Shown: in pieces, positions 1 to 64,000 of the stretch | Layout of the letters: each line of letters starts with the position of its first letter | How positions within the stretch are numbered: the stretch's first letter is position 1 | Assembly (NCBI GenBank): GCA_018660685.1 | Contig: JABJJW010000024.1 | Span: 62,001 to 126,000, forward strand | Source of the DNA: Flavobacteriales bacterium | Lineage (GTDB): Bacteria; Bacteroidota; Bacteroidia; Flavobacteriales_G; Salibacteraceae | Reading direction: 5' to 3' | Length of the DNA stretch: 64,000 bases | Translations under genes and position numbers: made by a program | Notes under the pieces: generated by a model | Told to the model about the DNA's origin: nothing | Seen by the model: only the letters and a program-made list of their open reading frames with translations | Database searches by the model: none

Positions 1-158
1 TGGGAGGTAATCAATCCCAGTGCGAATACGAGGTAGATGCCTCCGATCAAGTCAACCGTAAGTTCGGTCCCGGAGAGAATGAACACCGAAGTGGAAATCA
101 AAATATACAGCGACCAGCCAATAAGCTGAGCCTTGTAATAATATCTCGATGTTTCCAT
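1..158 (-). CDS. N-terminus of a membrane protein, probably a sensor histidine kinase (partial)
   Basis: Only the first 52 or so codons lie in the window; the gene runs off the left edge. Reading the minus strand from the ATG at 158 gives METSRYYYKAQLIGWSLYIL, followed by two hydrophobic stretches. The aromatic/QLIGW opening followed by membrane helices is typical of Bacteroidota LytS/YehU-type sensor kinases (His_kinase family with no periplasmic sensor), but the kinase domain itself is not visible, so this is inference. It is divergent from acpH and has its own promoter at 164-192. Confidence 0.5.
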   Translation of the reverse strand, partial: METSRYYYKAQLIGWSLYILISTSVFILSGTELTVDLIGGIYLVFALGLITS

Positions 159-163
159 GTATT

Positions 164-192
164 CAAAAGTAGAAGGGTCAATTAAATCACAA
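164..192 (-). promoter_or_regulatory. Bacteroidota-type promoter for the left-edge membrane gene
   Basis: On the minus strand there is a TTG at 192-190, an 18-nt spacer, and TACTTTTG at 171-164, matching the known Bacteroidota -33/-7 pattern (TTG, 17-20 nt, TAnnTTTG). The -7 box ends only 5 nt before the ATG at 158, so the transcript would begin at or very near the start codon. Confidence 0.6.
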
Positions 193-237
193 CTTGTTCT
201 TTACACGACTGGAAAGTATGTGAGAGAAACGGTATAG

Positions 238-245
238 TACATTTG
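238..245 (+). promoter_or_regulatory. TAnnTTTG -7 box of acpH
   Basis: TACATTTG is a full match to the Bacteroidota -7 consensus and lies 4 nt before the GTG start at 250. No convincing -33 TTG is visible. The placement implies a leaderless or nearly leaderless transcript and supports GTG 250 as the true start. Confidence 0.45.
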
Positions 246-249
246 GTTA

Positions 250-834
250 GTGAATTACCTCGCCCATTTCTACTTAGCTGCTCCCGAACCCGATCTAATG
301 TTCGGAAACTACATTGGTGATGGCGTCAAAGGGAGTGATTTTTCGAGGTATACAGCTGATGTGGTGAGAGGTATTAAGTTTCACCGATTTATTGATTCAT
401 TCACCGATACGCATGAAATTGTATCTGACGCCAAGAAGCTATTTTATCCTACTCAAGCCAAATTCAGTGGGGTGGTTGTAGATGTATTATTTGATCATAT
501 GTTGGCAATCAACTGGTCTACTTATCACAAGGACAAGTTGGCCGATTTTGCAGAATTCTGCTACGCCACTGTTGGAAAGAAAAGTGAAGACATGCCACTG
601 CGTTCATCTCGGTTCTACCAGTACATGACAGGGAATGATATCCTATCGAACTATGCCACCCGCAGTGGGATTGAAAGCGTTTTTAGAGGAATGGATTCCC
701 GTACGAGTTATCATTCAAACATGCGCGAATCGATCAAAGCTTTAAGTGAAATTGAAGATGAGTTTGAAGAATTATTTGATCGATTTTTTCCTGTTTTGGT
801 TGACGAATGCAGCGAATGGAAAAGCCGAAACTGA
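250..834 (+). CDS. acpH: ACP phosphodiesterase family protein (DUF479)
   Basis: Predicted acyl-carrier-protein phosphodiesterase, the family that removes the 4'-phosphopantetheine arm from holo-ACP. The 194-aa product starts MNYLAHFYLA and shows the family hallmarks GNYIGDGVKG (about residues 19-28), HRFIDSFTDTH (about 45-55) and DHMLA (about 82-86), whose His and Asp residues form the metal-dependent active site. Length fits the family. The start is GTG, supported by the promoter box 4 nt upstream. The 3' end overlaps mnmD by 28 bp in another frame, so the two are probably cotranscribed. The Bacteroidota members have little direct biochemistry, so substrate identity is inferred from the family. 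Confidence 0.85.
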   Translation: MNYLAHFYLAAPEPDLMFGNYIGDGVKGSDFSRYTADVVRGIKFHRFIDSFTDTHEIVSDAKKLFYPTQAKFSGVVVDVLFDHMLAINWSTYHKDKLADFAEFCYATVGKKSEDMPLRSSRFYQYMTGNDILSNYATRSGIESVFRGMDSRTSYHSNMRESIKALSEIEDEFEELFDRFFPVLVDECSEWKSRN

Positions 835-1484
835 GTCCGGTAATTGTGGTCAGCGAAGATGGTTCGCACACACTCAAGGTGCCTGAACTCAAGGAGCGCT
901 ATCATTCTCACAAAGGAGCTATCCAAGAAAGTCAGCATGTCTTTATTCAAATGGGTGCCAATGCACATGAAAAAGAACAACTAAATATTCTTGAAATTGG
1001 TTTTGGAACTGGTCTGAACGTTCTAATGACTGTTTTGGAAAAAGGCAAGCAGGTTATCTATCACACGCTGGAACCTTTCCCCCTCGACCCCGAAATGGTT
1101 GAGAAACTGAATTATCCAGAACAAATAGGAGGTGATTCGTTATCTATTTTCGAAAAAATCCATGATGTTCCATGGGAGAAAACTTCTGACATCAATGATC
1201 AGTTCAGCTTGTGCAAATTCAAGATAGGCCTTCAAGATTTTGTTCCAACGCAGCTTTACGACTTGATTTACTACGACGCCTTTGCACCGCACGCCCAGCC
1301 AGAGCTTTGGGAATCTTGGGTGTGGGAAAAACTAATGAGAATTTTGAACCCAGAAGGTATGATTGTCACTTATTGCGCTAAAGGACAAGTCCGACGCGAC
1401 ATGCAGAGTGCAGGCTTTCAAGTTGAACGCGTACCTGGGCCTCCGGGTAAAAGAGAAATGCTCAGAGCAACTAAAGTTGAGTAA
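807..1484 (+). CDS. mnmD: tRNA U34 methyltransferase MnmD (MnmC2-like)
   Basis: SAM-dependent methyltransferase of the DUF752/MnmC family, which performs the last methylation of 5-aminomethyl-2-thiouridine at the tRNA wobble position. In E. coli the domain is fused to an FAD oxidase in MnmC; Bacteroidota carry the stand-alone form seen here (225 aa). The SAM-binding motif is ILEIGFGTGLNVLMT (about residues 60-74). LIYYDAFAPHAQPELW (about 152-167) is the family's catalytic loop with the DAFxP signature. Starts at ATG 807 or ATG 816 (MEKPKL) are both possible. It overlaps acpH upstream and the NUDIX gene downstream, so it sits in a tight three-gene unit. Confidence 0.85.
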   Translation: MQRMEKPKLSPVIVVSEDGSHTLKVPELKERYHSHKGAIQESQHVFIQMGANAHEKEQLNILEIGFGTGLNVLMTVLEKGKQVIYHTLEPFPLDPEMVEKLNYPEQIGGDSLSIFEKIHDVPWEKTSDINDQFSLCKFKIGLQDFVPTQLYDLIYYDAFAPHAQPELWESWVWEKLMRILNPEGMIVTYCAKGQVRRDMQSAGFQVERVPGPPGKREMLRATKVE

Positions 1485-1941
1485 TCGGAGGTTTAACATA
1501 CGAGTCTATGGGATTGTTGTGAACGATAAAAATGAACTGCTCGTGAGTGATGAATTAATCAAAGGAATGCAGTTCACCAAATTTCCCGGTGGGGGATTGG
1601 AATGGGGAGAAGGCTTGATTGAGTGCCTGAAGCGCGAGTTTATAGAGGAGCTTAATCAGCAAATCGAGGTCATTTCTCACTTCTATACCACCGACTACTT
1701 CCAGCAATCTGCGTTTCGAGAGGAGGATCAATTGATCAGCGTGTATTATAGTGTTGCTCTCACAGGCAAAACAGGATTTACTACCAAAGCCAAAAAATTT
1801 GATTTCCCTGATGAACTTGGTAATCCGAATGAAATCCAGCGATGGGTTCCGATTCGTGAATTGATGGTGGGAGATTTTAAATGGCCAGTGGACAAGGTGG
1901 TTGCTCAAAGATTGATTGAGCAATATGCCTTATCGGATTAA
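1477..1941 (+). CDS. NUDIX hydrolase
   Basis: Small hydrolase of nucleoside-diphosphate-linked substrates; the exact substrate cannot be told. The NUDIX box is clear: GGLEWGE, seven residues, then REFIEEL, giving G-x5-E-x7-REUxEE with the usual following Gly replaced by Asn. The frame is open back to 1363, but that would put over 100 bases inside mnmD. The domain begins at FNIRVYG, and TTG 1477, whose TTGAGTAA overlaps the mnmD stop, is the best start (154 aa). No ATG is available in this frame near the domain. The 3' end overlaps the convergent gene by 12 bp. Confidence 0.8.
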   Translation: MSNRRFNIRVYGIVVNDKNELLVSDELIKGMQFTKFPGGGLEWGEGLIECLKREFIEELNQQIEVISHFYTTDYFQQSAFREEDQLISVYYSVALTGKTGFTTKAKKFDFPDELGNPNEIQRWVPIRELMVGDFKWPVDKVVAQRLIEQYALSD

Positions 1942-4815
1942 GGATACATGCCCTTCCTGACGTTGCTGTCTTCCGTTTTCCCTGTGGTACGTTGCTCTCC
2001 AGAAGAATGTGTTGATTGGTGAATCGTTCGCTTTTACCTCAAAATTCCCATCCCAACCAAATGTGATGTCATTGCTCTCAAAGATGAGATGGCCCCATTG
2101 ATCAAAAATTTCCAGTTGATAGTCATAGACATTGTGCCCATAAAGCCGAAACGAATCGTTGATCTGATCATTGTCCGGGGTGAAGGCGTTGGGCGCATAT
2201 AGCAATGATTGACAATCAGAGTTAACGATTACGGTGTCATAATTAAGACAGCCTTCTGGGCTCTTTACCTCAAGATAAAAGGTGTCGAGTTCGGTGCTAA
2301 TCACCCTTGGGTTTTGAGCGCCAGGATTGCTCACTTTGAACGCCGGCTCCCAAGTTATGGTATCATCAATTCCGGCGGTTACCTCTCCACCTAAGTAAAC
2401 AACTTGCATGTTGCAATTCTGAATGTCCTCACCCGCATCGACATATGGTAGAGGATAAACTACTGCTAATGTTCGTGCTGACTTTTCACAACCCAAACTG
2501 TCAGTCACGGTTAATTTCATATTCGTTGGGGAAGAAGGGAAAGCCAGTGTGTTGGCCGAATCAGGAGTCATCGCAAATTCTGCTGGAGACCAGGAATAGC
2601 TTCCCTCGCTTACAATAGACTTTAAGCTGATAGTGTCTTGATCGCAGATCGGCTGAACCTTTAATACTTGCACTTCTGGTAGGGGCTTCACCTCGATGTT
2701 AAATCCTACTCGGCTAACACACCCGTTCGTATCCGTTCCAGTAATGGTGAAACTATCTGATTCCTCAGGACTCATCATTGATGAACTCTTGTTAGGGTTG
2801 AAAACCCCATCGGAAGGGGACCAGTTATAATGCTCTAAACCTCCATTGACTCTTACAAATCCTGTGTCATCGTAGCAGATATAGGCTGGAACCTCTTTGA
2901 CTTCGAGAACAGGCAAAGGATTCACTAATACTTTAATCTTGTCCATGTCTTCACAACCGTTGATGTCTGTGACCAGAAGTGTATAAGTCGTCGATGTGTC
3001 TGGTGAGGCATCCGGTCTGGGAGCGGCTGTTGTGTCAATTAATCCAGCAGACGGAGACCAGAGAAATAACGCACCGGCAGGCCCGCTCGGTGATCCTCCG
3101 AGGGTCGTAATATCCCCGAGACAGATTGTGTCATTTGGTCCTGCTTTAGCTTCCGGTAAATCATTAACTAGTAGAAATAGACTCGCTTCACTTACACAAT
3201 CATTGCTGTCTGTAATGCTCACTTCATAGAACCTTGAGTACTTCGAAAAACAGAATGGGTCTGGAATATTTGGATCCGTAAGCCCAGTAGATGGGGACCA
3301 TTGATAGCTCACACCACCAAAAGCCGAAAAATGGGCGGTGTCTCCATCGCAAATCGCCGTATCTGATCCGGCAGAAAAGGGGGCGATTTCATAAGTGTAA
3401 ACAGTAACTGTATCGCGGGATTGACATCCACCTGGACCGGTTCCTACCACAATATAATCAGTGGTAGAATCGGGTCTCACAATAGGGTTTTGAATATTGA
3501 TATTGTTGATCTTATAGTTCGGTGACCATTGATAACTGAGGGCTCCGCTAGCAACCAATGAATCCTTCGTTCCTGGACAGATTACGGAATCAATAGAAAT
3601 GGCGCTCACTATTGGCAGCGGAGTGACAGCGAGTTCAAATGTTGTGTCATTCACACATCCGAGTGAGTCAACGGCATCAATAAAATATAATGTTGTGTCA
3701 TCTGGAAACGCCAGAACTGTATCACCGTTGTTCATGTCAATGATCAAACTATCGACCGGTGCCCAGGTATAAGTGTAATAATTTGGAACGGTGAGTTGCT
3801 CAGATTCGCCAACACATATTTGGGCTGGATTTGGTGAAACCAAGATTACTGGAAGCTGATTGACGGTCACCGTGGAATATGCCGTGTCAGTGCACCCTAA
3901 ATAATCAGTCACCTCTAAGAATACTTGATATATTCCTGGAGCGGAATAAAGGTGTTGTCCATTCGTGTCAGTACTTGTATTGCCATCCCCAAAATCCCAG
4001 TACCATCCTGTCAATGTGTTGTTGACCGGTAAACCGGCGACATTTTCGCACGAGTCACTTAAGGCAATGAATTTTGCCGTATCTCCTAAGCAAACGTTCG
4101 GAGTCAAGACTTCAAATGCTGCTGCAACTCGATAGGAGAAATTTGAATAGTTTACGTTGGATAATGAGTAGTTGTAGAACCCAAACCTTCCTGGAGGAAA
4201 ACATCCATAAACGTCAAAAATGGTATCTCCATCAACAGATATTACTACACGAGTATTAGTATAGGTTAACGCAAACGAATAAGTCTGAAGATCATTCCAG
4301 CCCAGCGTATTGCCATAATTACTTGCTATTAAATCTACGTACGGACCTGCGTTGGCTGAAAATGCTTGCGGAAGATTGGTGACGGGACCATCGACTCTGG
4401 AGAGTGAGAATCCTTCTTGTCCTAGGTAGCCGCCGAAGTTTTGATTTTGTTGTTTCCAATCGAAAAGATAAAAATCGAAATTGCTTGGACTTACTGTATC
4501 TGGATCAATGTAGCCAAACACGAAACCAATCCAATCGTCATCGTTTGTTGTGGCGACTTGAATATCTCCTGTGATGATGACATTGATGAAACTATCCGGA
4601 CTGACATAAAAAGTTGGATCACCGTTAATGGTTTGATTTACAGTGTTGCCACCGTTCGTTACAACCCAATTTCCATTGTTGGTATCACCTTCTTCAATCC
4701 ACGTTCCGAGGTCGATACTATCGGCGCATTGCCCAAATGCTTCCTTCTCTGAGTAGATTGAGAGGAAGAGAATTAGGCTAATAGCTAGCGTATATCTCAG
4801 GCTTGAAAATCGCAT
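1930..4815 (-). CDS. Secreted multidomain protein: TSP-C-like lectin, PKD/Ig-like repeats, T9SS type B sorting domain
   Basis: A 961-aa exported protein. Residues 1-28 form a signal peptide. Residues about 35-228 resemble the thrombospondin C-terminal (L-type-lectin-like) domain: the string DDDWIGFVFGY, then FYLFDWKQ, then GRFGFYNYS near the end are its typical landmarks. Residues about 268-322 are a PKD domain (WYWDFGDGNTS, then YQVFLEVTD). Five or six Ig/PKD-like modules with the recurring SYQWSPS/NYNWSPS motif follow. Residues about 870-961 (YAPNAFTPDNDQINDSF to the end) are the gliding-motility-type (type B, CHU_C/TIGR04131) C-terminal sorting domain, so it is exported by T9SS and probably displayed on the surface. 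Ligand unknown. It stands alone: 12-bp convergent overlap with the NUDIX gene, and a 123-bp gap upstream. Confidence 0.88.
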   Translation of the reverse strand: MRFSSLRYTLAISLILFLSIYSEKEAFGQCADSIDLGTWIEEGDTNNGNWVVTNGGNTVNQTINGDPTFYVSPDSFINVIITGDIQVATTNDDDWIGFVFGYIDPDTVSPSNFDFYLFDWKQQNQNFGGYLGQEGFSLSRVDGPVTNLPQAFSANAGPYVDLIASNYGNTLGWNDLQTYSFALTYTNTRVVISVDGDTIFDVYGCFPPGRFGFYNYSLSNVNYSNFSYRVAAAFEVLTPNVCLGDTAKFIALSDSCENVAGLPVNNTLTGWYWDFGDGNTSTDTNGQHLYSAPGIYQVFLEVTDYLGCTDTAYSTVTVNQLPVILVSPNPAQICVGESEQLTVPNYYTYTWAPVDSLIIDMNNGDTVLAFPDDTTLYFIDAVDSLGCVNDTTFELAVTPLPIVSAISIDSVICPGTKDSLVASGALSYQWSPNYKINNINIQNPIVRPDSTTDYIVVGTGPGGCQSRDTVTVYTYEIAPFSAGSDTAICDGDTAHFSAFGGVSYQWSPSTGLTDPNIPDPFCFSKYSRFYEVSITDSNDCVSEASLFLLVNDLPEAKAGPNDTICLGDITTLGGSPSGPAGALFLWSPSAGLIDTTAAPRPDASPDTSTTYTLLVTDINGCEDMDKIKVLVNPLPVLEVKEVPAYICYDDTGFVRVNGGLEHYNWSPSDGVFNPNKSSSMMSPEESDSFTITGTDTNGCVSRVGFNIEVKPLPEVQVLKVQPICDQDTISLKSIVSEGSYSWSPAEFAMTPDSANTLAFPSSPTNMKLTVTDSLGCEKSARTLAVVYPLPYVDAGEDIQNCNMQVVYLGGEVTAGIDDTITWEPAFKVSNPGAQNPRVISTELDTFYLEVKSPEGCLNYDTVIVNSDCQSLLYAPNAFTPDNDQINDSFRLYGHNVYDYQLEIFDQWGHLIFESNDITFGWDGNFEVKANDSPINTFFWRATYHRENGRQQRQEGHVSLIR

Positions 4816-4938
4816 TAATTCAGCGTTGGAGCTAGTGGTTCGGTCCTCGGCGTGAAGGTAGGATACGCGATTAACTTATCAGTTGTTGCGTCTATTAAAA
4901 AAACGTTGAAAAAACCGAAATAGTTGCCTGAGCTTAAA

Positions 4939-5529
4939 CTATTGTTCTTCAATTAAATATCCGACATCGAATCTTCGTTCGACAATCTGCGCTATTTTTT
5001 GAAAAAGCTGCATGGGTCTAAACGAACCCCATGCGAAGTCATTGAGTGGGCCACCAGAAATGAAATAATTGTCGATTGCTACTTGTTTAAAATCGTCTAG
5101 AATGTGCTGGCGAAAGTTGAGCATAACAACCCATCCATCTTCAATATCATCAAACCACTCTTCGTAGTAACTGTCATCGGAACTATGAAAGCTCAAAACA
5201 TTGTCACCAATCAACACGAACTTATTGATGCCCTCGTCAATGAGAATATCAATGACTTCTCTTTTTAATGTCATCACATCATTATACAGCGTGTCGTTCC
5301 ATTCACCAAGAAGCTCAATGATTGCATATCCGTCCTCATATTCAGCGAAGAGGATTTTTACGAAAAGTGTAGAAGACCCAATATTGTCCCATTGCGGGTG
5401 AATGAGGTGATCGTAAATGGCATCAGTAAAATATACTTCAGAGTAGGCCCTACCATGGAATGGCGACCTAAAATCTTCCTCGGCAGTGTAGAGGTTTCTC
5501 CAATTGAAGTATGGTTCGATGCTGTGCAC
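4939..5529 (-). CDS. Conserved hypothetical protein
   Basis: Product of 196 aa, soluble, acidic and rich in aromatic residues, with no signal peptide or membrane helix. I do not recognise a named family. The body has a regular alternation of hydrophobic strands and helices (for example FVLIGDNVLSF near residues 103-113) suggesting one compact alpha/beta domain. The start is GTG 5529; a perfect TAnnTTTG box lies 4 nt upstream, which supports this start and suggests monocistronic, leaderless transcription. murQ ends 65 bp upstream on the same strand. Confidence 0.7.
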   Translation of the reverse strand: MHSIEPYFNWRNLYTAEEDFRSPFHGRAYSEVYFTDAIYDHLIHPQWDNIGSSTLFVKILFAEYEDGYAIIELLGEWNDTLYNDVMTLKREVIDILIDEGINKFVLIGDNVLSFHSSDDSYYEEWFDDIEDGWVVMLNFRQHILDDFKQVAIDNYFISGGPLNDFAWGSFRPMQLFQKIAQIVERRFDVGYLIEEQ

Positions 5530-5533
5530 GATG

Positions 5534-5541
5534 CAAAATTA
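5534..5541 (-). promoter_or_regulatory. TAnnTTTG -7 box of the 4939-5529 gene
   Basis: Minus strand reads TAATTTTG, 4 nt before the GTG at 5529. No -33 TTG is visible at the normal distance. Confidence 0.4.
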
Positions 5542-5594
5542 CGGAGCCTAGTAAAATGCAGTGATTAATAGAACGTTAAAGTTTTGGTATTGAC

Positions 5595-6413
5595 TTAAGA
5601 AGAAGACTTGATGTACGAAGTCACAGCGGCTCTCACACTGCCTTCTTGGAGGAGCAGCGCATTCGCTTCATCATATCCCAGGCCAGTTTCTGCAATGACC
5701 ATTTTGGTTCCTCGGTCAACAAGCTTGTCATTGCTGAGTTGCATGTCCACCATTTTATTTCCCTTCACTCTGCCTAGTTTAACCATGACCGATGTCGTGA
5801 TCATGTTTAAGGTTAGTTTTTGTGCCGTTCCAGCTTTCATCCGTGTGCTACCAGTTACAAATTCAGGGCCGACAACCACTTCAACGGGAAAGTCAGAAAC
5901 ATGTGAAACAGGGGCATCCGGATTACACGTAATACACCCTGTAGAGATGCCATTATCACGACATTGCCGAAGTCCCCCAACAACATATGGAGTGGTTCCT
6001 GACGCTGCAATTCCGATCACGATATCTTTTGGTGACACGGACTGGCCTTGTAAGTCTTTCCAACCCTGATTAGGATCGTCCTCTGCGAATTCAACAGCCT
6101 TTCTGATAGCACTATCACCGCCCGCAATAATTCCAATAACAAGTCCATGAGGAACACCATATGTCGGAGGACATTCACTAGCGTCGACAATACCCAATCG
6201 GCCGCTTGTGCCCGCACCAATGTAGAATAATCGACCTCCGTCTCGAAGTCGTTGAAAAACGACCTCAGCGAGCTTTTCAATTTCAGGGATGACCTTTTCA
6301 ATGGCGAGAGGAACGGACTTATCCTCTCGGTTCATATTCTTGAGAAGTTCGGAGAAACTCATGTTCTCGAGCTGGTCATAGTTGGAAGACGACTCAGTAA
6401 TGCGGTTAGTCAT
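5595..6413 (-). CDS. murQ: N-acetylmuramic acid 6-phosphate etherase
   Basis: Cytoplasmic enzyme of peptidoglycan recycling that cleaves the lactyl ether of MurNAc-6-phosphate to give GlcNAc-6-phosphate. The 272-aa product has the SIS fold and the signature residues: RLFYIGAGTSGRLGIVDASE (about 61-80), IIAGGDSAI (about 95-103), the catalytic-Glu segment AVEFAEDD (about 106-113), IAASGTTPYV (about 134-143) and VTGSTRMKAGTAQK (about 185-198). It is shorter than the roughly 300-aa E. coli enzyme at the C-terminus, as is usual in Bacteroidota. It overlaps the upstream methyltransferase gene by 8 bp, so the two are probably cotranscribed. Confidence 0.93.
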   Translation of the reverse strand: MTNRITESSSNYDQLENMSFSELLKNMNREDKSVPLAIEKVIPEIEKLAEVVFQRLRDGGRLFYIGAGTSGRLGIVDASECPPTYGVPHGLVIGIIAGGDSAIRKAVEFAEDDPNQGWKDLQGQSVSPKDIVIGIAASGTTPYVVGGLRQCRDNGISTGCITCNPDAPVSHVSDFPVEVVVGPEFVTGSTRMKAGTAQKLTLNMITTSVMVKLGRVKGNKMVDMQLSNDKLVDRGTKMVIAETGLGYDEANALLLQEGSVRAAVTSYIKSSS

Positions 6414-6900
6414 TGAAATCTATTTCTGCTGCCTCGCCAATGGGAATCCATCTCGGCACAGCATTCTTGTACTTCAAATATGCTTCACCGAATTGCTCTG
6501 TCAATTGACGTTCTTCCCAAAAGATCAACCAACTATGGTTTATTAGTGCAAACAAAACTGTCCAGGTTAGCAGATGAAAAGAGGTGAAGAGAATGGTCTC
6601 ACCCAGTAACACGGTAATTACGCCTATAATCATTGGGTTTCGAACAAACCGATAGGGTCCCATGACTACCAGTTTTTGAGTTGGATCCCAAGGAGCTAAT
6701 GTTCCTTGTCCATACGCTACAAAAAGCGCATTTGTCCATGCTAAAAATGACATTCCAATAAGTATGAGGAGCATGCCCAATACAACCGAAGAAATGTTTC
6801 GGATTAAAAGTGGATCGAACCAAGTGTGAATGGCCCATGGAACAACAACCAACACAACAAGCGGTAGAATAAATGATCGGGTGATTTTCCAAGGAGACAT
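6406..6900 (-). CDS. Isoprenylcysteine carboxyl methyltransferase / phospholipid methyltransferase family membrane protein
   Basis: Integral membrane methyltransferase-like protein of about 164 aa with four or so hydrophobic helices. The C-terminal half carries the ICMT/PEMT SAM-binding signature: GPYRFVRNPMIIGV (about residues 80-93), LGETILFTS, then EERQLTEQFGEAYLKYKNAVPRW (about 129-151). Its substrate in bacteria is not known. I place the start at ATG 6900; the preceding TTG 6903 is also open. A box differing from TAnnTTTG by one base lies 4 nt upstream of 6900, which supports that choice. Head-to-head with the fusion gene at 6946 and overlapping murQ downstream. Confidence 0.75.
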   Translation of the reverse strand: MSPWKITRSFILPLVVLVVVPWAIHTWFDPLLIRNISSVVLGMLLILIGMSFLAWTNALFVAYGQGTLAPWDPTQKLVVMGPYRFVRNPMIIGVITVLLGETILFTSFHLLTWTVLFALINHSWLIFWEERQLTEQFGEAYLKYKNAVPRWIPIGEAAEIDFND

Positions 6901-6945
6901 CAATCAAAGTTCAACAATCTGTGTATAATAGCATTCATTTGCAAC

Positions 6946-8835
6946 TTGATTCTTTTGGTCTCATATCCAAGAAGTGGTAACACGTTTATCCGGAATGTAT
7001 TGTACAAAGTGTACGGCGTTGAATCTGCTACTTATCATTTTGAAAAACATGGAGCGGACGCTAACTGGAAAGATTTTCCGGTTGTAAAGACGCACTTGTT
7101 GCCTCATCAACTACCCGAGGAGTTACTCAAACGTAAGGTCGTGTACTTAATCCGAAATGGTGGTGATGCAGTCGTCTCTTTGGCTCATCACAGAAAAGAT
7201 GTTATTGATCCTAGTTCCGATTTTCAACTGAATTTGTGGGAGACAATTTATTCAGCAGAAGGGGCTCATTTTGGTGGTTGGAGTCATCATGTTGAACAAT
7301 GGCTTCCAAAGGCCGATGAGAAGCTTCATTTCGAGGAATTCATTAGCAACCCGAAAGAAGCATTAACCGCAATGCGACCATTTCTTGACTTGGGAATTGC
7401 CGAATGGGATAAGCTTCCAAGTTTTCAGGAACTCAAACATGGTAACCCCGAATACGGTTCAGGGAAGCACCTAGGCCTTGACCTCGCTCAACATTGGTTT
7501 CGAAGTGGGAAAGTGAACGTTTGGAGGGGTGAGATGAGCGAGGAACAAACTCGAATGTATTGGCATTTGCACGGTGAAGCCATGGAGTATGCTGGATACT
7601 CTCTCGAAGGTGAGGAGGTAACAAGACAATATGATGTCATGTTGAATAAGCGAGTGCTGATCGAAGCTGAAAAGCTGGCTGAAAATGGGTTTGATGGGGT
7701 AAAACGCTACGTTTTTGAATTGATCAAGTCCGCTCAGCGCTTTCCGATATTGGGATTAGAAGTCCGCGTGCTTTTCGATGGTAAAATCATGGACATGCAC
7801 AGCGTTATTGAATTCGAAGGACGAGGAAGTTCTCCGATTAAGAATGGCGCGCTCCACGCTCTGAAGAGCCTAGCCAACCTGATTCTCCCAAAGACATGGT
7901 ATGCTGAGTTAGCCAAGCGCTTTCCAATTCATCGGCTCAGACGAGCCAAGAAGGTTGAAGGCTATGAATCTACGCCCTCGAAGACTGATATACTTCATTT
8001 GACATTGCCTCAGCATTTTGCCTTTGCAGAAGGAATCGAACGCGACAACACAATCGTGACGATTCACGACACGACTCACCATTCTCACGCTGAATTTCAT
8101 CAACCCAACAATGTCGCAAGGACGGCAGCTGGATTTGAGTTTATTCAAGAGAATGGAGCTGTGAGCATCAGCGTTTCAGAGTCAACGCAGCGAGATGCAG
8201 ATGCATTGGGCATTGAGTCATCAGTGGTTTATGAAGGGGTTGATCGGCGGAGTTTCTTTCCTCTCCAAAATGAGCATTTGCTCCATTTAGTGAGAGACCG
8301 ATACAGCCTTCCTGATCGGTTTATTCTGAGTTTATCCACGCTCGAACCCAGGAAGAATATTCAACGATTGATCGATGCTTATGATGCCCTTGATCTTCAG
8401 GTCAAAGAGAGTTGTCATTTGGTTCTTGCAGGGTCAAAAGGCTGGGGCTCCGAACTCAAGATTCCTGATTCAAGTGCTGACTATGTCCACTTCACCGGAT
8501 TTGTCAGAGAGGATCACCTCGCGGCTCTTTATAACCTTGCTCATGGATTTGCCTATGTCAGCCTTTATGAAGGTTTTGGTCTCCCGGTTTTAGAGGCCTT
8601 AGCTTGTGGGACGGCAGTCTTGGTGTCCAATACCTCAAGTCTTCCTGAAATTGTTGGTGAGGTAGCTTTTCGATGTGACCCATTTGAAGTGGATGCCATT
8701 TCCACTGGTCTACACAACCTGATGAGGTGTGATAATGACGAGTTAAAACCACGCTGCATGGAGCAAAGCTGGAAGTTTAGCTGGAAGGATTGTTGGCTGG
8801 GGACGGTTGATGTCTATTCTCGAACAATAGGTTAG
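6946..8835 (+). CDS. Sulfotransferase-like domain fused to a GT4 glycosyltransferase
   Basis: A 629-aa two-domain protein. Residues 1 to about 200 look like a PAPS-dependent sulfotransferase: SYPRSGNTFIRNVLY (about 6-20) fits the 5'-phosphosulfate loop, and VVYLIRNGGDAVVSL (about 65-79) fits the 3'-phosphate-binding motif. From about 232 (NGFDGVKRYVFEL) to the end is a GT-B glycosyltransferase: SLSTLEPRKNIQRLIDAYD (about 464-482) is the donor-side motif and SLYEGFGLPVLEALACGT has the E-x7-E pair. Probable role: adding a sugar and a sulfate to a surface polysaccharide. The start is TTG 6946; a near-match promoter box lies 4 nt upstream and no ATG precedes the sulfotransferase loop. The last 59 bp overlap the convergent ligase gene. 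Confidence 0.82.
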   Translation: MILLVSYPRSGNTFIRNVLYKVYGVESATYHFEKHGADANWKDFPVVKTHLLPHQLPEELLKRKVVYLIRNGGDAVVSLAHHRKDVIDPSSDFQLNLWETIYSAEGAHFGGWSHHVEQWLPKADEKLHFEEFISNPKEALTAMRPFLDLGIAEWDKLPSFQELKHGNPEYGSGKHLGLDLAQHWFRSGKVNVWRGEMSEEQTRMYWHLHGEAMEYAGYSLEGEEVTRQYDVMLNKRVLIEAEKLAENGFDGVKRYVFELIKSAQRFPILGLEVRVLFDGKIMDMHSVIEFEGRGSSPIKNGALHALKSLANLILPKTWYAELAKRFPIHRLRRAKKVEGYESTPSKTDILHLTLPQHFAFAEGIERDNTIVTIHDTTHHSHAEFHQPNNVARTAAGFEFIQENGAVSISVSESTQRDADALGIESSVVYEGVDRRSFFPLQNEHLLHLVRDRYSLPDRFILSLSTLEPRKNIQRLIDAYDALDLQVKESCHLVLAGSKGWGSELKIPDSSADYVHFTGFVREDHLAALYNLAHGFAYVSLYEGFGLPVLEALACGTAVLVSNTSSLPEIVGEVAFRCDPFEVDAISTGLHNLMRCDNDELKPRCMEQSWKFSWKDCWLGTVDVYSRTIG

Positions 8836-9964
8836 CAGCAAACAAGGAGAAGAACATCATCCCAAACTGCCTACTGAAGTAGTTTTCGGTCAGAGAAATC
8901 AAAATGAAAAACAGCAGAAATAGAACTAAGGTTCGAATGTTTAGACGCATCGCTGTTAGCAGCATATAGCTGAAAAAGAGAAGAATGATTAGCAACCCGG
9001 CAATTCCACTTGCGAGCCAGAAGTGAATGAACTGATTGTGTGTGTTGTACTCGCCATCGAAGAATTCCACTTGGTCATATTCTTCGTAACAGGCTTCCAA
9101 AGCAGCACGAGTATTTCCTGTTCCAACCCCGAAAATCCAATTGTCGAAAGTCGTTTCGATCGCACAATTCCAAATCCCCAGTCTCAATTCCGAAGATGAG
9201 AGTGCTTGACCTTCTTCATAGTCGAGGTTGACACGATATAGTTCTTCGAATCGTTCGGTGAGAACAGGGTTGAAGAGCACATTTCCTATGCCTAGAACTA
9301 GAATTCCAGTGAGTGTTGCCACTTTGTATTTCAAAGAATTCATTTTCAGTATCGCCATTGATCCTAGGATTGCTGCGCAAGCAATAAGCGGCATTTTCCC
9401 ACCACATAAGGACGCCATAACTACAAGGAAAGCGACACCCCAAATGCGTTGAAAAATGTTTTGCTTAAAATCCAGTAGGAGAAGCACAGATGCCCAAAAC
9501 CAAGCAACACTAACGAAGGTTGGGTGAACGTGGAATTGAGCCTCGATGGCATCTCGAAATCCTTGAGAAAAGGAGGCATGCTCTATGGGCGATGCAAAAG
9601 TGAAGAAGGTGAGGACCGCAACCGCCTGTAAGATGGAGATGAGAACGAAGGACTTCCGGAAGAACTCCGGCCTGGTCGATGTGCTGAAGTAAAGGATTGC
9701 AGCGATCCACGTAGGCCATAGTTGTAATTCGCGCGTTCCGTCTGAAGGAACTCCAAACGCCAACCAGCTTGAGAGTAGAATTAAAAAAGGCAGAAGCAGA
9801 ATGAACCCGCGCACATTCGTAAATGCTCGCCATCCACCTCGAATTAGTCCTAGAATAGCAAGTGAAACAATAGCAATTGATGACACCGCATTCCCCCAGA
9901 ACAAGAATCCCGAAAGAATAACTAGAAGAATCTGTTCAAAACGATCAAGCCAAGGATGATTCAC
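8777..9964 (-). CDS. O-antigen ligase/polymerase family membrane protein
   Basis: A 395-aa polytopic protein with about ten hydrophobic helices, of the Wzy_C/WaaL type that joins or polymerises surface glycans at the periplasmic face. The landmark is the large external loop before the last helices, with GVGTGNTRAALEACYEEYDQ (about 267-286) and YNTHNQFIHFWLASGIAG (about 294-311); the NxHNxfl motif with its His is the family signature. Ligase and polymerase activities cannot be separated from sequence. It overlaps the upstream glycosyltransferase by 20 bp (cotranscribed) and the opposite-strand fusion gene by 59 bp at the 3' end. Confidence 0.85.
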   Translation of the reverse strand: MNHPWLDRFEQILLVILSGFLFWGNAVSSIAIVSLAILGLIRGGWRAFTNVRGFILLLPFLILLSSWLAFGVPSDGTRELQLWPTWIAAILYFSTSTRPEFFRKSFVLISILQAVAVLTFFTFASPIEHASFSQGFRDAIEAQFHVHPTFVSVAWFWASVLLLLDFKQNIFQRIWGVAFLVVMASLCGGKMPLIACAAILGSMAILKMNSLKYKVATLTGILVLGIGNVLFNPVLTERFEELYRVNLDYEEGQALSSSELRLGIWNCAIETTFDNWIFGVGTGNTRAALEACYEEYDQVEFFDGEYNTHNQFIHFWLASGIAGLLIILLFFSYMLLTAMRLNIRTLVLFLLFFILISLTENYFSRQFGMMFFSLFAANLLFENRHQPSPANNPSS

Positions 9965-11063
9965 TTATAAAGCACTTATCTAAGAACAAATTGAGGAATT
10001 GTTCGCGAAATGATTCTTTGTCATATCTCAGTGCGTTTTGTCGAACGACTTCTGGGTCAAATTCAAGTTTCTCAAAACGCAAAATTGCGTCAGCCAATGC
10101 CTCTGGATGTTCGCGTTCGAAAAATATTCCTGTTTCTTGATCCACGACGGTTTCTGTATATCCACCTTTCCCAAGTGCAATTACGGGAGTTCCACATGAT
10201 TGTGCTTCCAAACCTGCAATTCCAAAGTCCTCAATTGAGGCATTCAAAAAAGCTTTTGCCCGCTGCATATGGTAAACTAAGGATTCATCACTGACCCATC
10301 CCAAAAACGACACATTTGGAGTAGCCATTCTTTTGAGGTGTTTTTCCAATGGACCTTGACCAGCGATAACCAATTTGTGGTTTGGAAGTCTTGAGAATGT
10401 GTCAATAATCAGCTCTAGATTCTTGTAGTCTACAAACCGAGACGCAGTAAAGTAAAAATCAGCTTTGTCCTCGTGTAAGGCGAATCGTTCACATTGGATG
10501 GGAGGGTAAATTACGGTGCTTTGCCTTCCGTATGCTTTGTCGATGCGCTGTGACACAAAATTTGAATTTGCCACAAAGTGATCGACTCCTTCTGCTGTTT
10601 GTTCGTCCCAATTTTTCAGCCGGTTGATCATCAGCTTAGCCAACCATTTCTTGATACCATGGTTGTAACCGTACTTTTTGAGATATGTCTCTTGTAAGCC
10701 CCAAGCAAACCTCATGGGAGTATGACAATAAGAGATATGTATTTGACCCTCTCTTTTGTTGACGCCTTTTGCTGCCATCCAAGAAGAAGATATAATGATG
10801 TCAAATTCGCTTACATCAAGCTTCGATATTGCTTTTGGGTACAGTGGTGCGAGATGACGATAATGCTCACTAGCGGCTGGTACTTGTTGGAGAAATGATG
10901 TTTTTACTCCGCGTCCTTGAGTAATCCGATTCAACTCACCAAATGGCATGAAGTTGAAAAGCGAGTATACCCGTTCTGGTTGGATCAAGTCAATGATCTC
11001 CGCCGCAACTTTCTCAGCCCCAGCTGGAATGGTGAACCAGTCATGTACGAATGCAACTTTCAT
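9945..11063 (-). CDS. Glycosyltransferase family 4
   Basis: Cytoplasmic GT-B glycosyltransferase, 372 aa. The N-terminal acceptor domain begins MKVAFVHDWFTIPAGAEKV. SYCHTPMRFAWGL (about 122-134) and HFVANSNFVSQRI (about 162-174) are typical of mannosyl/rhamnosyl transferases in O-antigen and capsule clusters. The donor domain has FTASRFVDYKNLELIIDTF (about 203-221) and EDFGIAGLEAQSCGTPVIA with the E-x7-E pair (about 284-302). The sugar is not predictable. It is followed directly by the ligase gene in the same operon and preceded, after 53 bp, by another GT4 gene. Confidence 0.88.
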   Translation of the reverse strand: MKVAFVHDWFTIPAGAEKVAAEIIDLIQPERVYSLFNFMPFGELNRITQGRGVKTSFLQQVPAASEHYRHLAPLYPKAISKLDVSEFDIIISSSWMAAKGVNKREGQIHISYCHTPMRFAWGLQETYLKKYGYNHGIKKWLAKLMINRLKNWDEQTAEGVDHFVANSNFVSQRIDKAYGRQSTVIYPPIQCERFALHEDKADFYFTASRFVDYKNLELIIDTFSRLPNHKLVIAGQGPLEKHLKRMATPNVSFLGWVSDESLVYHMQRAKAFLNASIEDFGIAGLEAQSCGTPVIALGKGGYTETVVDQETGIFFEREHPEALADAILRFEKLEFDPEVVRQNALRYDKESFREQFLNLFLDKCFISESSLA

Positions 11064-11116
11064 TGATTGCGAAATGTACGGGATATATGGTCAATTACAA
11101 GCTCTTACGTGACTCC

Positions 11117-12103
11117 TTATTCATATGCCAAATGAGAATAAATCAGCTGTTCCCACTTTAGGGTTGACTCAGAGAATGAGAACGAATGAGGTAGTTCTCT
11201 ACGAACACCATGGAGAGCTTTATCGAGCTCATTCAAAAGAGAATTAGCATCATCTAGATCAAAATATAAAGCTTGCTCACCAACGATCTCCCGATGAGCC
11301 GGAATATTCGAAATGAGGGTTTTTGCATTCAATGATGCTGCCTCGAGAGGAATCAGGCTAAAACCTTCATAGAGTGAAGGGTGTATGACCAGCTCTGCAT
11401 TTTGATAAAGCCACTTTAGTTCTGTGTCTGACGCATTGGTTAGCCATGTAACCGATTTAGTGTCCTTATTATTTGGATCACTAAAAGCCGCTCCCGGATT
11501 TCCCGCTATGATCAATTGAAAGCCTAAATCGTTGATGTGCCGCGCAGCATGTTCAATGACCCAATGAAAGTTCTTTCTTGGATCATGGCTGCCTACCATC
11601 AGAATAAATGCTTGATCTCCGATTCTTGGTTTAATCGCTTGTAACTCGCCAAATCGATTATCAATGGCGCTATGAATAATCGTGATTTTGTCTTCTGGGA
11701 TATTCAGGTGTCTTTTCATTTCAGACTTTGAAAACTCTGAAACCGTTACAAAGTGTCGGGCGTTTTTAGCGAGCCGTTTGAAGAGTAGCTTGTAATAAGT
11801 TGCAAAAGGAGATTGAAACCATTTTGGGTTTTCAAAGACTGCTAAATCGTGAATTGTAACAATCTGATTCTTGTAAAATGATGGAGCACTATTGCAAAAA
11901 TTGATGAGTAATGGATTTCCTCTCTTTTTCAAAAGAGCAGGTAATTTGGTCTGCTCCCAATAGTTGCTTGCTAGCCGTCCTTCTGGAGCTGCGAGTACCT
12001 CAACGTTTGAGTTGATCTGAGATAGAATGCCATGGCCGTAGCGCTGAACACCGGTGATCGGTTGATTCAGAAATTTTCCATTGACGAGAACTGGGGAGTT
12101 CAT
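11117..12103 (-). CDS. Glycosyltransferase family 4
   Basis: A 328-aa GT-B enzyme. Visible landmarks are TGVQRYGHGI (about 18-27) in the acceptor domain, VTIHDLAVFENPKW (about 83-96), FVTVSEFSKSEM (about 116-127), LMVGSHDPRKNFHWVIE (about 165-181) and the E-x7-E segment SLYEGFSLIPLEAASL (about 240-255). It belongs to the polysaccharide set 6946-12103. It starts at ATG 12103, immediately after the stop of the carboxylase gene on the same strand (0-bp spacing), so it may be expressed by read-through from that gene although the two are functionally unrelated. Confidence 0.87.
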   Translation of the reverse strand: MNSPVLVNGKFLNQPITGVQRYGHGILSQINSNVEVLAAPEGRLASNYWEQTKLPALLKKRGNPLLINFCNSAPSFYKNQIVTIHDLAVFENPKWFQSPFATYYKLLFKRLAKNARHFVTVSEFSKSEMKRHLNIPEDKITIIHSAIDNRFGELQAIKPRIGDQAFILMVGSHDPRKNFHWVIEHAARHINDLGFQLIIAGNPGAAFSDPNNKDTKSVTWLTNASDTELKWLYQNAELVIHPSLYEGFSLIPLEAASLNAKTLISNIPAHREIVGEQALYFDLDDANSLLNELDKALHGVRRELPHSFSFSESTLKWEQLIYSHLAYE

Positions 12104-13738
12104 TTAGGTTTGAAGAACACCAACGTTGTACGGCTTCACATCTTGCTCATGGCTCGCCATCTCAATTCCAGCGCTGATGATCGATCGTGTTTCGAGTGGA
12201 TCTATAATTCCATCCAACCAAAGTCTCGCAGCTGCATAATAAGGAGAAGTCTGTTCCTTATATCGATCAGTAATCTTCTTCAGTAACGCTTTTTCATCCT
12301 CAGGAGAGATTTCCTCTCCTTTGGATTTTAGACTTGCTACTTCAATTTGTAGCAGGGTGTTGGCGGCCGACTTTCCACTCATAACAGCAAGATTACTCGT
12401 AGGCCAAGCATAAATTAATCGAGGATCATAAGCTTTGCCACACATAGCATAGTTTCCAGCTCCGTAGCTATTACCCATGATGAACGTAAACTTTGGAACA
12501 ACGGAGTTGCTCATAGCACTGACCATTTTGGCGCCATCTTTAATGATGCCTCCTTGTTCTGACCGTGATCCGACCATGAAACCAGTCACATCTTGAAGGA
12601 AGACCAATGGTATTCTCTTTTGATTGCAGTTCATGATGAACCGAGCCGCTTTGTCTGCGCTATCTGAATAGATGACGCCACCTAGTTGCATTTCGCCCTT
12701 CTTGCTCTTTACGACGGTTCGTTGATTGGCAACAATTCCAACGGACCAACCATCAATTCTGGCATAACTGGTAACAATGCTCTTTCCGTACAAAGCCTTG
12801 TACTCGTCAATCTCTGAGTTATCTACCAGTCGTTTGATAATCTCCTTTACATCGTATGTCTTCGCACTGAAGATGCCATAAATCTCTTTTTCGTTCAGCT
12901 TTGGGGATGCTGGTTTCTTTCGATCAAAGGGCACAAGCGTTTTTCCTCCGATCTTATCTACAATGCTCTTGATCTTACCAAGACATTCTGTGTCGTCTTT
13001 GCATTTGTAGTCAGTGACTCCAGAGATTTCGGAATGAGTTGTTGCTCCACCTAAGGTCTCATTGTCTACTTCTTCACCGATCGCAGCTTTGACGAGATAA
13101 GATCCCGCTAAAAAGATGCTTCCTGTTCCTTCAACGATCATGGCTTCATCACTCATGATGGGCAAATATGCGCCACCAGCAACGCAGCTTCCCATAATGG
13201 CTGAAATCTGATTGATTCCTTTGCTGCTCATCACGGCATTGTTGCGAAAGATTCTCCCAAAGTGTTCTTTGTCCGGGAAGATTTCGTCCTGCATAGGAAG
13301 GTATACTCCGGCACTATCGACTAAGTAAATAATCGGGATGTAGTTCTCCATGGCAATCTCTTGCGCTCTCAGATTTTTCTTACCTGTGATTGGGAACCAA
13401 GCTCCCGCCTTGACTGTTGCATCATTGGCCACAACCACGCAAATTTTCCCTTGAACGTAGCCTAGGTACACGATTACTCCGCCACTTGGACAACCACCAT
13501 GTTCGGCGTACATGCCATCGCCGGCAAAAGCCCCAATTTCAATTTTGGATTTATCGTCATCGAGCAACATTTCGACACGCTCTCGAGCGGTCATTTTGCC
13601 CTTGGCATGATGCTTTTCAATTCTCTTCTTACCGCCTCCTTCATAGACTGTTTCCAGCTTCCTCTTCATTTCGGCAATGAGAAGCTTCATACGGTCTTCG
13701 TTCTTGTTGAATTCGATGTCTTGTTTCTTAGTCGCCAT
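12104..13738 (-). CDS. Acyl-CoA carboxylase, carboxyltransferase (beta) subunit
   Basis: Biotin-dependent acyl-CoA carboxylase carboxyltransferase subunit of 544 aa. HAKGKMTARERVEMLLDDD (about 44-62) opens the domain; the acyl-CoA-binding glycine loop is around GSCVAGGAYLPIMSDE (about 183-198); the C-terminal half has TGFMVGSRSEQGGIIKDGA and FIMGNSYGAGNYAM. The string YLPMQDEIFPDKEHFGRIF is closer to methylcrotonyl-CoA carboxylase beta subunits than to propionyl-CoA ones, which would place it in leucine degradation. No biotinylated alpha subunit is present in the window, so the substrate is uncertain. It begins at ATG 13738 with 60 bp to the upstream aminotransferase. Confidence 0.9.
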   Translation of the reverse strand: MATKKQDIEFNKNEDRMKLLIAEMKRKLETVYEGGGKKRIEKHHAKGKMTARERVEMLLDDDKSKIEIGAFAGDGMYAEHGGCPSGGVIVYLGYVQGKICVVVANDATVKAGAWFPITGKKNLRAQEIAMENYIPIIYLVDSAGVYLPMQDEIFPDKEHFGRIFRNNAVMSSKGINQISAIMGSCVAGGAYLPIMSDEAMIVEGTGSIFLAGSYLVKAAIGEEVDNETLGGATTHSEISGVTDYKCKDDTECLGKIKSIVDKIGGKTLVPFDRKKPASPKLNEKEIYGIFSAKTYDVKEIIKRLVDNSEIDEYKALYGKSIVTSYARIDGWSVGIVANQRTVVKSKKGEMQLGGVIYSDSADKAARFIMNCNQKRIPLVFLQDVTGFMVGSRSEQGGIIKDGAKMVSAMSNSVVPKFTFIMGNSYGAGNYAMCGKAYDPRLIYAWPTSNLAVMSGKSAANTLLQIEVASLKSKGEEISPEDEKALLKKITDRYKEQTSPYYAAARLWLDGIIDPLETRSIISAGIEMASHEQDVKPYNVGVLQT

Positions 13739-13798
13739 CGACGATTAGGGTTTTAGTTTCACTCTTAGCTTCAAAGATGTTCAAAATGACAATGCCCT

Positions 13799-15082
13799 TT
13801 AGGCCATTCCCTTGATGGTGCGGATCAGGCGATCAAGATCTTTGGTAGAGGTATAGACGTTAGGTGTAACTCTAACTCCACTGATCCCTTCATGCGAGAT
13901 GGTAGTCGTGTGAATTCGTTCTTCCTTCCAGAGGATGTCATGAATTTCTTTAGCCTCTTTTCCTTCAATGCTAAATGTGGTGAGAGCACCACTGAAATTC
14001 GGATCTTCAGGACACCAAAATTGAATTCCCTTGACGCCCTTGACACGCTCAACCCAGTATTGTTTCAGGTAGTGAAGTCGTTCAAATTTTCTTTCCGACC
14101 CAATGCTCAGATGGAAGTCGATGGCCTGACCAATTGCTAACTCCGCAGGCACATCTCGCGTTCCTTGATTTTCGAACTTTCTCACGTCGGCACTTTGGGG
14201 GTCAGGCCCCGGAAACATGGCCCAGTGCCTTGCGATGAGGTCTTTCTTAATCCATAGCATACCTGTTCCAAATGGAGCGCACAGCCATTTATGCAAACTC
14301 GTGCCGAAATAGTCACAGTTGAGATCAGAAATTTTGAATACCAGATGAGCAAAACTGTGTGCACCATCTACCATGACGAGAATACCACGTTTTTTAGCTT
14401 CAGCCGCAATTGCTGCTACCGGAAGCACTTGTCCGGTCCAATTCACCACATGCTCAATCAGGGCGATTTTGGTTTTGTCTGTGAATTGGTCGGTGTAAGC
14501 CTTCACAATTTCCTCGGTATTGGTTGACGGCATTGGCAACTTCGCAATTTTTCTAACGATCCCTTCGCGAAGTTCACGCTGTTTCCACGCTTGATTCATG
14601 TTAGGATAAATGAAATTGCTTGTGACGAATTCGTCACCCCTCGTCATATCCAAACCAGATATTAGGGTTGCAAGAGCTTCAGTCGTGTTTCGATTGATTG
14701 CAATTTCTTCAGAGCTAACACCAGCCAGATCAGCTAATTTTTCGCGTATCGTTTCTCTACCTTTTTCAAAGACTCGCCACATATAATAGGAAGGAGCTTC
14801 GTTGCTCAACCTGGTAAAACGTTCAACTGCCTCGAGAACGACTTTTGGATGTGGGCTTACACCGCCGTTATTCAAGTTGACCATCGAAGATGAGGCAATG
14901 TAGTTGTGCCTTACCCAACTCCAGAAGTCTTCGTTATCGCTGAGTTCTTTGGGACTTAGATCCGGATACTTGGACAATATGTTCTTAGTCTCAGCGGCGA
15001 ACGAAGTGTCAATAAATGGCCAAGCCCAAACGCCAGCACTCAAGGTGCCGACTTTTTGAATGAATGATCTTCGGTTAGTCAT
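13799..15082 (-). CDS. Class V aminotransferase (isopenicillin-N-epimerase-like) with Tat-type signal
   Basis: PLP enzyme of the class V aminotransferase/cysteine desulfurase superfamily, closest in layout to isopenicillin N epimerase-like proteins. From ATG 15082 it is 427 aa and starts MTNRRSFIQKVGTLSAGVWA, a twin-arginine (RRSFIQK) plus hydrophobic segment, then mature sequence from about 30. Core: VNLNNGGVSPHP (substrate loop), INRNTTEAL (phosphate loop), MVDGAHSFAHL (Asp contacting PLP N1) and FGTSLHKWLCAPFGTG, whose Lys forms the Schiff base. An upstream in-frame ATG at 15139 would bury the Tat motif, so I reject it. Export through Tat fits a cofactor-containing enzyme; substrate unknown. 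Confidence 0.85.
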   Translation of the reverse strand: MTNRRSFIQKVGTLSAGVWAWPFIDTSFAAETKNILSKYPDLSPKELSDNEDFWSWVRHNYIASSSMVNLNNGGVSPHPKVVLEAVERFTRLSNEAPSYYMWRVFEKGRETIREKLADLAGVSSEEIAINRNTTEALATLISGLDMTRGDEFVTSNFIYPNMNQAWKQRELREGIVRKIAKLPMPSTNTEEIVKAYTDQFTDKTKIALIEHVVNWTGQVLPVAAIAAEAKKRGILVMVDGAHSFAHLVFKISDLNCDYFGTSLHKWLCAPFGTGMLWIKKDLIARHWAMFPGPDPQSADVRKFENQGTRDVPAELAIGQAIDFHLSIGSERKFERLHYLKQYWVERVKGVKGIQFWCPEDPNFSGALTTFSIEGKEAKEIHDILWKEERIHTTTISHEGISGVRVTPNVYTSTKDLDRLIRTIKGMA

Positions 15083-15182
15083 GCTTGCAGGTTTAGAGAT
15101 CGAGCAAATTAATGAATTCTGCGATGCATCGAATTGCATTCTATTTTCTCCTCACTAGCCAAGGAATGCTCATTGAATGTTG

Positions 15183-15764
15183 TTATTCAACTATAAGAGA
15201 CCTGACCTGAGGTCCTAAATTGAAAAGAACATCGAGAATACTCAATCCGGATTCAAAATTGAACCTGTCAGAGAATACCTGGAAATAGGCATCATCCTGA
15301 GTGGATGAAAAGTCGTGCGTTCTAAAATCGTTGTCTACGTTGTCAACGTAGTCCTGCGTAAAATCCTCCTTAAACTCGAGTTTTAGCAAAGAGCAGATTA
15401 ACTTATGGTAGGCGAGATTGAAGTCAACTAGTAGACGGAACTCCTTCGTATAGAACAGCCGCAGTTCATCCTCATAGAACTCGAAATAGGCTGATCTACG
15501 ATAAGCGGCTTCTAAACTCTTCCAGTGATCCTTTTGCCAGTTCTCTGCATAACTGATCTCAACATCTTTGATCGCTCGCCTTGAATTCCTTTTGACCGTT
15601 GGGACAATGAGCAATTGCCTCCCGTTCGGGCCTAGGATCTCCATACGATTCCTTGGAGTTTGCTTTGGGAAATGCTCGTGAATCTCAAAGGCAAATTCAC
15701 CTGCCTTGAAGAGTGCGCGGTAATATTCGATGTTCCCGCAAAGATGAATTGGGAACACAGTCAT
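15183..15764 (-). CDS. WbqC family protein
   Basis: A 193-aa protein of the WbqC-like family (PF08889), found in polysaccharide clusters and, in Flavobacteriales, as a fixed neighbour of lepB. Visible markers are the opening CGNIEYYRAL, NRMEILGPNGRQLLIVPT (about 39-56), WQKDHWKSLEAAYRRSAYFEFYEDEL (about 77-102; the segment HWKSLEAAY is the most conserved) and the C-terminal IVE. Biochemical role is not established; proposed as an acyl/glycine-transfer-related protein. Its ATG overlaps the lepB stop by one base (TAATG), so it is translationally coupled to lepB. Confidence 0.85.
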   Translation of the reverse strand: MTVFPIHLCGNIEYYRALFKAGEFAFEIHEHFPKQTPRNRMEILGPNGRQLLIVPTVKRNSRRAIKDVEISYAENWQKDHWKSLEAAYRRSAYFEFYEDELRLFYTKEFRLLVDFNLAYHKLICSLLKLEFKEDFTQDYVDNVDNDFRTHDFSSTQDDAYFQVFSDRFNFESGLSILDVLFNLGPQVRSLIVE

Positions 15765-17341
15765 TATTCTGGAATGCTAAACAGTCTAGAGAATCGAATT
15801 CTCCCATCAAACCATCCTAGCTCGGGGTCAAGGCTTAGCCAAATGAAGGCTGCCTTTCCAACAACATGGTTTTCAGGTACAAATCCCCAAAACCTTGAAT
15901 CAGCTGAATTGTGTCGACTATCTCCCATGAGGAAGTAATAGTCCATTTCAAAAGTGTAGTTATTGGCTAACTCATCGTCGATGTAGATTCCGTCTTCCTT
16001 GACATTTAGCTTATGACCTTCATAAACGGATATGATCCGCTCGTAGAAGGGAATGTTTGTCGCATTTAATTCAACGGAGGTTCCTTTCTTGGGAACGACA
16101 AGTGGTCCCCAATAGTCCTCTGTCCAGTTATACTGAGATGAATTCGGGAAAATGTGCAGAATGGGACTCATTTTCTTCTGAGAAACATCCAATGTTACTT
16201 CGCTCACTGATCCAAACTCTTCCATTTTCTTGGCGGCTCTCAGCGTCATTGGAACATAATAGAGGTATCCATCTTCCGTTTGCGACGCCTGAATGTCTTG
16301 ATAGTTGATGTTCAGCTTATCCTTTAGTATTTTCTTGTTCAGAAAGCTGCTCGAACGAACGCGATAACGGTATTGGAATTCAGTTGGGATATATGCGGTT
16401 TCGCCATTGATGTGAAGCTTTCCATGCTCAACATAAATCTCATCTCCTGGAACTGCCACGCATCTCTTAATGTAGTGTTCTCTTTTATCCACTGGTCGAA
16501 CGGTGTACTCAAGATTGTCCTTAATTAACTTACGGGCAAGCTTGTTATAATATTGATCGGAGCGCAATTCTCTGCCGCCCATGACCTCATTTTGCTTCAT
16601 GCGGTAGATCTCGTCTCGAACCACTTGATTATAGCTTCGCTCACTTTGGTATTGAAGCAAAACAGTATCTCCTTCAGGGTAATTGAAGACCACGATGTCA
16701 TTTCGCTCAACATCTCCAAATCCCGGTAGCCGATAGTAAGGCAGTTTAATCCATTCCAAATAACTCTGGACCTTGTTTCCAGGAACACTATGATGAAAAA
16801 ATGGAATGCTCAATGGAGTTTCTGGCATTTTAGGTCCATATGCCATTTTGCTCACAAACAGATAATCACCGATGAGAAGCGATTTTTCCATGGACCCGGT
16901 GGGAATAGTAAAGGCTTCGAGGAAGTATGTTCGGATAATGCTGGCCGCTATGACCGCAAAAACAATGGCATCTCCCCATTCACGCATGGTCGTTTTCTTG
17001 TAAACTGTCCTATCAATTGGACCAACAAACTCGACATCTTGATTGCCCCATTGCGGAAAGGCAATGAATGGCAGGAAGATGGCGTAGATCTGAGATTTCT
17101 TGTCTCGCTTTCCAAATGACGATGCGAGCACTGAGTTGAACACCATGAGCATCAGAATGTTTATTCCAGGGAATATGAGAAGGAAAACCCACCACCAAGG
17201 CTTCTGTGTTATTTTGGTAACAACGTAAAAATTGTAGCCAGGAATTAGACCTTCCCAAGATTTTCTTCCTGCTTTAGGAAAGAGTAGATAGAATCCGAGT
17301 AAATAACCTGCGGCAATGACCGCATATATGACGTAGTTCAT
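15764..17341 (-). CDS. lepB: Signal peptidase I
   Basis: Membrane-bound serine protease that removes signal peptides after Sec/Tat export. The 525-aa product is long for the family. An N-terminal two-to-three-helix module (residues 1-95) precedes the classic membrane anchor, as in other Bacteroidota LepB proteins. The catalytic Ser lies in FTIPTGSMEKSLLIGDYLF (about 145-163) and the general-base Lys in YIKRCVAVPGDEIYV (about 287-301). An extended insertion of about 130 residues separates this from the conserved YFLMGDSRHNSADSRFWGFV box (about 468-487). Overlaps wbqC-like by 1 bp downstream; separated from dapB by 121 bp. Confidence 0.93.
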   Translation of the reverse strand: MNYVIYAVIAAGYLLGFYLLFPKAGRKSWEGLIPGYNFYVVTKITQKPWWWVFLLIFPGINILMLMVFNSVLASSFGKRDKKSQIYAIFLPFIAFPQWGNQDVEFVGPIDRTVYKKTTMREWGDAIVFAVIAASIIRTYFLEAFTIPTGSMEKSLLIGDYLFVSKMAYGPKMPETPLSIPFFHHSVPGNKVQSYLEWIKLPYYRLPGFGDVERNDIVVFNYPEGDTVLLQYQSERSYNQVVRDEIYRMKQNEVMGGRELRSDQYYNKLARKLIKDNLEYTVRPVDKREHYIKRCVAVPGDEIYVEHGKLHINGETAYIPTEFQYRYRVRSSSFLNKKILKDKLNINYQDIQASQTEDGYLYYVPMTLRAAKKMEEFGSVSEVTLDVSQKKMSPILHIFPNSSQYNWTEDYWGPLVVPKKGTSVELNATNIPFYERIISVYEGHKLNVKEDGIYIDDELANNYTFEMDYYFLMGDSRHNSADSRFWGFVPENHVVGKAAFIWLSLDPELGWFDGRIRFSRLFSIPE

Positions 17342-17462
17342 AGCTCAACTAATTGCATGGCGAAGAAACGAAGTTTGGACTCGATAGCCACAGACAATTG
17401 TGGTTAAGCGGTGGTTTTTCGTGATTGCGTCTTAAGAGATGTTATGGTGCTTGCCTCGAGAA

Positions 17463-18179
17463 TTAGGCTTTTAGCAGATCTTTCATCGTGAAAAAACCAT
17501 GTTTATCTTGAAGGAACTCAGCTGCCAGAACCGCCCCAATAGCAAAACCGGCTCTTGATTTGGCTTCGTGTTTTAACTCAATCTTATCTACTTCGCTATC
17601 ATAGGTGACGCTATGTGTTCCCTTGACATCGGCCTCCCGAACTGCTTCAATGGGAAGTTCGTTTTCATTCGGGTCATCCCTTTCCAACTTCCAGCCATCC
17701 AGTCCATCGATGGTTCTAATAATTTGTTCAGCCGTTGTGATTGCGGTTCCGCTTGGCGCATCAAGCTTCTCGGTATGATGGATTTCTTTCAAGCTGATTG
17801 AATAGTCGTCATAAGGGTTCATCAATCGAGCCAATTGCTCATTGAGTTGCCAAAACAAGTTGACACCAAGACTGAAGTTGGATGCCCAGAAAAAAGAGGC
17901 TTTATACTTAGACTGGAGACGCTGGACTTCTCCCATTTTATCATACCAACCGGTCGTTCCCGTGACGATTGGAAATCCATTTTCAAAGCAATGTTGGAAG
18001 TTGGTGAGGGCTGAATTTGGATTGCTGAATTCGATGCATACATCAGCTTCGTTGAGCAGTTCCCACTCGTGATCACCGGAAGAGGAGCTGATCCGTGCAA
18101 TCACCTCATGACCTCGGTCCTGGGCGATGCGCTCTATTTTCCGCCCCATTTTGCCATATCCAATAATGCCGATTTTCAT
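17463..18179 (-). CDS. dapB: 4-hydroxy-tetrahydrodipicolinate reductase
   Basis: NAD(P)H-dependent reductase of the diaminopimelate/lysine pathway, supplying DAP for peptidoglycan. The 238-aa product opens with the Rossmann motif IGIIGYGKMGRKI, then FSNPNSALTNFQ and TGTTGW (about 74-79). ASNFSLGVNLFWQL (about 99-112) and the catalytic segment HHTEKLDAPSGTAITTA (about 132-148, His-His and Lys plus the dipicolinate-binding SGT) are intact. It lies in the conserved Flavobacteriales order parA-parB-DUF5683-dapB-lepB-WbqC. Confidence 0.95.
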   Translation of the reverse strand: MKIGIIGYGKMGRKIERIAQDRGHEVIARISSSSGDHEWELLNEADVCIEFSNPNSALTNFQHCFENGFPIVTGTTGWYDKMGEVQRLQSKYKASFFWASNFSLGVNLFWQLNEQLARLMNPYDDYSISLKEIHHTEKLDAPSGTAITTAEQIIRTIDGLDGWKLERDDPNENELPIEAVREADVKGTHSVTYDSEVDKIELKHEAKSRAGFAIGAVLAAEFLQDKHGFFTMKDLLKA

Positions 18180-18261
18180 CAGTAAATTTTAATCAAGATA
18201 CAAATCCAAAGAAACAATGGTTTCGCCGATTTATTGAATGGTTAACCTTGGGTTGAATGAT

Positions 18262-18840
18262 TTAGAATGTGAGGGTGAGTCCCGCACCTGGAATTGGTCC
18301 TGCAATCCGATGTGTTTGATACATGGGCTCTATGCGCATACTCAGGTCGTCACTCACATTAAAGTAGAACAAATGAGCGTCGACTGTTGCGTCCACAATT
18401 TGCAAAGCGTAGAAAATGGTGAAGACAATGGCCGAGTATTCCATCCACTTTCTGTACTGGTCAGCGGCGCCTCTGAGCTGATCCAACGATGCGTCACCAT
18501 AATATTCACTGATGAGACCATCTGTCGTATCGGCATCAATCACGTATGCCTCCTTGAAGTGTAGGTATCGAGACCTGTTGTCAAAAAAGAAATATCCAGC
18601 CGTTCCCAATGCACCATATACGATTGGTAGTTTCCAATACTTACGATTGTAAATCTGTCCAGATCCCGGAAGTACAGCACTCAACAGTGTGGCTCGTTTT
18701 GGGTTTCTCTGAGTTGGCGCTGGTTCCAATGTGTCAGCTTCGAGTTTATGGGGTAGAATTGTCTTGACGCTATCTTCTTGTGAAAACAGAGGCAAGGAGC
18801 AAACCGAAATGATGCAGTATATGGCAATCCTTACAAGCAT
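18262..18840 (-). CDS. DUF5683 domain-containing membrane protein
   Basis: A 192-aa exported or membrane protein with a hydrophobic N-terminus (residues 1-20, ending LPLFSQ). The DUF5683 core follows: RNPKRATLLSAVLPGSGQIYNRKYWKLPIVYGAL (about 46-79), a turn, then SRYLHFKEAYV and a second hydrophobic pair. Glycine/proline-rich short helices like PGSGQIYNRKYW recur in TM2-like proteins. No known biochemical role; always seen next to parB and dapB in this phylum, so a link to the envelope or cell cycle is possible but unproven. The C-terminus ends in beta-strand-like GAGLTLTF, consistent with outer-membrane association. Confidence 0.82.
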   Translation of the reverse strand: MLVRIAIYCIISVCSLPLFSQEDSVKTILPHKLEADTLEPAPTQRNPKRATLLSAVLPGSGQIYNRKYWKLPIVYGALGTAGYFFFDNRSRYLHFKEAYVIDADTTDGLISEYYGDASLDQLRGAADQYRKWMEYSAIVFTIFYALQIVDATVDAHLFYFNVSDDLSMRIEPMYQTHRIAGPIPGAGLTLTF

Positions 18841-18879
18841 ATCAATGCAAAGTAAAGGGAATGCTCATCCGTGAAGACG

Positions 18880-19788
18880 TTAATAAGTGTAATTCTGATT
18901 TGGACCTTGTAAAAGCAGAAGCAAACGGTTCAAGTCGTGCTCATTGGTAAAATCAATTGTGATTTTACCATTTCCTTTCGGCAGAAATTTAAGATCGACT
19001 CGTGCATTCAAGCCTTGGCTGATAGCAAACTTGGCATCTTTATAATACTCCTTTTTCTGGTTGAGTTCACCTGGTTCTACCATGGATCGCTTCGCTTTTC
19101 TCGCTAGATTCTCAACATCTCTAACGGAGAGCACTTCGTCGATGATTCTTTCGAAAATTTCAAGCTGTTGCTTTTGATCATCAACACTGATCAAAGCTCG
19201 CGCATGACCCATTGTGATAATGCCTTTCGACAATGCCATTTGAATCTCTGCTGGAAGTTTGAGAAGACGTAAGAAGTTTGTGATGTTCGATCGGCTCTTG
19301 CTTACCTTCTCGCTCAATCCTTCATGCGTTAAGTCACATTCATCAATCAAACGCTTGTAGCTAATCGCAACTTCGATCGGATTAAGATCTTCACGCTGAA
19401 TATTTTCAACCAATGCCATCTCGAGCATGGTTTGGTCATTGGCTACCCTGACGTATGCAGGTATTGTATTTAGCCCGGCCAACTGAGAAGCTCTGAATCT
19501 TCTTTCGCCACTGATAAGTTGATACTTATCGTTACCCATTTTCCGAAGGGTGACCGGTTGAATTATACCATGCTGTCTAATGCTTTCCGCAAGCTCGTCA
19601 AGCGCATTGTTTTCAAATCGGGTTCTTGGTTGGAACGGGTTGGCCTCTATTTGGGAAATTAATACCTCAGCTACACTTCCTGCAGTAGGAGAGTGGCTTG
19701 CGCCGTGAGCAGTTGTAATATCGGTTTCTACATTTTCAAGAAGGGCACTCAAGCCTCTTCCCAAAGCGCTTTTCTTAGGATTCGCCAT
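18880..19788 (-). CDS. parB: Chromosome-partitioning protein ParB
   Basis: CTPase/DNA-binding protein that loads at parS and spreads to form the segregation complex. From ATG 19788 the product is 302 aa and begins MANPKKSALGRGLSALL, the usual ParB opening. ISQIEANPFQPRTRFE (about 44-59), SIRQHGIIQPVTLR and LISGERRFRASQLAGL (the GERR CTP-binding box, about 90-105) are present. The helix-turn-helix region is around LSEKVSKSRSNITNFLRLLKLP (about 153-174). An ATG nine bases upstream (19797) is also open; either start overlaps parA. No near-perfect parS site is visible in the window. Confidence 0.95.
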   Translation of the reverse strand: MANPKKSALGRGLSALLENVETDITTAHGASHSPTAGSVAEVLISQIEANPFQPRTRFENNALDELAESIRQHGIIQPVTLRKMGNDKYQLISGERRFRASQLAGLNTIPAYVRVANDQTMLEMALVENIQREDLNPIEVAISYKRLIDECDLTHEGLSEKVSKSRSNITNFLRLLKLPAEIQMALSKGIITMGHARALISVDDQKQQLEIFERIIDEVLSVRDVENLARKAKRSMVEPGELNQKKEYYKDAKFAISQGLNARVDLKFLPKGNGKITIDFTNEHDLNRLLLLLQGPNQNYTY

Positions 19789-20593
19789 CGAACACATCTA
19801 CAATTTTGTCCTTCTCGCTAATTCTAGTCATGTCATTCTTCTGGAGAATTTCTCTAGCGAGATTTAAATAGTTAACGGATCCAGTGCTTGCAGCATCGTG
19901 CATGATGATTGTTTCACCATGTGAAGGTGCTTCACCCAAGCGAGTGTTTCTATGCACAATGGTATCGAATACAAGTTGCTGGAAATGCATCTTGACTTCT
20001 TCCACAACTTGATTAGCCAGGCGAAGTCGTTGATCATACATGGTGAGTAACATGCCTTCAATGCTCAGTTCCTGATTTAGACGAGATTGAATAATTTTTA
20101 CAGTGTTCAGTAATTTCCCAAGTCCTTCCAACGCGAAATACTCACATTGAACAGGGATAATGACGCTGTCGGCTGCCGTCAATGAATTGACCGTAATCAA
20201 GCCTAACGAAGGAGAACAGTCGATGATGATGAAGTCGTAATCATCCTTGATTTTGTTCAGCGCCATTCGCATCATTCGCTCGCGATTTGGCAGATTGATC
20301 ATTTCGATCTCTGCTCCAACCAAGTCTATATGGGCGGGAAGAATATCGAGGTTTGGACTGTCCGTGTGAAGGATGATGTCCTTTGGCTCAACTTGATTAA
20401 TAATGCACTCATAGATACTTGTTCTCACATTCCTAGGATCAAATCCAACTCCAGATGTTGCATTTGCCTGTGGATCGGCATCAACGATGAGGGTTTTTCG
20501 TTCAAGCACTCCTAAGCTTGCCGCCAGGTTTATGCTTGTGGTGGTTTTTCCTACGCCACCTTTTTGATTGGCTATTGCAATAATTTTTCCCAT
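19775..20593 (-). CDS. parA: Chromosome-partitioning ATPase ParA/Soj
   Basis: Walker-type ATPase that moves ParB-parS complexes over the nucleoid. The 272-aa product opens MGKIIAIANQKGGVGKTTTS with the deviant Walker A box (KGGVGKT). TLIVDADPQANATSGVG (about 34-50, A' box) and YDFIIIDCSPSLGLITVNSL (about 118-137, Walker B) follow, then PVQCEYFALEGLGKLL. The short chromosomal form without an N-terminal DNA-binding domain fits a Soj-type protein. It is the first gene of the minus-strand unit that continues through parB. Confidence 0.96.
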   Translation of the reverse strand: MGKIIAIANQKGGVGKTTTSINLAASLGVLERKTLIVDADPQANATSGVGFDPRNVRTSIYECIINQVEPKDIILHTDSPNLDILPAHIDLVGAEIEMINLPNRERMMRMALNKIKDDYDFIIIDCSPSLGLITVNSLTAADSVIIPVQCEYFALEGLGKLLNTVKIIQSRLNQELSIEGMLLTMYDQRLRLANQVVEEVKMHFQQLVFDTIVHRNTRLGEAPSHGETIIMHDAASTGSVNYLNLAREILQKNDMTRISEKDKIVDVFDGES

Positions 20594-20663
20594 ATCTCTC
20601 TGCTCTGTGATTACCGTTAGCGGTTTATGGCCCTACTCTGGATCGGATCGCCGCCTTCAACGA

Positions 20664-20684
20664 GGAACCTTTAGGGTTCTTTTG
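20664..20684 (+). terminator. Rho-independent-like hairpin in the parA/FMN-reductase intergenic region
   Basis: GGAACC, loop TTTAG, GGTTCT followed by TTTT on the plus strand; five Watson-Crick pairs plus a wobble. No annotated plus-strand gene ends here: parA starts at 20593 on the minus strand and the FMN reductase starts at about 20792. The U-tract orientation means it would terminate plus-strand RNA. The rest of the 198-bp gap holds nothing else I can name. Confidence 0.35.
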
Positions 20685-20791
20685 CGTTTCAAAAGGCTGG
20701 GCTTTCTTTGTTGTGATCAAAAGTCTGCTAAATCTATTCAGAAAGGGCGGTGGTATTCCTGAATTTATCGTCCGTTTTTGAACAAAAATCT

Positions 20792-21328
20792 GTGAACGAA
20801 CAAGTGATAACAGTTATAAGTGGCACAAATCGGTCGGGAAACCTAAGCATACTAGTATCTAGAGCTGTCGTTGAGTTATTAACAGCACAGGGCATAGAGA
20901 CCAAATTGCTAGATCTGCAAACACTGCCTGAAGACTTTGCTTTTAAGAATGAAGTCTATAGCAACTCTTCTGCAAAATTGAAACGTATAATTCCGAGCTA
21001 CATCGGCAAAGCAGACCGGTTTGTATTTGTTATTCCTGAGTACAATGGAAGTTTTCCCGGTGTATGTAAGGCGTTTATTGATGCCGTAAAACCAGATCGA
21101 TTTAGATCAAAAAAGGCGTGCATAGTTGGCATATCATCAGGACGAGCCGGAAATTTGAGAGGAGCAGATCACCTAACAGGAATCCTAAACTACCTCAACG
21201 TCGCAGTATTTCCAAAACATGTGAATATTACCCATGTGGATGGTCAGGTAGATGAAAGTGGGAGGATTAACTCGGCGTCAACGCAGGAGTTATTAGAACG
21301 CAGCCTAAAGTCCTTTGTGGACTTTTAA
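20792..21328 (+). CDS. NADPH-dependent FMN reductase family protein
   Basis: Flavodoxin-fold oxidoreductase of about 178 aa. The phosphate-binding loop of FMN is SGTNRSGNLSILVSRAVVEL near the N-terminus, and FVIPEYNGSFPGVCKAFIDAV (about 80-100) is the family signature YNgs.pg.lKnaiD. SSGRAGNLRGADHLTGIL follows. The frame is open from GTG 20750; I choose GTG 20792 because the fold begins at once after it (NEQVITVISGTN), but GTG 20804 is also possible. Its stop abuts the stop of the convergent LolA gene with no space. Physiological substrate (flavin, quinone or azo compounds) unknown. Confidence 0.82.
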   Translation: MNEQVITVISGTNRSGNLSILVSRAVVELLTAQGIETKLLDLQTLPEDFAFKNEVYSNSSAKLKRIIPSYIGKADRFVFVIPEYNGSFPGVCKAFIDAVKPDRFRSKKACIVGISSGRAGNLRGADHLTGILNYLNVAVFPKHVNITHVDGQVDESGRINSASTQELLERSLKSFVDF

Positions 21329-22012
21329 TTATTCCCGATAATCAATGACATCATCGGCATCATCTTCATTGAATATGAAATCTGCGTCGGTCACCGGTAT
21401 ATCTGCTTTAAAATTTTTCAGCTTATACGTAAATTGATTTCCGTCCTTATTGAGGACAACCATTGAAATCAACTCAAGCTTGGCATAGTCAACATTGACA
21501 ATGATGGTGTGGTAGGGCTTTTTCGCCGGATTCATCGGAAAGAGCTTGATTACCTCGGCACTTCGACCATCGACTGTCGCCTGGCCAGCATATTGGTACT
21601 TGAATCCTTTCTTGTACATATGGAATGCATTGGCTGGATTCATTAAGTTCCCCTCTTCATCATCTTCTTCTGGAACGTCGGAAATTTGTAGTTCTTTAGG
21701 TCCTGAAATGAAGGTCCAAACCGTTTCACCGTCAGACATGATTTGCTGACCTGGAATATTAAGTTTGTACTTCTTCCGTCCTTTCATCATCACACTTCCG
21801 CTCTGGCTTTCGTTCATCCCTTCACTCTTGTTTACCAAGGTGTAGGAGAAGTTAGCACTAAAGGACTTATACTCCTTGGCCTTGTTGCTCAGGGCATCTA
21901 AGATCTCCTGTGCTTTCGGATCCTGCGGTACGAGCTCATCCTCGGTGGTTTGAGCTCTAGTTGAAAAACTAAACACGAGTAAAATCAGTGCTGATGTCGT
22001 TGCTATTCTCAT
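21329..22012 (-). CDS. lolA: LolA-like outer membrane lipoprotein carrier protein
   Basis: Periplasmic lipoprotein-chaperone homologue, 227 aa with a signal peptide (residues 1-20, ending STRAQ). The LolA beta-barrel pattern is seen in YKSFSANFSYTLVN (about 48-61), GSVMMKGRKKYKLNIPGQQIMSDGETVWTF (about 72-101) and DADFIFNEDDADD at the end. The start ATG overlaps the ftsK stop by 4 bp, so the two genes are translationally coupled; ftsK-lolA is a common pair in this phylum. The acidic linker PEEDDEEGN (about 114-122) is unusual. The function follows from the family. Confidence 0.85.
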   Translation of the reverse strand: MRIATTSALILLVFSFSTRAQTTEDELVPQDPKAQEILDALSNKAKEYKSFSANFSYTLVNKSEGMNESQSGSVMMKGRKKYKLNIPGQQIMSDGETVWTFISGPKELQISDVPEEDDEEGNLMNPANAFHMYKKGFKYQYAGQATVDGRSAEVIKLFPMNPAKKPYHTIIVNVDYAKLELISMVVLNKDGNQFTYKLKNFKADIPVTDADFIFNEDDADDVIDYRE

Positions 22013-24537
22013 ATAGATTCTTGTTTGCCGTCGAGAGAACTCAAATGCTGTTCCAAACTTACTTCATCCGGTATTAATACTTGGCGGGCTTTGCTCCCTT
22101 CAAACTGCCCAATGATACCTGCGGCCTCAAGTTGGTCCACAATTCTGCCAGCTCTATTATAGCCAAGTTTAAGCTTCCGCTGTAATAAAGAGGCGCTGCC
22201 TTGTTGGTGCAGCACCACAACTCTTGCGGCATCTTCAAACAAGACATCTCGATCCATGTCCTCTAAACTTCCAGGACTACCATCACCACCTTCTGGGACG
22301 TACTCTGGTAAAATATGGGCATCTGAATAACCCTGTTGGGATCCGATGAACTCCGTAATTTTTTCAACTTCTGGAGTATCGACAAAGGCGCATTGTAATC
22401 TGACTAGTTCGTTCCCATTGCTAAAGAGCATGTCACCTCGTCCAATCAGCTGCTCCGCTCCTCCTGAATCCAAAATGGTTCTGGAATCAATTTTTGACGT
22501 CACTCTAAACGCGATTCTACTTGGGAAGTTTGCTTTGATCGTTCCAGTGATGATGTTGACTGATGGTCTTTGTGTAGCAATTATCAAATGAATTCCAATT
22601 GCTCTAGCTAGCTGAGCTAGTCTCGCGATTGGCGTTTCAACTTCCTTGCCAGCAGTCATAATTAAGTCGGCAAATTCGTCAACAACTAAAACAATGTATG
22701 GCATGTATCGATGCCCATCATTTGGATTTAGTTTTCGCTTGATAAATTTTGCGTTGTACTCTTTTATGTTTCGACACATTGCATTTTTCAACAACTCATA
22801 TCGCTGGTCCATTTCAATGCACAGTGAGTTGAGCGTGTTGACCACTTTGCTCGTATCCGTAATAATTGCTTCCTCCTCATCTGGTAGTTTGGCCAGGAAA
22901 TGCCTTTCAATTTTATTGAACAATGTCAGCTCTACCTTTTTTGGATCAACAAGGACGAACTTGACCTGAGCTGGGTGCTTCTTATACAGAAGCGATGCTA
23001 AAATTGCATTCAGCCCAACAGATTTTCCCTGCCCCGTAGCCCCGGCCATAAGCAGGTGAGGCATTTTGGCAAGATCAGTTACGAATGTCTCATTGGAAAT
23101 CGTCTTACCAATTGCTATTGGTAAATCCATTTTAGAATGCTGGAATTTATCAGCAGCAATGACCGTGAGCATGGAAACGACGTCAGGATTCTCGTTTGGA
23201 ACTTCAATTCCTACGGTTCCTTTACCCGGAATAGGAGCAATGATTCTAATGCCAAGTGCTGCCAAGCTCAATGCGATATCATCTTCCAGGTTTTTAATTT
23301 TTGATATCCGAACTCCGGCTTCGGGAATGATTTCATAAAGCGTTACCGTAGGACCAATCGTTGCCTTGATCTTCGATATCCCAATATTGTAGTTCTTCAG
23401 CGTTTCAACGATTCGTGTCTTATTTCGCTCAAGCTCCTCTCTTTCGACTTGAATATTTCCGTCCCCATGATTTTCAAGGAGGTCTATCGGAGGATATTGG
23501 TACTTACTTAGGTCAAGTAAAGGGTCGTAATCAACCATTTCGCCTTCCGGTGCCTTTTCTTCTTCAGTCAGTTCTTCATCGCCACCCGCTTCTTCAATAG
23601 CGAAGTCTATTCCATCCTCTGTTTCTAAGCTCGGTTCTTGATCTTCCGGTTCAAGGTTTTTGCCAGCCACCTCCAACTCTTCGGTCTCCATGGGTTCTTC
23701 GGGAGTTCCTTCCGGCGTGTCTGCTACTGTTTCCTCAGGGATTTCTACGGAATCAGGTGCAGAAGTTTCATCCGAAAGGTCGACTTGCTCAGCCGGTTCA
23801 TCAGTGACAAGGTCAAAACCTTCTTCATCAACTGCTTGGATCTCATTGTCAACGTCGATTGCTTTGTCAGACTTGAAATTGAAAAGTTGAATTAAATCTT
23901 GAATTGAAACACTGAAGGCAATGATTATGTAAACGAACAGACCAAAAGCAATTATTCCGAAAGTTCCAATCGTACCAAATAGATTGTGCATCCATTGATT
24001 GCTGTGATATCCAAAGGACCCACCCATAAAGAGCAAGTTTTCCGTGAATAAAGCTCCAAGCAGAATGCTTGACCAAAAGAGAAAGAATGTTGAGTGCGCG
24101 GTTGTTTTCCAGAAGGGGAGTAATTCGGTCTTGAAGAGAATTCTAAAACCTATGAGAAAGGTTATGAGGACAAATACAAACGATGCAACTCCAAACCCAT
24201 TGTTGATTAATTGATGACTCAACAAAGCACCGAAGGTGCCAAGCCAATTTTCAATTTGAACGCTGGGATCTAACCATATGTTTAACCAAGAGCGATTAAA
24301 GAGTTCATCTTGATCTGTCTTCCAAGTAAACAAATATGAAGTGAGAGACAGTAGCAGGATCGCACTACCAAGGAGGAAGAAAAGTCCAGAGATGTTTCTC
24401 GTTCGATCATCTGAGAAAAATACAGAAATCCGATCTCTAGTCCGTTGAACAAAGCCGGCTTTACCCGTTGACTTTTTCTTGGACTTCGCCTTTTTCGTTC
24501 CTGAAATTTTGCTCTTGTAATGATTTGAATAACTCAA
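22009..24537 (-). CDS. ftsK: DNA translocase FtsK/SpoIIIE
   Basis: Septal DNA pump that moves chromosome dimers/termini through the closing septum. The 842-aa product has a basic N-terminus, four membrane helices (about residues 48-68, 115-140, 145-170 and 190-215), an acidic Glu/Asp/Pro-rich linker (about 235-345), and the motor. The motor has Walker A AGATGQGKSVGLNAI (about 499-513), Walker B YIVLVVDEFADLIM (about 623-636) and the arginine-rich ATQRPSVNIITGTIKAN segment. The C-terminal winged-helix gamma domain (SASLLQRKLKLGYNRAGRIV, about 775-795) reads polarity sequences. Upstream a TAnnTTTG box lies at 24558-24565. Confidence 0.96.
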   Translation of the reverse strand: MSYSNHYKSKISGTKKAKSKKKSTGKAGFVQRTRDRISVFFSDDRTRNISGLFFLLGSAILLLSLTSYLFTWKTDQDELFNRSWLNIWLDPSVQIENWLGTFGALLSHQLINNGFGVASFVFVLITFLIGFRILFKTELLPFWKTTAHSTFFLFWSSILLGALFTENLLFMGGSFGYHSNQWMHNLFGTIGTFGIIAFGLFVYIIIAFSVSIQDLIQLFNFKSDKAIDVDNEIQAVDEEGFDLVTDEPAEQVDLSDETSAPDSVEIPEETVADTPEGTPEEPMETEELEVAGKNLEPEDQEPSLETEDGIDFAIEEAGGDEELTEEEKAPEGEMVDYDPLLDLSKYQYPPIDLLENHGDGNIQVEREELERNKTRIVETLKNYNIGISKIKATIGPTVTLYEIIPEAGVRISKIKNLEDDIALSLAALGIRIIAPIPGKGTVGIEVPNENPDVVSMLTVIAADKFQHSKMDLPIAIGKTISNETFVTDLAKMPHLLMAGATGQGKSVGLNAILASLLYKKHPAQVKFVLVDPKKVELTLFNKIERHFLAKLPDEEEAIITDTSKVVNTLNSLCIEMDQRYELLKNAMCRNIKEYNAKFIKRKLNPNDGHRYMPYIVLVVDEFADLIMTAGKEVETPIARLAQLARAIGIHLIIATQRPSVNIITGTIKANFPSRIAFRVTSKIDSRTILDSGGAEQLIGRGDMLFSNGNELVRLQCAFVDTPEVEKITEFIGSQQGYSDAHILPEYVPEGGDGSPGSLEDMDRDVLFEDAARVVVLHQQGSASLLQRKLKLGYNRAGRIVDQLEAAGIIGQFEGSKARQVLIPDEVSLEQHLSSLDGKQESI

Positions 24538-24557
24538 ACGCCTTGACTATTAACGGT

Positions 24558-24565
24558 CAAAGTTA
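24558..24565 (-). promoter_or_regulatory. Candidate -7 box of ftsK
   Basis: Minus strand reads TAACTTTG, 20 nt before the ftsK ATG; full match to TAnnTTTG. No clear -33 TTG 17-20 nt further upstream. Confidence 0.4.
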
Positions 24566-24634
24566 TCCTTGATTGTGTGCAGAAATGGGCCTGAAAGCCA
24601 GAGTTATCAAATGATTTTTAAACAGTGGAGATTC

Positions 24635-25339
24635 TTATTCCAAGAATACTTCCATGTTTTTCACTACCAGCGCATCAAACTCCTCCTTGTTTAGATTCCT
24701 GTAGTTATCATTCACATGGAAGACGTTCGTATCGATTTCCTGAGGAATAATCTTGGTAGCCTTAAGTCTCATGTGCATGCCGTAATTATCAACTTGGTAA
24801 TCGAGTAGAACACCAGTGATATCGCTGTAAGGTGTAAACCAGTTGGGATTTTTTAGCTCTATATCGTCTGTGTAGAAGAACTCGTAATTCTCTTTGTTTG
24901 GGTCGTTGAAATCAAGAATGATTTTAGTGCACCGAGCATCCGCTAGTTTAGATGACTCCGATGTAGTTTTCAGAGTGAATGGAGGGAGAACATTGGTCAT
25001 TTCTTTGGCACCTGCCTGATCCAATTCGAGAACGTAGCGATCACTAAAAAGCTTAATCATGTTGAATAGCCTTTGTTTGGAAGCGTCAGATATGACCGCC
25101 ATCTCGACAATTCCTCCTGCAGTTTTAAGCTCAGACTTATATCGATCATCCTTAAACATAAGGACCATCTTATCAGGAAGCATTTCGAGCATGAGGTTAT
25201 TCGAATCCATTTCGGGATAGGTCACATCGAACTCTATAACTCCTTCGGTGATGTGTTTTTCAAATGCTGCATCTTCACCACAACGGGTGAATATGACACT
25301 GAGCACGATAAGTGCCGATATAGCGGTTAGTCTCCTCAA
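24635..25339 (-). CDS. Hypothetical lipoprotein
   Basis: Probable lipoprotein of about 234 aa. From TTG 25339 it starts LRRLTAISALIVLSVIFTRC: basic residues, a hydrophobic stretch, then a Cys followed by GEDA. The residue before the Cys is Arg, which is atypical for a lipobox, so lipidation is not certain. The rest alternates beta-strands (IEFDVTYPEMDSNNLMLEML, then DKMVLMFKDDRYKSEL) and lacks any domain I recognise. The longer frame from 25408 would hide the signal sequence, and a -7 box at 25359-25366 also favours the shorter form. It is divergent from the arginase gene. Confidence 0.68.
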   Translation of the reverse strand: MRRLTAISALIVLSVIFTRCGEDAAFEKHITEGVIEFDVTYPEMDSNNLMLEMLPDKMVLMFKDDRYKSELKTAGGIVEMAVISDASKQRLFNMIKLFSDRYVLELDQAGAKEMTNVLPPFTLKTTSESSKLADARCTKIILDFNDPNKENYEFFYTDDIELKNPNWFTPYSDITGVLLDYQVDNYGMHMRLKATKIIPQEIDTNVFHVNDNYRNLNKEEFDALVVKNMEVFLE

Positions 25340-25358
25340 ACTAGTTTCAGGGGCCCGA

Positions 25359-25366
25359 CAAAAATA
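25359..25366 (-). promoter_or_regulatory. Candidate -7 box of the hypothetical lipoprotein gene
   Basis: Minus strand reads TATTTTTG, 19 nt before TTG 25339. It falls inside the longer open frame from 25408, which argues that the longer start is not used. No -33 element is evident. Confidence 0.35.
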
Positions 25367-25448
25367 TACATGGTATCGAGACTGAAAACATTGATCTTGT
25401 TTTCTCAAGTTCTTTAGTCAAATTACCTTCGCGCTTCAATCTGAAATC

Positions 25449-26396
25449 ATGCTCAAGTATTTAATTCAAAAATCAGAGATCGGTGCCGGCACAAGGGGCA
25501 GTAGCCTTGGCCCCATGGCTATTAGACTTGCAGCCGCTGCGGATGAAAATCCTCTTTTTAGAAACCAATCTGTGGAAGAAATTCCAAATGAAAATTCAGC
25601 CTTGTTTGAAGTCGATTCTACGCCTCATGCGAAGCGAATCGATCAAGTAGTGAAGGTTTATCAGCAACATTCCGATGTCATCTATCGGAATATGGACATG
25701 GGCAATACCCTTGTTATCCTTTCTGCGGATCATGCTTCGGCAGGAGCCACAATTGCCGGAATTCGAATGGCTCATCCAGAGAAAAGGCTTGGTGTGATTT
25801 GGATTGACGCCCATGCCGATTTGCATTCTCCTTTCACTACACCATCAGGAAATGTACACGGAATGCCACTGGCAATCAGCCTTGCAAAAGATAACTTGGC
25901 CATGCAGCGAAATAACCCTTCTGAACAATGCTGTGAGAGCTGGGAAGAGCTCAAGAACACTGGTGGTATTTCCCCAAAATTGAATCCGACCGACCTTGTT
26001 TTTATTGGTGTAAGAGATGCTGAGCGTGAGGAAGCCTACATAATGAATGAGGACAGAATTGTCAATCATAAGGTGTCAGACGTGCGAGCTGCAGGGGCAG
26101 TAGAAACTGCCCATAAGTCGTTGGAATATCTCAGCGAATGTGACTTGATCTATGTTTCTTTTGATGTGGATAGCATGGACCCATCCATGGTTTCACATGG
26201 GACAGGTACCCCAGTAAAAGATGGTTTAAGTGCCAAAGAAGCCGAATTGATCTTGACCACTCTATTAAAGGACGAGCGAGCGAATTGTGTTGAATTTGTG
26301 GAGGTGAATCCTCTCTTGGATGAAAAGAAAAACTACATGGCAGAAACAGCTTTATTGCTTGTTGAAGCTTCGGTAAACGTATTAGAGAATAAGTAG
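25449..26396 (+). CDS. Arginase/ureohydrolase family protein
   Basis: Binuclear-manganese ureohydrolase, 315 aa, probably arginase (arginine to ornithine and urea). Metal-binding motifs are ILSADHASAGATIAG (about 90-104, the place of GGDHS), VIWIDAHADLHSP (about 117-129) and VSFDVDSMDPSMVSHGTGTPV (about 235-255). SGNVHGMPLA (about 134-143) matches the arginase loop that contacts the substrate carboxylate, which favours arginase over agmatinase. Its stop is directly followed by the argS ATG with no spacing, so they are cotranscribed; both deal with arginine supply. Confidence 0.87.
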   Translation: MLKYLIQKSEIGAGTRGSSLGPMAIRLAAAADENPLFRNQSVEEIPNENSALFEVDSTPHAKRIDQVVKVYQQHSDVIYRNMDMGNTLVILSADHASAGATIAGIRMAHPEKRLGVIWIDAHADLHSPFTTPSGNVHGMPLAISLAKDNLAMQRNNPSEQCCESWEELKNTGGISPKLNPTDLVFIGVRDAEREEAYIMNEDRIVNHKVSDVRAAGAVETAHKSLEYLSECDLIYVSFDVDSMDPSMVSHGTGTPVKDGLSAKEAELILTTLLKDERANCVEFVEVNPLLDEKKNYMAETALLLVEASVNVLENK

Positions 26397-28169
26397 ATGA
26401 TCAGAGCGAAGATTGCTGAAGCTGTTGCGGCTTTTTTAAAGAAGGAGTTTGAACAAGACGTCGATTCGTCCACAGTCCAAATTGAAGTTACCCGAAAAGA
26501 GTTTGAAGGGGATTACACCCTCGTCGTGTTTCCTTTTGTGCGCATGATGAAATGCAAGCCCGAACAAGCTGCTGAAAGCCTGGGCGATTATCTACAAGAT
26601 GAGCTGGCAGACATAGTTGGTTTCGGAGTTATCAAGGGTTTTCTCAACCTCAATTTATCTGCTGAATACTGGACGAATCAACTCGAGGCTACGATCACAG
26701 ATACACAATGGACCTCTAAACGAGTTGGCGACGAATTAATGCTCGTTGAGTTCAGTTCACCCAACACCAATAAACCGTTACACCTGGGACATCTAAGAAA
26801 TATATTCTTGGGACACAGCGTCAGTCTTATCAATGAGTTTGAAGGCAAAAATGTCGTGAAAACGCAAATTATCAATGACCGAGGTGTTCACATATGCAAG
26901 AGCATGTTCGCCTGGAAAATGCACGGAAAGGGAGAAACCCCGAAATCAGTAGGGATGAAAGGAGACAAGTATGTGGGAAAGTACTATGTCATGTATGATG
27001 ACCATCTCAAGAAACAAGTAGAAGCATTAGTTAATAAAGGCCTCGAGGAGGATCAGGCCAAAAAGGAAGCAATGCTGACCAAAAAAGTCCAAGAGATGCT
27101 AATCGACTGGGAGAATGGGGATGAAGAAACCCGAGAACTCTGGAAAATGATGAATGGCTGGGTTTACGAGGGCTTTGATGAAACCTACGAACGGATGGGC
27201 GTTTCGTTTGATTATCTATACTACGAATCTGACACGTATCTAAAAGGGAAGTCCATCGTTGAAAAAGGCCTAGATCAAGGCTTATTCATTCAAAAAGACG
27301 ATGGTTCAATTTGGGTGGATCTAAAACAGGAAGGACTCGATCAAAAACTTTTGGTTCGGGCAGACGGAACCACGGTTTACATGACTCAAGATATTGGTAC
27401 TGCAGCCCAGCGCTACGAAGACTATCCTAATTTGGAGCGAATCGTTTACACGGTTGGGGACGAGCAGGATTATCATTTCCAAGTATTATTCCTAACGCTA
27501 CATAAACTTGGGTTTTCTTGGGCAGAAGCCTGCCGACACCTAAGTTATGGGATGGTTGATCTGCCGACCGGTAAAATGAAATCTCGCGAGGGTAAAGTCG
27601 TTGACGCCGACGATTTAATGGAAGAAGTTGTTAATGCGGCAAAATCATCTTCTCTTGAAAAAGGAAAGTTGAATGATATGGATGAAGCCCAACAGGCCGA
27701 ACTTTTCGAAATCTTGGGAATCGGGGCTTTGAAATTTTTCCTTTTGCGGGTTGACCCGCGAAAGCGAATGCTGTTCAACCCTGAAGAATCCGTGGCGCTA
27801 ACAGGCGATACGGGTCCCTTTGTGCAATACACGTATGCTCGTTGTCGAGCAGTATTGAGAAAAGGGGGAACCGAAGACATAGTTGGCACCTCACTCAGTG
27901 AAATTTCGGACAAGGAACGCCATCTCATGAGAGAGCTTAGAAACTTCCGTCAGGTTACAAAAGAGGCAGCCGAGAGCATGAATCCGTCTGCGATTGCTTC
28001 CTATGTTTTGGACATCGCCAAGCTATACAATCAATTTTATCACGATATTCACATTCTAAATGCAGAAGGGGATGAACGTAAATTCAGGTTAGGATTAACC
28101 AGTCTTACTGCTCAGACCATTAAAACTTCTATGTCTTTACTCGGAATACGAGTACCCGAAAGAATGTAA
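26397..28169 (+). CDS. argS: Arginyl-tRNA synthetase
   Basis: Class I aminoacyl-tRNA synthetase charging tRNA-Arg, 590 aa, the normal length. The N-terminal additional domain covers about residues 1-105. The HIGH-type motif is SPNTNKPLHLGHLRNIFLG (about 119-137). The adenylation core includes YTVGDEQDYHFQVLFLTL and the KMSK-equivalent GKMKSREGKVVDADDLM. The DALR-type anticodon-binding domain with PFVQYTYARCRAVL ends the protein. It begins directly at the arginase stop and overlaps the M1-like gene by one base (TAATG). Confidence 0.96.
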   Translation: MIRAKIAEAVAAFLKKEFEQDVDSSTVQIEVTRKEFEGDYTLVVFPFVRMMKCKPEQAAESLGDYLQDELADIVGFGVIKGFLNLNLSAEYWTNQLEATITDTQWTSKRVGDELMLVEFSSPNTNKPLHLGHLRNIFLGHSVSLINEFEGKNVVKTQIINDRGVHICKSMFAWKMHGKGETPKSVGMKGDKYVGKYYVMYDDHLKKQVEALVNKGLEEDQAKKEAMLTKKVQEMLIDWENGDEETRELWKMMNGWVYEGFDETYERMGVSFDYLYYESDTYLKGKSIVEKGLDQGLFIQKDDGSIWVDLKQEGLDQKLLVRADGTTVYMTQDIGTAAQRYEDYPNLERIVYTVGDEQDYHFQVLFLTLHKLGFSWAEACRHLSYGMVDLPTGKMKSREGKVVDADDLMEEVVNAAKSSSLEKGKLNDMDEAQQAELFEILGIGALKFFLLRVDPRKRMLFNPEESVALTGDTGPFVQYTYARCRAVLRKGGTEDIVGTSLSEISDKERHLMRELRNFRQVTKEAAESMNPSAIASYVLDIAKLYNQFYHDIHILNAEGDERKFRLGLTSLTAQTIKTSMSLLGIRVPERM

Positions 28170-29890
28170 TGTTGCTATACAGGACTTTCTTGATCGGATG
28201 CGTAATGACCCTGGGCTTCCAACATACTCTTGACGCTCAAATCAATATGTTTTGGGAGACTCCAGAGAATGAAATGGAGTACCGAAAGTTTACTCGGAAT
28301 GATTCCTTAAGAGGTGGCTATCACGATCTGCGTTCCAACAACGATGTCACCCATTACAAGCTTGATTTAACGATAAACCCTGCATCAAAATCCTTAAGTG
28401 GAAATGTGAAGGTTTATTTCCGCGCTTTGAAAATCATACATCAATTACAACTGGATCTGTATGATAATCTTAAAATTGAGTCCGTCCGGACACCGGGACG
28501 CGATGTTACGCTTAAGAGGGAACAACATAGACTCATATTGAATTTCGAACCAAGAATCAAAATTGGTGAACGAATCGAAGTTGAAATTCAGTATAAAGGA
28601 AAGCCCATCGTGGATGAGAACCCGCCTATGAATGGTGGTTTTATATGGCAAGATGATACACTAGGGAAGCCATTCGTCGGTGTGAGCTGTGGTCGGAAAG
28701 GGGCAAGTCTCTGGTGGCCTGTAAAAGATCATCTCTATGATGAACCCGACAGCGTAAGCATGACGGTGAGAATTCCACCGGACCTTAAATGCATCAGTAA
28801 TGGTAAGCTCAGGAATCATTACATCGACGACAACAATAAGCAGGTCTACGAATGGGCTCATTCATATCCTATCAACCCATATAATGTTACTCTCTATGTC
28901 GGTGACTATGTGCATATCGAGGATGCCTACCTGAGCAAATCAGGAAACTCTATTGACCTTCACTACTATGTCCGACCGGAAAACCAGGAAGCGGCGAGCA
29001 AACTCTTTAACGCTCAAGTAAAAAAGATTCTTGGGATCTTCGAAAGTCGATTTGGTCCTTACCCTTGGCCAAAGGATGGATTTAAGCTTGTCGAAAGTCC
29101 TTATGAAGGAGTAGAACACCAAACAGCAATTGCCTTTGGAGATAAATTCAACAGACAATCCTCGACTTCATTTGATGAAGTTCTGGTGAGGGCAACAGCC
29201 CATGAATGGTGGGGAAACAGCGTTACCGCTAAAGACTTCGGTGACATCTGGATTCATGAAGGGTTTGCTACCTATGCTGAGGCTTTGGTTGATGAGCAAA
29301 TTGCAGGCTATGAGTCCTATTTAAATTTTCTTTATCGAAAAGCATTTCTAATTACGAATTGGCAGCCCGTTATCGGTCCTTCCGAAGTGAAAAGCTGGGA
29401 CAGTACCCAACCCGACCCACAGGCTAAAGGCGCTCTCTTTTTGCACACTCTTCGCATGAAGATTGGCGACGATAGGCTCTTTTTCGATATTCTTTCTTCA
29501 TTTTATAAAAAGCATGCCCACGGTCATGCCACCACCCATGACTTTTTGGAAATGGTGACCAATAAGACCCGAGAACCGTACACACTACTCTTTCAGCAGT
29601 ATCTGTATCAACGAAAGCCTCCGGTTCTAGAATTTCAAGTCGTTAGAGGAATTGAAGGAGAAGAGAGCTATATGCTCTATCGCTATTCTGAAATCGTGGA
29701 TAAGCTTGAACTACCCTTGAAATTTAAGATAGGTGGCACGACCGTTCCGATAAACCCTCGACCGGAAGTTCAAAAAGTCATCATTCCAGACAATGGTAAA
29801 ATTATTAGAAATTCTACTGTTTGTTATGTCTCCTGCGTCCCTTCCGATAATTTACTCCAGCTTTTTGAAGAGCAGGGGAATAAGGAGTAA
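28169..29890 (+). CDS. M1 metallopeptidase homologue lacking catalytic residues (predicted pseudoenzyme)
   Basis: M1 aminopeptidase-fold protein, 573 aa, with a signal peptide (residues 1-24). The N-terminal beta-saddle has HYKLDLTINPASKSLSGNV (about 63-81), and the substrate-side motif is SPYEGVEHQTAIAFGDKF (about 310-327), the place of GxMEN. At the zinc site the expected HEXXH reads RATAH (341-345): first zinc-ligand His and catalytic Glu are Arg and Ala. The second His (345) and the downstream Glu (364, WIHEGFATYAEAL) remain. The conserved Tyr before KGA (YxKG) is Gln 418. So peptidase activity is unlikely. It is translationally coupled to argS. Confidence 0.85.
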   Translation: MLLYRTFLIGCVMTLGFQHTLDAQINMFWETPENEMEYRKFTRNDSLRGGYHDLRSNNDVTHYKLDLTINPASKSLSGNVKVYFRALKIIHQLQLDLYDNLKIESVRTPGRDVTLKREQHRLILNFEPRIKIGERIEVEIQYKGKPIVDENPPMNGGFIWQDDTLGKPFVGVSCGRKGASLWWPVKDHLYDEPDSVSMTVRIPPDLKCISNGKLRNHYIDDNNKQVYEWAHSYPINPYNVTLYVGDYVHIEDAYLSKSGNSIDLHYYVRPENQEAASKLFNAQVKKILGIFESRFGPYPWPKDGFKLVESPYEGVEHQTAIAFGDKFNRQSSTSFDEVLVRATAHEWWGNSVTAKDFGDIWIHEGFATYAEALVDEQIAGYESYLNFLYRKAFLITNWQPVIGPSEVKSWDSTQPDPQAKGALFLHTLRMKIGDDRLFFDILSSFYKKHAHGHATTHDFLEMVTNKTREPYTLLFQQYLYQRKPPVLEFQVVRGIEGEESYMLYRYSEIVDKLELPLKFKIGGTTVPINPRPEVQKVIIPDNGKIIRNSTVCYVSCVPSDNLLQLFEEQGNKE

Positions 29891-29907
29891 TGATTCACCA
29901 TTCTTCA

Positions 29908-29937
29908 TTGTTTCCTAATTCTAGCTCCTTACTTTTG
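29908..29937 (+). promoter_or_regulatory. Promoter of ffh
   Basis: TTG at 29908-29910, 19-nt spacer, TACTTTTG at 29930-29937: a full Bacteroidota -33/-7 pair. It lies 28 nt before the ffh ATG and starts a new transcription unit after the M1-like gene. Confidence 0.7.
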
Positions 29938-29965
29938 CCATCCTTTTTAAAACTGGGAATTACAC

Positions 29966-31309
29966 ATGTTTGAAAGTCTTTCGGAGAAGCTAGAGAAGTC
30001 CTTTAAGGTCCTCAAAGGGCAAGGTCAGATCACAGAGATCAATGTTGCAGAGACGATGAAGGAAATTCGTCGGTCGCTCCTTGACGCTGATGTCAATTTT
30101 AAAATCGCAAAGGATTTCACTAGTACTGTAAAGGAAAAGGCACTCGGAGAAAATGTACTCACGGCAGTTTCACCTGGTCAACTTCTAGTGAAGATTACGA
30201 AGGATGAGCTGTCCAATTTGATGGGTGGTGAAGCCGAGGACATCAATTTAGTCGGCAAACCTGCCGTTATTCTGATGGCCGGCCTTCAAGGTTCAGGTAA
30301 GACAACTCACACAGGTAAACTTGCTAGATTCCTAAAGTCTAAGCGCGGAAGACAGGTATTACTCGTTGCTTGCGATGTGTACCGTCCTGCGGCCATTGAT
30401 CAACTTGAAGTGGTTGGAGAACAGGTCGGTTGTGAAGTCTATTCGGAGAGAGAGAATCAAGATCCGGTTGCCATAGCGAAGAATGCGATCAAGCATGCTG
30501 AGAGCAAAGGAATTAACACAGTCATCGTTGATACAGCTGGTCGCCTTGCGGTAGATGAACAAATGATGGATGAAATTGAAGCCATCAAGAAAGGAATCTT
30601 TCCATCTGAGACCCTTTTTGTCGTTGACTCGATGACCGGTCAAGATGCTGTAAACACAGCTAAATCATTTAATGAGCGCATTAATTTTGACGGAGTAATT
30701 CTCACCAAGTTAGATGGTGACACCCGAGGTGGTGCTGCCTTGTCTATCCGATCTGTGGTTGAAAAGCCGATCAAGTTTGTTGGTTTAGGTGAAAAGATGG
30801 ACGCTTTGGACGTTTTCCATCCAAACAGAATGGCCGATCGTATTCTTGGAATGGGTGACATTGTTTCCCTCGTCGAGAAGGCTCAAGAACAATATGATGA
30901 GGAAGAAGCTAGGCGGCTTCAAAAGAAAATTGCCAAGAACAAATTTGATTTCAACGACTTCCTTGGTCAGATTCAGCAGATCAAGAAAATGGGCAACGTG
31001 AAGGACCTCATGGGCATGATTCCAGGAATGGGAAAGGCAATGAAAGATGTTGATATTGATGATGATGCCTTCCAAGGAATTGAGGCGATCATTCGCTCTA
31101 TGACCAAGGAGGAAAGAGAAAATCCACACGTGATCAACGGAAGTAGAAGGACGAGGATAGCTGCCGGAGCTGGAACAACTGTCACTGAGGTAAACAAACT
31201 CCTGAAGCAGTTTGAGGAGATGCGAAAAATGATGCGTATGTTCAACGACAAATCCAAGATGAACCAGATGATGCAATCGATGAAAGGTGCACCTGGTAAA
31301 ATGGGCTAA
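29966..31309 (+). CDS. ffh: Signal recognition particle protein Ffh (SRP54)
   Basis: GTPase that, with 4.5S RNA, brings nascent membrane proteins to the Sec translocon. The 447-aa product has the N domain (1-90), then the G domain: LMAGLQGSGKTTHTGKLA (about 104-121, G1), DVYRPAAIDQL (about 136-146), DTAGRLAVDEQMM (about 189-201, G3), TKLDGDTRGGAAL (about 246-258, G4) and GLGEKMDALDVF. The methionine-rich M domain starts at about 325; the C-terminus has the clusters MRKMMRMF and MNQMMQSM that cradle signal sequences. folD follows after 10 bp. Confidence 0.97.
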   Translation: MFESLSEKLEKSFKVLKGQGQITEINVAETMKEIRRSLLDADVNFKIAKDFTSTVKEKALGENVLTAVSPGQLLVKITKDELSNLMGGEAEDINLVGKPAVILMAGLQGSGKTTHTGKLARFLKSKRGRQVLLVACDVYRPAAIDQLEVVGEQVGCEVYSERENQDPVAIAKNAIKHAESKGINTVIVDTAGRLAVDEQMMDEIEAIKKGIFPSETLFVVDSMTGQDAVNTAKSFNERINFDGVILTKLDGDTRGGAALSIRSVVEKPIKFVGLGEKMDALDVFHPNRMADRILGMGDIVSLVEKAQEQYDEEEARRLQKKIAKNKFDFNDFLGQIQQIKKMGNVKDLMGMIPGMGKAMKDVDIDDDAFQGIEAIIRSMTKEERENPHVINGSRRTRIAAGAGTTVTEVNKLLKQFEEMRKMMRMFNDKSKMNQMMQSMKGAPGKMG

Positions 31310-31319
31310 ACACTGACCT

Positions 31320-32195
31320 ATGGAACTTATTGACGGCAAAGCCATCTCACTCACTTTGAGAGAAGAACTGAGAATTGAAGTAGAAGAAATGGTGAAAGGT
31401 GGCCATCGACCTCCGCACTTAGCAGTGATTCTCGTAGGAGAAAATCCTGCAAGTCAGGCCTACGTCGGGGCAAAAGTCAAGGCTTGCGAGAAGGCCGGCT
31501 TTAAGAGTTCCTCCCTCCATTTTGAACCAACCATTTCGCAGGACGATCTATTGAAGGCCATCCAAACCTTGAATGATGATGATGAACTGGATGGGTTTAT
31601 TATTCAACTTCCATTGCCTGATCATATTGACGAAAACGCAGTAATTGAAACGGTAGATCCTACAAAGGATGTAGATGGATTTCATCCGATCAATGTTGGG
31701 CGAATGGCAATTGGTCTAGATTCATTCATATCTGCCACACCAGGCGGAATTGTTGAGATGATGAGAAGAATGAACATCGAAACGGAAGGCAAGCATTGTG
31801 TCATCCTTGGAAGAAGTAACATCGTCGGTGCTCCAATGGCGATGCTGATGAGGCGCAAAGGGCATCCTGGAAATTGCACCGTTACCGTCGCTCATTCACG
31901 AACCAAAGACATCAAAAGCATTACGACTCAAGCTGACATTCTCATTGCTGCAATTGGAATTCCTGAATATGTCAAGCCTGATATGGTGAAGGAAGGGGCG
32001 GTGGTCATTGACGTTGGAATCAACAGGGTTGAAGATGCCTCTCGAGAACGTGGCTATCGACTAACTGGTGACGTCGCATTCGGTGAAGTCAGTCCTAAGT
32101 GTAGTTACATTACTCCTGTCCCGGGAGGTGTCGGACCAATGACTATTGCCTATTTACTGAACAACACGATGATAGCAGCCCGAAAGAGGATGTAG
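31320..32195 (+). CDS. folD: Bifunctional methylenetetrahydrofolate dehydrogenase/cyclohydrolase
   Basis: Converts 5,10-methylene-THF to 10-formyl-THF using NADP, feeding purine synthesis. The 291-aa product has the substrate segment VGENPASQAYVGAKVKACE (about 36-54; catalytic Lys in the YVGAKxK motif), FIIQLPLPDHID (about 94-105), KDVDGFHPINVGRM (about 118-131), and the NADP loop VILGRSNIVGAPMAMLM (about 161-177). VIDVGINR and the closing PVPGGVGPMTIAYLLNN are intact. Shares a transcription unit with ffh. A weak hairpin follows the gene. Confidence 0.96.
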   Translation: MELIDGKAISLTLREELRIEVEEMVKGGHRPPHLAVILVGENPASQAYVGAKVKACEKAGFKSSSLHFEPTISQDDLLKAIQTLNDDDELDGFIIQLPLPDHIDENAVIETVDPTKDVDGFHPINVGRMAIGLDSFISATPGGIVEMMRRMNIETEGKHCVILGRSNIVGAPMAMLMRRKGHPGNCTVTVAHSRTKDIKSITTQADILIAAIGIPEYVKPDMVKEGAVVIDVGINRVEDASRERGYRLTGDVAFGEVSPKCSYITPVPGGVGPMTIAYLLNNTMIAARKRM

Positions 32196-32202
32196 TCCTC
32201 AT

Positions 32203-32221
32203 TCTTGCTCATAATGCAAGA
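32203..32221 (+). terminator. Weak hairpin downstream of folD
   Basis: TCTTGC, 7-nt loop, GCAAGA makes a 6-bp stem 7 bp after the folD stop, followed only by a short TTT. It could be a weak terminator or processing site. The remaining gap to murB (32222-32310) holds no other feature I can support. Confidence 0.25.
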
Positions 32222-32310
32222 TTTCAGCGTTCACAGTTTTCAACATTGCACCTGTTTTAAGTGTCTGCTCAAGAGAGTATATAATCATCCGCGTTTGCGT
32301 TCTTTGCTAG

Positions 32311-33318
32311 GTGATTATTGAAGATCAAGTCGATTTAACGCCATTCAACACATTTGGCCTCAGCGCAATTGCGGAACGACTCGTACGCATTCGTACGCAA
32401 GAAGATCTCCTTGCATACTTTCAGGACTTTAAAACCCCATCACTTGTACTAGGCGGAGGGAGTAATTTGCTTTTGACGAAAGACATTTCTGGTGATGTGT
32501 TGCGATTAGAGATTCCAGGAATTGACATCATCGATGATTCCGAAGACTCTGTATTGCTTGAGGTCGGGGCCGGAGTCGTCTGGCACGAATTTGTTCTCCA
32601 TTGCATTGCACAGGGTTGGGGTGGCGTTGAGAATTTATCCCTTATCCCGGGGAGTGTTGGTGCAGCTCCCATGCAAAACATAGGCGCATATGGTGTCGAC
32701 CTCAGTAGCGTGTTTGATTCACTTACTGCTTATTTGATAGCGGATGAAGTCTTTGAAGATTTTAATAATGAAGCGTGTCGGTTTGGTTATCGAGAGAGTA
32801 TTTTCAAAAAGGAATTGAGAGACAAGGCTGTTATCAGCTCTGTTCGATTTAGACTTCAGAAACACCCAACCCTGAACACCAGTTATGGTGCCATTGAAGC
32901 TCAACTGGATTCCATGGGATTTGCGGATTTGTCTATCAAGGCGATAAGCGATGCCGTGATTGCCATTCGGAGGAGTAAGCTACCGGATCCAGAAGAAATT
33001 GGAAATAGTGGTAGTTTTTTTAAAAACCCGGTGATCGATCAACTAGAATTTGAAAGACTTCAACGAGAATTTCCGGGAATCGTAGGCTACCCAGCTGGTA
33101 GCAGATTAGTAAAAGTGGCTGCAGGCTGGCTTATTGAGAAAGCCGGATATAAGGGCAAGTCATTTGGAAATTACGGCGTTCATGCGAATCAAGCTTTAGT
33201 GCTCGTTAACCATGGCGGAGCAAAAGGTTCCGATGTTTTTAACCTAAGTGAAGAGATCATTCACACAATTGACGAACTTTTTGAAATACGACTTGAGCGA
33301 GAGGTTAATGTGATCTAG
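32311..33318 (+). CDS. murB: UDP-N-acetylenolpyruvoylglucosamine reductase
   Basis: FAD enzyme making UDP-MurNAc for peptidoglycan. The 335-aa product starts at GTG 32311 with MIIEDQVDLTPFNTFGL, the typical type-I MurB opening (NTFG). LVLGGGSNLLL (about 46-56), LIPGSVGAAPMQNIGAYG (about 111-128, FAD loop), the FGYRESIFK segment with the conserved YR(D/E)S (about 154-162), and GNSGSFFKNPV (about 231-241, with the catalytic Ser) are intact. KSFGNYGVHANQALVLVN closes the domain. The length and C-terminal part fit the E. coli-type enzyme. Ends 4 bp into the convergent kinase remnant. Confidence 0.96.
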   Translation: MIIEDQVDLTPFNTFGLSAIAERLVRIRTQEDLLAYFQDFKTPSLVLGGGSNLLLTKDISGDVLRLEIPGIDIIDDSEDSVLLEVGAGVVWHEFVLHCIAQGWGGVENLSLIPGSVGAAPMQNIGAYGVDLSSVFDSLTAYLIADEVFEDFNNEACRFGYRESIFKKELRDKAVISSVRFRLQKHPTLNTSYGAIEAQLDSMGFADLSIKAISDAVIAIRRSKLPDPEEIGNSGSFFKNPVIDQLEFERLQREFPGIVGYPAGSRLVKVAAGWLIEKAGYKGKSFGNYGVHANQALVLVNHGGAKGSDVFNLSEEIIHTIDELFEIRLEREVNVI

Positions 33319-33656
33319 GCTCTTGGAACTCGAAGGGTGCATTTTGTGCCACTTCCCAGCTTTGAGTCGACTGTGAGATCAATGCCCAGTTGATCACAGA
33401 ATAGTTTTACCAAGGGTAAACCGATACCATGTCCTTTTTCATCGGATGTGCCTCTGCTACTTCCGCCGACAATGAATATGTGCTTCAATTGATCTGATGA
33501 CATCCCTATTCCATTGTCGGAAATGCTCAGTTCAATGTGCTGATCAGACTCCATCGATTCAATCTTGATTTCACCCGCTTTTTTATCACTGAATTTAACC
33601 GCATTGCTCAAAAGGTTTCGCACTATAATTCCGAACATTTCTCGATCTGTAGTCAA
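33315..33656 (-). CDS. C-terminal HATPase part of the interrupted histidine kinase
   Basis: Same frame as the upstream part, beyond the stop. It could be translated from a TTG at 33656 as a 113-aa ATPase domain (MTTDREMFGI to the end) with all ATP-binding boxes. No promoter is seen between the two parts, so separate expression would rely on reinitiation. Confidence 0.55.
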   Translation of the reverse strand: MTTDREMFGIIVRNLLSNAVKFSDKKAGEIKIESMESDQHIELSISDNGIGMSSDQLKHIFIVGGSSRGTSDEKGHGIGLPLVKLFCDQLGIDLTVDSKLGSGTKCTLRVPRA

Positions 33657-33692
33657 TTCAACAGCGTGTAATTCAGTATTTATAATTACCTT

Positions 33693-34541
33693 TTATTTCC
33701 GCACTTGGGATTTAAACAGATTGATATTCTCGGCCAAGAACGGCTCAATCGGAATGAGTTCCGTCTTTACCATTAGACCGTCCGTTTGACCTTTACTCCA
33801 GTAGAGGAGATTATCAAGCATGTTGCTTGTAATGTCAACCTCTGTACGAATGAAGTTTAATGCCGTAGTCAATTCTTCCTGACTCATGTTCTGTTCATCA
33901 GTAATCATGAGCAAAGACTTCAAAGAATTAATTGGAGACCTCAAATCGTGAGAAATAATGTTGAGAAGTGTATTTCTCAATTCAACGGTTTCCAAGAGTT
34001 CTTTTCGCTGACTCTCCTGCCGATCTCGAAAAAATCGGGTTGCGATGTAAATGATAATGAGCGCTGCTACAACATTTGGAAAAAACAATAGAGACTCAAG
34101 TTCGGTCATCTCCTGATATCGACCTCCAGTATACAATACCACGTAGCTACCGATGAAGAATGCACCCGAGACTCCCCATATTATTTCACTCCAGTACTTT
34201 CTTGCTTTGACGAGATATGAAACAATGATCATCCCGGAAATAAGATACAGGTGGGCATTGATCAAGCCAAAGCGATAGACATATAGAAACATCAATGCTG
34301 GAAGCGCAAGGAAGAACATCCAAAAACTAAAATTGTAACGACCTGCCCGACTTAGAAAATAGGATATTAAACAAATGGTGCCCGTTAACATGTTGAATAG
34401 ACTGTATTCAACAAACCCAGCTGGGAATGTAAACAGGGAGTAGCCGAAGGTGATCACACCTCCAGTAAGTGATATTCGAGTGAACAACTGTTGATCCAGC
34501 TGATCTTCGAATTTTGGAATTAGTTCATTGAATCCGCTCAT
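33693..34541 (-). CDS. N-terminal part of the interrupted histidine kinase (membrane domain plus HisKA)
   Basis: Open reading frame of 282 aa ending at the internal TAA. It contains the hydrophobic helices (about residues 25-180), the linker FFRDRQESQRKELLETVELR and the HisKA domain with His 198. Without the ATP-binding domain it could not autophosphorylate by itself. Confidence 0.7.
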   Translation of the reverse strand: MSGFNELIPKFEDQLDQQLFTRISLTGGVITFGYSLFTFPAGFVEYSLFNMLTGTICLISYFLSRAGRYNFSFWMFFLALPALMFLYVYRFGLINAHLYLISGMIIVSYLVKARKYWSEIIWGVSGAFFIGSYVVLYTGGRYQEMTELESLLFFPNVVAALIIIYIATRFFRDRQESQRKELLETVELRNTLLNIISHDLRSPINSLKSLLMITDEQNMSQEELTTALNFIRTEVDITSNMLDNLLYWSKGQTDGLMVKTELIPIEPFLAENINLFKSQVRK

Positions 34542-34651
34542 CCTCGAATTTGCGTAGCTAAGGTTTTACGGTGATGCATTGATGCAGGTTGGGTGAGGTT
34601 GGCGCAAGATACCAGAAATGAAAAACTTTATATCACACGGAATAAGACGAT

Positions 34652-34888
34652 CTACTCCTCCGTTTTCTTACGCTCTAAATCAAATTCTTCTGCTGAACTG
34701 ATTTCCCAGTGGTCATCTTTCATGTCTAGCATGTCCTGAATGAGGATTCGATCTGGATGCACTTTCGCTTCAAAATAGAAGAACTCACTTTTCGAACCAG
34801 TCAGTTTAATCTCTTGGAATCGTTGATATGAAGTGATTTTGAAGAGTGATCGTCGATTTGTGTACTTTCTGTAAGCTGGAAATTTCAT
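34652..34888 (-). CDS. Small conserved hypothetical protein
   Basis: A 78-aa protein from ATG 34888 starting MKFPAYRKYTNRRSLFKI. It resembles small uncharacterised proteins common in Bacteroidota that open MKFPxYRKYxNxxSxF and end in an acidic, Trp-containing tail; here the middle has EAKVHPDRILIQDMLDM and the tail WEISSAEEFDLERKK. No function known. The frame is open to 34975, but that would overlap the divergent TPR gene; 34888 fits the conserved opening, and a one-mismatch -7 box lies 6 nt upstream of it. Confidence 0.6.
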   Translation of the reverse strand: MKFPAYRKYTNRRSLFKITSYQRFQEIKLTGSKSEFFYFEAKVHPDRILIQDMLDMKDDHWEISSAEEFDLERKKTEE

Positions 34889-34926
34889 TCGGTGCAAATG
34901 AATCGATGCTTTCGATGAGAAACAAA

Positions 34927-34957
34927 TTGAATGTGGAAATGTTGAACCGTAAATTTG
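34927..34957 (+). promoter_or_regulatory. Promoter of the TPR gene at 34962
   Basis: TTG at 34927-34929, 20-nt spacer, TAAATTTG at 34950-34957, then 4 nt to GTG 34962. A full match that also supports the GTG start and implies a leaderless transcript. Confidence 0.55.
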
Positions 34958-34961
34958 AGGT

Positions 34962-35555
34962 GTGATATCAAACAACCCATTTTACATCAGTGGTCGGAAG
35001 AAATTTGAGGCTCAGGATTATCAAGGAGCACTCTCAGACTACAATCAGGCGATTGAATCGGAAGAGAATCCTTCGATATACAGCGAAAGGGGAGTGGTCC
35101 AATTCTATTTGAAAGATCTCAATAAGAGTTTGGATGATATGAACTATGCTGCCAACTTGGAGCCTGAGAACCCATATCGCTACTCGAGCCGAGCGTTCAT
35201 TAAAGACGCAATGGGCAACACTGAAGCGGCAATTGAGGACTATGAGATTGCAATCAAGCTAGATCCTGAGGACAGCATCGCTCACAATAATTTAGGCTTG
35301 CTGCAGGAGAAGCTTGGCTACATGAAACTAGCCAAGACAAACTACAAAAAGGCTGATGAGTTAGCCGATATAGACAACCTTTTGGAGCGAATCCAAGATG
35401 AACAATCTGAAGACCAAGCCGATCCACCTCCACAATCCACTTCTCATGAACTGAGACAACGCATCTCCTTGGTCGCTCTTGTCAGGGCAACATTTACCAC
35501 CAAAGACGGATTCAAAGAGTATGTTCGTTTTATCAAGAACGGATTTCGTGCCTGA
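34962..35555 (+). CDS. Tetratricopeptide repeat protein
   Basis: A 197-aa soluble protein with three to four TPR units: YISGRKKFEAQDYQGALSDYNQAIE (about 7-31), a second around SIYSERGVVQFYLKDLNKSLDDMNYA, a third around RYSSRAFIKDAMGNTEAAIEDYEIAI and a fourth around SIAHNNLGLLQEKLGYMKLAKTNYKKA (to about 133). A Gln/Glu-rich linker and a short C-terminal helix follow. TPRs are protein-protein interaction modules; the partner is unknown. It precedes the AddB-like gene and overlaps it by tens of bases, so they are cotranscribed. Confidence 0.82.
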   Translation: MISNNPFYISGRKKFEAQDYQGALSDYNQAIESEENPSIYSERGVVQFYLKDLNKSLDDMNYAANLEPENPYRYSSRAFIKDAMGNTEAAIEDYEIAIKLDPEDSIAHNNLGLLQEKLGYMKLAKTNYKKADELADIDNLLERIQDEQSEDQADPPPQSTSHELRQRISLVALVRATFTTKDGFKEYVRFIKNGFRA

Positions 35556-38280
35556 AAGAACCACTTTCCTTAATCACGCAGCAAAAATTATTCAAGGCGA
35601 TGATTTTTCGGGAAAGAAGCTGGTAATAACTCCGAATAAAAGATCCCTCTTCCGTCTCAGGCACATGGTGCCAGAAGCAGATTTTGAGACTGTTGACGAG
35701 CTCATGCAAAAGCTGAGCGGATCGAATCTCATAGAGCCAGAAGAACTACTCATTACTTTTTATCAGGCCTATAAGAGGCTAGAAGAGAATGCACAACCTT
35801 TTAACGAGTTCAGCAAGTGGGCAATCACTTTTCTCGGAGATGTGAATGAGATTGATCTCTATCTTCAAAATGTGTCGAGCATATACGAGCATATTTCTGC
35901 TTACCATTCGACTGGAGAAGGTTTTGATGGCAAGGAAAAAGGGGAATTAGAATCGTCGTATTTGTCGTTTTGGGAACGACTTCCTGAATACTATCAGGCG
36001 CTCAAAACAGATCTCGCTAAACTTCAGCTTTCGTACCGCGGAAGCATTTATCGAACCGTGGTGGAGAACCTTGAATCCAGTCCAGCCAAAATCGAGAAGG
36101 CATTTGATGGCTATCGACTTTACTGGTTGGGTATTGTACCCGGGAACCCTTGTGAGCATCGCTTACTTGAATGGTTGGATGCACGATCACAGCTCAAGAC
36201 ATTGGTAGATGTTGACCACTATTATTTGGACAGAAAACTCCATGAAGCAGGTCGACCATTTAGAGAGCAGAAATTCCTAGACAATTCGGATGAACCCACA
36301 AATTTGTTACTGAATAGTCAGTATGATTTTAAAATACATCCGCTAACGGGAAGGTTTGCACAGATAATGCGCCTGAAGACTTTAATTGAGGATATTTCAG
36401 AAGAGGAATATGGAAACTCAGCTATAATTCTAGCAGACTTAACCCTCGTTCAACCCTTGTCTTCACTCATCCAAGACAAAGGACTCAAAATTCATCTCAC
36501 ATCTGGTTATCCATTACGTAATACCACGATCCATCGCTTTCATATGTCATGGATCAACCTTCATCAAACCTCGATCACACGCAACGGGGAAAAGGCATTT
36601 TACCACAAGTTCTTAAAAGAATTCTTTGAATTTCCTGTGGTCCAAGAATGGTTGGCGGGGGCAATTGAATGGAAATCGTTGAAGGATCGAATCGTCAAAA
36701 AGAACATCAAATACGTTCCGTTATCTTGGCTTCAAGAATCACTGAATGATGACCTGTTTGCAAGGGAGGCGCTGAGGTTATTGTTTGAATGGGACGCTGA
36801 GTCAAGCACGCTATTCCAAACAATTAGTGAAATCTTAGGAAATTGGAGGTCTGCGGAAGGTGGTATAAAGATTTCAAAGTTTGATCAGGTTTGCCTTGAC
36901 GCTTACATTGAAAAGCTTAACCTTTTTCTGACACAATTCAATGAGGTTGTTGAGGAAGCGGATTTGACACTTCTGAAACAATTCATACATCGCCACATGG
37001 CTCATGCGCGCATGCACTCGGAGCTAGATGATGAAGATGGCCTTCATGCCATGACTCTTTTTGAAACGCGCCTTCTGGACTTTAAGCATCTGATTTTTGT
37101 CGGGGCATCTGATGATCATCTGCCTGGATCAATGCACAAAGTTTCACATATTCCTATGATTCATCGGCTCCACTTTGGTCTACCTACACGCCGAGATTCC
37201 GAGTCGCTCTATTCCTATCATTTTTATCGGTTGTTACAGCGTTCAGAACGGGTTGACTTCATTTATGACACATCAATGAATGCTCTGTCCGGAGGTGAAC
37301 CTTCAAGATATATAGCACAGTTGAAAGAAGAATTGACTAGGCAAAATCTAAAGGCGAGCATCAGCCTAGTAAAGGAAGCGAACGTGCTCATGGAGTCTTT
37401 CCAGAATGAGTTGAGCATTACGAAGACAGAAGATGTAGTCAACTCTTTGAAGGCAGCGTTGAAAAACAACCTGAGTGCGTCAAGAATCAATCAATTCATC
37501 AATAGCCCGTTGGAGTTTTATTTCTATTACATACTCAAAGTCAAAGAAGAGGATAGGGTAGAGGAAATTATTGAGAGTAGCACGTTTGGGAATATCGTGC
37601 ACAAAGTGTTGGAAGAGATATATAAACCATTTATTGGAGAGCTGATAGACCTTGAACAGCTTCAGAAAGCCATTCGGATCTCGGATGAAATTACCGAGCG
37701 TGTATTCGAGTCGTACTTCGAGCGAGCCGAATTTCAAACTGGGCAAAACCTCATTTCGCTTCACGTGATCAAAGAGTATATTAAAGGGTTTGTAGAATGG
37801 GATGTTGCCGAGATGAAAGAGAACGGGCCGGTTCGCCTTCTAAGTCTTGAGCTACGAATGAGTGAAAGGTTCAAATCAAATGGGCTTGAAATCAACCTAT
37901 ACGGAGTAGCAGATAGAATCGATTCTCGAAATGGCGAAATCAGAGTAATCGACTATAAATCAGGGAAGGTTGAAGCCAGTGAACTTGCCTATGATGAAGA
38001 ACGAATTGGAGTAGATTTCAAGCATGGAAAGGCGTTGCAAATTGCATTGTATATCTATCTGTATTGCCAACGTCACAATCTTGATGAATCTCAAGTCGGT
38101 GGGTACGTATACTCGTTCAAGAATCGAAAAGCAGGTTATATCTCTCTAACGGTAAAGAGTATGGGTTCAGATTCTCTCTTGGATAGTTTCGCTCAGCGAC
38201 TCGACTCCTTGGTCAGTGAAATGTTAGATCCATCAACGCCATTTACTCACCATGAGGATTCAAAATACCTCACAGTCTAA
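35521..38280 (+). CDS. AddB-like PD-(D/E)XK nuclease/helicase-fold protein
   Basis: A protein of about 919 aa similar to the AddB subunit of AddAB recombination nucleases. The N-terminal helicase-like half opens GKKLVITPNKRSLFRLRHMV; the later helicase-like landmark is KHLIFVGASDDHLPGSM. The C-terminal nuclease domain has GNIVHKVLEEIY, then LYGVADRIDSRNGEIRVIDYKSG with the catalytic D-x-K (Asp/Lys of VIDYKSG). The four Cys expected for the AddB iron-sulfur clasp are absent: NSPLEFYF has Ser where family members have Cys, and the protein stops at HHEDSKYLTV where a CxxC...C tail normally follows. Start ATG 35521 or GTG 35548; both overlap the TPR gene. No AddA gene is in the window. Confidence 0.8.
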   Translation: MFVLSRTDFVPERTTFLNHAAKIIQGDDFSGKKLVITPNKRSLFRLRHMVPEADFETVDELMQKLSGSNLIEPEELLITFYQAYKRLEENAQPFNEFSKWAITFLGDVNEIDLYLQNVSSIYEHISAYHSTGEGFDGKEKGELESSYLSFWERLPEYYQALKTDLAKLQLSYRGSIYRTVVENLESSPAKIEKAFDGYRLYWLGIVPGNPCEHRLLEWLDARSQLKTLVDVDHYYLDRKLHEAGRPFREQKFLDNSDEPTNLLLNSQYDFKIHPLTGRFAQIMRLKTLIEDISEEEYGNSAIILADLTLVQPLSSLIQDKGLKIHLTSGYPLRNTTIHRFHMSWINLHQTSITRNGEKAFYHKFLKEFFEFPVVQEWLAGAIEWKSLKDRIVKKNIKYVPLSWLQESLNDDLFAREALRLLFEWDAESSTLFQTISEILGNWRSAEGGIKISKFDQVCLDAYIEKLNLFLTQFNEVVEEADLTLLKQFIHRHMAHARMHSELDDEDGLHAMTLFETRLLDFKHLIFVGASDDHLPGSMHKVSHIPMIHRLHFGLPTRRDSESLYSYHFYRLLQRSERVDFIYDTSMNALSGGEPSRYIAQLKEELTRQNLKASISLVKEANVLMESFQNELSITKTEDVVNSLKAALKNNLSASRINQFINSPLEFYFYYILKVKEEDRVEEIIESSTFGNIVHKVLEEIYKPFIGELIDLEQLQKAIRISDEITERVFESYFERAEFQTGQNLISLHVIKEYIKGFVEWDVAEMKENGPVRLLSLELRMSERFKSNGLEINLYGVADRIDSRNGEIRVIDYKSGKVEASELAYDEERIGVDFKHGKALQIALYIYLYCQRHNLDESQVGGYVYSFKNRKAGYISLTVKSMGSDSLLDSFAQRLDSLVSEMLDPSTPFTHHEDSKYLTV

Positions 38281-39851
38281 GGGTTGATCCTCAATCGAGC
38301 TTGCATTATTGTTTGACTCTCTGCTGAATGCTCGATCACAAACACGTCAAAATCTCCCTGCTGCTGCCCTGACTCAAAATTTAGATGAAGCCCATTATTC
38401 CCGACCGTGATGCGAGGGTTCCAATAGAGGGTATTGCTGAGTGCAGCTTTACCCGGAAGTTCATTTTCTAACGCTTTCCACTCTACGACTTCTTCATATC
38501 CTGAGAAATCAATTAATTCGACACTTTTAGGGAGGTCCAAGCCGCCAAGTCGGCCATTTTTGGAATGTATTGATACGACGCCATTTATTTTCTCATCACC
38601 ATAGTAATATGGATTTGCGATGACTCGGATGGCTTTGATTTTGGAAGGGGCGAGCCTTAGAATTTCGTTATGATTTATAAAAGGCACATTGTCCAGGAGC
38701 ACGAGTGGGTTTTCCAATGGCTTGTGGAATTGATGATCATAGATGCTGATGAATTGCTCACCATCTTTTTCACGCACTGCTGAATATGGAATGAGCTCGG
38801 TGAAAACTTCTTTCATTGAACCGAGGGCGATAAAATCTGCTAAAACGATTTCTTCAGTCGGGTTTGTAAATGGCGGTGGGACTCCTTTCTGGGAAAGAGT
38901 AGAATACGCTTCTTCTCCGTATACCGAATTCATTTTGGCATTAAAGCTTACTCGATTTAGGATGGACACAAGGGAATCGGTCATGACGATGTCCTTTCCA
39001 GCATGATCGATATTCAATGAGGGAAATTCCTGATCGACTAAAAACTTTGTCTCTGATTCGATAATTTCAGGCGCAAGCAGATAGACGACCTCTGCCGGCA
39101 TAATCGCTCTGAAAACCAGTATGAATCGGCCGTTCTCATCGGTTCGTCCTAAATGCAGCTCTGGACTACTTCCCATTGTGCTCCCGACAATCAATGTGTT
39201 GGCGATGGGAGTCTTATTGCTTGGATCCAACAAGCTTCCTTTTAGCGTCGTAGATCGTTTTTCAGTGAAACCAAAAGTTCGTGCTTCTGGAAAACTGCAA
39301 TCAACACTTATGTTTTGTTTCACTGGGTTGAACGTGTTACGTGGGACAACAGTTAAGCAATACTCTCCTGCTTCAAGCCCATCAATATTCAGATTGACTA
39401 TACCACGTTCGATTCGGGTATCCAGTTCAATGGGTTCAAGCTTCGTGGAAGATTTAGCTGCGCTTGTCTTCATTTTAGTCAAAGGAGCCGATTGATAGTT
39501 AACCACAATGAGCTCAACCTGTGATAGTTGAAAATGGGTAGAGGACAGTTGTTCCTTCGTGTAGGTCCTTAAGTAATAAGTGCCAGTCCTAAGATCTGAG
39601 GGAAGCTGAAGGACTCCATTGCAAGCCAAATCGGCAATCGCGAACTTCCCATTTATAAAACGTTCGCCCTGCTCATTCGTGAGATCAGCGTAGAGGACGG
39701 CGCTCTCTGTTTCGATCGATAATTGGGTGCTAAACCAAATTTTTTCACCTGCGGCATAGATATTTCGATCTGTGACCAGACTAACTGATTGAGCGCTGCT
39801 TGCAAATTGCATCGCCGAATAGAATAATATGAAGAACAAGGCCCTAATCAA
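38277..39851 (-). CDS. Surface protein with MG2-like, carboxypeptidase-regulatory-like and TonB-plug-like segments
   Basis: A 524-aa exported protein, last gene of the TonB operon. From TTG 39851 (its TTGATTAG overlaps the upstream stop) it begins LIRALFFILFYSAMQFASSA, a signal peptide. VSLVTDRNIYAAGEKIWFS and YYLRTYTKEQL resemble the MG2 strand pattern of alpha-2-macroglobulin-like proteins. LKGSLLDPSNKTPIANTLIV to about residue 260 resembles a carboxypeptidase-D regulatory domain. Near the end PLENPLVLLDNVPFINHNEIL, then IKAIRVIANPYYYGDEKINGVVSIHS match a TonB-receptor plug, but no beta-barrel follows. An accessory subunit of the neighbouring receptor is plausible. Longer open frames upstream lack a signal peptide. 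Confidence 0.72.
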   Translation of the reverse strand: MIRALFFILFYSAMQFASSAQSVSLVTDRNIYAAGEKIWFSTQLSIETESAVLYADLTNEQGERFINGKFAIADLACNGVLQLPSDLRTGTYYLRTYTKEQLSSTHFQLSQVELIVVNYQSAPLTKMKTSAAKSSTKLEPIELDTRIERGIVNLNIDGLEAGEYCLTVVPRNTFNPVKQNISVDCSFPEARTFGFTEKRSTTLKGSLLDPSNKTPIANTLIVGSTMGSSPELHLGRTDENGRFILVFRAIMPAEVVYLLAPEIIESETKFLVDQEFPSLNIDHAGKDIVMTDSLVSILNRVSFNAKMNSVYGEEAYSTLSQKGVPPPFTNPTEEIVLADFIALGSMKEVFTELIPYSAVREKDGEQFISIYDHQFHKPLENPLVLLDNVPFINHNEILRLAPSKIKAIRVIANPYYYGDEKINGVVSIHSKNGRLGGLDLPKSVELIDFSGYEEVVEWKALENELPGKAALSNTLYWNPRITVGNNGLHLNFESGQQQGDFDVFVIEHSAESQTIMQARLRINP

Positions 39852-40995
39852 TCCAGAATGCAGGTTTGTTGAGGTAGCCACCTCGGGTTCTACAATCCAT
39901 GCAAGAAATTGGAGGTCTGGCAAGCCGACCTGCGGCATCCAATGTCAAGTAAACAGGCCATTCATTTGCTCTGGAAAATCGAAGCCAGCCTACTGCTTCT
40001 CGTTCCACATCGGTGATTTGACATTCAGGATAGCGCATTGGGCCATCTTTCCAACGAAGAAAAATCCTCTTTTCACTTTTGCCCGCTACCGTAAAGTAAC
40101 CGAGAATAACTTCTTCGTCATCTTCTGCGCCATAGACGTTGCCTCGAATTTGATAGGGCTGCTGGGCAAAAACGCTTCCTTGAGATTCTTTTAGTTTCCT
40201 AATTCTTTGCCAATAGTCGTAAGCCTTTTCAGAAATAACGAGTTGTTCGACTAAGAGACTGTATCTCCTGCTCAAGGCTCTTGAATATGTGTCCTCAAAG
40301 TGAAGGGGTTGTTTGTCTATTCGAGGCTTCGATCTGTTCAGTGTATTCTCTGTGAAGACGTCCAATATTTTGTTGGTTGAGTAACAAGTCGACCAGATGT
40401 TAGGAGCGGGAAATTCAAAAAAGTTTCCGTTTGTATAGTAGAATTCAACAGTGAAGTCAGCGTTGAATTTGAAAGTGTTCTCTACTCGCCAAAGGAAGTA
40501 GGTCGAATCACGGTCACTTTCCTTCGTGTCTACGAAGAATTGATATCCTTCCCTTCCCAGTGGAAAGTCAAGTTCTTCACGCATGTCGTATTCGTAGTAC
40601 ACCGAATCAATCCCAACACTAGGGAGCATCAATTGTGGATCTGATAGGTATGATTTTCCTTCTGGAGTCTCAATGAAAACGCTGTACTTTCGACCTGGAA
40701 CCCCTTCGAATTCCAAAGGCTTTGTTTGATAAACGCCCTCTCCTAATTCATCAAGATCAACGAAACTTCCTTCATCATCCGTTATCCTGACAGTACATCC
40801 TTCATAGTACTGAAAATTGAGACTGTCGATTCCTCCTGTTTTTGAGAGAATCACAGAGTGTGGACCAAGCCCAGAACTAATCATTCCATCGACCACTAGG
40901 ACGTCGTCATAATTCTCTGTATCCAAGTCAAACGGATCAATGCAGCTACTTAAAATTAGCGCCACGGCCAATATGAGAATATGCCTAGATCTCAT
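39844..40995 (-). CDS. DUF4249 lipoprotein, TonB-receptor partner
   Basis: A 383-aa lipoprotein: MRSRHILILAVALILSSCID is a signal peptide with lipobox LSSC and Cys 18. The DUF4249 pattern follows (VLVVDGMISSGLGPHSVILSKTG, then YYEGCTVRITDDEGSFVDL, then GVYQTKPLEFEGVPGRKYSVFIET). Genes of this type lie directly after TonB-dependent receptors in Bacteroidota and are thought to be surface lipoproteins assisting uptake, as SusD does. An in-frame start at 41043 is possible but would precede the signal peptide. Overlaps the receptor gene by 11 bp and the next gene by 8 bp. Confidence 0.85.
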   Translation of the reverse strand: MRSRHILILAVALILSSCIDPFDLDTENYDDVLVVDGMISSGLGPHSVILSKTGGIDSLNFQYYEGCTVRITDDEGSFVDLDELGEGVYQTKPLEFEGVPGRKYSVFIETPEGKSYLSDPQLMLPSVGIDSVYYEYDMREELDFPLGREGYQFFVDTKESDRDSTYFLWRVENTFKFNADFTVEFYYTNGNFFEFPAPNIWSTCYSTNKILDVFTENTLNRSKPRIDKQPLHFEDTYSRALSRRYSLLVEQLVISEKAYDYWQRIRKLKESQGSVFAQQPYQIRGNVYGAEDDEEVILGYFTVAGKSEKRIFLRWKDGPMRYPECQITDVEREAVGWLRFSRANEWPVYLTLDAAGRLARPPISCMDCRTRGGYLNKPAFWID

Positions 40996-43738
40996 AGCTA
41001 CCAAGTTTGAATTGATACGCAACGGATACAATTGGACTTCCAAAAATGCTCAGTTTGTAACCTTGAATGTGACCAGCGTCCGCAGCAGCAAAAACAGAGA
41101 ATGCATTTCTTCGGCCGAATAAATTGTAAACAGAGAAATTCCAAGATCCATGGAGCAGTTTTTTCTTCTTCAGGTTGCCTTCTAAATTCACGCCCAGATC
41201 TACCCTGAAATAATCCGGGATCCGGAACTCATTCCTAGTCGAATAATTCACGAGTGGAATTTCATACTGAAAGTAAACCGCAGTAGGCGTGGTTACTGGT
41301 CGCCCAGTCGCGTAGACTACAGTGGAGGATAGGCTAACTCGGCGCGTAAACTTGTAATTTCCGACAATGTTGAATGCATGGGGTTTATCATAGTTCGCAG
41401 GATACGGTATTCCATAGTTGATTCGATTGTCAACCAGTTCGTTGTCTACTCTGACGATGGCTCTGGCAAATGCATAGCTGACCCATCCGTTCATTTTGCC
41501 CTTCACTTTTCTGAGCATGATTTCAGCACCATAGGCCAGTAGATCTCCTTGTAGGACCGATGTTTCAGGAATGGAAGCGACTACCAAGTTGGCGCCATCT
41601 CGATATTCAACCAAATCGTTAATGTCCTTCAAGTAACCTTCAAGCGAGAATTCGTACGTTCCGTAGCCGAATTTCGAATAGTATCCTACAGAATAGTGCT
41701 TGCCGCTCATAGGCTTAATATTAGGATCTGCCAATTTCCACTTGTCGGTAGGGCTTAGTGCTACTGTATTTGTAAGAAGGATAATGTATTGTCTTGACTG
41801 ATTAAACCCTGCCTTCACTGACATAAATTCGTTGATCGAATACTTCGCGCTCAATCGAAAATCTGGCGCTTGATAAGTAACGATTGGTTGCCATGAATTA
41901 TAGGAAGTTGTGTCTGTTATGTTGTCTTCAGTTAGCGGCAATTCGGGTTGGTATGAGTAGATGTCATTTGGTCCGAGGTACATGTAGTGATTGAAACGGA
42001 TGCCACCATTCAGCCTCCAACGAGCACTTACTCGCCACTCTTCATTAATGAATAGACCTGATTCGAGGGCCCGTTCCGATCCGAGCTCAATCGGAAGCAC
42101 AAGAGAGTTTGTACTCGCTGGTACTTGACTTCCTTGATCGAGTTCATAAAGAACTGAATTGACTCCTACGATTACCTCATGACTTGAATTTGGCCTGAAA
42201 AAGAATTGGGAACGTAATTCAGAGTGCTGGATTTGATAGTCGATAGTGTATTCAGCATTGAATGACTGAAGGTTGTCTTCATCATAGGCATAAGAACTAT
42301 ATGAACCAATGGTTTCAAGACTATGCTTGTTTCCAATTACATGTGTCCATTCAACAGAACTCCCAAGATTCTGGTACTTGTTATTCGTAAGAGATGATAG
42401 AGAGACGTCATCATAGCTATAGTATCCAGTGATATTTAATCGGTCATTTTTACCAAGGTGGATATTTAGTGTAGAAATGGCATCCCTGAATTGAGCGCTA
42501 CTCTCATTTAACTCAGGAACGTTGATGGAGTTGAGAACCCAGTCGCTATAAGTTGTTCGAACTCCAGCCATGTAACTGCTTTTGCCTTTTGAAATTGGAC
42601 CTTCCACAAGTACATCTGCGGTAATTGGGCTTATCCCACCCCTCATCGAAAACTCTTGATTATTACCTTTTTTAGCACGGACATCAAACACGCTCGAAAG
42701 CCGACCACCGTACTGCGTAGGGAAGTTGCTCTTGTAAAGTGTGAAATCACTGATTGCGTTTGGCGTAAAAGAGGTGAAGAATCCGAATATGTGACTCGTA
42801 TTGTAAATAGGGATGTGGTTTAGATAAAAGACGTTCTGATCCGCTGGACTTCCTCTGACGTTGAAGCCGCCACTTCCTTCGCCAACAGATTGGACACCAG
42901 GGAGCAGGAGCGCCGCTTTTATTAAATCTGTTTCTCCTAGAATTTTCGGAATCTGCTTTACGCTCTTCGTGCTGAGTTTTTGGATTCCCATGGAAGCTCG
43001 TTCCAAATGTGCATCGCCATCAGCAGTAACAATGACCTCCCTTAGGTCATATACTTTGGCGTCAAGGATAAAGTCTTGTCTTCCAGAATCATAAACCTTG
43101 AGCTTGAATCGTTGCTCTTCATGCTCTAGACTTCTTACAATTATCGAGTAGTCACCTTTGTTTAATTGAAGCGTATAGAAACCATTCTCATCAGTTGTTG
43201 CTCCATCTTTTAGTTCATCGATGTAAAGCGTTGCACCGAAAATGGCTTGTCCGTTTTCAGCTTGAGATACGTATCCGCTAATTCCGCAACTTCCTTTTGA
43301 TTTTCCCCCTCCCTGCTGACCGATGATCAATGTTTGCTCCACCGAAGTGTGGCGTGTTTCGCGAATTAGAGAATTTTGGTCCTCGTCTTCACTGAAAGTT
43401 TCACTCGTCTTTTGTGTCGCAAAAAACTTCTTAGGAAGAATCACTTCAAAGCCTGGGTCAGCAGAAACAACATAGCACCTGCAATCCAGCCCTTCGAATG
43501 CATACAAATGCACCTTATTTAGGTTGATATTTAAAAAATCGATTATTTGTTCTGCTTCCGTATCGAATCGTGTGCTGAGTAACGTTGAATCAGAAAATAA
43601 GAGATGCAAGCCTTTGGATTCCATCATCAGACTCAATTCTAATCCAGTAGAACCAACCCAGTCCTGTTCGGTCAGATTCTGGGCAGATGCGAGATTTATA
43701 CTTAGCATCATTGCTAGTATTAGCTTAATTCCCCTCAC
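40985..43738 (-). CDS. TonB-dependent outer-membrane receptor
   Basis: A 917-aa receptor. GTG 43738 gives MRGIKLILAMMLSINLASA, a signal peptide. Residues about 20-95 form an STN-like N-terminal domain. After a linker, GISGYVSQAENGQAIFGATLYI to about 230 is a carboxypeptidase-regulatory-like domain. The plug follows (GETDLIKAALLLPGVQSVGEGSGGFNVRGSPADQNVFYLNHIPI, spanning about 265-308), then the 22-strand barrel. STN domains couple to trans-envelope signalling or energy transduction; no FecR/FecI pair adjoins. Substrate unknown. TTG 43750 is an alternative start; the GTG fits the signal peptide better and overlaps the upstream gene by 14 bp. Confidence 0.9.
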   Translation of the reverse strand: MRGIKLILAMMLSINLASAQNLTEQDWVGSTGLELSLMMESKGLHLLFSDSTLLSTRFDTEAEQIIDFLNINLNKVHLYAFEGLDCRCYVVSADPGFEVILPKKFFATQKTSETFSEDEDQNSLIRETRHTSVEQTLIIGQQGGGKSKGSCGISGYVSQAENGQAIFGATLYIDELKDGATTDENGFYTLQLNKGDYSIIVRSLEHEEQRFKLKVYDSGRQDFILDAKVYDLREVIVTADGDAHLERASMGIQKLSTKSVKQIPKILGETDLIKAALLLPGVQSVGEGSGGFNVRGSPADQNVFYLNHIPIYNTSHIFGFFTSFTPNAISDFTLYKSNFPTQYGGRLSSVFDVRAKKGNNQEFSMRGGISPITADVLVEGPISKGKSSYMAGVRTTYSDWVLNSINVPELNESSAQFRDAISTLNIHLGKNDRLNITGYYSYDDVSLSSLTNNKYQNLGSSVEWTHVIGNKHSLETIGSYSSYAYDEDNLQSFNAEYTIDYQIQHSELRSQFFFRPNSSHEVIVGVNSVLYELDQGSQVPASTNSLVLPIELGSERALESGLFINEEWRVSARWRLNGGIRFNHYMYLGPNDIYSYQPELPLTEDNITDTTSYNSWQPIVTYQAPDFRLSAKYSINEFMSVKAGFNQSRQYIILLTNTVALSPTDKWKLADPNIKPMSGKHYSVGYYSKFGYGTYEFSLEGYLKDINDLVEYRDGANLVVASIPETSVLQGDLLAYGAEIMLRKVKGKMNGWVSYAFARAIVRVDNELVDNRINYGIPYPANYDKPHAFNIVGNYKFTRRVSLSSTVVYATGRPVTTPTAVYFQYEIPLVNYSTRNEFRIPDYFRVDLGVNLEGNLKKKKLLHGSWNFSVYNLFGRRNAFSVFAAADAGHIQGYKLSIFGSPIVSVAYQFKLGSYEI

Positions 43739-44444
43739 AAATGGCCGCAATTATTCGAGATTCAGCAATGGAAGCACGCCGGTACTTCACCTGATTCGTT
43801 TTTAAGTAGTTCTTGATTTTATCCTTCTTCTCAGGAAACTGTGCGTACAGCTTTTTTCTAGAACTGATGTTTATGAGTTGGTGGTTGCTGATGAGTAGAA
43901 ACCGTCTTCCAGTTTCCGAATATCTGCCATAGGGAGTCACTTTTGTATACGAATCGATAAAGGTCTTGCGGTATTCTAGTAGAAAAGTGTCCTTGCCGAA
44001 ATGGACCCTTGACAGGTAATCTCTGGTATTGCCATCAATCTCAAAAAGTTGAGCATTGATGAAATGTTGCTGATGCAATTCAAAGGAATCGAGCCACTGC
44101 GTTTCAAATACTAAGCTGACTCTGGAAGAATCGGTTAGCCATAATTTACCAACGACCTGATCAAGCTCTAAATCGTATCTCACCATCACCTTCTTAAAAG
44201 GGACTCCTCGAACCCATGTTATTCCATTCTGGTCATGTTCTGAATACTGGAAATATTGATGTCCTTGAGCTCGGCGAAATACAGGGCGATATGGGTTCCC
44301 CAGCGAAAGCAAATCATCTGTTCCGTATTGGATTTTGCTTGAGGCACTGTTTTGTTCTGAAGGTTGCGCCAGACCATTGAACCAGCAGCTTATTAAAACT
44401 AGAATGAATATGATTTTGTAGATAGGTTGCGTCAGATAATGCAC
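43725..44444 (-). CDS. Hypothetical exported protein, first gene of the TonB operon
   Basis: A 239-aa protein with an N-terminal signal peptide (IIFILVLISCWFNGLAQ, residues about 11-27) and start GTG 44444. The mature part is beta-rich and basic at its end (KLYAQFPEKKDKIKNYLKTN, then RASIAESRIIAAICEGN). I do not recognise a named domain, although such small exported proteins commonly precede STN-type receptors. It overlaps the receptor gene, which points to cotranscription and a shared role in uptake. Confidence 0.72.
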   Translation of the reverse strand: MHYLTQPIYKIIFILVLISCWFNGLAQPSEQNSASSKIQYGTDDLLSLGNPYRPVFRRAQGHQYFQYSEHDQNGITWVRGVPFKKVMVRYDLELDQVVGKLWLTDSSRVSLVFETQWLDSFELHQQHFINAQLFEIDGNTRDYLSRVHFGKDTFLLEYRKTFIDSYTKVTPYGRYSETGRRFLLISNHQLINISSRKKLYAQFPEKKDKIKNYLKTNQVKYRRASIAESRIIAAICEGN

Positions 44445-44472
44445 CTACAAGGTTACTAATTCTGACGCCAAT

Positions 44473-44739
44473 TTAAATGACGATAACGCCAGTGTGAAGT
44501 AGGTTTTCAGAGTGACTTAAGGCATAGAGATATTCACCTTTAGGTAATTCGCGCGTAAGAACAACAAATTCATCGCCAAGGACCAAGTCGGTCGTGTTGA
44601 CCTTTTTTCCATCGAGATCAATCAATTCAAACCTCAATGGTCTGTTGGCATTTCCAACTACCCTGTAATGCAGGTAGCGCATGGTGCGCTGCATGTAGAT
44701 AGTAATATGCTCTTGTCTCTTTCGAATCATTCTATTCAA
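44473..44739 (-). CDS. Small protein resembling a stand-alone T9SS C-terminal sorting domain
   Basis: An 88-aa protein, nearly all of it (residues about 20-88) with the strand pattern of a type A T9SS sorting domain: LRFELIDLDGKKVNTTDLV, then LPKGEYLYALSH, then HTGVIVI. There is no signal peptide, and no cargo domain is fused. It could be a decayed remnant of a secreted protein or a cytoplasmic protein of the same fold. It lies 28 bp after the TonB operon's upstream neighbour and 29 bp before the GNAT gene's end. Confidence 0.55.
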   Translation of the reverse strand: MNRMIRKRQEHITIYMQRTMRYLHYRVVGNANRPLRFELIDLDGKKVNTTDLVLGDEFVVLTRELPKGEYLYALSHSENLLHTGVIVI

Positions 44740-44768
44740 TGAGATGCAGTCTAGAAGCTTAGAGTTGG

Positions 44769-45293
44769 TTAAGAAAACCTAAAACGCCACACATCGTGCA
44801 GAACATCGTGGTGGAGAGTTTGGCCGTCGATTTTCATTTCATTTCGCATCGCAACCCGTTGAGACGGCTTGTTTTTTGGATGGATAAATGAAACTACTGA
44901 ATCAGCTTTGGTATTTGTTTTGGCGAACTGTTTAAAGTAAATAGCCGCTTCTGTTGCATAGCCGTTGCCTCGATGTTTAGGCATAAGGTGGTACCCTATT
45001 TCAAGTTCTACCACATCATCAACTAATTGGCTGATTAAGCCAATTTGACCCACAAATTCGTTGTTCTTTTTGTTGAATGCAGCGAGGAGGCCAAACCGTC
45101 CTTCCGCATACCTTCTTAATTGACCTTTAATCCACTTTTCCGCCATCAAATCATCTTCTCTGAAATTGGCTGGAAAGTGCATGATTGCAGATTTATCGGC
45201 GAGAAAGATCTTCCACTCCTGAATTAATTCAGAACTAAGAGGAGCAAATTGCAACCGCTCCGAATCATGGGGTTGGAGATACTTGTCGGTCAT
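44769..45293 (-). CDS. GNAT family N-acetyltransferase (RimJ/RimL type)
   Basis: A 174-aa acetyl-CoA-dependent acetyltransferase. Motif A is LEIGYHLMPKHRGNGYATEAAIYFKQFA (about 96-123, with the pyrophosphate-binding HRGNGYATEA loop); motif B follows in VSFIHPKNKPSQRVAMRNEM (about 133-152), the usual NxxSxrva segment. The length and layout are those of RimJ/RimL-like proteins acting on N-termini or small amines; the substrate is unknown. Start and the regulator's stop overlap by one base (TAATG), so it is cotranscribed with the regulator. Confidence 0.85.
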   Translation of the reverse strand: MTDKYLQPHDSERLQFAPLSSELIQEWKIFLADKSAIMHFPANFREDDLMAEKWIKGQLRRYAEGRFGLLAAFNKKNNEFVGQIGLISQLVDDVVELEIGYHLMPKHRGNGYATEAAIYFKQFAKTNTKADSVVSFIHPKNKPSQRVAMRNEMKIDGQTLHHDVLHDVWRFRFS

Positions 45294-45994
45294 TACACCA
45301 CAGGATTACTCAAGAATCGATATCCGACTCCTCGGATGCTGTGAAAGTGCAAGGGTTTTTTAGGATCTTTCTCAAAGTGCTTTCTGAAGCCAACTATAAA
45401 ATTGTCGATTGTTCTCGTAGAAGGATAAACATCTACGCCCCAAATGAGATCAAGCATCTCTTCGCGTGAAATAGTCTCACCATCCCGTTCGACCAAAAGC
45501 CTCAGAATCTGCAACTCCTTTTTGGTCAGCGTGATTTTATCCCCGCTGTAGCTTATCGCTTCGTTTCTGTCGAAGAAGAGGGTGTTTCCATTGAATTTAT
45601 ACTCGGATAGACCGACCTTAGCTTCGGAGCCGGTTCGTTCAATTAATCGCAGTATTCGGAGTAAAAGCTCTTCGAGGTCAAATGGTTTAACCAAGTAGTC
45701 GTCACCTCCAATCTTTAATCCCATCACGCGATCCTGAGCTGAATTTTTTGCCGTGAGGAAAAGAATCGGAACTTTTCGATTTTCCAATCGAATTGATCGG
45801 CAAACGGAGAACCCATCCATATGTGGAAGCATGACATCGAGAAGAATGAGATCGAATGGTCCTTCATGAAAACGATCCATGGCTTCCTTTCCATTCATGG
45901 CTGGCACTACATCGTATCCTTCCAACTCCAGATTGAGTTTTACGACTTCTAACAGCCGCTCTTCATCTTCAACTAGAAGTATCCTTTTAGACAT
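45293..45994 (-). CDS. OmpR-family response regulator
   Basis: A 233-aa DNA-binding regulator from ATG 45994. The receiver domain has the acidic pocket LLVEDEERL, the phospho-acceptor Asp in DLILLDVMLPHMDGF (about 50-64), the Thr in ILFLTAKN and the Lys in DDYLVKPFDLEEL. A winged-helix DNA-binding domain (residues about 130-230) ends with HFHSIRGVGYRF. No kinase gene is adjacent, so its partner is not identified. A TAnnTTTG box lies 5 nt upstream of ATG 45994. Confidence 0.93.
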   Translation of the reverse strand: MSKRILLVEDEERLLEVVKLNLELEGYDVVPAMNGKEAMDRFHEGPFDLILLDVMLPHMDGFSVCRSIRLENRKVPILFLTAKNSAQDRVMGLKIGGDDYLVKPFDLEELLLRILRLIERTGSEAKVGLSEYKFNGNTLFFDRNEAISYSGDKITLTKKELQILRLLVERDGETISREEMLDLIWGVDVYPSTRTIDNFIVGFRKHFEKDPKKPLHFHSIRGVGYRFLSNPVV

Positions 45995-45999
45995 CAATG

Positions 46000-46007
46000 C
46001 AAATCTA
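46000..46007 (-). promoter_or_regulatory. -7 box of the OmpR-type regulator gene
   Basis: Minus strand reads TAGATTTG, 5 nt before ATG 45994. A TTG lies 15 nt further upstream (46025-46023), a shorter spacer than normal. Confidence 0.4.
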
Positions 46008-46068
46008 GGGGTAGAAGCACAGCAATGGGTTGAACATTGTTCTCAATTTAAACGCGTTTATTTAAGGC

Positions 46069-47280
46069 GTGAAAAAGCGGTTGATTTTCGTAACTATTGG
46101 CGTCCTAGTTCTGATTGGTTCTGTCCATTCGCAGCGCTGTGATACGGAGAACGAAACGTTCAGAGCCATTCAGAGTGAACACGCTTACACCAAAGGTCTT
46201 TTCGAACTCGATTCCTTGGCTGAAGCTTTTGAAACTTGGACCTTGGAATCTTCTGCTCGAGGTGATACGATTATGTTTATTCCGGTCGTGGTACACGTTA
46301 TTTACCGCCATGACGTACAAAACATTTCTTACGACCAGATAAAGAGCCAGATTGACGTTTTGAATCGCGACTTCAATTGGGCTGGGGGCGATCACGGTAA
46401 GATTCCTGAGGTTTTTAGGAGCCTAGGACAGGCTTGTCGAATTCAATTTCGACTCGCAGATCGAGATCCCCATGGGAATTTCACCCATGGAATTACGAGG
46501 AAACAAACAGACATTGAGGATATTGGTTCCCAAGCGATTTATCACCGAAGTAGTAAAGGAGGTACTGATCCTTGGTCTCAACCACACTACCTCAATATCT
46601 GGGTTTGTGAATTAGAAGGAAATGCCATCGGTTTCTCCATTCTCCCGAGCAATAATATGTCTGAGAGAGATGGTGTCGTGATGGACCCTAATGCATTTGG
46701 AACTACGGGAACGGTGCGTCCACCTTATAATGGAGGAAGGACCCTTGTTCATGAAGTAGGCCATTATCTTGGGTTACGACATCCATGGGGAAAAGGCGAT
46801 GGTGGAGGATGTTCTACGACGGATCATATGAGCGATACGCCAAAACAGGAGAAGGAAAATTTTGGATGCGAAACATTTCCTCATTTCTCGTGCGGAGGTC
46901 AAACTGATGGCGATATGTTTATGAATTTTATGGACTATGCAAATGATTCCTGCATGTTGCTCTTCACCAAACAACAAGTTCAATTTATGAGGTTGGTTCT
47001 ACGAAGAAATCGAGCTGCTCTTTTTCATTCAGATGGTTATACCGGACTCAGCAAAATGAATGAACGAAGTCTGAGAATTTATCCTAACCCTGCCAACGAT
47101 AGACTTCAAATTGAATTTTTACACCATGATCAACTCGTGAATGTTTGGTCGGTAGAAGGAAAGCTCATGAAAGTGCTCCGGGCCAGCGCCTCAATCACAG
47201 AATTTGACATTTCAAATCTCGAGTCGGGAATGTATTTCTTGGAATCTGAAGACTCTCACCTCAAACTAATGGTTCAGTAG
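46069..47280 (+). CDS. Secreted M43 zinc metalloprotease with T9SS type A sorting domain
   Basis: A 403-aa exported protease of the pappalysin/cytophagalysin (M43) family. GTG 46069 starts a signal peptide (VKKRLIFVTIGVLVLIGSVHS). The catalytic motif LVHEVGHYLGLRH (HEXXHxxGxxH, about 225-237) is intact, and NFMDYANDSCML (about 285-296) is the Met-turn. Cysteine pairs such as GGGCSTTDHMSDTP fit the family. The last about 75 residues (LRIYPNPANDRLQIEFL, then YFLESEDSHLKLMVQ) are a type A (Por_Secre_tail) sorting domain, so it is exported by T9SS. The next gene starts at its last base. Confidence 0.9.
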   Translation: MKKRLIFVTIGVLVLIGSVHSQRCDTENETFRAIQSEHAYTKGLFELDSLAEAFETWTLESSARGDTIMFIPVVVHVIYRHDVQNISYDQIKSQIDVLNRDFNWAGGDHGKIPEVFRSLGQACRIQFRLADRDPHGNFTHGITRKQTDIEDIGSQAIYHRSSKGGTDPWSQPHYLNIWVCELEGNAIGFSILPSNNMSERDGVVMDPNAFGTTGTVRPPYNGGRTLVHEVGHYLGLRHPWGKGDGGGCSTTDHMSDTPKQEKENFGCETFPHFSCGGQTDGDMFMNFMDYANDSCMLLFTKQQVQFMRLVLRRNRAALFHSDGYTGLSKMNERSLRIYPNPANDRLQIEFLHHDQLVNVWSVEGKLMKVLRASASITEFDISNLESGMYFLESEDSHLKLMVQ

Positions 47281-48248
47281 TGGTTGATGCCAAGGCTCTA
47301 ATTGTTTATTCCCTACCAGGTGAAAGTGAGTTCCAAATTTCGAACGGCGCGAGGCGTCGTGGAATCTCATCCAAGCTCACTTGGATTATGAGGCCGTTTG
47401 ATCAGCAGAGAGAACCTATCTATTTCGGAATGAGCCCTCCATCTAGACTCAGCACATTCCCAAGTATTGAGCTTAATGAGGCGCCACTGCTTGCAGAAAC
47501 AATGAAGGATCATTATCTAAAAAATGCTGAACGAAGTATTGATTTTGCAACCAAAACGGAGGGCAAGGTCATTTTGAGCAGAATTAAGAAGCTTGAACGA
47601 AGGATTGATTTACAACGTTCGCTTGGGCGCTATCGGGAGATGTATCCAAACTCATTTGTCTATCTATTTCACGCACCGGACATTGGTACTTGGATGGGAG
47701 CCACACCGGAAGTCCTCTTGTCTGCAAGGGCAGAGGAACATTCTACTTATGCGCTCGCAGGAACTAGATGGGGGGATGATCTGTTCAGTCAGAAGGAATT
47801 CGATGAGCAGATGCTGGTGGTAAGAGACATCCTTGATATATTGAGTGATCGAGAAGTGGAAGTCGGAGATGTCAGAGAATCAGTCTATGGAAATTTGAGG
47901 CATCTCAAAACGGAGCTTCGGTGGATTGAAAGCGCTTCGTACATGAAGATTTCTGAATTACTTCATCCGACCGCTGCTGTGAATGGTTTCCCGCGTAGAG
48001 AGGCCAACGGGTTAATCCTGAAGATGGAGTCTCATCCAAGGAGTTACTACACAGGTTATCTTGGCATCATTGAAGCTGAAACTTCAGCCAACTTATTTGT
48101 GAACCTTCGGTGCATGCAGTTATTTCGCGATAGCGCATTGCTCTATGCAGGAGGAGGGATTAATTCCAAATCCGATCCAAAACATGAATGGGAAGAGTGT
48201 GGACGAAAATTCAAAACAATCGAAGAGGCGTTAGAGTTTGATGACTAA
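47280..48248 (+). CDS. menF: Isochorismate synthase
   Basis: Chorismate-binding enzyme converting chorismate to isochorismate, the first step of menaquinone synthesis; 322 aa, GTG start overlapping the preceding stop by one base. Signature segments are IGTWMGATPEVLLSA (about 135-149), YALAGTRWGDDLFSQKEFDEQMLVV (about 157-181, with EQ instead of the EH common in proteobacteria), LHPTAAVNGFPRREANGLI (about 235-253) and SYYTGYLGIIEAE (about 261-273). It is shorter than E. coli MenF at the N-terminus, as in other Bacteroidota. Being next to menD favours the menaquinone role over siderophore synthesis. Confidence 0.88.
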   Translation: MVDAKALIVYSLPGESEFQISNGARRRGISSKLTWIMRPFDQQREPIYFGMSPPSRLSTFPSIELNEAPLLAETMKDHYLKNAERSIDFATKTEGKVILSRIKKLERRIDLQRSLGRYREMYPNSFVYLFHAPDIGTWMGATPEVLLSARAEEHSTYALAGTRWGDDLFSQKEFDEQMLVVRDILDILSDREVEVGDVRESVYGNLRHLKTELRWIESASYMKISELLHPTAAVNGFPRREANGLILKMESHPRSYYTGYLGIIEAETSANLFVNLRCMQLFRDSALLYAGGGINSKSDPKHEWEECGRKFKTIEEALEFDD

Positions 48249-49938
48249 GATTTCGAGCATAGAAAGCGTACAATCCTTGGTGCAGTTGGCAGAGATGAAA
48301 GGAGTGTGTGATGTTGTTATTTCGCCGGGAAGTCGAAACGCACCTTTGATTCTGAGCTTCACCTCAAATGCATATTTCAATTGTCAGTCTGTGTTGGATG
48401 AACGCACTGCTGGGTTCGTTGCTCTGGGGATGTCCCAAAGTACAGGGAAGCCTACAATGCTGTCCTGTACGAGTGGATCGGCCGTGGTGAATTATGCGCC
48501 CGCATTGGCAGAAGCTTATTACCAAAAGATACCCTTGATAGCGATCACCGCTGATCGCCCCAAACACTTAATTGACCAAGGAGAAGGGCAGAGCATGAGG
48601 CAAGAAGGCGTCATGGATAATTTCTTGGAAGGTTCTTTTAACCTCGTGGAGGAGAAGAGTAAAGACGATGCCGCTTTGAATGAGCAATTAATAAATCAAG
48701 CCTTCGATCTAGCCATTGCTACTTCTAAACCTGTTCAGATCAATGTGCCCTTGAGTGAGCCGCTGTACGACATGGTAGAGCAGCCAACAGCTCAACCGAA
48801 AGACCTAAAGGATGATCAGCCCAGAGCTCGATTGGACGATTCGACTTTCGAATCGCTTAAGAACCAGTGGAAAGCGAGCAACAAAGTTCTCATCTTGGTT
48901 TCGCAATTTGTTGATCGGGGAAGTCTCGAGCAAACCTTAGGAAATTTATGCAACAATCCGAAGGTTGCTGTGCTTACTGAGACGACCGCAAACATGTATA
49001 ACTTAGGTTTTGTCTCGTGTATTGATCGAACGCTTGAACTATTTGAAGGTGGAGAGGATGAGCTGCAGTACATACCTGACTTGTTGATTACTGTTGGTGA
49101 GAACATCATCAGCAAAAAGATAAAGACAATTATTAGGAAGCATAAAGCGAACATTCAGAAGCACTGGCATTTTGGAGACGTGCCCCGAGATACTTTCCAA
49201 TGTTTGACAGAGTTGATCAAGGTAAATCCGGGAACAACACTCTCGGCAATATCGAGCGAACAAGATGCAGTTGGTGAGTTTGGAATGCGATGGCGAAATG
49301 CTTTCTATAAAGCGGAAAATGTGCACAAAGAATTTATGGCTTCATTGCCTTTTTCCGATTTGAAAGTTATAGAGCAAGTACTCGATTTTATCCCAGATGC
49401 GTCCAATTTACAGATGGGTAACTCAAGTGTCGTGCGATACATACAATTGTTCAACCAAATCCGAACGATCAAGTATCATGGAAATCGTGGGCTGAGTGGA
49501 ATTGAAGGATGCACATCTACGGCTGCTGGTATGGCGATAATGTCTCAAAATAATACAGTATTAGTATCTGGCGATCAGGCGTTTAGATATGATTCAAATG
49601 GACTGTCACTTCATGAAAGTATCGACGGTTTGAAAGTCATCGTGATCAATAACTCTGGGGGGAACATATTCAGAATTATTCCAGGGCCTAACAAACACGT
49701 TGCAAGCGAGAGATTTATCGAGAAAATGGACGAGCGTTCCATTCAAAAGCTAGTGGACTATCACGGTTGTGATTATCAAAGTGCGCGGAATGAAGAATCG
49801 CTCGAGACAGGATTGCGATGGTTGTTTGATCCAACGTCGACCAAAAATGAAGTTCTTGAAGTTTTTACACCTCGCCTTGATAACCCTGAAATTTTGAAAG
49901 CGTATTTTTCGAAGATTAAGGGTGTTGATGCTCAATGA
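48241..49938 (+). CDS. menD: 2-succinyl-5-enolpyruvyl-6-hydroxy-3-cyclohexene-1-carboxylate synthase
   Basis: Thiamine-diphosphate enzyme joining isochorismate and 2-oxoglutarate in menaquinone synthesis; 565 aa from ATG 48241 (a TTG three bases earlier is also open). The N-terminal domain has VISPGSRNAPLILSF (about 26-40), LDERTAGFVALGMSQSTGKP (about 51-70, catalytic Glu) and CTSGSAVVNYAPALAEAYYQ. The C-terminal ThDP motif is LVSGDQAFRYDSNGL to NNSGGNIFRI (about 440-476). It overlaps menF by 8 bp. Other men genes are not in the window. Confidence 0.95.
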   Translation: MTKISSIESVQSLVQLAEMKGVCDVVISPGSRNAPLILSFTSNAYFNCQSVLDERTAGFVALGMSQSTGKPTMLSCTSGSAVVNYAPALAEAYYQKIPLIAITADRPKHLIDQGEGQSMRQEGVMDNFLEGSFNLVEEKSKDDAALNEQLINQAFDLAIATSKPVQINVPLSEPLYDMVEQPTAQPKDLKDDQPRARLDDSTFESLKNQWKASNKVLILVSQFVDRGSLEQTLGNLCNNPKVAVLTETTANMYNLGFVSCIDRTLELFEGGEDELQYIPDLLITVGENIISKKIKTIIRKHKANIQKHWHFGDVPRDTFQCLTELIKVNPGTTLSAISSEQDAVGEFGMRWRNAFYKAENVHKEFMASLPFSDLKVIEQVLDFIPDASNLQMGNSSVVRYIQLFNQIRTIKYHGNRGLSGIEGCTSTAAGMAIMSQNNTVLVSGDQAFRYDSNGLSLHESIDGLKVIVINNSGGNIFRIIPGPNKHVASERFIEKMDERSIQKLVDYHGCDYQSARNEESLETGLRWLFDPTSTKNEVLEVFTPRLDNPEILKAYFSKIKGVDAQ

Positions 49939-50378
49939 ACTATCAAAAGCAATTTCAGTATAACGAGCAGATTATTGGACACTTCATTGACTGTTTAAAG
50001 CAGAATGAAAATGCGTCCGATAAATCATCGTTGTGGTTAAGTCACGTCATCAATGCGCTGGATATTTGGGTTAGGCGAATTCAGGAAACTGAAAGTTCTG
50101 TAAAGGTTTGGGATGTTCATACGATCGAAGAACTTCACCAGATGAATCGCGAATGTCACCGTGAAATATTCAAACTATTAGACATCGGGAATCTTCATGG
50201 TATTCACTCCTACACGAATTCGAAGGGAGACGCATTTCAAAATACCTTAGATGAAATTCTCACCCACTTGATCATTCATTCAGGTCACCATAGAGCGCAG
50301 ATTGCGGCTGACTGGTCTGCATCTGGGATTAGACCCCCTGTGTCAGATTTCATTTATTGGGCTAGAAAGCAACAATAG
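49935..50378 (+). CDS. DinB family protein
   Basis: A 147-aa four-helix-bundle protein of the DinB/DUF664 superfamily. The metal-binding His residues fit the SHVINALDIW helix (about 36-45) and THLIIHSGHHRAQIA near residues 114-128, a typical DinB C-terminal His pair. Members include damage-induced and thiol-transferase proteins; the role here is unknown. Its ATG overlaps the menD stop by 4 bp, so it is coexpressed with menD, which does not itself suggest function. Confidence 0.8.
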   Translation: MNYQKQFQYNEQIIGHFIDCLKQNENASDKSSLWLSHVINALDIWVRRIQETESSVKVWDVHTIEELHQMNRECHREIFKLLDIGNLHGIHSYTNSKGDAFQNTLDEILTHLIIHSGHHRAQIAADWSASGIRPPVSDFIYWARKQQ

Positions 50379-50484
50379 CCTACCATTCTACATCAACAAA
50401 AGCGGGTTAATAAGTAACACTGTAAATCACTGCTCCGGCTCAGGTGCTGGGTACTTTAGCGTATTCGAAAATCACTCACCGTCC

Positions 50485-53400
50485 GTGCGAGCAGTTATTA
50501 AGCTTTTCTTCTTCTTCACATTACTACCAGGAATGTTGGTTGCTCAGATGACTCAGTCATTTGATAACGAGCTGCTCGAGTACAATCGCGGACTGGAGTT
50601 GTATGAAAAACAAAAATTCGGAGCAGCAAAGGATCAGTTCGAAAAATCTGTCGAACGATTTGATAATCAGCATTCTGAAATTAGCGCTAACGCGGACTTC
50701 TACATAGCGGCATGTGCACTCAAACTCTTTCATAAAGACTCGGAGTTTCTCTTAAAAGAGTTCGTCCGGAACTACTCGGCGAGTCCCAGGGTTCAAGATG
50801 CTTGGCTTCTCATTGGGAATTACAACTACCGCAAGAAGAAGTGGGAAAAAGCAATTCACTACTACGACCAACTTTCAATACCGGATCTAGTTGAACCAAT
50901 GTTGAGTGAGTACTTGTTCAAAATGGGATATGCTCATTTTCAAGAAGAACAACTTGATGAGGCAGCCGATTTGTTCTTTCAAATGAAGGATCAAAGTTCG
51001 GTTTACTATGCTCCAGGAGTCTATTATCTGGCTCACATAAATTATTCGAGAGAAAAGTACGCGACCGCTCTGAAAGGATTTCAAAGCTTAGAAGGTCACC
51101 CCCAGTTCGGAGATGTGGTTCCGTATTACATTGTACAGGTACTTCACTACCAGAAGGAATTTGATCAGCTGGTCTCATATGGTCAAAAGTTCTTAGGTAA
51201 TAAGGATGTGAAGCGACGAGCAGAGATATCGAGATTAGTAGGGGACGCTCTTTTTAATCAACAAGCTTATGCCGAGGCCATCCCGTTCTTGTCTGATTTC
51301 ATGAGCAGCAGATACAGCAAGCAGAAGGAAGATTATTACACATTAGGGTACGCCTACTACAAAAACGAACAGTTCGAAGACGCGGCTGAGCAATTCTCGA
51401 AGATTTCGTACAATGAAGACGCGACCGGACAAAATGCCCAATATCACTTGGGGGAATCTTACCTCCGAGCAGGCAAGAAGTCCTACGCTAGAAACGCATA
51501 TCGTGCAGCTACAAGAATGGATTTTGATGCTGATATCAAAGAAGATGCGTTGTACAAGTTTGCTCTGCTCAGCTATGAGTTAAGTTATGATCCGTATGAT
51601 GGAGCTATAGCCGCATTTAAAGAGTACATCGCCGAGTATCCTGATCGAGAGAGAACGAAAGAAGCATACGATTACCTAGTCAACATATACCTGACGTCAA
51701 AGAATTACGATGCGGCACTTGCTTCAATTGATGAATATGAAGATCCCGATATAAGGCTGAAGGAAGCCTATCAGCGCATCGCCTTTAATAAAGGAGTGAC
51801 TTTATTTCAAGAGCGCCTTTTTGTTGATGCTTTATCATACCTAGACAGGTCGTTGAAATTCGATTATAGTAAAACAGTCACCGCTAAAGCGACCTACTGG
51901 AAAGCCGAATGCCATTACTACCGAGGTGATTACGCAAAGGCAGTAAAGACATACGAAGAGTTTATCTATAGCCCAGGTGCTGTACTGACGCCATACTTCA
52001 ATCTCGCCAACTACAACGTTGGATATGCCTACTTCCAACAGGACAAATTCATCGAAGCACCGTCATGGTTTAGACGTTTTGTCGGCTTCAAAAAGGAACA
52101 GGATGAAGCGAAATTGAGCGATGCGAATTTGAGAATTGGTGATTGCTACTTCATGCTCAATCAATACGATGCGGCATTTGAGTATTATGTCTATGCGAGT
52201 GAGATTGGAAAATCAGATCCGGACTACGCCATGTATCAGGTTGCGATGACTCAGGGCCTTTTGAAGAAGCTGTCCGATAAGTTAACTTCTCTCCAAAACT
52301 TGGTTTCTGCGTATCCGAATTCCCACTACTTGGATGCTGCTCACTATGAAATTGGTCGGGTACATATTGCTCAGGGACGTGATCAGTACGCTTTGACCAG
52401 TCTTCAAATGGTTGTAGATGATTTCCCAGGCAGTAGCTATGTGAGAAAGGCGCTAGTGAGCATTGGTCAAACTCACTATAACGGGCAACAGGACGAAAAA
52501 GCATTGGAAGTGTTTCTGAAGATTGTCAGGGAGTATCCTACATATGAGGATACACGCGAAGCATTGATTGGCGTTCAAAACATTTACACAGATCAAGGTC
52601 ATGTAGACAAGTACGAGGAGTTGATTTCTTCGCTCGACTTTGTCAATATTTCAGACATGGCTTTGGATAGCATAAACTATGAAGCTGCTGAAATTCAGTA
52701 CTTCAACGGACAGTGTAAAGAAGCGGTTACTGCCTTCAACAAGTACTTGGATCGTTTTGGAAAAGGCATATTCTCATTGAATGCTCGATATTATAGAGCC
52801 GAGTGTTTAAGTAGAATGGGGCAGGATGTCAAGGCTGCCGTTGACTATGAGTATGTAGCAGACCTGCCTCGGAACAAATTTTCAGAACCGGCATTGGTGA
52901 AGGCGGCTAGAACGAGCTATGCTGACTCAAAATATCCGCAGGCTCTTGGATACTACAAGCGGCTTTCACTCTTGGGCCAGTACAAGAACAATTTGTTGGA
53001 ATCGGAGATCGGTCAAATGCGATGCAACTTCATTCTCAAAAACTATCAAGGGGCCATCGCAAATGGAATCATTGCTCAGGAATCAGAGAAGTTAGATCAC
53101 AATTTGCGAGTTGAAACGGATATTACCATTGCCAAATCAAACCTTGCCCTGAATAGCCCAGGTGCTGCAAGTTCGTATTTGTCTCAAGTTATCTTAAGTG
53201 GAAGCCCATCCCAAGCAGCTGAGGCAACCTATTTAATGGCTAAGATGGAGTTCGATAGTGATATGCTTGACACGTCTGAGGTGATGGTATTCTCACTTGT
53301 AGAGGCTTATCAAAGCGAATCGTTTTGGCTAGGGAAAGGCTTGCTTCTTCTGAGTGATATTTATATGACACGTGGCGATTTATTCCAAGCAAAAGCCACG

Positions 53401-53592
53401 TTGCAAAACATCGTCGACAACTACGAGGAGGAGGATGAAGTGAAGGCGGAGGCGGAGGAGAAAATCATCACGATTGAAGAGCTTGAATTGCTCGAAGAAG
53501 CAGTGGAAATGCCCGACTTGGAAATTCCTTTCAATGCAGAGGATACCGTATCAGAGGAGATAATCCCAATTGATAGTTTGAACAATGAATAG
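50485..53592 (+). CDS. Large periplasmic tetratricopeptide repeat protein
   Basis: A protein of about 1035 aa. From GTG 50485 it starts VRAVIKLFFFFTLLPGMLVAQ, a signal peptide, then about 20 TPR-like repeats throughout (for example YNRGLELYEKQKFGAAKDQFEKSV, YLLGESYLRAGKKSYARNAY-like units and FNVGYAYFQQDKFIEAPSWFRRF-like units), rich in Tyr and Ala. The acidic tail (EEEDEVKAEAEEKIITIEEL) contains Glu-rich runs. The frame is open from 50302 but lies inside the DinB gene and would hide the signal peptide. It overlaps the following outer-membrane barrel gene by 8 bp, suggesting a coupled periplasmic/outer-membrane pair. Function unknown. Confidence 0.85.
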   Translation: MRAVIKLFFFFTLLPGMLVAQMTQSFDNELLEYNRGLELYEKQKFGAAKDQFEKSVERFDNQHSEISANADFYIAACALKLFHKDSEFLLKEFVRNYSASPRVQDAWLLIGNYNYRKKKWEKAIHYYDQLSIPDLVEPMLSEYLFKMGYAHFQEEQLDEAADLFFQMKDQSSVYYAPGVYYLAHINYSREKYATALKGFQSLEGHPQFGDVVPYYIVQVLHYQKEFDQLVSYGQKFLGNKDVKRRAEISRLVGDALFNQQAYAEAIPFLSDFMSSRYSKQKEDYYTLGYAYYKNEQFEDAAEQFSKISYNEDATGQNAQYHLGESYLRAGKKSYARNAYRAATRMDFDADIKEDALYKFALLSYELSYDPYDGAIAAFKEYIAEYPDRERTKEAYDYLVNIYLTSKNYDAALASIDEYEDPDIRLKEAYQRIAFNKGVTLFQERLFVDALSYLDRSLKFDYSKTVTAKATYWKAECHYYRGDYAKAVKTYEEFIYSPGAVLTPYFNLANYNVGYAYFQQDKFIEAPSWFRRFVGFKKEQDEAKLSDANLRIGDCYFMLNQYDAAFEYYVYASEIGKSDPDYAMYQVAMTQGLLKKLSDKLTSLQNLVSAYPNSHYLDAAHYEIGRVHIAQGRDQYALTSLQMVVDDFPGSSYVRKALVSIGQTHYNGQQDEKALEVFLKIVREYPTYEDTREALIGVQNIYTDQGHVDKYEELISSLDFVNISDMALDSINYEAAEIQYFNGQCKEAVTAFNKYLDRFGKGIFSLNARYYRAECLSRMGQDVKAAVDYEYVADLPRNKFSEPALVKAARTSYADSKYPQALGYYKRLSLLGQYKNNLLESEIGQMRCNFILKNYQGAIANGIIAQESEKLDHNLRVETDITIAKSNLALNSPGAASSYLSQVILSGSPSQAAEATYLMAKMEFDSDMLDTSEVMVFSLVEAYQSESFWLGKGLLLLSDIYMTRGDLFQAKATLQNIVDNYEEEDEVKAEAEEKIITIEELELLEEAVEMPDLEIPFNAEDTVSEEIIPIDSLNNE

Positions 53593-55393
53593 ACTAACCA
53601 TCATATCCTTTGTTTTCGTTTTTGGGGCATCGACGCCATTCGTTCAAGGACAACAGGATGACACGCTAAAGACGCGAATTATACAAGTCATTGATTACAA
53701 ACCAACTATAAGTGATGCTCGAAAGCTGGGTGCAACTCCGGTAACTATTGATACGACAATGGATAAGCCCTCGGCTCAATTTGAATTTGAGAATCGCAGA
53801 ATATACCTCAATTATCAACCGGAGTCGATTGCCGCTGCTAAGATGAAAGGAGAACCGCTAGATCCATTGACCAGAGCTTACCTGAAAGCTGGAGCTGGAA
53901 ACGGCATTAATTACCTCTTGGACGGTTACGTGAATACGTTGAGATCTAGGACCGGTGCGTTGGGCATTGGAGTACATGGGATTGGTACTCAAGGAGTGCT
54001 CACCGATTTATCTCCGGCTCCATATTCAAAATGGAATGCAGAGATCAACGGGAAGAGGTTTTTGAAGAAGCACCAGTTAACAGGAGACGTCAGCTATGAG
54101 CGTGAAAGAGTGCAGTTTTATGGCTATGATGATACGAACCCGTACTACTTCCTTCTTGATGGAGAAAACGTTTTCAAAGGCATTTATCAAGGGATAAATG
54201 GAGATTTTGGACTCAAGAGTTTCTATACGGACTCATCGAAGCTTAATCATGTGATTAATCTTCACTACGATCATTTCTTTGATTACAATGCGATTAACAA
54301 AGAGCACAATGTAGTGTTGGACGCTAACATGTCTCGTTTCTTTGGAAAGCATTTGGGAAGGCTTGATTTTAAGACAGATGTCAATGCACTGGATTATGCA
54401 ATGGAGTTTGATCATTATCCTCAAGGAACGATCGGGGAGAAGCCACTAAATACTATTATCGGTTTAACTCCTCAGATGATTAGTCAAGGAGAAAAGTGGA
54501 GAATCGAGCTTGGTGCCAGTGCACAAATGGAATTATCGAACACCCAGATAGGGGGAGTTGACAGTTCGTCCAGTGATTTGTTCATTTTCCCAGAAGTGTA
54601 TGCGAAGTATAATCTTGTGAAGGATGTAATCATTCCTTATGCTGAAGCTACAGGGGGAATCAGAAGAAATAACCTTGGTTCTGTGGTAGACGAGAACCCT
54701 TTTCTGTGGACATCCTTAACCGCAATTCAAAATACGGTCATCCCATTCAAGATTGGTGGCGGCTTTAGAGGCTCTGTTTCAAATCGGTTTACTTACAACT
54801 TATCTGCTGCCCAGTATAATGAGAAAAACTCTCCACTGTACGTAAACTATGATGCCAGCCAGTTTAATCCGGCAATCACTCGGTTTGGAGAGAACTATTT
54901 CACACTGGTATATGATGATTTATCCATTGTGGAAGTGGAAGGAGAGTTAACCTATAGAATTGATGAGAAGTTACATACTGTTGCGCGAGGTGTATATCGA
55001 TCGTTTAAGACCACCGATGAGTTTGAAGCATGGCATCGTCCATCGCTGGAAGTTTCAGCTACAGCATTCTATCAAATAAAGAATAAGCTCATATTTCGAG
55101 GAGAACTCCATGTAACAGGCCCGAGACTTGCCAAGAGTTATCGATCTACAGATTCAACGTCGACTCCGGAATTTAGCGGCTACGATGCCGTGGAGGACAT
55201 GGATGTTTACGCTGTAAAACTTTCTCCAATTGTTGATTTTAATCTCGGCGTAGAGTACCGCTATACTGAGCGACTTTCCGGGTTTATTTCGCTCAACAAT
55301 GTGCTAATTCAGCGGTACCAACGCTGGAAGCAATATCCAGTTCAGCGCTTCAATGTTTTGGCTGGAATTACCTATTCATTTTGGCGGGATTAA
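53585..55393 (+). CDS. Outer-membrane beta-barrel protein paired with the TPR protein
   Basis: A 602-aa exported protein with signal peptide (residues 1-22, ending FVQGQ). The N-terminal IIQVIDYKPTISDARKLGATP is followed by beta-strands of alternating polar/aromatic pattern ending in AGITYSFWRD with a terminal aromatic residue, as in outer-membrane barrels. It resembles the barrel of TonB receptors but lacks a recognisable plug. In many Flavobacteriales this barrel and a giant TPR protein sit as a pair near gyrB. The substrate or role is not known. A hairpin with a U-tract lies after it, at 55443-55461. Confidence 0.8.
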   Translation: MNRLTIISFVFVFGASTPFVQGQQDDTLKTRIIQVIDYKPTISDARKLGATPVTIDTTMDKPSAQFEFENRRIYLNYQPESIAAAKMKGEPLDPLTRAYLKAGAGNGINYLLDGYVNTLRSRTGALGIGVHGIGTQGVLTDLSPAPYSKWNAEINGKRFLKKHQLTGDVSYERERVQFYGYDDTNPYYFLLDGENVFKGIYQGINGDFGLKSFYTDSSKLNHVINLHYDHFFDYNAINKEHNVVLDANMSRFFGKHLGRLDFKTDVNALDYAMEFDHYPQGTIGEKPLNTIIGLTPQMISQGEKWRIELGASAQMELSNTQIGGVDSSSSDLFIFPEVYAKYNLVKDVIIPYAEATGGIRRNNLGSVVDENPFLWTSLTAIQNTVIPFKIGGGFRGSVSNRFTYNLSAAQYNEKNSPLYVNYDASQFNPAITRFGENYFTLVYDDLSIVEVEGELTYRIDEKLHTVARGVYRSFKTTDEFEAWHRPSLEVSATAFYQIKNKLIFRGELHVTGPRLAKSYRSTDSTSTPEFSGYDAVEDMDVYAVKLSPIVDFNLGVEYRYTERLSGFISLNNVLIQRYQRWKQYPVQRFNVLAGITYSFWRD

Positions 55394-55442
55394 CCAAGTG
55401 TTAATTCATTGTTGATAAAAGTGATGGAATAATAGTGTTTTC

Positions 55443-55461
55443 AGGGGTTGTAACCCTTTTG
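55443..55461 (+). terminator. Intrinsic-terminator-like hairpin between the barrel gene and gyrB
   Basis: AGGGGT, 4-nt loop TGTA, ACCCTT (GGGT/ACCC core with an extra wobble and A-T pair) followed by TTTTG. It ends the TPR-barrel unit. The TTG of the gyrB -33 element (55448-55450) lies inside this hairpin. Confidence 0.45.
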
Positions 55462-55476
55462 ACAAGACTATATTTG
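55448..55476 (+). promoter_or_regulatory. Promoter of gyrB
   Basis: TTG at 55448-55450, 18-nt spacer, TATATTTG at 55469-55476. Matches the full Bacteroidota consensus. It lies 22 nt before the gyrB ATG. Confidence 0.7.
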
Positions 55477-55477
55477 A

Positions 55478-57454
<1,977 letters not shown>

Positions 57455-57470
57455 TTAAGGGCTGGTCCTA

Positions 57471-58670
57471 CTACCTTATAGTAGTAATCGTACCTGACTT
57501 AGTCTCTGTGTTTCCACAGGCATCAGTCACTTTCAATTGATATAGGTAGTTCTTACGTGCAGGCATATCCTGTCCATTGAGAGAACCATTCCACTCTATG
57601 ATTTCGGTGCTGTGGTAAACCAGCTCCTGTCCAGGAACTGTGAAGATGCTCAGCTCATGTGAATGGTCGTCAAGCAGACCAATGGGCTTCCAAATGTCAT
57701 TGAGACCATCACCGTCAGGAGCAAAAGAATTTGGAATGTAAATTCCACTTTCATCCTTTACGAGAACGGGGTGATTCACAATTCCAATGCAACCAGCGGA
57801 GCTGATTCCTTTGACAGTAGCCATATAGGTTCCAGCAAGTAGGGCATAACTCATTTCATCGCCATCGCCAAGCTGGCTATTTAGACTCCACTCGTATGCG
57901 TACTCAGATGGTTCTGTACTCAGCAATACATCGCTCGTCAAGCAATCAGTGCTTTTTTCAATCACACTAAACACCCTGAAATTTGGTGCTTCGTAGATTT
58001 CAATTGACTTTTTAACAGAAACCGACTTTCCATTAATCTCTGTCATCATGACTACCTCGTGTTCTCCAGAAACCGCAAATAGATGCGAAGCACTTGAGCC
58101 TTCTTCGACGTGAATTCCGTCAAAAAGCCACGTTACGGAACCTTCCGTTTTTAAGGCATTGAATGTTATTTCACTTCCCGGACATTGAATTCCAGAAGCG
58201 CTGAAATCAGCCGTGATTTCAACCACTATATCATCCTCGTTGTGTTCAACAACATCATTTCCTGAAGCCTGGCGTTCGGTTGTGTTCACGTCTGCCATTG
58301 GTTCTTCAGCGTCGACCTCAGTTAAAGCGACTTCAACATGCTTAAGTTCAATTTTGTGAGATTCTTGTTCTTCAAATGTCGCTGGCAATGCTTCTGTCTT
58401 TAATTCAAACGTCACCTCCTTGTTTTCAGCCTGCTCTGTCACAACCGAAACGGTCTTATCCGAGTGCTTTAGCGTAGGGAGAGAGGTGAACAACAACAAC
58501 ATAACGGTTGTGGCTGCAATTCCACCGACTAACGAAGCATTGAATGAAGAGCTTGGAGAAGCAGGTGCTTCTAATCCTTGCTCTATTGAATTCCACATCT
58601 CCATATCAAGAGGAGCCTCGTGGCTATCAAGCTTTGCTTTAAGTATTTCGTCGAATCTATTCATTGTCAA
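57471..58670 (-). CDS. Putative anti-sigma factor with PKD-like repeat and T9SS type B sorting domain
   Basis: A 399-aa single-pass membrane protein. Residues 1-35 (FDEILKAKLDSHEAPLDMEMWNSIEQGL) resemble the short cytoplasmic segment common to proteins next to Bacteroidota ECF sigma factors. A membrane helix spans about 46-65 (LVGGIAATTVMLLLFTSLP), then an acidic linker. PKD/Ig-like modules (IQCPGSEITFNALK, then SVTWLFDG) lead to a type B sorting domain from about 303 (YIPNSFAPDGDGLNDIWK to the end). There is no cleavable signal peptide. The gene overlaps the sigma gene by 14 bp. I infer that it sequesters the sigma factor; the sorting domain in such a place is unusual. Confidence 0.72.
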   Translation of the reverse strand: MTMNRFDEILKAKLDSHEAPLDMEMWNSIEQGLEAPASPSSSFNASLVGGIAATTVMLLLFTSLPTLKHSDKTVSVVTEQAENKEVTFELKTEALPATFEEQESHKIELKHVEVALTEVDAEEPMADVNTTERQASGNDVVEHNEDDIVVEITADFSASGIQCPGSEITFNALKTEGSVTWLFDGIHVEEGSSASHLFAVSGEHEVVMMTEINGKSVSVKKSIEIYEAPNFRVFSVIEKSTDCLTSDVLLSTEPSEYAYEWSLNSQLGDGDEMSYALLAGTYMATVKGISSAGCIGIVNHPVLVKDESGIYIPNSFAPDGDGLNDIWKPIGLLDDHSHELSIFTVPGQELVYHSTEIIEWNGSLNGQDMPARKNYLYQLKVTDACGNTETKSGTITTIR

Positions 58671-59247
58671 GTTGACTAATCTTAGTTACAAGCGGTTGAA
58701 GCATTTTTTGGAGGTTCAACCTTGCTTTCGATAAATTGGATTTTGAAGTGCCAACGCTGATGTTGAGCAGTTCAGATATTTCAATGTGGGTATAACCTTC
58801 CATTACGTAGAGGTTAAAAACCGTTTGATAAGCCGGTGATAAATCCTGCACAGCTTCTAACACCGCACTTGTCGGTATCTGCTGATAGATGCTCATCTCT
58901 TCTTTGCTGTCCTCCATGTCGTCTCCGACTCTGTCCGTGAGCTCTGTATCGACGACTAAAGGTTTCACCTTTTTACGTCGATAATTATCGATTGCAGTAT
59001 TGACCACTATCCTCTTAATCCAACCTTCGAAAGAACCATCTCCTTTGTAATTCTCAATACTCTTGAACACTTTAATAAACCCGTTTTGCAAAATGTCTTT
59101 TGCTTCATCCGAATTGTCCGCGTACCGCATGCATACACTAAGCAGCTTGCTATAGAGTTTTGAGAACACTTCCTTTTGAGCGGCTCGGCTCTCAATTTTG
59201 CAACCTTCTACCAGTTGCAGCTCTTCATGCCTTTGCCAAATGCCCAT
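58657..59247 (-). CDS. ECF-type RNA polymerase sigma factor
   Basis: A 196-aa sigma-70 factor of the extracytoplasmic-function class. Region 2 runs from FSKLYSKLLSVCMRYADNSDEAKDILQNGFIKVFKSI to GWIKRIVVNTAIDNYRRKK (about 28-90), region 4 from YQTVFNLYVMEGYTHIEISELLNISVGTSKSNLSKARLNLQKML (about 140-185). An acidic, Met-rich linker joins them. The promoters it recognises are not predictable from sequence. It is followed, with overlap, by its probable anti-sigma factor and preceded after 41 bp by a large adhesin gene on the same strand, so the three may be one unit. Confidence 0.93.
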   Translation of the reverse strand: MGIWQRHEELQLVEGCKIESRAAQKEVFSKLYSKLLSVCMRYADNSDEAKDILQNGFIKVFKSIENYKGDGSFEGWIKRIVVNTAIDNYRRKKVKPLVVDTELTDRVGDDMEDSKEEMSIYQQIPTSAVLEAVQDLSPAYQTVFNLYVMEGYTHIEISELLNISVGTSKSNLSKARLNLQKMLQPLVTKISQLDNE

Positions 59248-59288
59248 TTACTGAAGTAATGACGCTGTTTTAATTGAAGGTTGCCGAC

Positions 59289-62200
59289 TTAGCGAAGTCC
59301 AGTTTCGGTTCCAGATTTGGATACTATCACCTGTCCACGAATCTTTCTGATTTCGTTCATCTTGTCGCGGTATCTGATCACGTATGGATATGCGCCTTGA
59401 GGAACCTTTTCTCCTGTTGTACTATACCTTCCATCCCAACCGTGGTCAGGGTTTTTGGTGTAGAATAACTGTGTCCCCCATCGATCGAAAATGATCAATT
59501 CAAATGTGCCTAGTTCAATGGATTCTCCTTGAACTTTGAATACATCATTCAAACCATCTTCATTTGGTGAAAAGGACTTAGGCACATACAACGTAGTTTC
59601 TACGGTGTGGTGCAATGTTTTGTCGAGTGTATCAATACATCCATCTGGAGAGATAGCAATCAATGAGACTTCGTAGAGTCCGGTGTCTATAAATTCGTAG
59701 AAGAAGGATGATCCGTTTGAAACAGTATCGCCGTCGATTTGCCACAGCAAAGATTGAGCGTTCCAAGACTCATCCACAAACTTCACAATGGGGTCCATCG
59801 TGTTGGGATTTATTGGAACATTGACAAAGTCCGCAATAGGCGCCTCCAATACATGAACTAGGCATTTTTCAAGGCGTTGACCGAAACATCCGAAATCTGT
59901 AATGACGGTTAACTTAACATCATAACACCCTGGCCCCTTATAGATATGGTTAACCGTGTCGTCTTGAACGTTGAAATAGACAGTGCTGTCACCAACATTC
60001 CAGTTGTATGTATAGCCCGCTTTAAATTCTGGAATTGAAAAGATCACAATCCCATCGGAACAAGATTCTTCCGGATTGGCGGTCATTTTAGGAACGTCAG
60101 GAGTGCCAACATGTACTTTCAGAGTGTCATATCCTGCGGGAGAAAGGCATAAGTCAGTGATAGTTATGAGGTACGTCGTGGTCTTTGTAGGGCGGACAAA
60201 CTGGATTGAATTTCCATCCATGTTAGTTTCGCTCCATTTGAATATGTATTCCTCAGGACCTCTAAAACCACCGCGGCCTGAACCGATTAAGTAGACGTTT
60301 TCACCAACACAGATTGAATCGTCTTCTACTCGAATATTGGCATCAATTGGGCTGTAACCACCTACTTGAACCCAAATGCTATCGAGATAGACTGGCGTCC
60401 CACAAGCGTCACTCACAGTAAGATGGTACCACACTGGTTCATCTGGACTCACAGTTATTGTAGCTCCAAATTCACCTGTACTCCATGTATAAGTGTAGTT
60501 ACTATCTCCTCCGGTTCCTTGAACGGTAATGTCTATTATGTCATATGGACATATTGTGTCTACATCAGGCAGTTCAACTCCAAGCTCTGGTCTCACCTTG
60601 ATCAGCACCGAAGCCGTGTCTCCTTCACAATTATTAGAATCGGTTGATTCCACATAGTAACGGGTTGTTTTGTGAGGGAATACTGTGTGCAGAGCGTTCG
60701 TTGAAATAACCGGGCCGTTAAACGCTCCTTCACGCCAGACATAGCTAAAAGGAGGTGTTCCTCCAGTCGATGCGGCGATAATGGCTGCTGGGTTTGTAAT
60801 ACATATTAATGTGTCCCCAAAGCCGGTTGTTATAATGGAATCTGGGATTTCGATAAATACCCAATCTGTATCAATGCAACCATTGAAGTCAGTTACCGTT
60901 AGCCAGTTTGTATCTGAACAGAGAGCAGTTGCTTGTTGAGTGGCTTCTCCAGATGTCCATTGGAAAGAATATGGCAACACACCACCTGTTCCATTCCCTA
61001 CAGCAGAGGCGTCGCAACTATTTACACCGGGGCAAGAAATTTTGGATGGATCCGAAATATTAGCAATCAGGATTGCCGGTTCTGTAACCGTCACTTGACC
61101 CAATTGAATATAGCATCCATCAATCGTAACGTTATAGGTACCTACTCCAAGGTTATAAACAGTGTCATATGGACTCAATGTGTTATTTGAGGAGTCAATT
61201 CCATTCCCGGCTGAATTAGTCCAGTAATAACTATAGAAACCATCGAATGATGATATTCCAGCATAGTTATTCGTGTCTTCTGCAAAGACCGTCCCTGTTT
61301 GATCACCATTGCAGAGAACAGGGATCATACCCGTGAATGCAGTAACTGTATCAGGTTCTGAAACCTCAATTTGGCCTGTTTGGACATAGCATCCATCCAC
61401 GGTAACAAAATATGTCCCGGCCCCAACTCCTGAAGCTGAGTCTACAGAATTTGTGGTCAACAGTGTCGAGTCGAAAACGGTGCCACTTGTATCACTCCAA
61501 TAGAAATTATACAAGCCGTTAAAGGAAGTACCGGAATAGTTATTTGTGTCTTCAGCCCAAACGACTCCCGTTTGGTCACCAGTACATTCCACTTCAAGGG
61601 ATGACGAGAATGCTGGCAGAGAATCCGGCTCATTTATGTATGTATATCCAACGGCTATCTGCCCGGTGTTATCATAAGCAAAGCACGTGTATCCTCCTGA
61701 TGGAAGATTGAAAAGCGTATCGATGTTATTGTTCGATGGGTTTGTTGCGATCGTGTCGCCATAATGATCGACCCAAACAAAATTATACGGTGGAGAGGTA
61801 CCTGTACTTATAGAGGTATCCTCGGCAATCGCGTATCCTGATGAATCGCCGGTACACTCAACATCCATGGAGTCCATCTCTAGGAATATGCAGGAAATAT
61901 CAATGTAGACGCTATCCTCCAAAGTGTCACCGTTGCAGTTAAACGCATTCGCATAAATCCAAGTTGGTAACGAAGGTGATACTGGAATGCAATTTCCAGT
62001 TCCTGCACTACTGCCATTTGGATAGTTCCATTGAATAGGGGAAGATGGTGTAAACTGCCAACTTTCATTGCTACAAACAAAGTTGGACTCATTTCGGCCT
62101 GCCACAACCGTAGCGAGGTTACCTGCTAGGTTATGTGTTCCTTGAGTGCCATCCCCATTTCCCCAGCCAAAGCAAGTAGGAACATTGGTCATGTGATTTT

Positions 62201-62777
62201 CAACAATGTTCGATGTCTCGTTCAAGACAATTTGAAATGTTCCATAAGTAGTTGTACACGAGTACATCGGAACCGCATTCCACGTTACAATTAGTTTGCG
62301 ACAGGGAGCTGTCCCTACTGTCTGATAGGTTATATAAGGTCCACCAGAAACTGCTGGATTCCAATCCCGCCAAGGACCCGCAATTACATTCTTAGGTCGG
62401 TTTGTTGCTGTGCTGGGAAACGTTTGTACGACCCAAGTAGCGGTTTGACCTCCGGTGAAGCCAATCCAACCATTAGAACAGATGTAGAACTGTGTATATG
62501 TGTTGCAATAGAAAGTGAAAGGAAACCCGATATTAAACGGCCCAACTACTTGATCATCCCAAGTGGTGACATTTGTTCCTCCAATCGATTCTGGACTGTA
62601 AGGGATACTGTCAACTGTATAGGACGAAGAATTAAGGGTGTCGCCAAATAGATATAACCAGCTCGTATCTGGGGGGCATAATTGAACGAGCGTATCAAAT
62701 GGGATGTTAATGGAAGACTGTGCATTGACCCCTATTGAGGCAAATAAAAACAAGAGTCCTATGAGGGCCTTCTTCAT
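59289..62777 (-). CDS. Giant surface adhesin: SprB-like repeats, PKD modules, T9SS type B sorting domain
   Basis: A 1162-aa exported protein. Signal peptide 1-20. Residues about 30-260 form a beta-sandwich module (WIGFTGGQTATW, then NVIAGPWRDWNPAVSGGPY) often seen at the start of gliding-motility proteins. About 302-565 carry three SprB-type repeats (VECTGDSSGYAIAEDT; VECTGDQTGVVWAEDTNNYSG; VLCNGDQTGTVFAEDTNNYAG), with a fourth, divergent one to about 640. PKD/Ig-like modules follow, including VIFSIPEFKAGYTYNWNVGD. The last 90 residues (YVPKSFSPNEDGLNDVF, then GWDGRYSTTGEKVPQGAYPY) are a type B sorting domain. Probable role: adhesion/gliding. A promoter box lies 4 nt before its ATG. Confidence 0.9.
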   Translation of the reverse strand: MKKALIGLLFLFASIGVNAQSSINIPFDTLVQLCPPDTSWLYLFGDTLNSSSYTVDSIPYSPESIGGTNVTTWDDQVVGPFNIGFPFTFYCNTYTQFYICSNGWIGFTGGQTATWVVQTFPSTATNRPKNVIAGPWRDWNPAVSGGPYITYQTVGTAPCRKLIVTWNAVPMYSCTTTYGTFQIVLNETSNIVENHMTNVPTCFGWGNGDGTQGTHNLAGNLATVVAGRNESNFVCSNESWQFTPSSPIQWNYPNGSSAGTGNCIPVSPSLPTWIYANAFNCNGDTLEDSVYIDISCIFLEMDSMDVECTGDSSGYAIAEDTSISTGTSPPYNFVWVDHYGDTIATNPSNNNIDTLFNLPSGGYTCFAYDNTGQIAVGYTYINEPDSLPAFSSSLEVECTGDQTGVVWAEDTNNYSGTSFNGLYNFYWSDTSGTVFDSTLLTTNSVDSASGVGAGTYFVTVDGCYVQTGQIEVSEPDTVTAFTGMIPVLCNGDQTGTVFAEDTNNYAGISSFDGFYSYYWTNSAGNGIDSSNNTLSPYDTVYNLGVGTYNVTIDGCYIQLGQVTVTEPAILIANISDPSKISCPGVNSCDASAVGNGTGGVLPYSFQWTSGEATQQATALCSDTNWLTVTDFNGCIDTDWVFIEIPDSIITTGFGDTLICITNPAAIIAASTGGTPPFSYVWREGAFNGPVISTNALHTVFPHKTTRYYVESTDSNNCEGDTASVLIKVRPELGVELPDVDTICPYDIIDITVQGTGGDSNYTYTWSTGEFGATITVSPDEPVWYHLTVSDACGTPVYLDSIWVQVGGYSPIDANIRVEDDSICVGENVYLIGSGRGGFRGPEEYIFKWSETNMDGNSIQFVRPTKTTTYLITITDLCLSPAGYDTLKVHVGTPDVPKMTANPEESCSDGIVIFSIPEFKAGYTYNWNVGDSTVYFNVQDDTVNHIYKGPGCYDVKLTVITDFGCFGQRLEKCLVHVLEAPIADFVNVPINPNTMDPIVKFVDESWNAQSLLWQIDGDTVSNGSSFFYEFIDTGLYEVSLIAISPDGCIDTLDKTLHHTVETTLYVPKSFSPNEDGLNDVFKVQGESIELGTFELIIFDRWGTQLFYTKNPDHGWDGRYSTTGEKVPQGAYPYVIRYRDKMNEIRKIRGQVIVSKSGTETGLR

Positions 62778-62781
62778 GCGG

Positions 62782-62789
62782 CAAAATTA
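62782..62789 (-). promoter_or_regulatory. -7 box of the adhesin gene
   Basis: Minus strand reads TAATTTTG, 4 nt before the ATG at 62777. The surrounding CGTAATTTTG equals that before the gene at 5529. No -33 TTG at normal distance, which would allow a non-housekeeping sigma factor. Confidence 0.45.
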
Positions 62790-62823
62790 CGTTTTAATTC
62801 AAGGACGGATAATGAATATAGAG

Positions 62824-62853
62824 TTGCTTTAATCAGCCTATAAATTAGCTTTG
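62824..62853 (+). promoter_or_regulatory. Promoter of mdh
   Basis: TTG at 62824-62826, 19-nt spacer, TAGCTTTG at 62846-62853. A full -33/-7 match, 27 nt before the ATG of mdh. Confidence 0.72.
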
Positions 62854-62880
62854 CAAGCCCTAAGAAAAACACATTAGAAC

Positions 62881-63816
62881 ATGAAAGTTACAGTAGTTGG
62901 AGCAGGTGCAGTCGGAGCGAGCTGTGCGGAATACATTGCAATCAAGAATTTCGCATCAGAGGTTGTCCTTGTAGACATCAAAGAAGGATTTGCAGAAGGT
63001 AAGGCTATGGACCTCATGCAGTGTGCTTCACTGAATGGGTTCGATACAAAGGTTACAGGAGTAACAAATGACTACTCGAAGACGGCTGGTAGTATGGTCG
63101 CAGTTATCACCAGTGGCATACCCCGGAAGCCTGGAATGACTAGAGAAGAACTCATTGGCATCAACGCCGGCATCGTAAAAGAGGTTTCTTCTAACATTTT
63201 AAAGCATTCTCCAGATGCCATCATTATAGTGGTGAGCAACCCGATGGACACAATGACCTATTTGGTGCACAAAACATCAGGTCTTCCAAAGAATAGAATT
63301 ATAGGGATGGGTGGTGCATTAGACAGCGCACGTTTCAAGTACAGATTATCAGAAGCTTTGGAGTGTCCTCCATCTGACGTGGACGGAATGGTAATCGGTG
63401 GACACAGTGATGTAGGAATGGTTCCACTTATTGATAAAGCTGCTCGCAACAGCGTTCCTGTTTCGGAATTCTTGAGTTCAGAACGAATGGATCAAGTTGT
63501 TCAGGATACCAAGGTTGGCGGCGCCACACTCACAGGCTTGCTAGGTACTTCTGCGTGGTATGCACCAGGAGCTGCCGTATCAGCTCTTGTTCATGCGATT
63601 GGCTGTGATCTGCAGAAAATTTTCCCTTGTTCCGCCTTACTTGAGGGTGAGTATGGATTGAATGATTTATCGATCGGAGTTCCATGCGTACTCGGTAAAA
63701 ACGGAATTGAGCGAATAGTTGAGATTGAACTCAGTGATGCTGAAAAATCGAAGCTGACAGAGAGCGCTGAAGGAGTGAAGAAGACGAATGGATTACTCGA
63801 ATCAGTATTAGCTTAA
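62881..63816 (+). CDS. mdh: Malate dehydrogenase (LDH-like)
   Basis: NAD-dependent enzyme of the TCA cycle interconverting malate and oxaloacetate; 311 aa of the LDH-like MDH group. It has the Rossmann loop VTVVGAGAVGASCAEYIA (about 3-20) and the NAD-selecting Asp in VVLVDIKEGFAEGKAMDL. ITSGIPRKPGMTREELIGINAGI (about 79-101) holds the Arg that binds the substrate, VVSNPMDTMTYL follows, GMGGALDSARFKYRL (about 142-156) and the catalytic His in IGGHSDVGMVPL (about 171-182). In this phylum GGHGD is more usual than GGHSD. A terminator follows. Confidence 0.95.
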   Translation: MKVTVVGAGAVGASCAEYIAIKNFASEVVLVDIKEGFAEGKAMDLMQCASLNGFDTKVTGVTNDYSKTAGSMVAVITSGIPRKPGMTREELIGINAGIVKEVSSNILKHSPDAIIIVVSNPMDTMTYLVHKTSGLPKNRIIGMGGALDSARFKYRLSEALECPPSDVDGMVIGGHSDVGMVPLIDKAARNSVPVSEFLSSERMDQVVQDTKVGGATLTGLLGTSAWYAPGAAVSALVHAIGCDLQKIFPCSALLEGEYGLNDLSIGVPCVLGKNGIERIVEIELSDAEKSKLTESAEGVKKTNGLLESVLA

Positions 63817-63841
63817 AACTTGAACGTTATATTAATCGATG

Positions 63842-63865
63842 AGGCACCTTTTGGGTGCCTTTTTG
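63842..63865 (+). terminator. Intrinsic terminator of mdh
   Basis: AGGCACC, loop TTTTG, GGTGCCT, followed by TTTT: a 7-bp perfect stem 25 bp after the mdh stop. Clear transcription stop before secDF. Confidence 0.85.
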
Positions 63866-63926
63866 ATTTCAAATAATTAATCCTATTTCACGTGCAAATA
63901 TCCTGTCAGCGAACTAGTTGAAATTC

Positions 63927-63934
63927 TATATTTG
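63927..63934 (+). promoter_or_regulatory. -7 box of secDF
   Basis: TATATTTG, full TAnnTTTG match, followed by GCAC; it lies 41 nt before the secDF ATG. The -33 region holds only CTG at 63903-63905 (21-nt spacer). Confidence 0.55.
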
Positions 63935-63975
63935 CACGCCCTTTTCGGGGGTCTTTTTATTAATTGACGGAGAAT

Positions 63976-64000
63976 ATGCAGAATAAAAGTGCAATCTGGA
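63976..64000 (+). CDS. secDF: Start of protein translocase SecDF (partial)
   Basis: Only eight codons and one base are in the window: MQNKSAIW. This opening matches the MQNKxAI start of the fused SecDF protein of Bacteroidota, and secDF often follows mdh in Flavobacteriales. The preceding GACGGAGAAT gives a possible ribosome-binding region. Too short for firm identification. Confidence 0.55.

Follow-up and report, generated by a model that had tools for sequence, protein, structure and literature searches.

A probable M1-fold pseudopeptidase, apparently exported, encoded between argS and ffh in a Flavobacteriales bacterium

The gene immediately downstream of argS in the stretch of Flavobacteriales DNA analysed here (64,000 nucleotides, hereafter the window) encodes a homologue of M1 aminopeptidases in which, as read from the alignment with its relatives, a zinc ligand has been lost along with the general base, the transition-state tyrosine and an amine anchor (Table 1). 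The product is probably a secreted pseudopeptidase of the M1 fold, incapable of normal zinc binding or hydrolysis and retained as a binding protein. Among the explanations that can be put forward, a retained pseudoenzyme is the best-supported reading, and its main rival is early gene decay. Pseudopeptidases are known in other peptidase families, bacterial ones of the M1 family have hardly been described, and our literature search on bacterial M1 pseudoenzymes found nothing specific. This case is a further example of a known phenomenon, and by itself it leaves the larger picture unchanged. If the protein is indeed a maintained binding protein, a secreted M1 scaffold would be reusable without catalysis, and annotation pipelines will wrongly label the product an aminopeptidase.

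Table 1. Coordinates, within the window, of the candidate pseudopeptidase gene and of the residues discussed in the text
Feature	Position	Strand	Basis or remark
Overlap of argS stop and M1 start, TAATG	28167..28171	+	one-base overlap
Candidate M1-fold pseudopeptidase gene	28169..29890	+	single ORF, 573 aa
Putative N-terminal signal peptide, MLLYRTFLIGCVMTLGFQHTLDA, followed by Q	28169..28237	+	read from sequence
Asp149 (family Ala, 114/119)	28613..28615	+	alignment
Met154 (family Trp, 118/119)	28628..28630	+	alignment; the other exception is L136 (Tyr)
Gly175 (Glu or Gln in the family)	28691..28693	+	alignment; profile alignment to 7z28 and 7zyf
GVEHQTAIAFG, GxMEN equivalent, G314-G324	29108..29140	+	alignment
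RATAH in place of HExxH, residues 341-345	29189..29203	+	direct reading, alignment
Glu364, third zinc ligand, retained	29258..29260	+	18 residues between His345 and Glu364
Gln418 at the transition-state Tyr (YxKG)	29420..29422	+	followed by A-K-G; Lys420 kept

The protein matches the profiles of both domains expected of an M1 homologue, the N-terminal one (Pfam PF17900, Peptidase_M1_N; 34.8 bits against a cut-off of 25.8) and the catalytic one (PF01433, Peptidase_M1; 56.1 bits against 27.7), and a sequence comparison with solved structures gave the Deinococcus M1 metallopeptidase and further M1 enzymes as its nearest relatives. An AlphaFold model computed from an alignment of 59 relatives was confident over the full length (mean pLDDT 92, pTM 0.90) and, when compared with solved M1 proteins, aligned over 410-499 residues with Z scores of 38-41, so that the predicted fold is that of the family. 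The first 23 residues contain a basic residue, a hydrophobic stretch and an Ala before Gln, residues 2-19 are modelled as a helix with low confidence, and the sister protein L156 has a lipoprotein-type signal; the protein therefore appears to be exported, to the periplasm or the cell surface. In length, domain order, fold and export signal it resembles the secreted M1 peptidases of Bacteroidota (the HETAHEWWGN subfamily), but whereas the zinc-binding His and the catalytic Glu are present in 119 of the 119 subfamily members compared, here both are gone.

An active M1 enzyme would be expected to possess an HExxH(18)E zinc site with its general base, the transition-state Tyr and a second Glu or Gln holding the substrate amine, and the window protein departs from each of these (R341 and A342, Q418, and G175, respectively). 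We aligned it with 119 distinct relatives. The first zinc ligand is replaced by Arg341 and the general base by Ala342, with His345 kept, and since all 119 relatives have His341 and Glu342, the claim of the initial annotation that these two residues have been replaced is borne out. Its direct reading of RATAH, of the spacing to Glu364 and of Gln418 also proved exact to the coordinate, while its "catalytic triad" is a loose term for a set that comprises a single zinc ligand along with the general base and the transition-state Tyr. Tyr418 is found in 118 of the 119 relatives (the sole other exception, L136/L032, has Asn) and Met315 in 117. The segment equivalent to GxMEN, which has the form GxMEH in this subfamily and GVEHQ in the window protein, had been described as kept; this holds for Glu316, His317 and Gln318, but not for Met315, now Val, or Tyr323, now Phe. 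Departures not recorded earlier are G175, D149, M154 and F323. Glu183 of ERAP1, the equivalent of position 175, is one of two residues that anchor the amino terminus of the substrate. Column 175 is occupied by Glu in 83 relatives, by Gln in 36 and by Gly in the window protein, and in profile alignment to 7z28 and 7zyf it falls on the Glu of the QFEP motif in ERAP1 and IRAP. The combination that defines a pseudoenzyme, catalytic residues lost and fold kept, is found here, the fold being a predicted one.

The initial annotation had itself named a genuine HExxH elsewhere in the protein as a finding that would speak against it. No such motif, nor HxxEH or a similar zinc motif, occurs anywhere in the 573 residues, and a shifted or alternative zinc site was rejected on these grounds. 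A hidden HExxH, or an error of sequencing, assembly or frame, can be given almost no weight as an explanation: the genome is indeed a draft in 28 contigs, yet several codons were replaced independently, one of them at all three bases, within an uninterrupted frame, and an artefact was rejected on the number of these independent changes.

Such a loss is exceptional among the sequences compared. A class-wide motif scan of 395 genomes returned 100 places in 99 genomes, and His-Glu was coded everywhere except in the window gene. In a phylum-wide scan covering the Glu position (395 genomes) there were 73 places, and the Glu was missing in the window gene and in two others; the latter, HEWWGN matches without the Glu in G263 and G474, are dienelactone-hydrolase-like by sequence and were rejected as M1 proteins. 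A relative that seemed also to be without HE (L022) was set aside as well, the apparent loss being an alignment gap. Within the order, nine of 42 genomes carry a close homologue, of which only the window copy is altered. The gene is absent from 12 of the 12 congeners searched, and the nearest relative (L040/L156, from Flavobacteriales UBA6057), 46% identical, has an intact active site. The pseudoenzyme proposed in the initial annotation is upheld insofar as catalysis appears lost in a preserved full-length protein and retention is the best reading, but the check it suggested, for a group of orthologues sharing R/A/Q, turned up none in the genus (13 genomes), the family (35), the order (42) or 80 named-genome relatives. 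The altered gene is known from a single genome, although, as the genomes compared represent about half of GTDB species, unsampled carriers may exist. Six further M1-family genes in the window genome each have an intact HExxH(18)E, indicating that M1 peptidase capacity has not been lost from the organism.

One should also consider that the gene has entered early decay, i.e. that catalysis was lost, constraint was relaxed and the frame is still open only because little time has passed, a scenario that we regard as rather unlikely. It would fit the occurrence in one genome only and the absence from all congeners examined, by which the gene is evidently dispensable in the genus, as well as the faster evolution of the window branch: its terminal branch carries 1.08 changes per site against 0.51 for the sister (ratio 2.1), and relative-rate tests rejected equal rates with 8/8 outgroups (p 0.008 to 3e-6). 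Faster yet constrained evolution fits a change of function, and it also fits early relaxation. However, the seven changed codons require at least 12 nucleotide substitutions (three in the His341 codon alone, from CAC or CAT to AGG), yet neither a stop nor a frameshift is present across the 573 codons; under simulated neutral change only 2.5% of copies were stop-free at 0.05 changes per site, and 0.25% at 0.1. Codon use, GC3 and GC by codon position match those of neighbouring genes, and 43 of the 50 family-invariant residues (columns conserved in at least 95%) were kept while the active site was cleared. The seven departures are A149D, W154M, M315V, Y323F, H341R, E342A and Y418Q, and four of them lie on ten active-site positions (Fisher p = 0.02, indicative only, since the ten positions were listed after the departures had been seen). 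At 80%-conserved columns the protein departs at 12%, no more often than relatives with an intact site do (L046, for example, has an equal rate). Judged by its sequence, the gene is not visibly decaying.

In a retained pseudoenzyme of this kind the catalytic zinc would no longer be bound normally and peptide hydrolysis would be lost. Arg341 probably fills the vacated zinc position and pairs with Glu364 and/or Glu316, a structural suggestion made because these acids would otherwise be uncompensated. The old substrate cleft, with Glu316, His317 and Gln318, would most likely bind a peptide or protein partner without cutting it; alternatively, it could serve to sequester peptides or a partner peptidase. 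The joint replacement of several pocket residues might, on the other hand, mark a new pocket, in an altered but still catalytic protein whose cleft carries out another kind of hydrolysis and has no canonical zinc site. The change of the same three columns in a second lineage (L032/L136, see below) would agree with this, as would the precedent of leukotriene A4 hydrolase, in which the M1 fold hosts a second reaction. That second reaction, however, relies on the same zinc site, and the window protein sequence contains no alternative metal motif; we consider such a protein very improbable.

For the non-catalytic binding protein that we favour, the second lineage may offer a parallel. L032, a protein of the Flavobacteriales isolate DT_38 (positions 1320-2936 of that locus), is identical to L136 in genome G071 (positions 598-2214), and is possibly an independent, partly disabled M1 peptidase. 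It keeps HETAH and Glu175, and carries W154Y, M315I and Y418N; the sister protein L137 is intact. At the 50 invariant columns L032 departs three times, each time at one of the seven positions changed in the window protein (hypergeometric p = 0.0018, with no correction for the 15 rows inspected), and since intact proteins separate the two lineages on the tree, the partial remodelling of the same positions looks independent. It is possible, and we offer it tentatively, that an M1 protein was recast in the window lineage as a non-catalytic receptor or peptide binder, and that positions 154, 315 and 418 were remodelled in parallel in the second lineage, which keeps its zinc site. If true, this would reveal a stepwise route from an M1 peptidase to a binding protein, and the partly changed L032/L136 makes the order of residue losses testable.

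Several known systems can be compared with the window protein. TAF2 of TFIID has an M1-like domain in which the zinc site is not functional and which serves for structure or binding, but TAF2 is a eukaryotic nuclear transcription factor subunit that is not closely related. By analogy, the nearest functional counterpart is the yeast protein Tma108, which binds nascent chains via its substrate pocket and for which cleavage is unproven; a review that covers pseudometallopeptidases gives it as its sole M1 case (PMC11266112). Both are M1 proteins for which polypeptide binding by the substrate pocket is proposed; Tma108, however, keeps HExxH(18)E and has lost only one substrate-binding residue, and it is cytosolic and eukaryotic. 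The best structural match is the two-domain M1 metallopeptidase of Deinococcus radiodurans (PDB 6a8z; Z 40.8, 410 residues), of which a mutant, E323A (PDB 6iff), has Glu replaced by Ala just as at position 342 of the window protein. HExxH is present in the wild-type enzyme, whereas in the window protein more of the site is gone, and its C-terminal part is longer. Outside the family, bacterial pseudo-orthocaspases are peptidase homologues in which catalytic residues are replaced and the fold is kept (PMC6426788), showing by analogy that inactive homologues of peptidases are indeed maintained in bacteria; these have the caspase fold and are conserved in many species, in contrast to the single genome of the present case.

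The initial annotation had also considered the gene to be coupled to argS. In the window, ffh starts 75 bases past the M1 gene. In five congeners (L142-L145 and L149), ffh lies about 70-130 bases downstream of argS and no M1 gene intervenes; in four others neither ffh nor any M1 remnant was found just downstream of argS, and none of the congeners had an M1 remnant downstream of argS at E 1e-3. The M1-free junction in congeners suggests that the gene entered this lineage between argS and ffh, or survived there only. The sister gene, in G015, lies away from argS, ffh and the other neighbours tested. Since the argS product is cytosolic and the window protein apparently secreted, the link gives no functional clue, and with an arrangement unique to the window genome, differing compartments and a sister gene located elsewhere, the supposed coupling reduces to position; the adjacency allows co-expression at most.

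Three observations concern argS itself. Directly upstream of it lies an arginase/agmatinase-like gene (window 25449-26396), and this pair, unlike the M1 gene, is conserved in nine congeners. In two congeners the argS gene (L149 in G007, 1242-1513; L150 in G008, about 1402-1504) aligns in two pieces, around residues 211-238, and the G007 copy has about 270 extra bases in open frame, apparently a lineage-specific insertion in the arginyl-tRNA synthetase. L151 (G011:C22:2066-3754) is a second argS, 52% identical, in a genome with 4% contamination, and is either a duplicate or a contaminant.

Follow-up and report, generated by a model that had tools for sequence, protein, structure and literature searches.

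A probable accessory gene for a membrane-bound sensor kinase of the HisKA type, located in the 64,000-nucleotide stretch of Flavobacteriales DNA analyzed here (the window), has probably lost its function recently through a premature TAA within its ATP-binding domain, a reading for which the base calls come from one assembly. Under this reading, the kinase gene would occupy, as an accessory gene, the space between murB and the next conserved open reading frame (ORF), and its translation would end after 282 codons. The product would be a membrane protein that possesses the phospho-accepting helices but lacks most of the ATP-binding fold, and could therefore not phosphorylate itself.

The kinase frame and its internal stop

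The minus strand from 34541 to 33315 constitutes a single frame of 407 sense codons with exactly one internal stop, a TAA at codon 283 (33695-33693). The first part of the gene (33693..34541, minus strand, 282 codons and the TAA) encodes a hydrophobic N-terminal region, with several hydrophobic stretches in the hydropathy profile, followed by a HisKA domain (PF00512; 30 bits compared to a cut-off of 26.9) with the motif SHDLRSP, which carries the phospho-accepting histidine, and by the opening strand and helices of the modelled ATP-binding domain. The rest of the frame (33315..33692, minus strand, 125 codons) continues in the same phase through the remainder of the ATP-binding domain, detected as HATPase_c (PF02518; 80.4 bits), to the natural stop. 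No uninterrupted frame spans both domains, since the TAA intervenes at codon 283, but the kinase motifs are all still in place on the frame. The first ATG, GTG or TTG past the stop is a TTG at 33656, 12 codons (36 bases) on, which opens a restart ORF of 113 amino acids (33315..33656, minus strand). A preliminary description of this DNA had reported a kinase split by one in-frame TAA, with 12 codons separating the stop from the next possible start; the frame translation bears out both statements and, together with the Pfam matches, confirms the coordinates and active-site motifs given there.

The codon scores of the two kinase parts (0.233 before the stop and 0.259 after it) are close to the window mean of 0.25, and no second lesion was found in the frame beyond the TAA. 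First-position GC (0.438 and 0.488) is below that of the window genes (0.518), a difference that does not date the event. We infer correct base calls, an inactive product and a recent event, the last because of the normal codon score and the absence of a second lesion; however, a single lesion fits a sequence error equally as well as a young pseudogene. No response-regulator gene was apparent beside the kinase on reading the ORFs listed for positions 28000-40000, and a search of Rfam over 32000-36000 returned no structured RNA at the gathering score.

Homologues and genomic neighborhood

In an alignment with 74 homologues, a hand-picked set comprising 58 sequences from 80 loci and 16 from another search, the column of the stop is occupied by lysine in 68 sequences, arginine in two and another residue in four. 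The alignment crosses the stop without a shift, ruling out a chance neighborhood of ORFs. Full-length relatives were identified in five other genomes (G074, G028, G020, G262 and G286), with 30-39% identity to the window kinase before the stop, 33-43% after it and approximately 30-41% overall, the N-terminal region aligning as well. All five are uninterrupted and have lysine at the stop column; relative to these intact homologues the window frame is disabled, as in a pseudogene. With the stop shared by none of the five, a conserved split gene is ruled out. A close genome carrying the kinase was sought for a near-strain comparison and none was found. A search of plasmids returned at least 5000 matches, all below 60% identity to the kinase, with five matches listed at 24-27%.

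At its 3' end the kinase frame overlaps, by 4 bases, the 3' end of a conserved neighbor, murB (32311..33318, plus strand; Pfam MurB_C), and its other edge is marked by a short conserved ORF (34652..34975, minus strand). Beyond this lies a further conserved neighbor (34962..35555, plus strand), labelled TPR-like from its sequence rather than from a family search. Neighbor labels other than murB (folD, TPR-like and addB-like) are presumptive, being read from the sequences. The genes murB, short ORF, TPR-like and addB-like occur in this order in all eight genus loci fetched (L119-L126), and folD precedes murB in six of them. Neither half of the kinase was matched in any of the eight (E 1e-3); in six, murB and the short ORF are separated by no more than about 115 bases, and in L121 and L122 other ORFs occupy the slot between these two genes. 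Two additional murB loci (L108 and L109), examined with flanks of 1.5 kb, contained no match to the kinase or the short ORF. Among 12 genus relatives, with all candidates scored, no full-length kinase match was found at E 1e-50; three (G006, G008 and G010) match at E 1e-30, only from approximately residue 169-173 and not over the full length. Because it is absent from the slot in the genus loci, the kinase appears to be an accessory gene that was either acquired in this lineage or lost repeatedly in others.

The content of the slot differs by species, with the kinase in the window (33315-34651), a 510-amino-acid ORF in L121 (3810-5490), and two overlapping minus-strand ORFs in L122 (7700-8500) that are perhaps one broken gene. 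With contents that vary in this way from one species of the genus to another, the gap separating murB from the short ORF resembles a minor insertion site. The short ORF probably begins later than its listed TTG start, because the matches of its relatives begin at residue 29-30 in seven of eight loci (residue 20 in the other); an ATG at about 34888 lies near this point and would give a product of some 78 amino acids. For the addB-like ORF, the TTG given as its start falls within the last part of the TPR-like gene (35479-35555), and the matches of its relatives begin at 35500-35611; its true start may likewise be later than listed.

Position of the cut and fate of the products

An AlphaFold model of the read-through frame, run with 27 relatives (mean pLDDT 75, pTM 0.56), has pLDDT above 90 in the blocks covering residues 261-350 and low values in the membrane part. 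The modelled elements around the stop are a strand at 260-264, which from general knowledge of the fold we take to be the start of the ATP-binding domain, helices at 265-274 and 277-282, and strands at 286-290 and 295-299. The stop falls between helix 277-282 and strand 286-290, and the restart TTG corresponds to residue 296, within strand 295-299; both are placed inside the ATP-binding fold by the prediction itself rather than by a fold comparison. The preliminary description had located the stop between the HisKA and ATPase domains, which agrees with the Pfam borders but not with the model, where the stop is predicted to sit inside the ATP-binding domain.

The same description had anticipated two products in the event of read-through. 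The two kinase halves would each miss part of one fold, and it is unlikely that both work, because the stop interrupts the ATP-binding fold of the model. The idea of a working split kinase, composed of two proteins that complement each other, draws on the TTG restart 36 bases past the stop and on EnvZ, whose separated domains can reportedly work in trans, although a literature search on split or trans-working EnvZ returned no paper recognizable as showing trans function. Besides the position of the cut, a restart product that begins in strand 295-299, with strands 260-264 and 286-290 and the helices between them missing, speaks against it, as does the absence of a split from all five full-length relatives; this arrangement is barely credible.

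It is also very unlikely that read-through of the TAA yields some full-length kinase. The frame is open on both sides of the stop with a normal codon score, and in-frame stops kept under selection have been reported for prokaryotes, in a study that retained only stops common to two or more genomes (PMC7918605); none of the five full-length relatives carries the window stop. Moreover, TAA terminates 27 of 43 selected window genes, which likewise rules out an altered genetic code, and no tRNA with a UUA anticodon was present among the 34 tRNA genes found, a result from 150 of 190 first-look candidates scored in an assembly that is 96% complete and for which an Ile-GAT tRNA is also not listed.

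Origin of the stop and comparison with known systems

There are several potential explanations for how the stop arose. A consensus or assembly error, with the kinase gene of the organism intact, is unlikely; in its favor, the TAA is the sole lesion in the gene, the codon score is normal in both parts and the genome assembly consists of 28 contigs. As a control, 28 of the 43 selected window genes have counterparts in the fetched relatives, and across these 36,690 bases no internal stop was found, a result that weighs against indel errors but constrains a lone substitution error much less. Matches in other frames within this control were neighboring genes at three gene borders; a generally broken sequence is thus unsupported. 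Of the three origins offered earlier (a recent event, an error or read-through), the first two are the likely ones, while read-through finds no support in the tRNAs, the use of TAA or the relatives.

The +2 frame across the stop complicates a simple nonsense substitution. Its five codons (33688..33702, minus strand) read AEIKG and agree, in register, with the corresponding columns of the family profile at 8.87 bits, a score reached in their own frame by 17 of the 74 homologues, by none of 296 shifted windows at the stop site and by 5 of 35,298 windows taken off-frame from the homologues. Over the four columns without the stop, the +2 frame scores 5.34 compared to 1.08 for the in-frame residues, and under simulated simple nonsense the chance of such a match was 0.0008 (8e-4), so that the match fits this origin poorly. 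Because the +2 frame agrees with the family more closely than the residues read in frame, a single nonsense substitution is not certain. The stop could instead stem from a small local multi-base change, real or artefactual, with a gain of about two bases before AEIKG and a loss after it; we regard this as doubtful, in odds that overlap with those of the pseudogene and error readings and do not exclude them. Two small consensus errors close together could also produce the +2 match, although two indel errors within approximately 16 bases would be unusual beside the clean 28-gene control. The AEIKG pattern was, however, first noticed by inspection and only then tested, and with the actual in-frame residues fixed and synonymous codons drawn at random such a match arises with a chance of 0.017 (1.7%). 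Furthermore, the in-frame residues fit acceptably, with a probability of scoring at least as well of 0.80 if native and 0.14 if off-frame; locus L149 has QARDKGV, close to the in-frame QVRK-stop-KV; and two compensating indels have a far lower prior probability than one substitution. We regard simple nonsense as more likely than a local multi-base change. A bypass of the stop in the living cell, through read-through or through paired ribosomal frame changes via AEIKG, would give low and possibly conditional amounts of full-length kinase, and is highly improbable.

Just past the stop lies an inverted repeat, GTAATT/AATTAC (33668-33689, minus strand), which is possibly due to chance; its six-base arms are too short for any claim that it was the source of a templated local change.

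The window most likely contains an ordinary object: an accessory kinase that either broke recently or carries an assembly error. A real stop would mean that this lineage has an extra sensor kinase that has been lost again, as commonly happens to accessory genes, whereas a consensus error would make the case a warning against inferring a lost function on the basis of one assembly. Wider interest would attach only to a bypassed stop, which has no support here. Compared to HisKA membrane sensor kinases (PF00512 with PF02518), the window kinase shares the domain order and motifs but differs in its in-frame stop and in having no response-regulator gene seen adjacent. With the read-through stops of PMC7918605, it shares an open frame to either side of the stop; however, the window stop occurs in no other genome examined, whereas that study required at least two. 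Failed transferred genes are a frequent source of prokaryotic pseudogenes according to a survey (PMC522871) in which the matches counted were those carrying two or more disablements. The window kinase differs from the pseudogenes described there in its single lesion and normal codon score, but resembles them in its patchy distribution, its absence from the slot in relatives and its premature stop.
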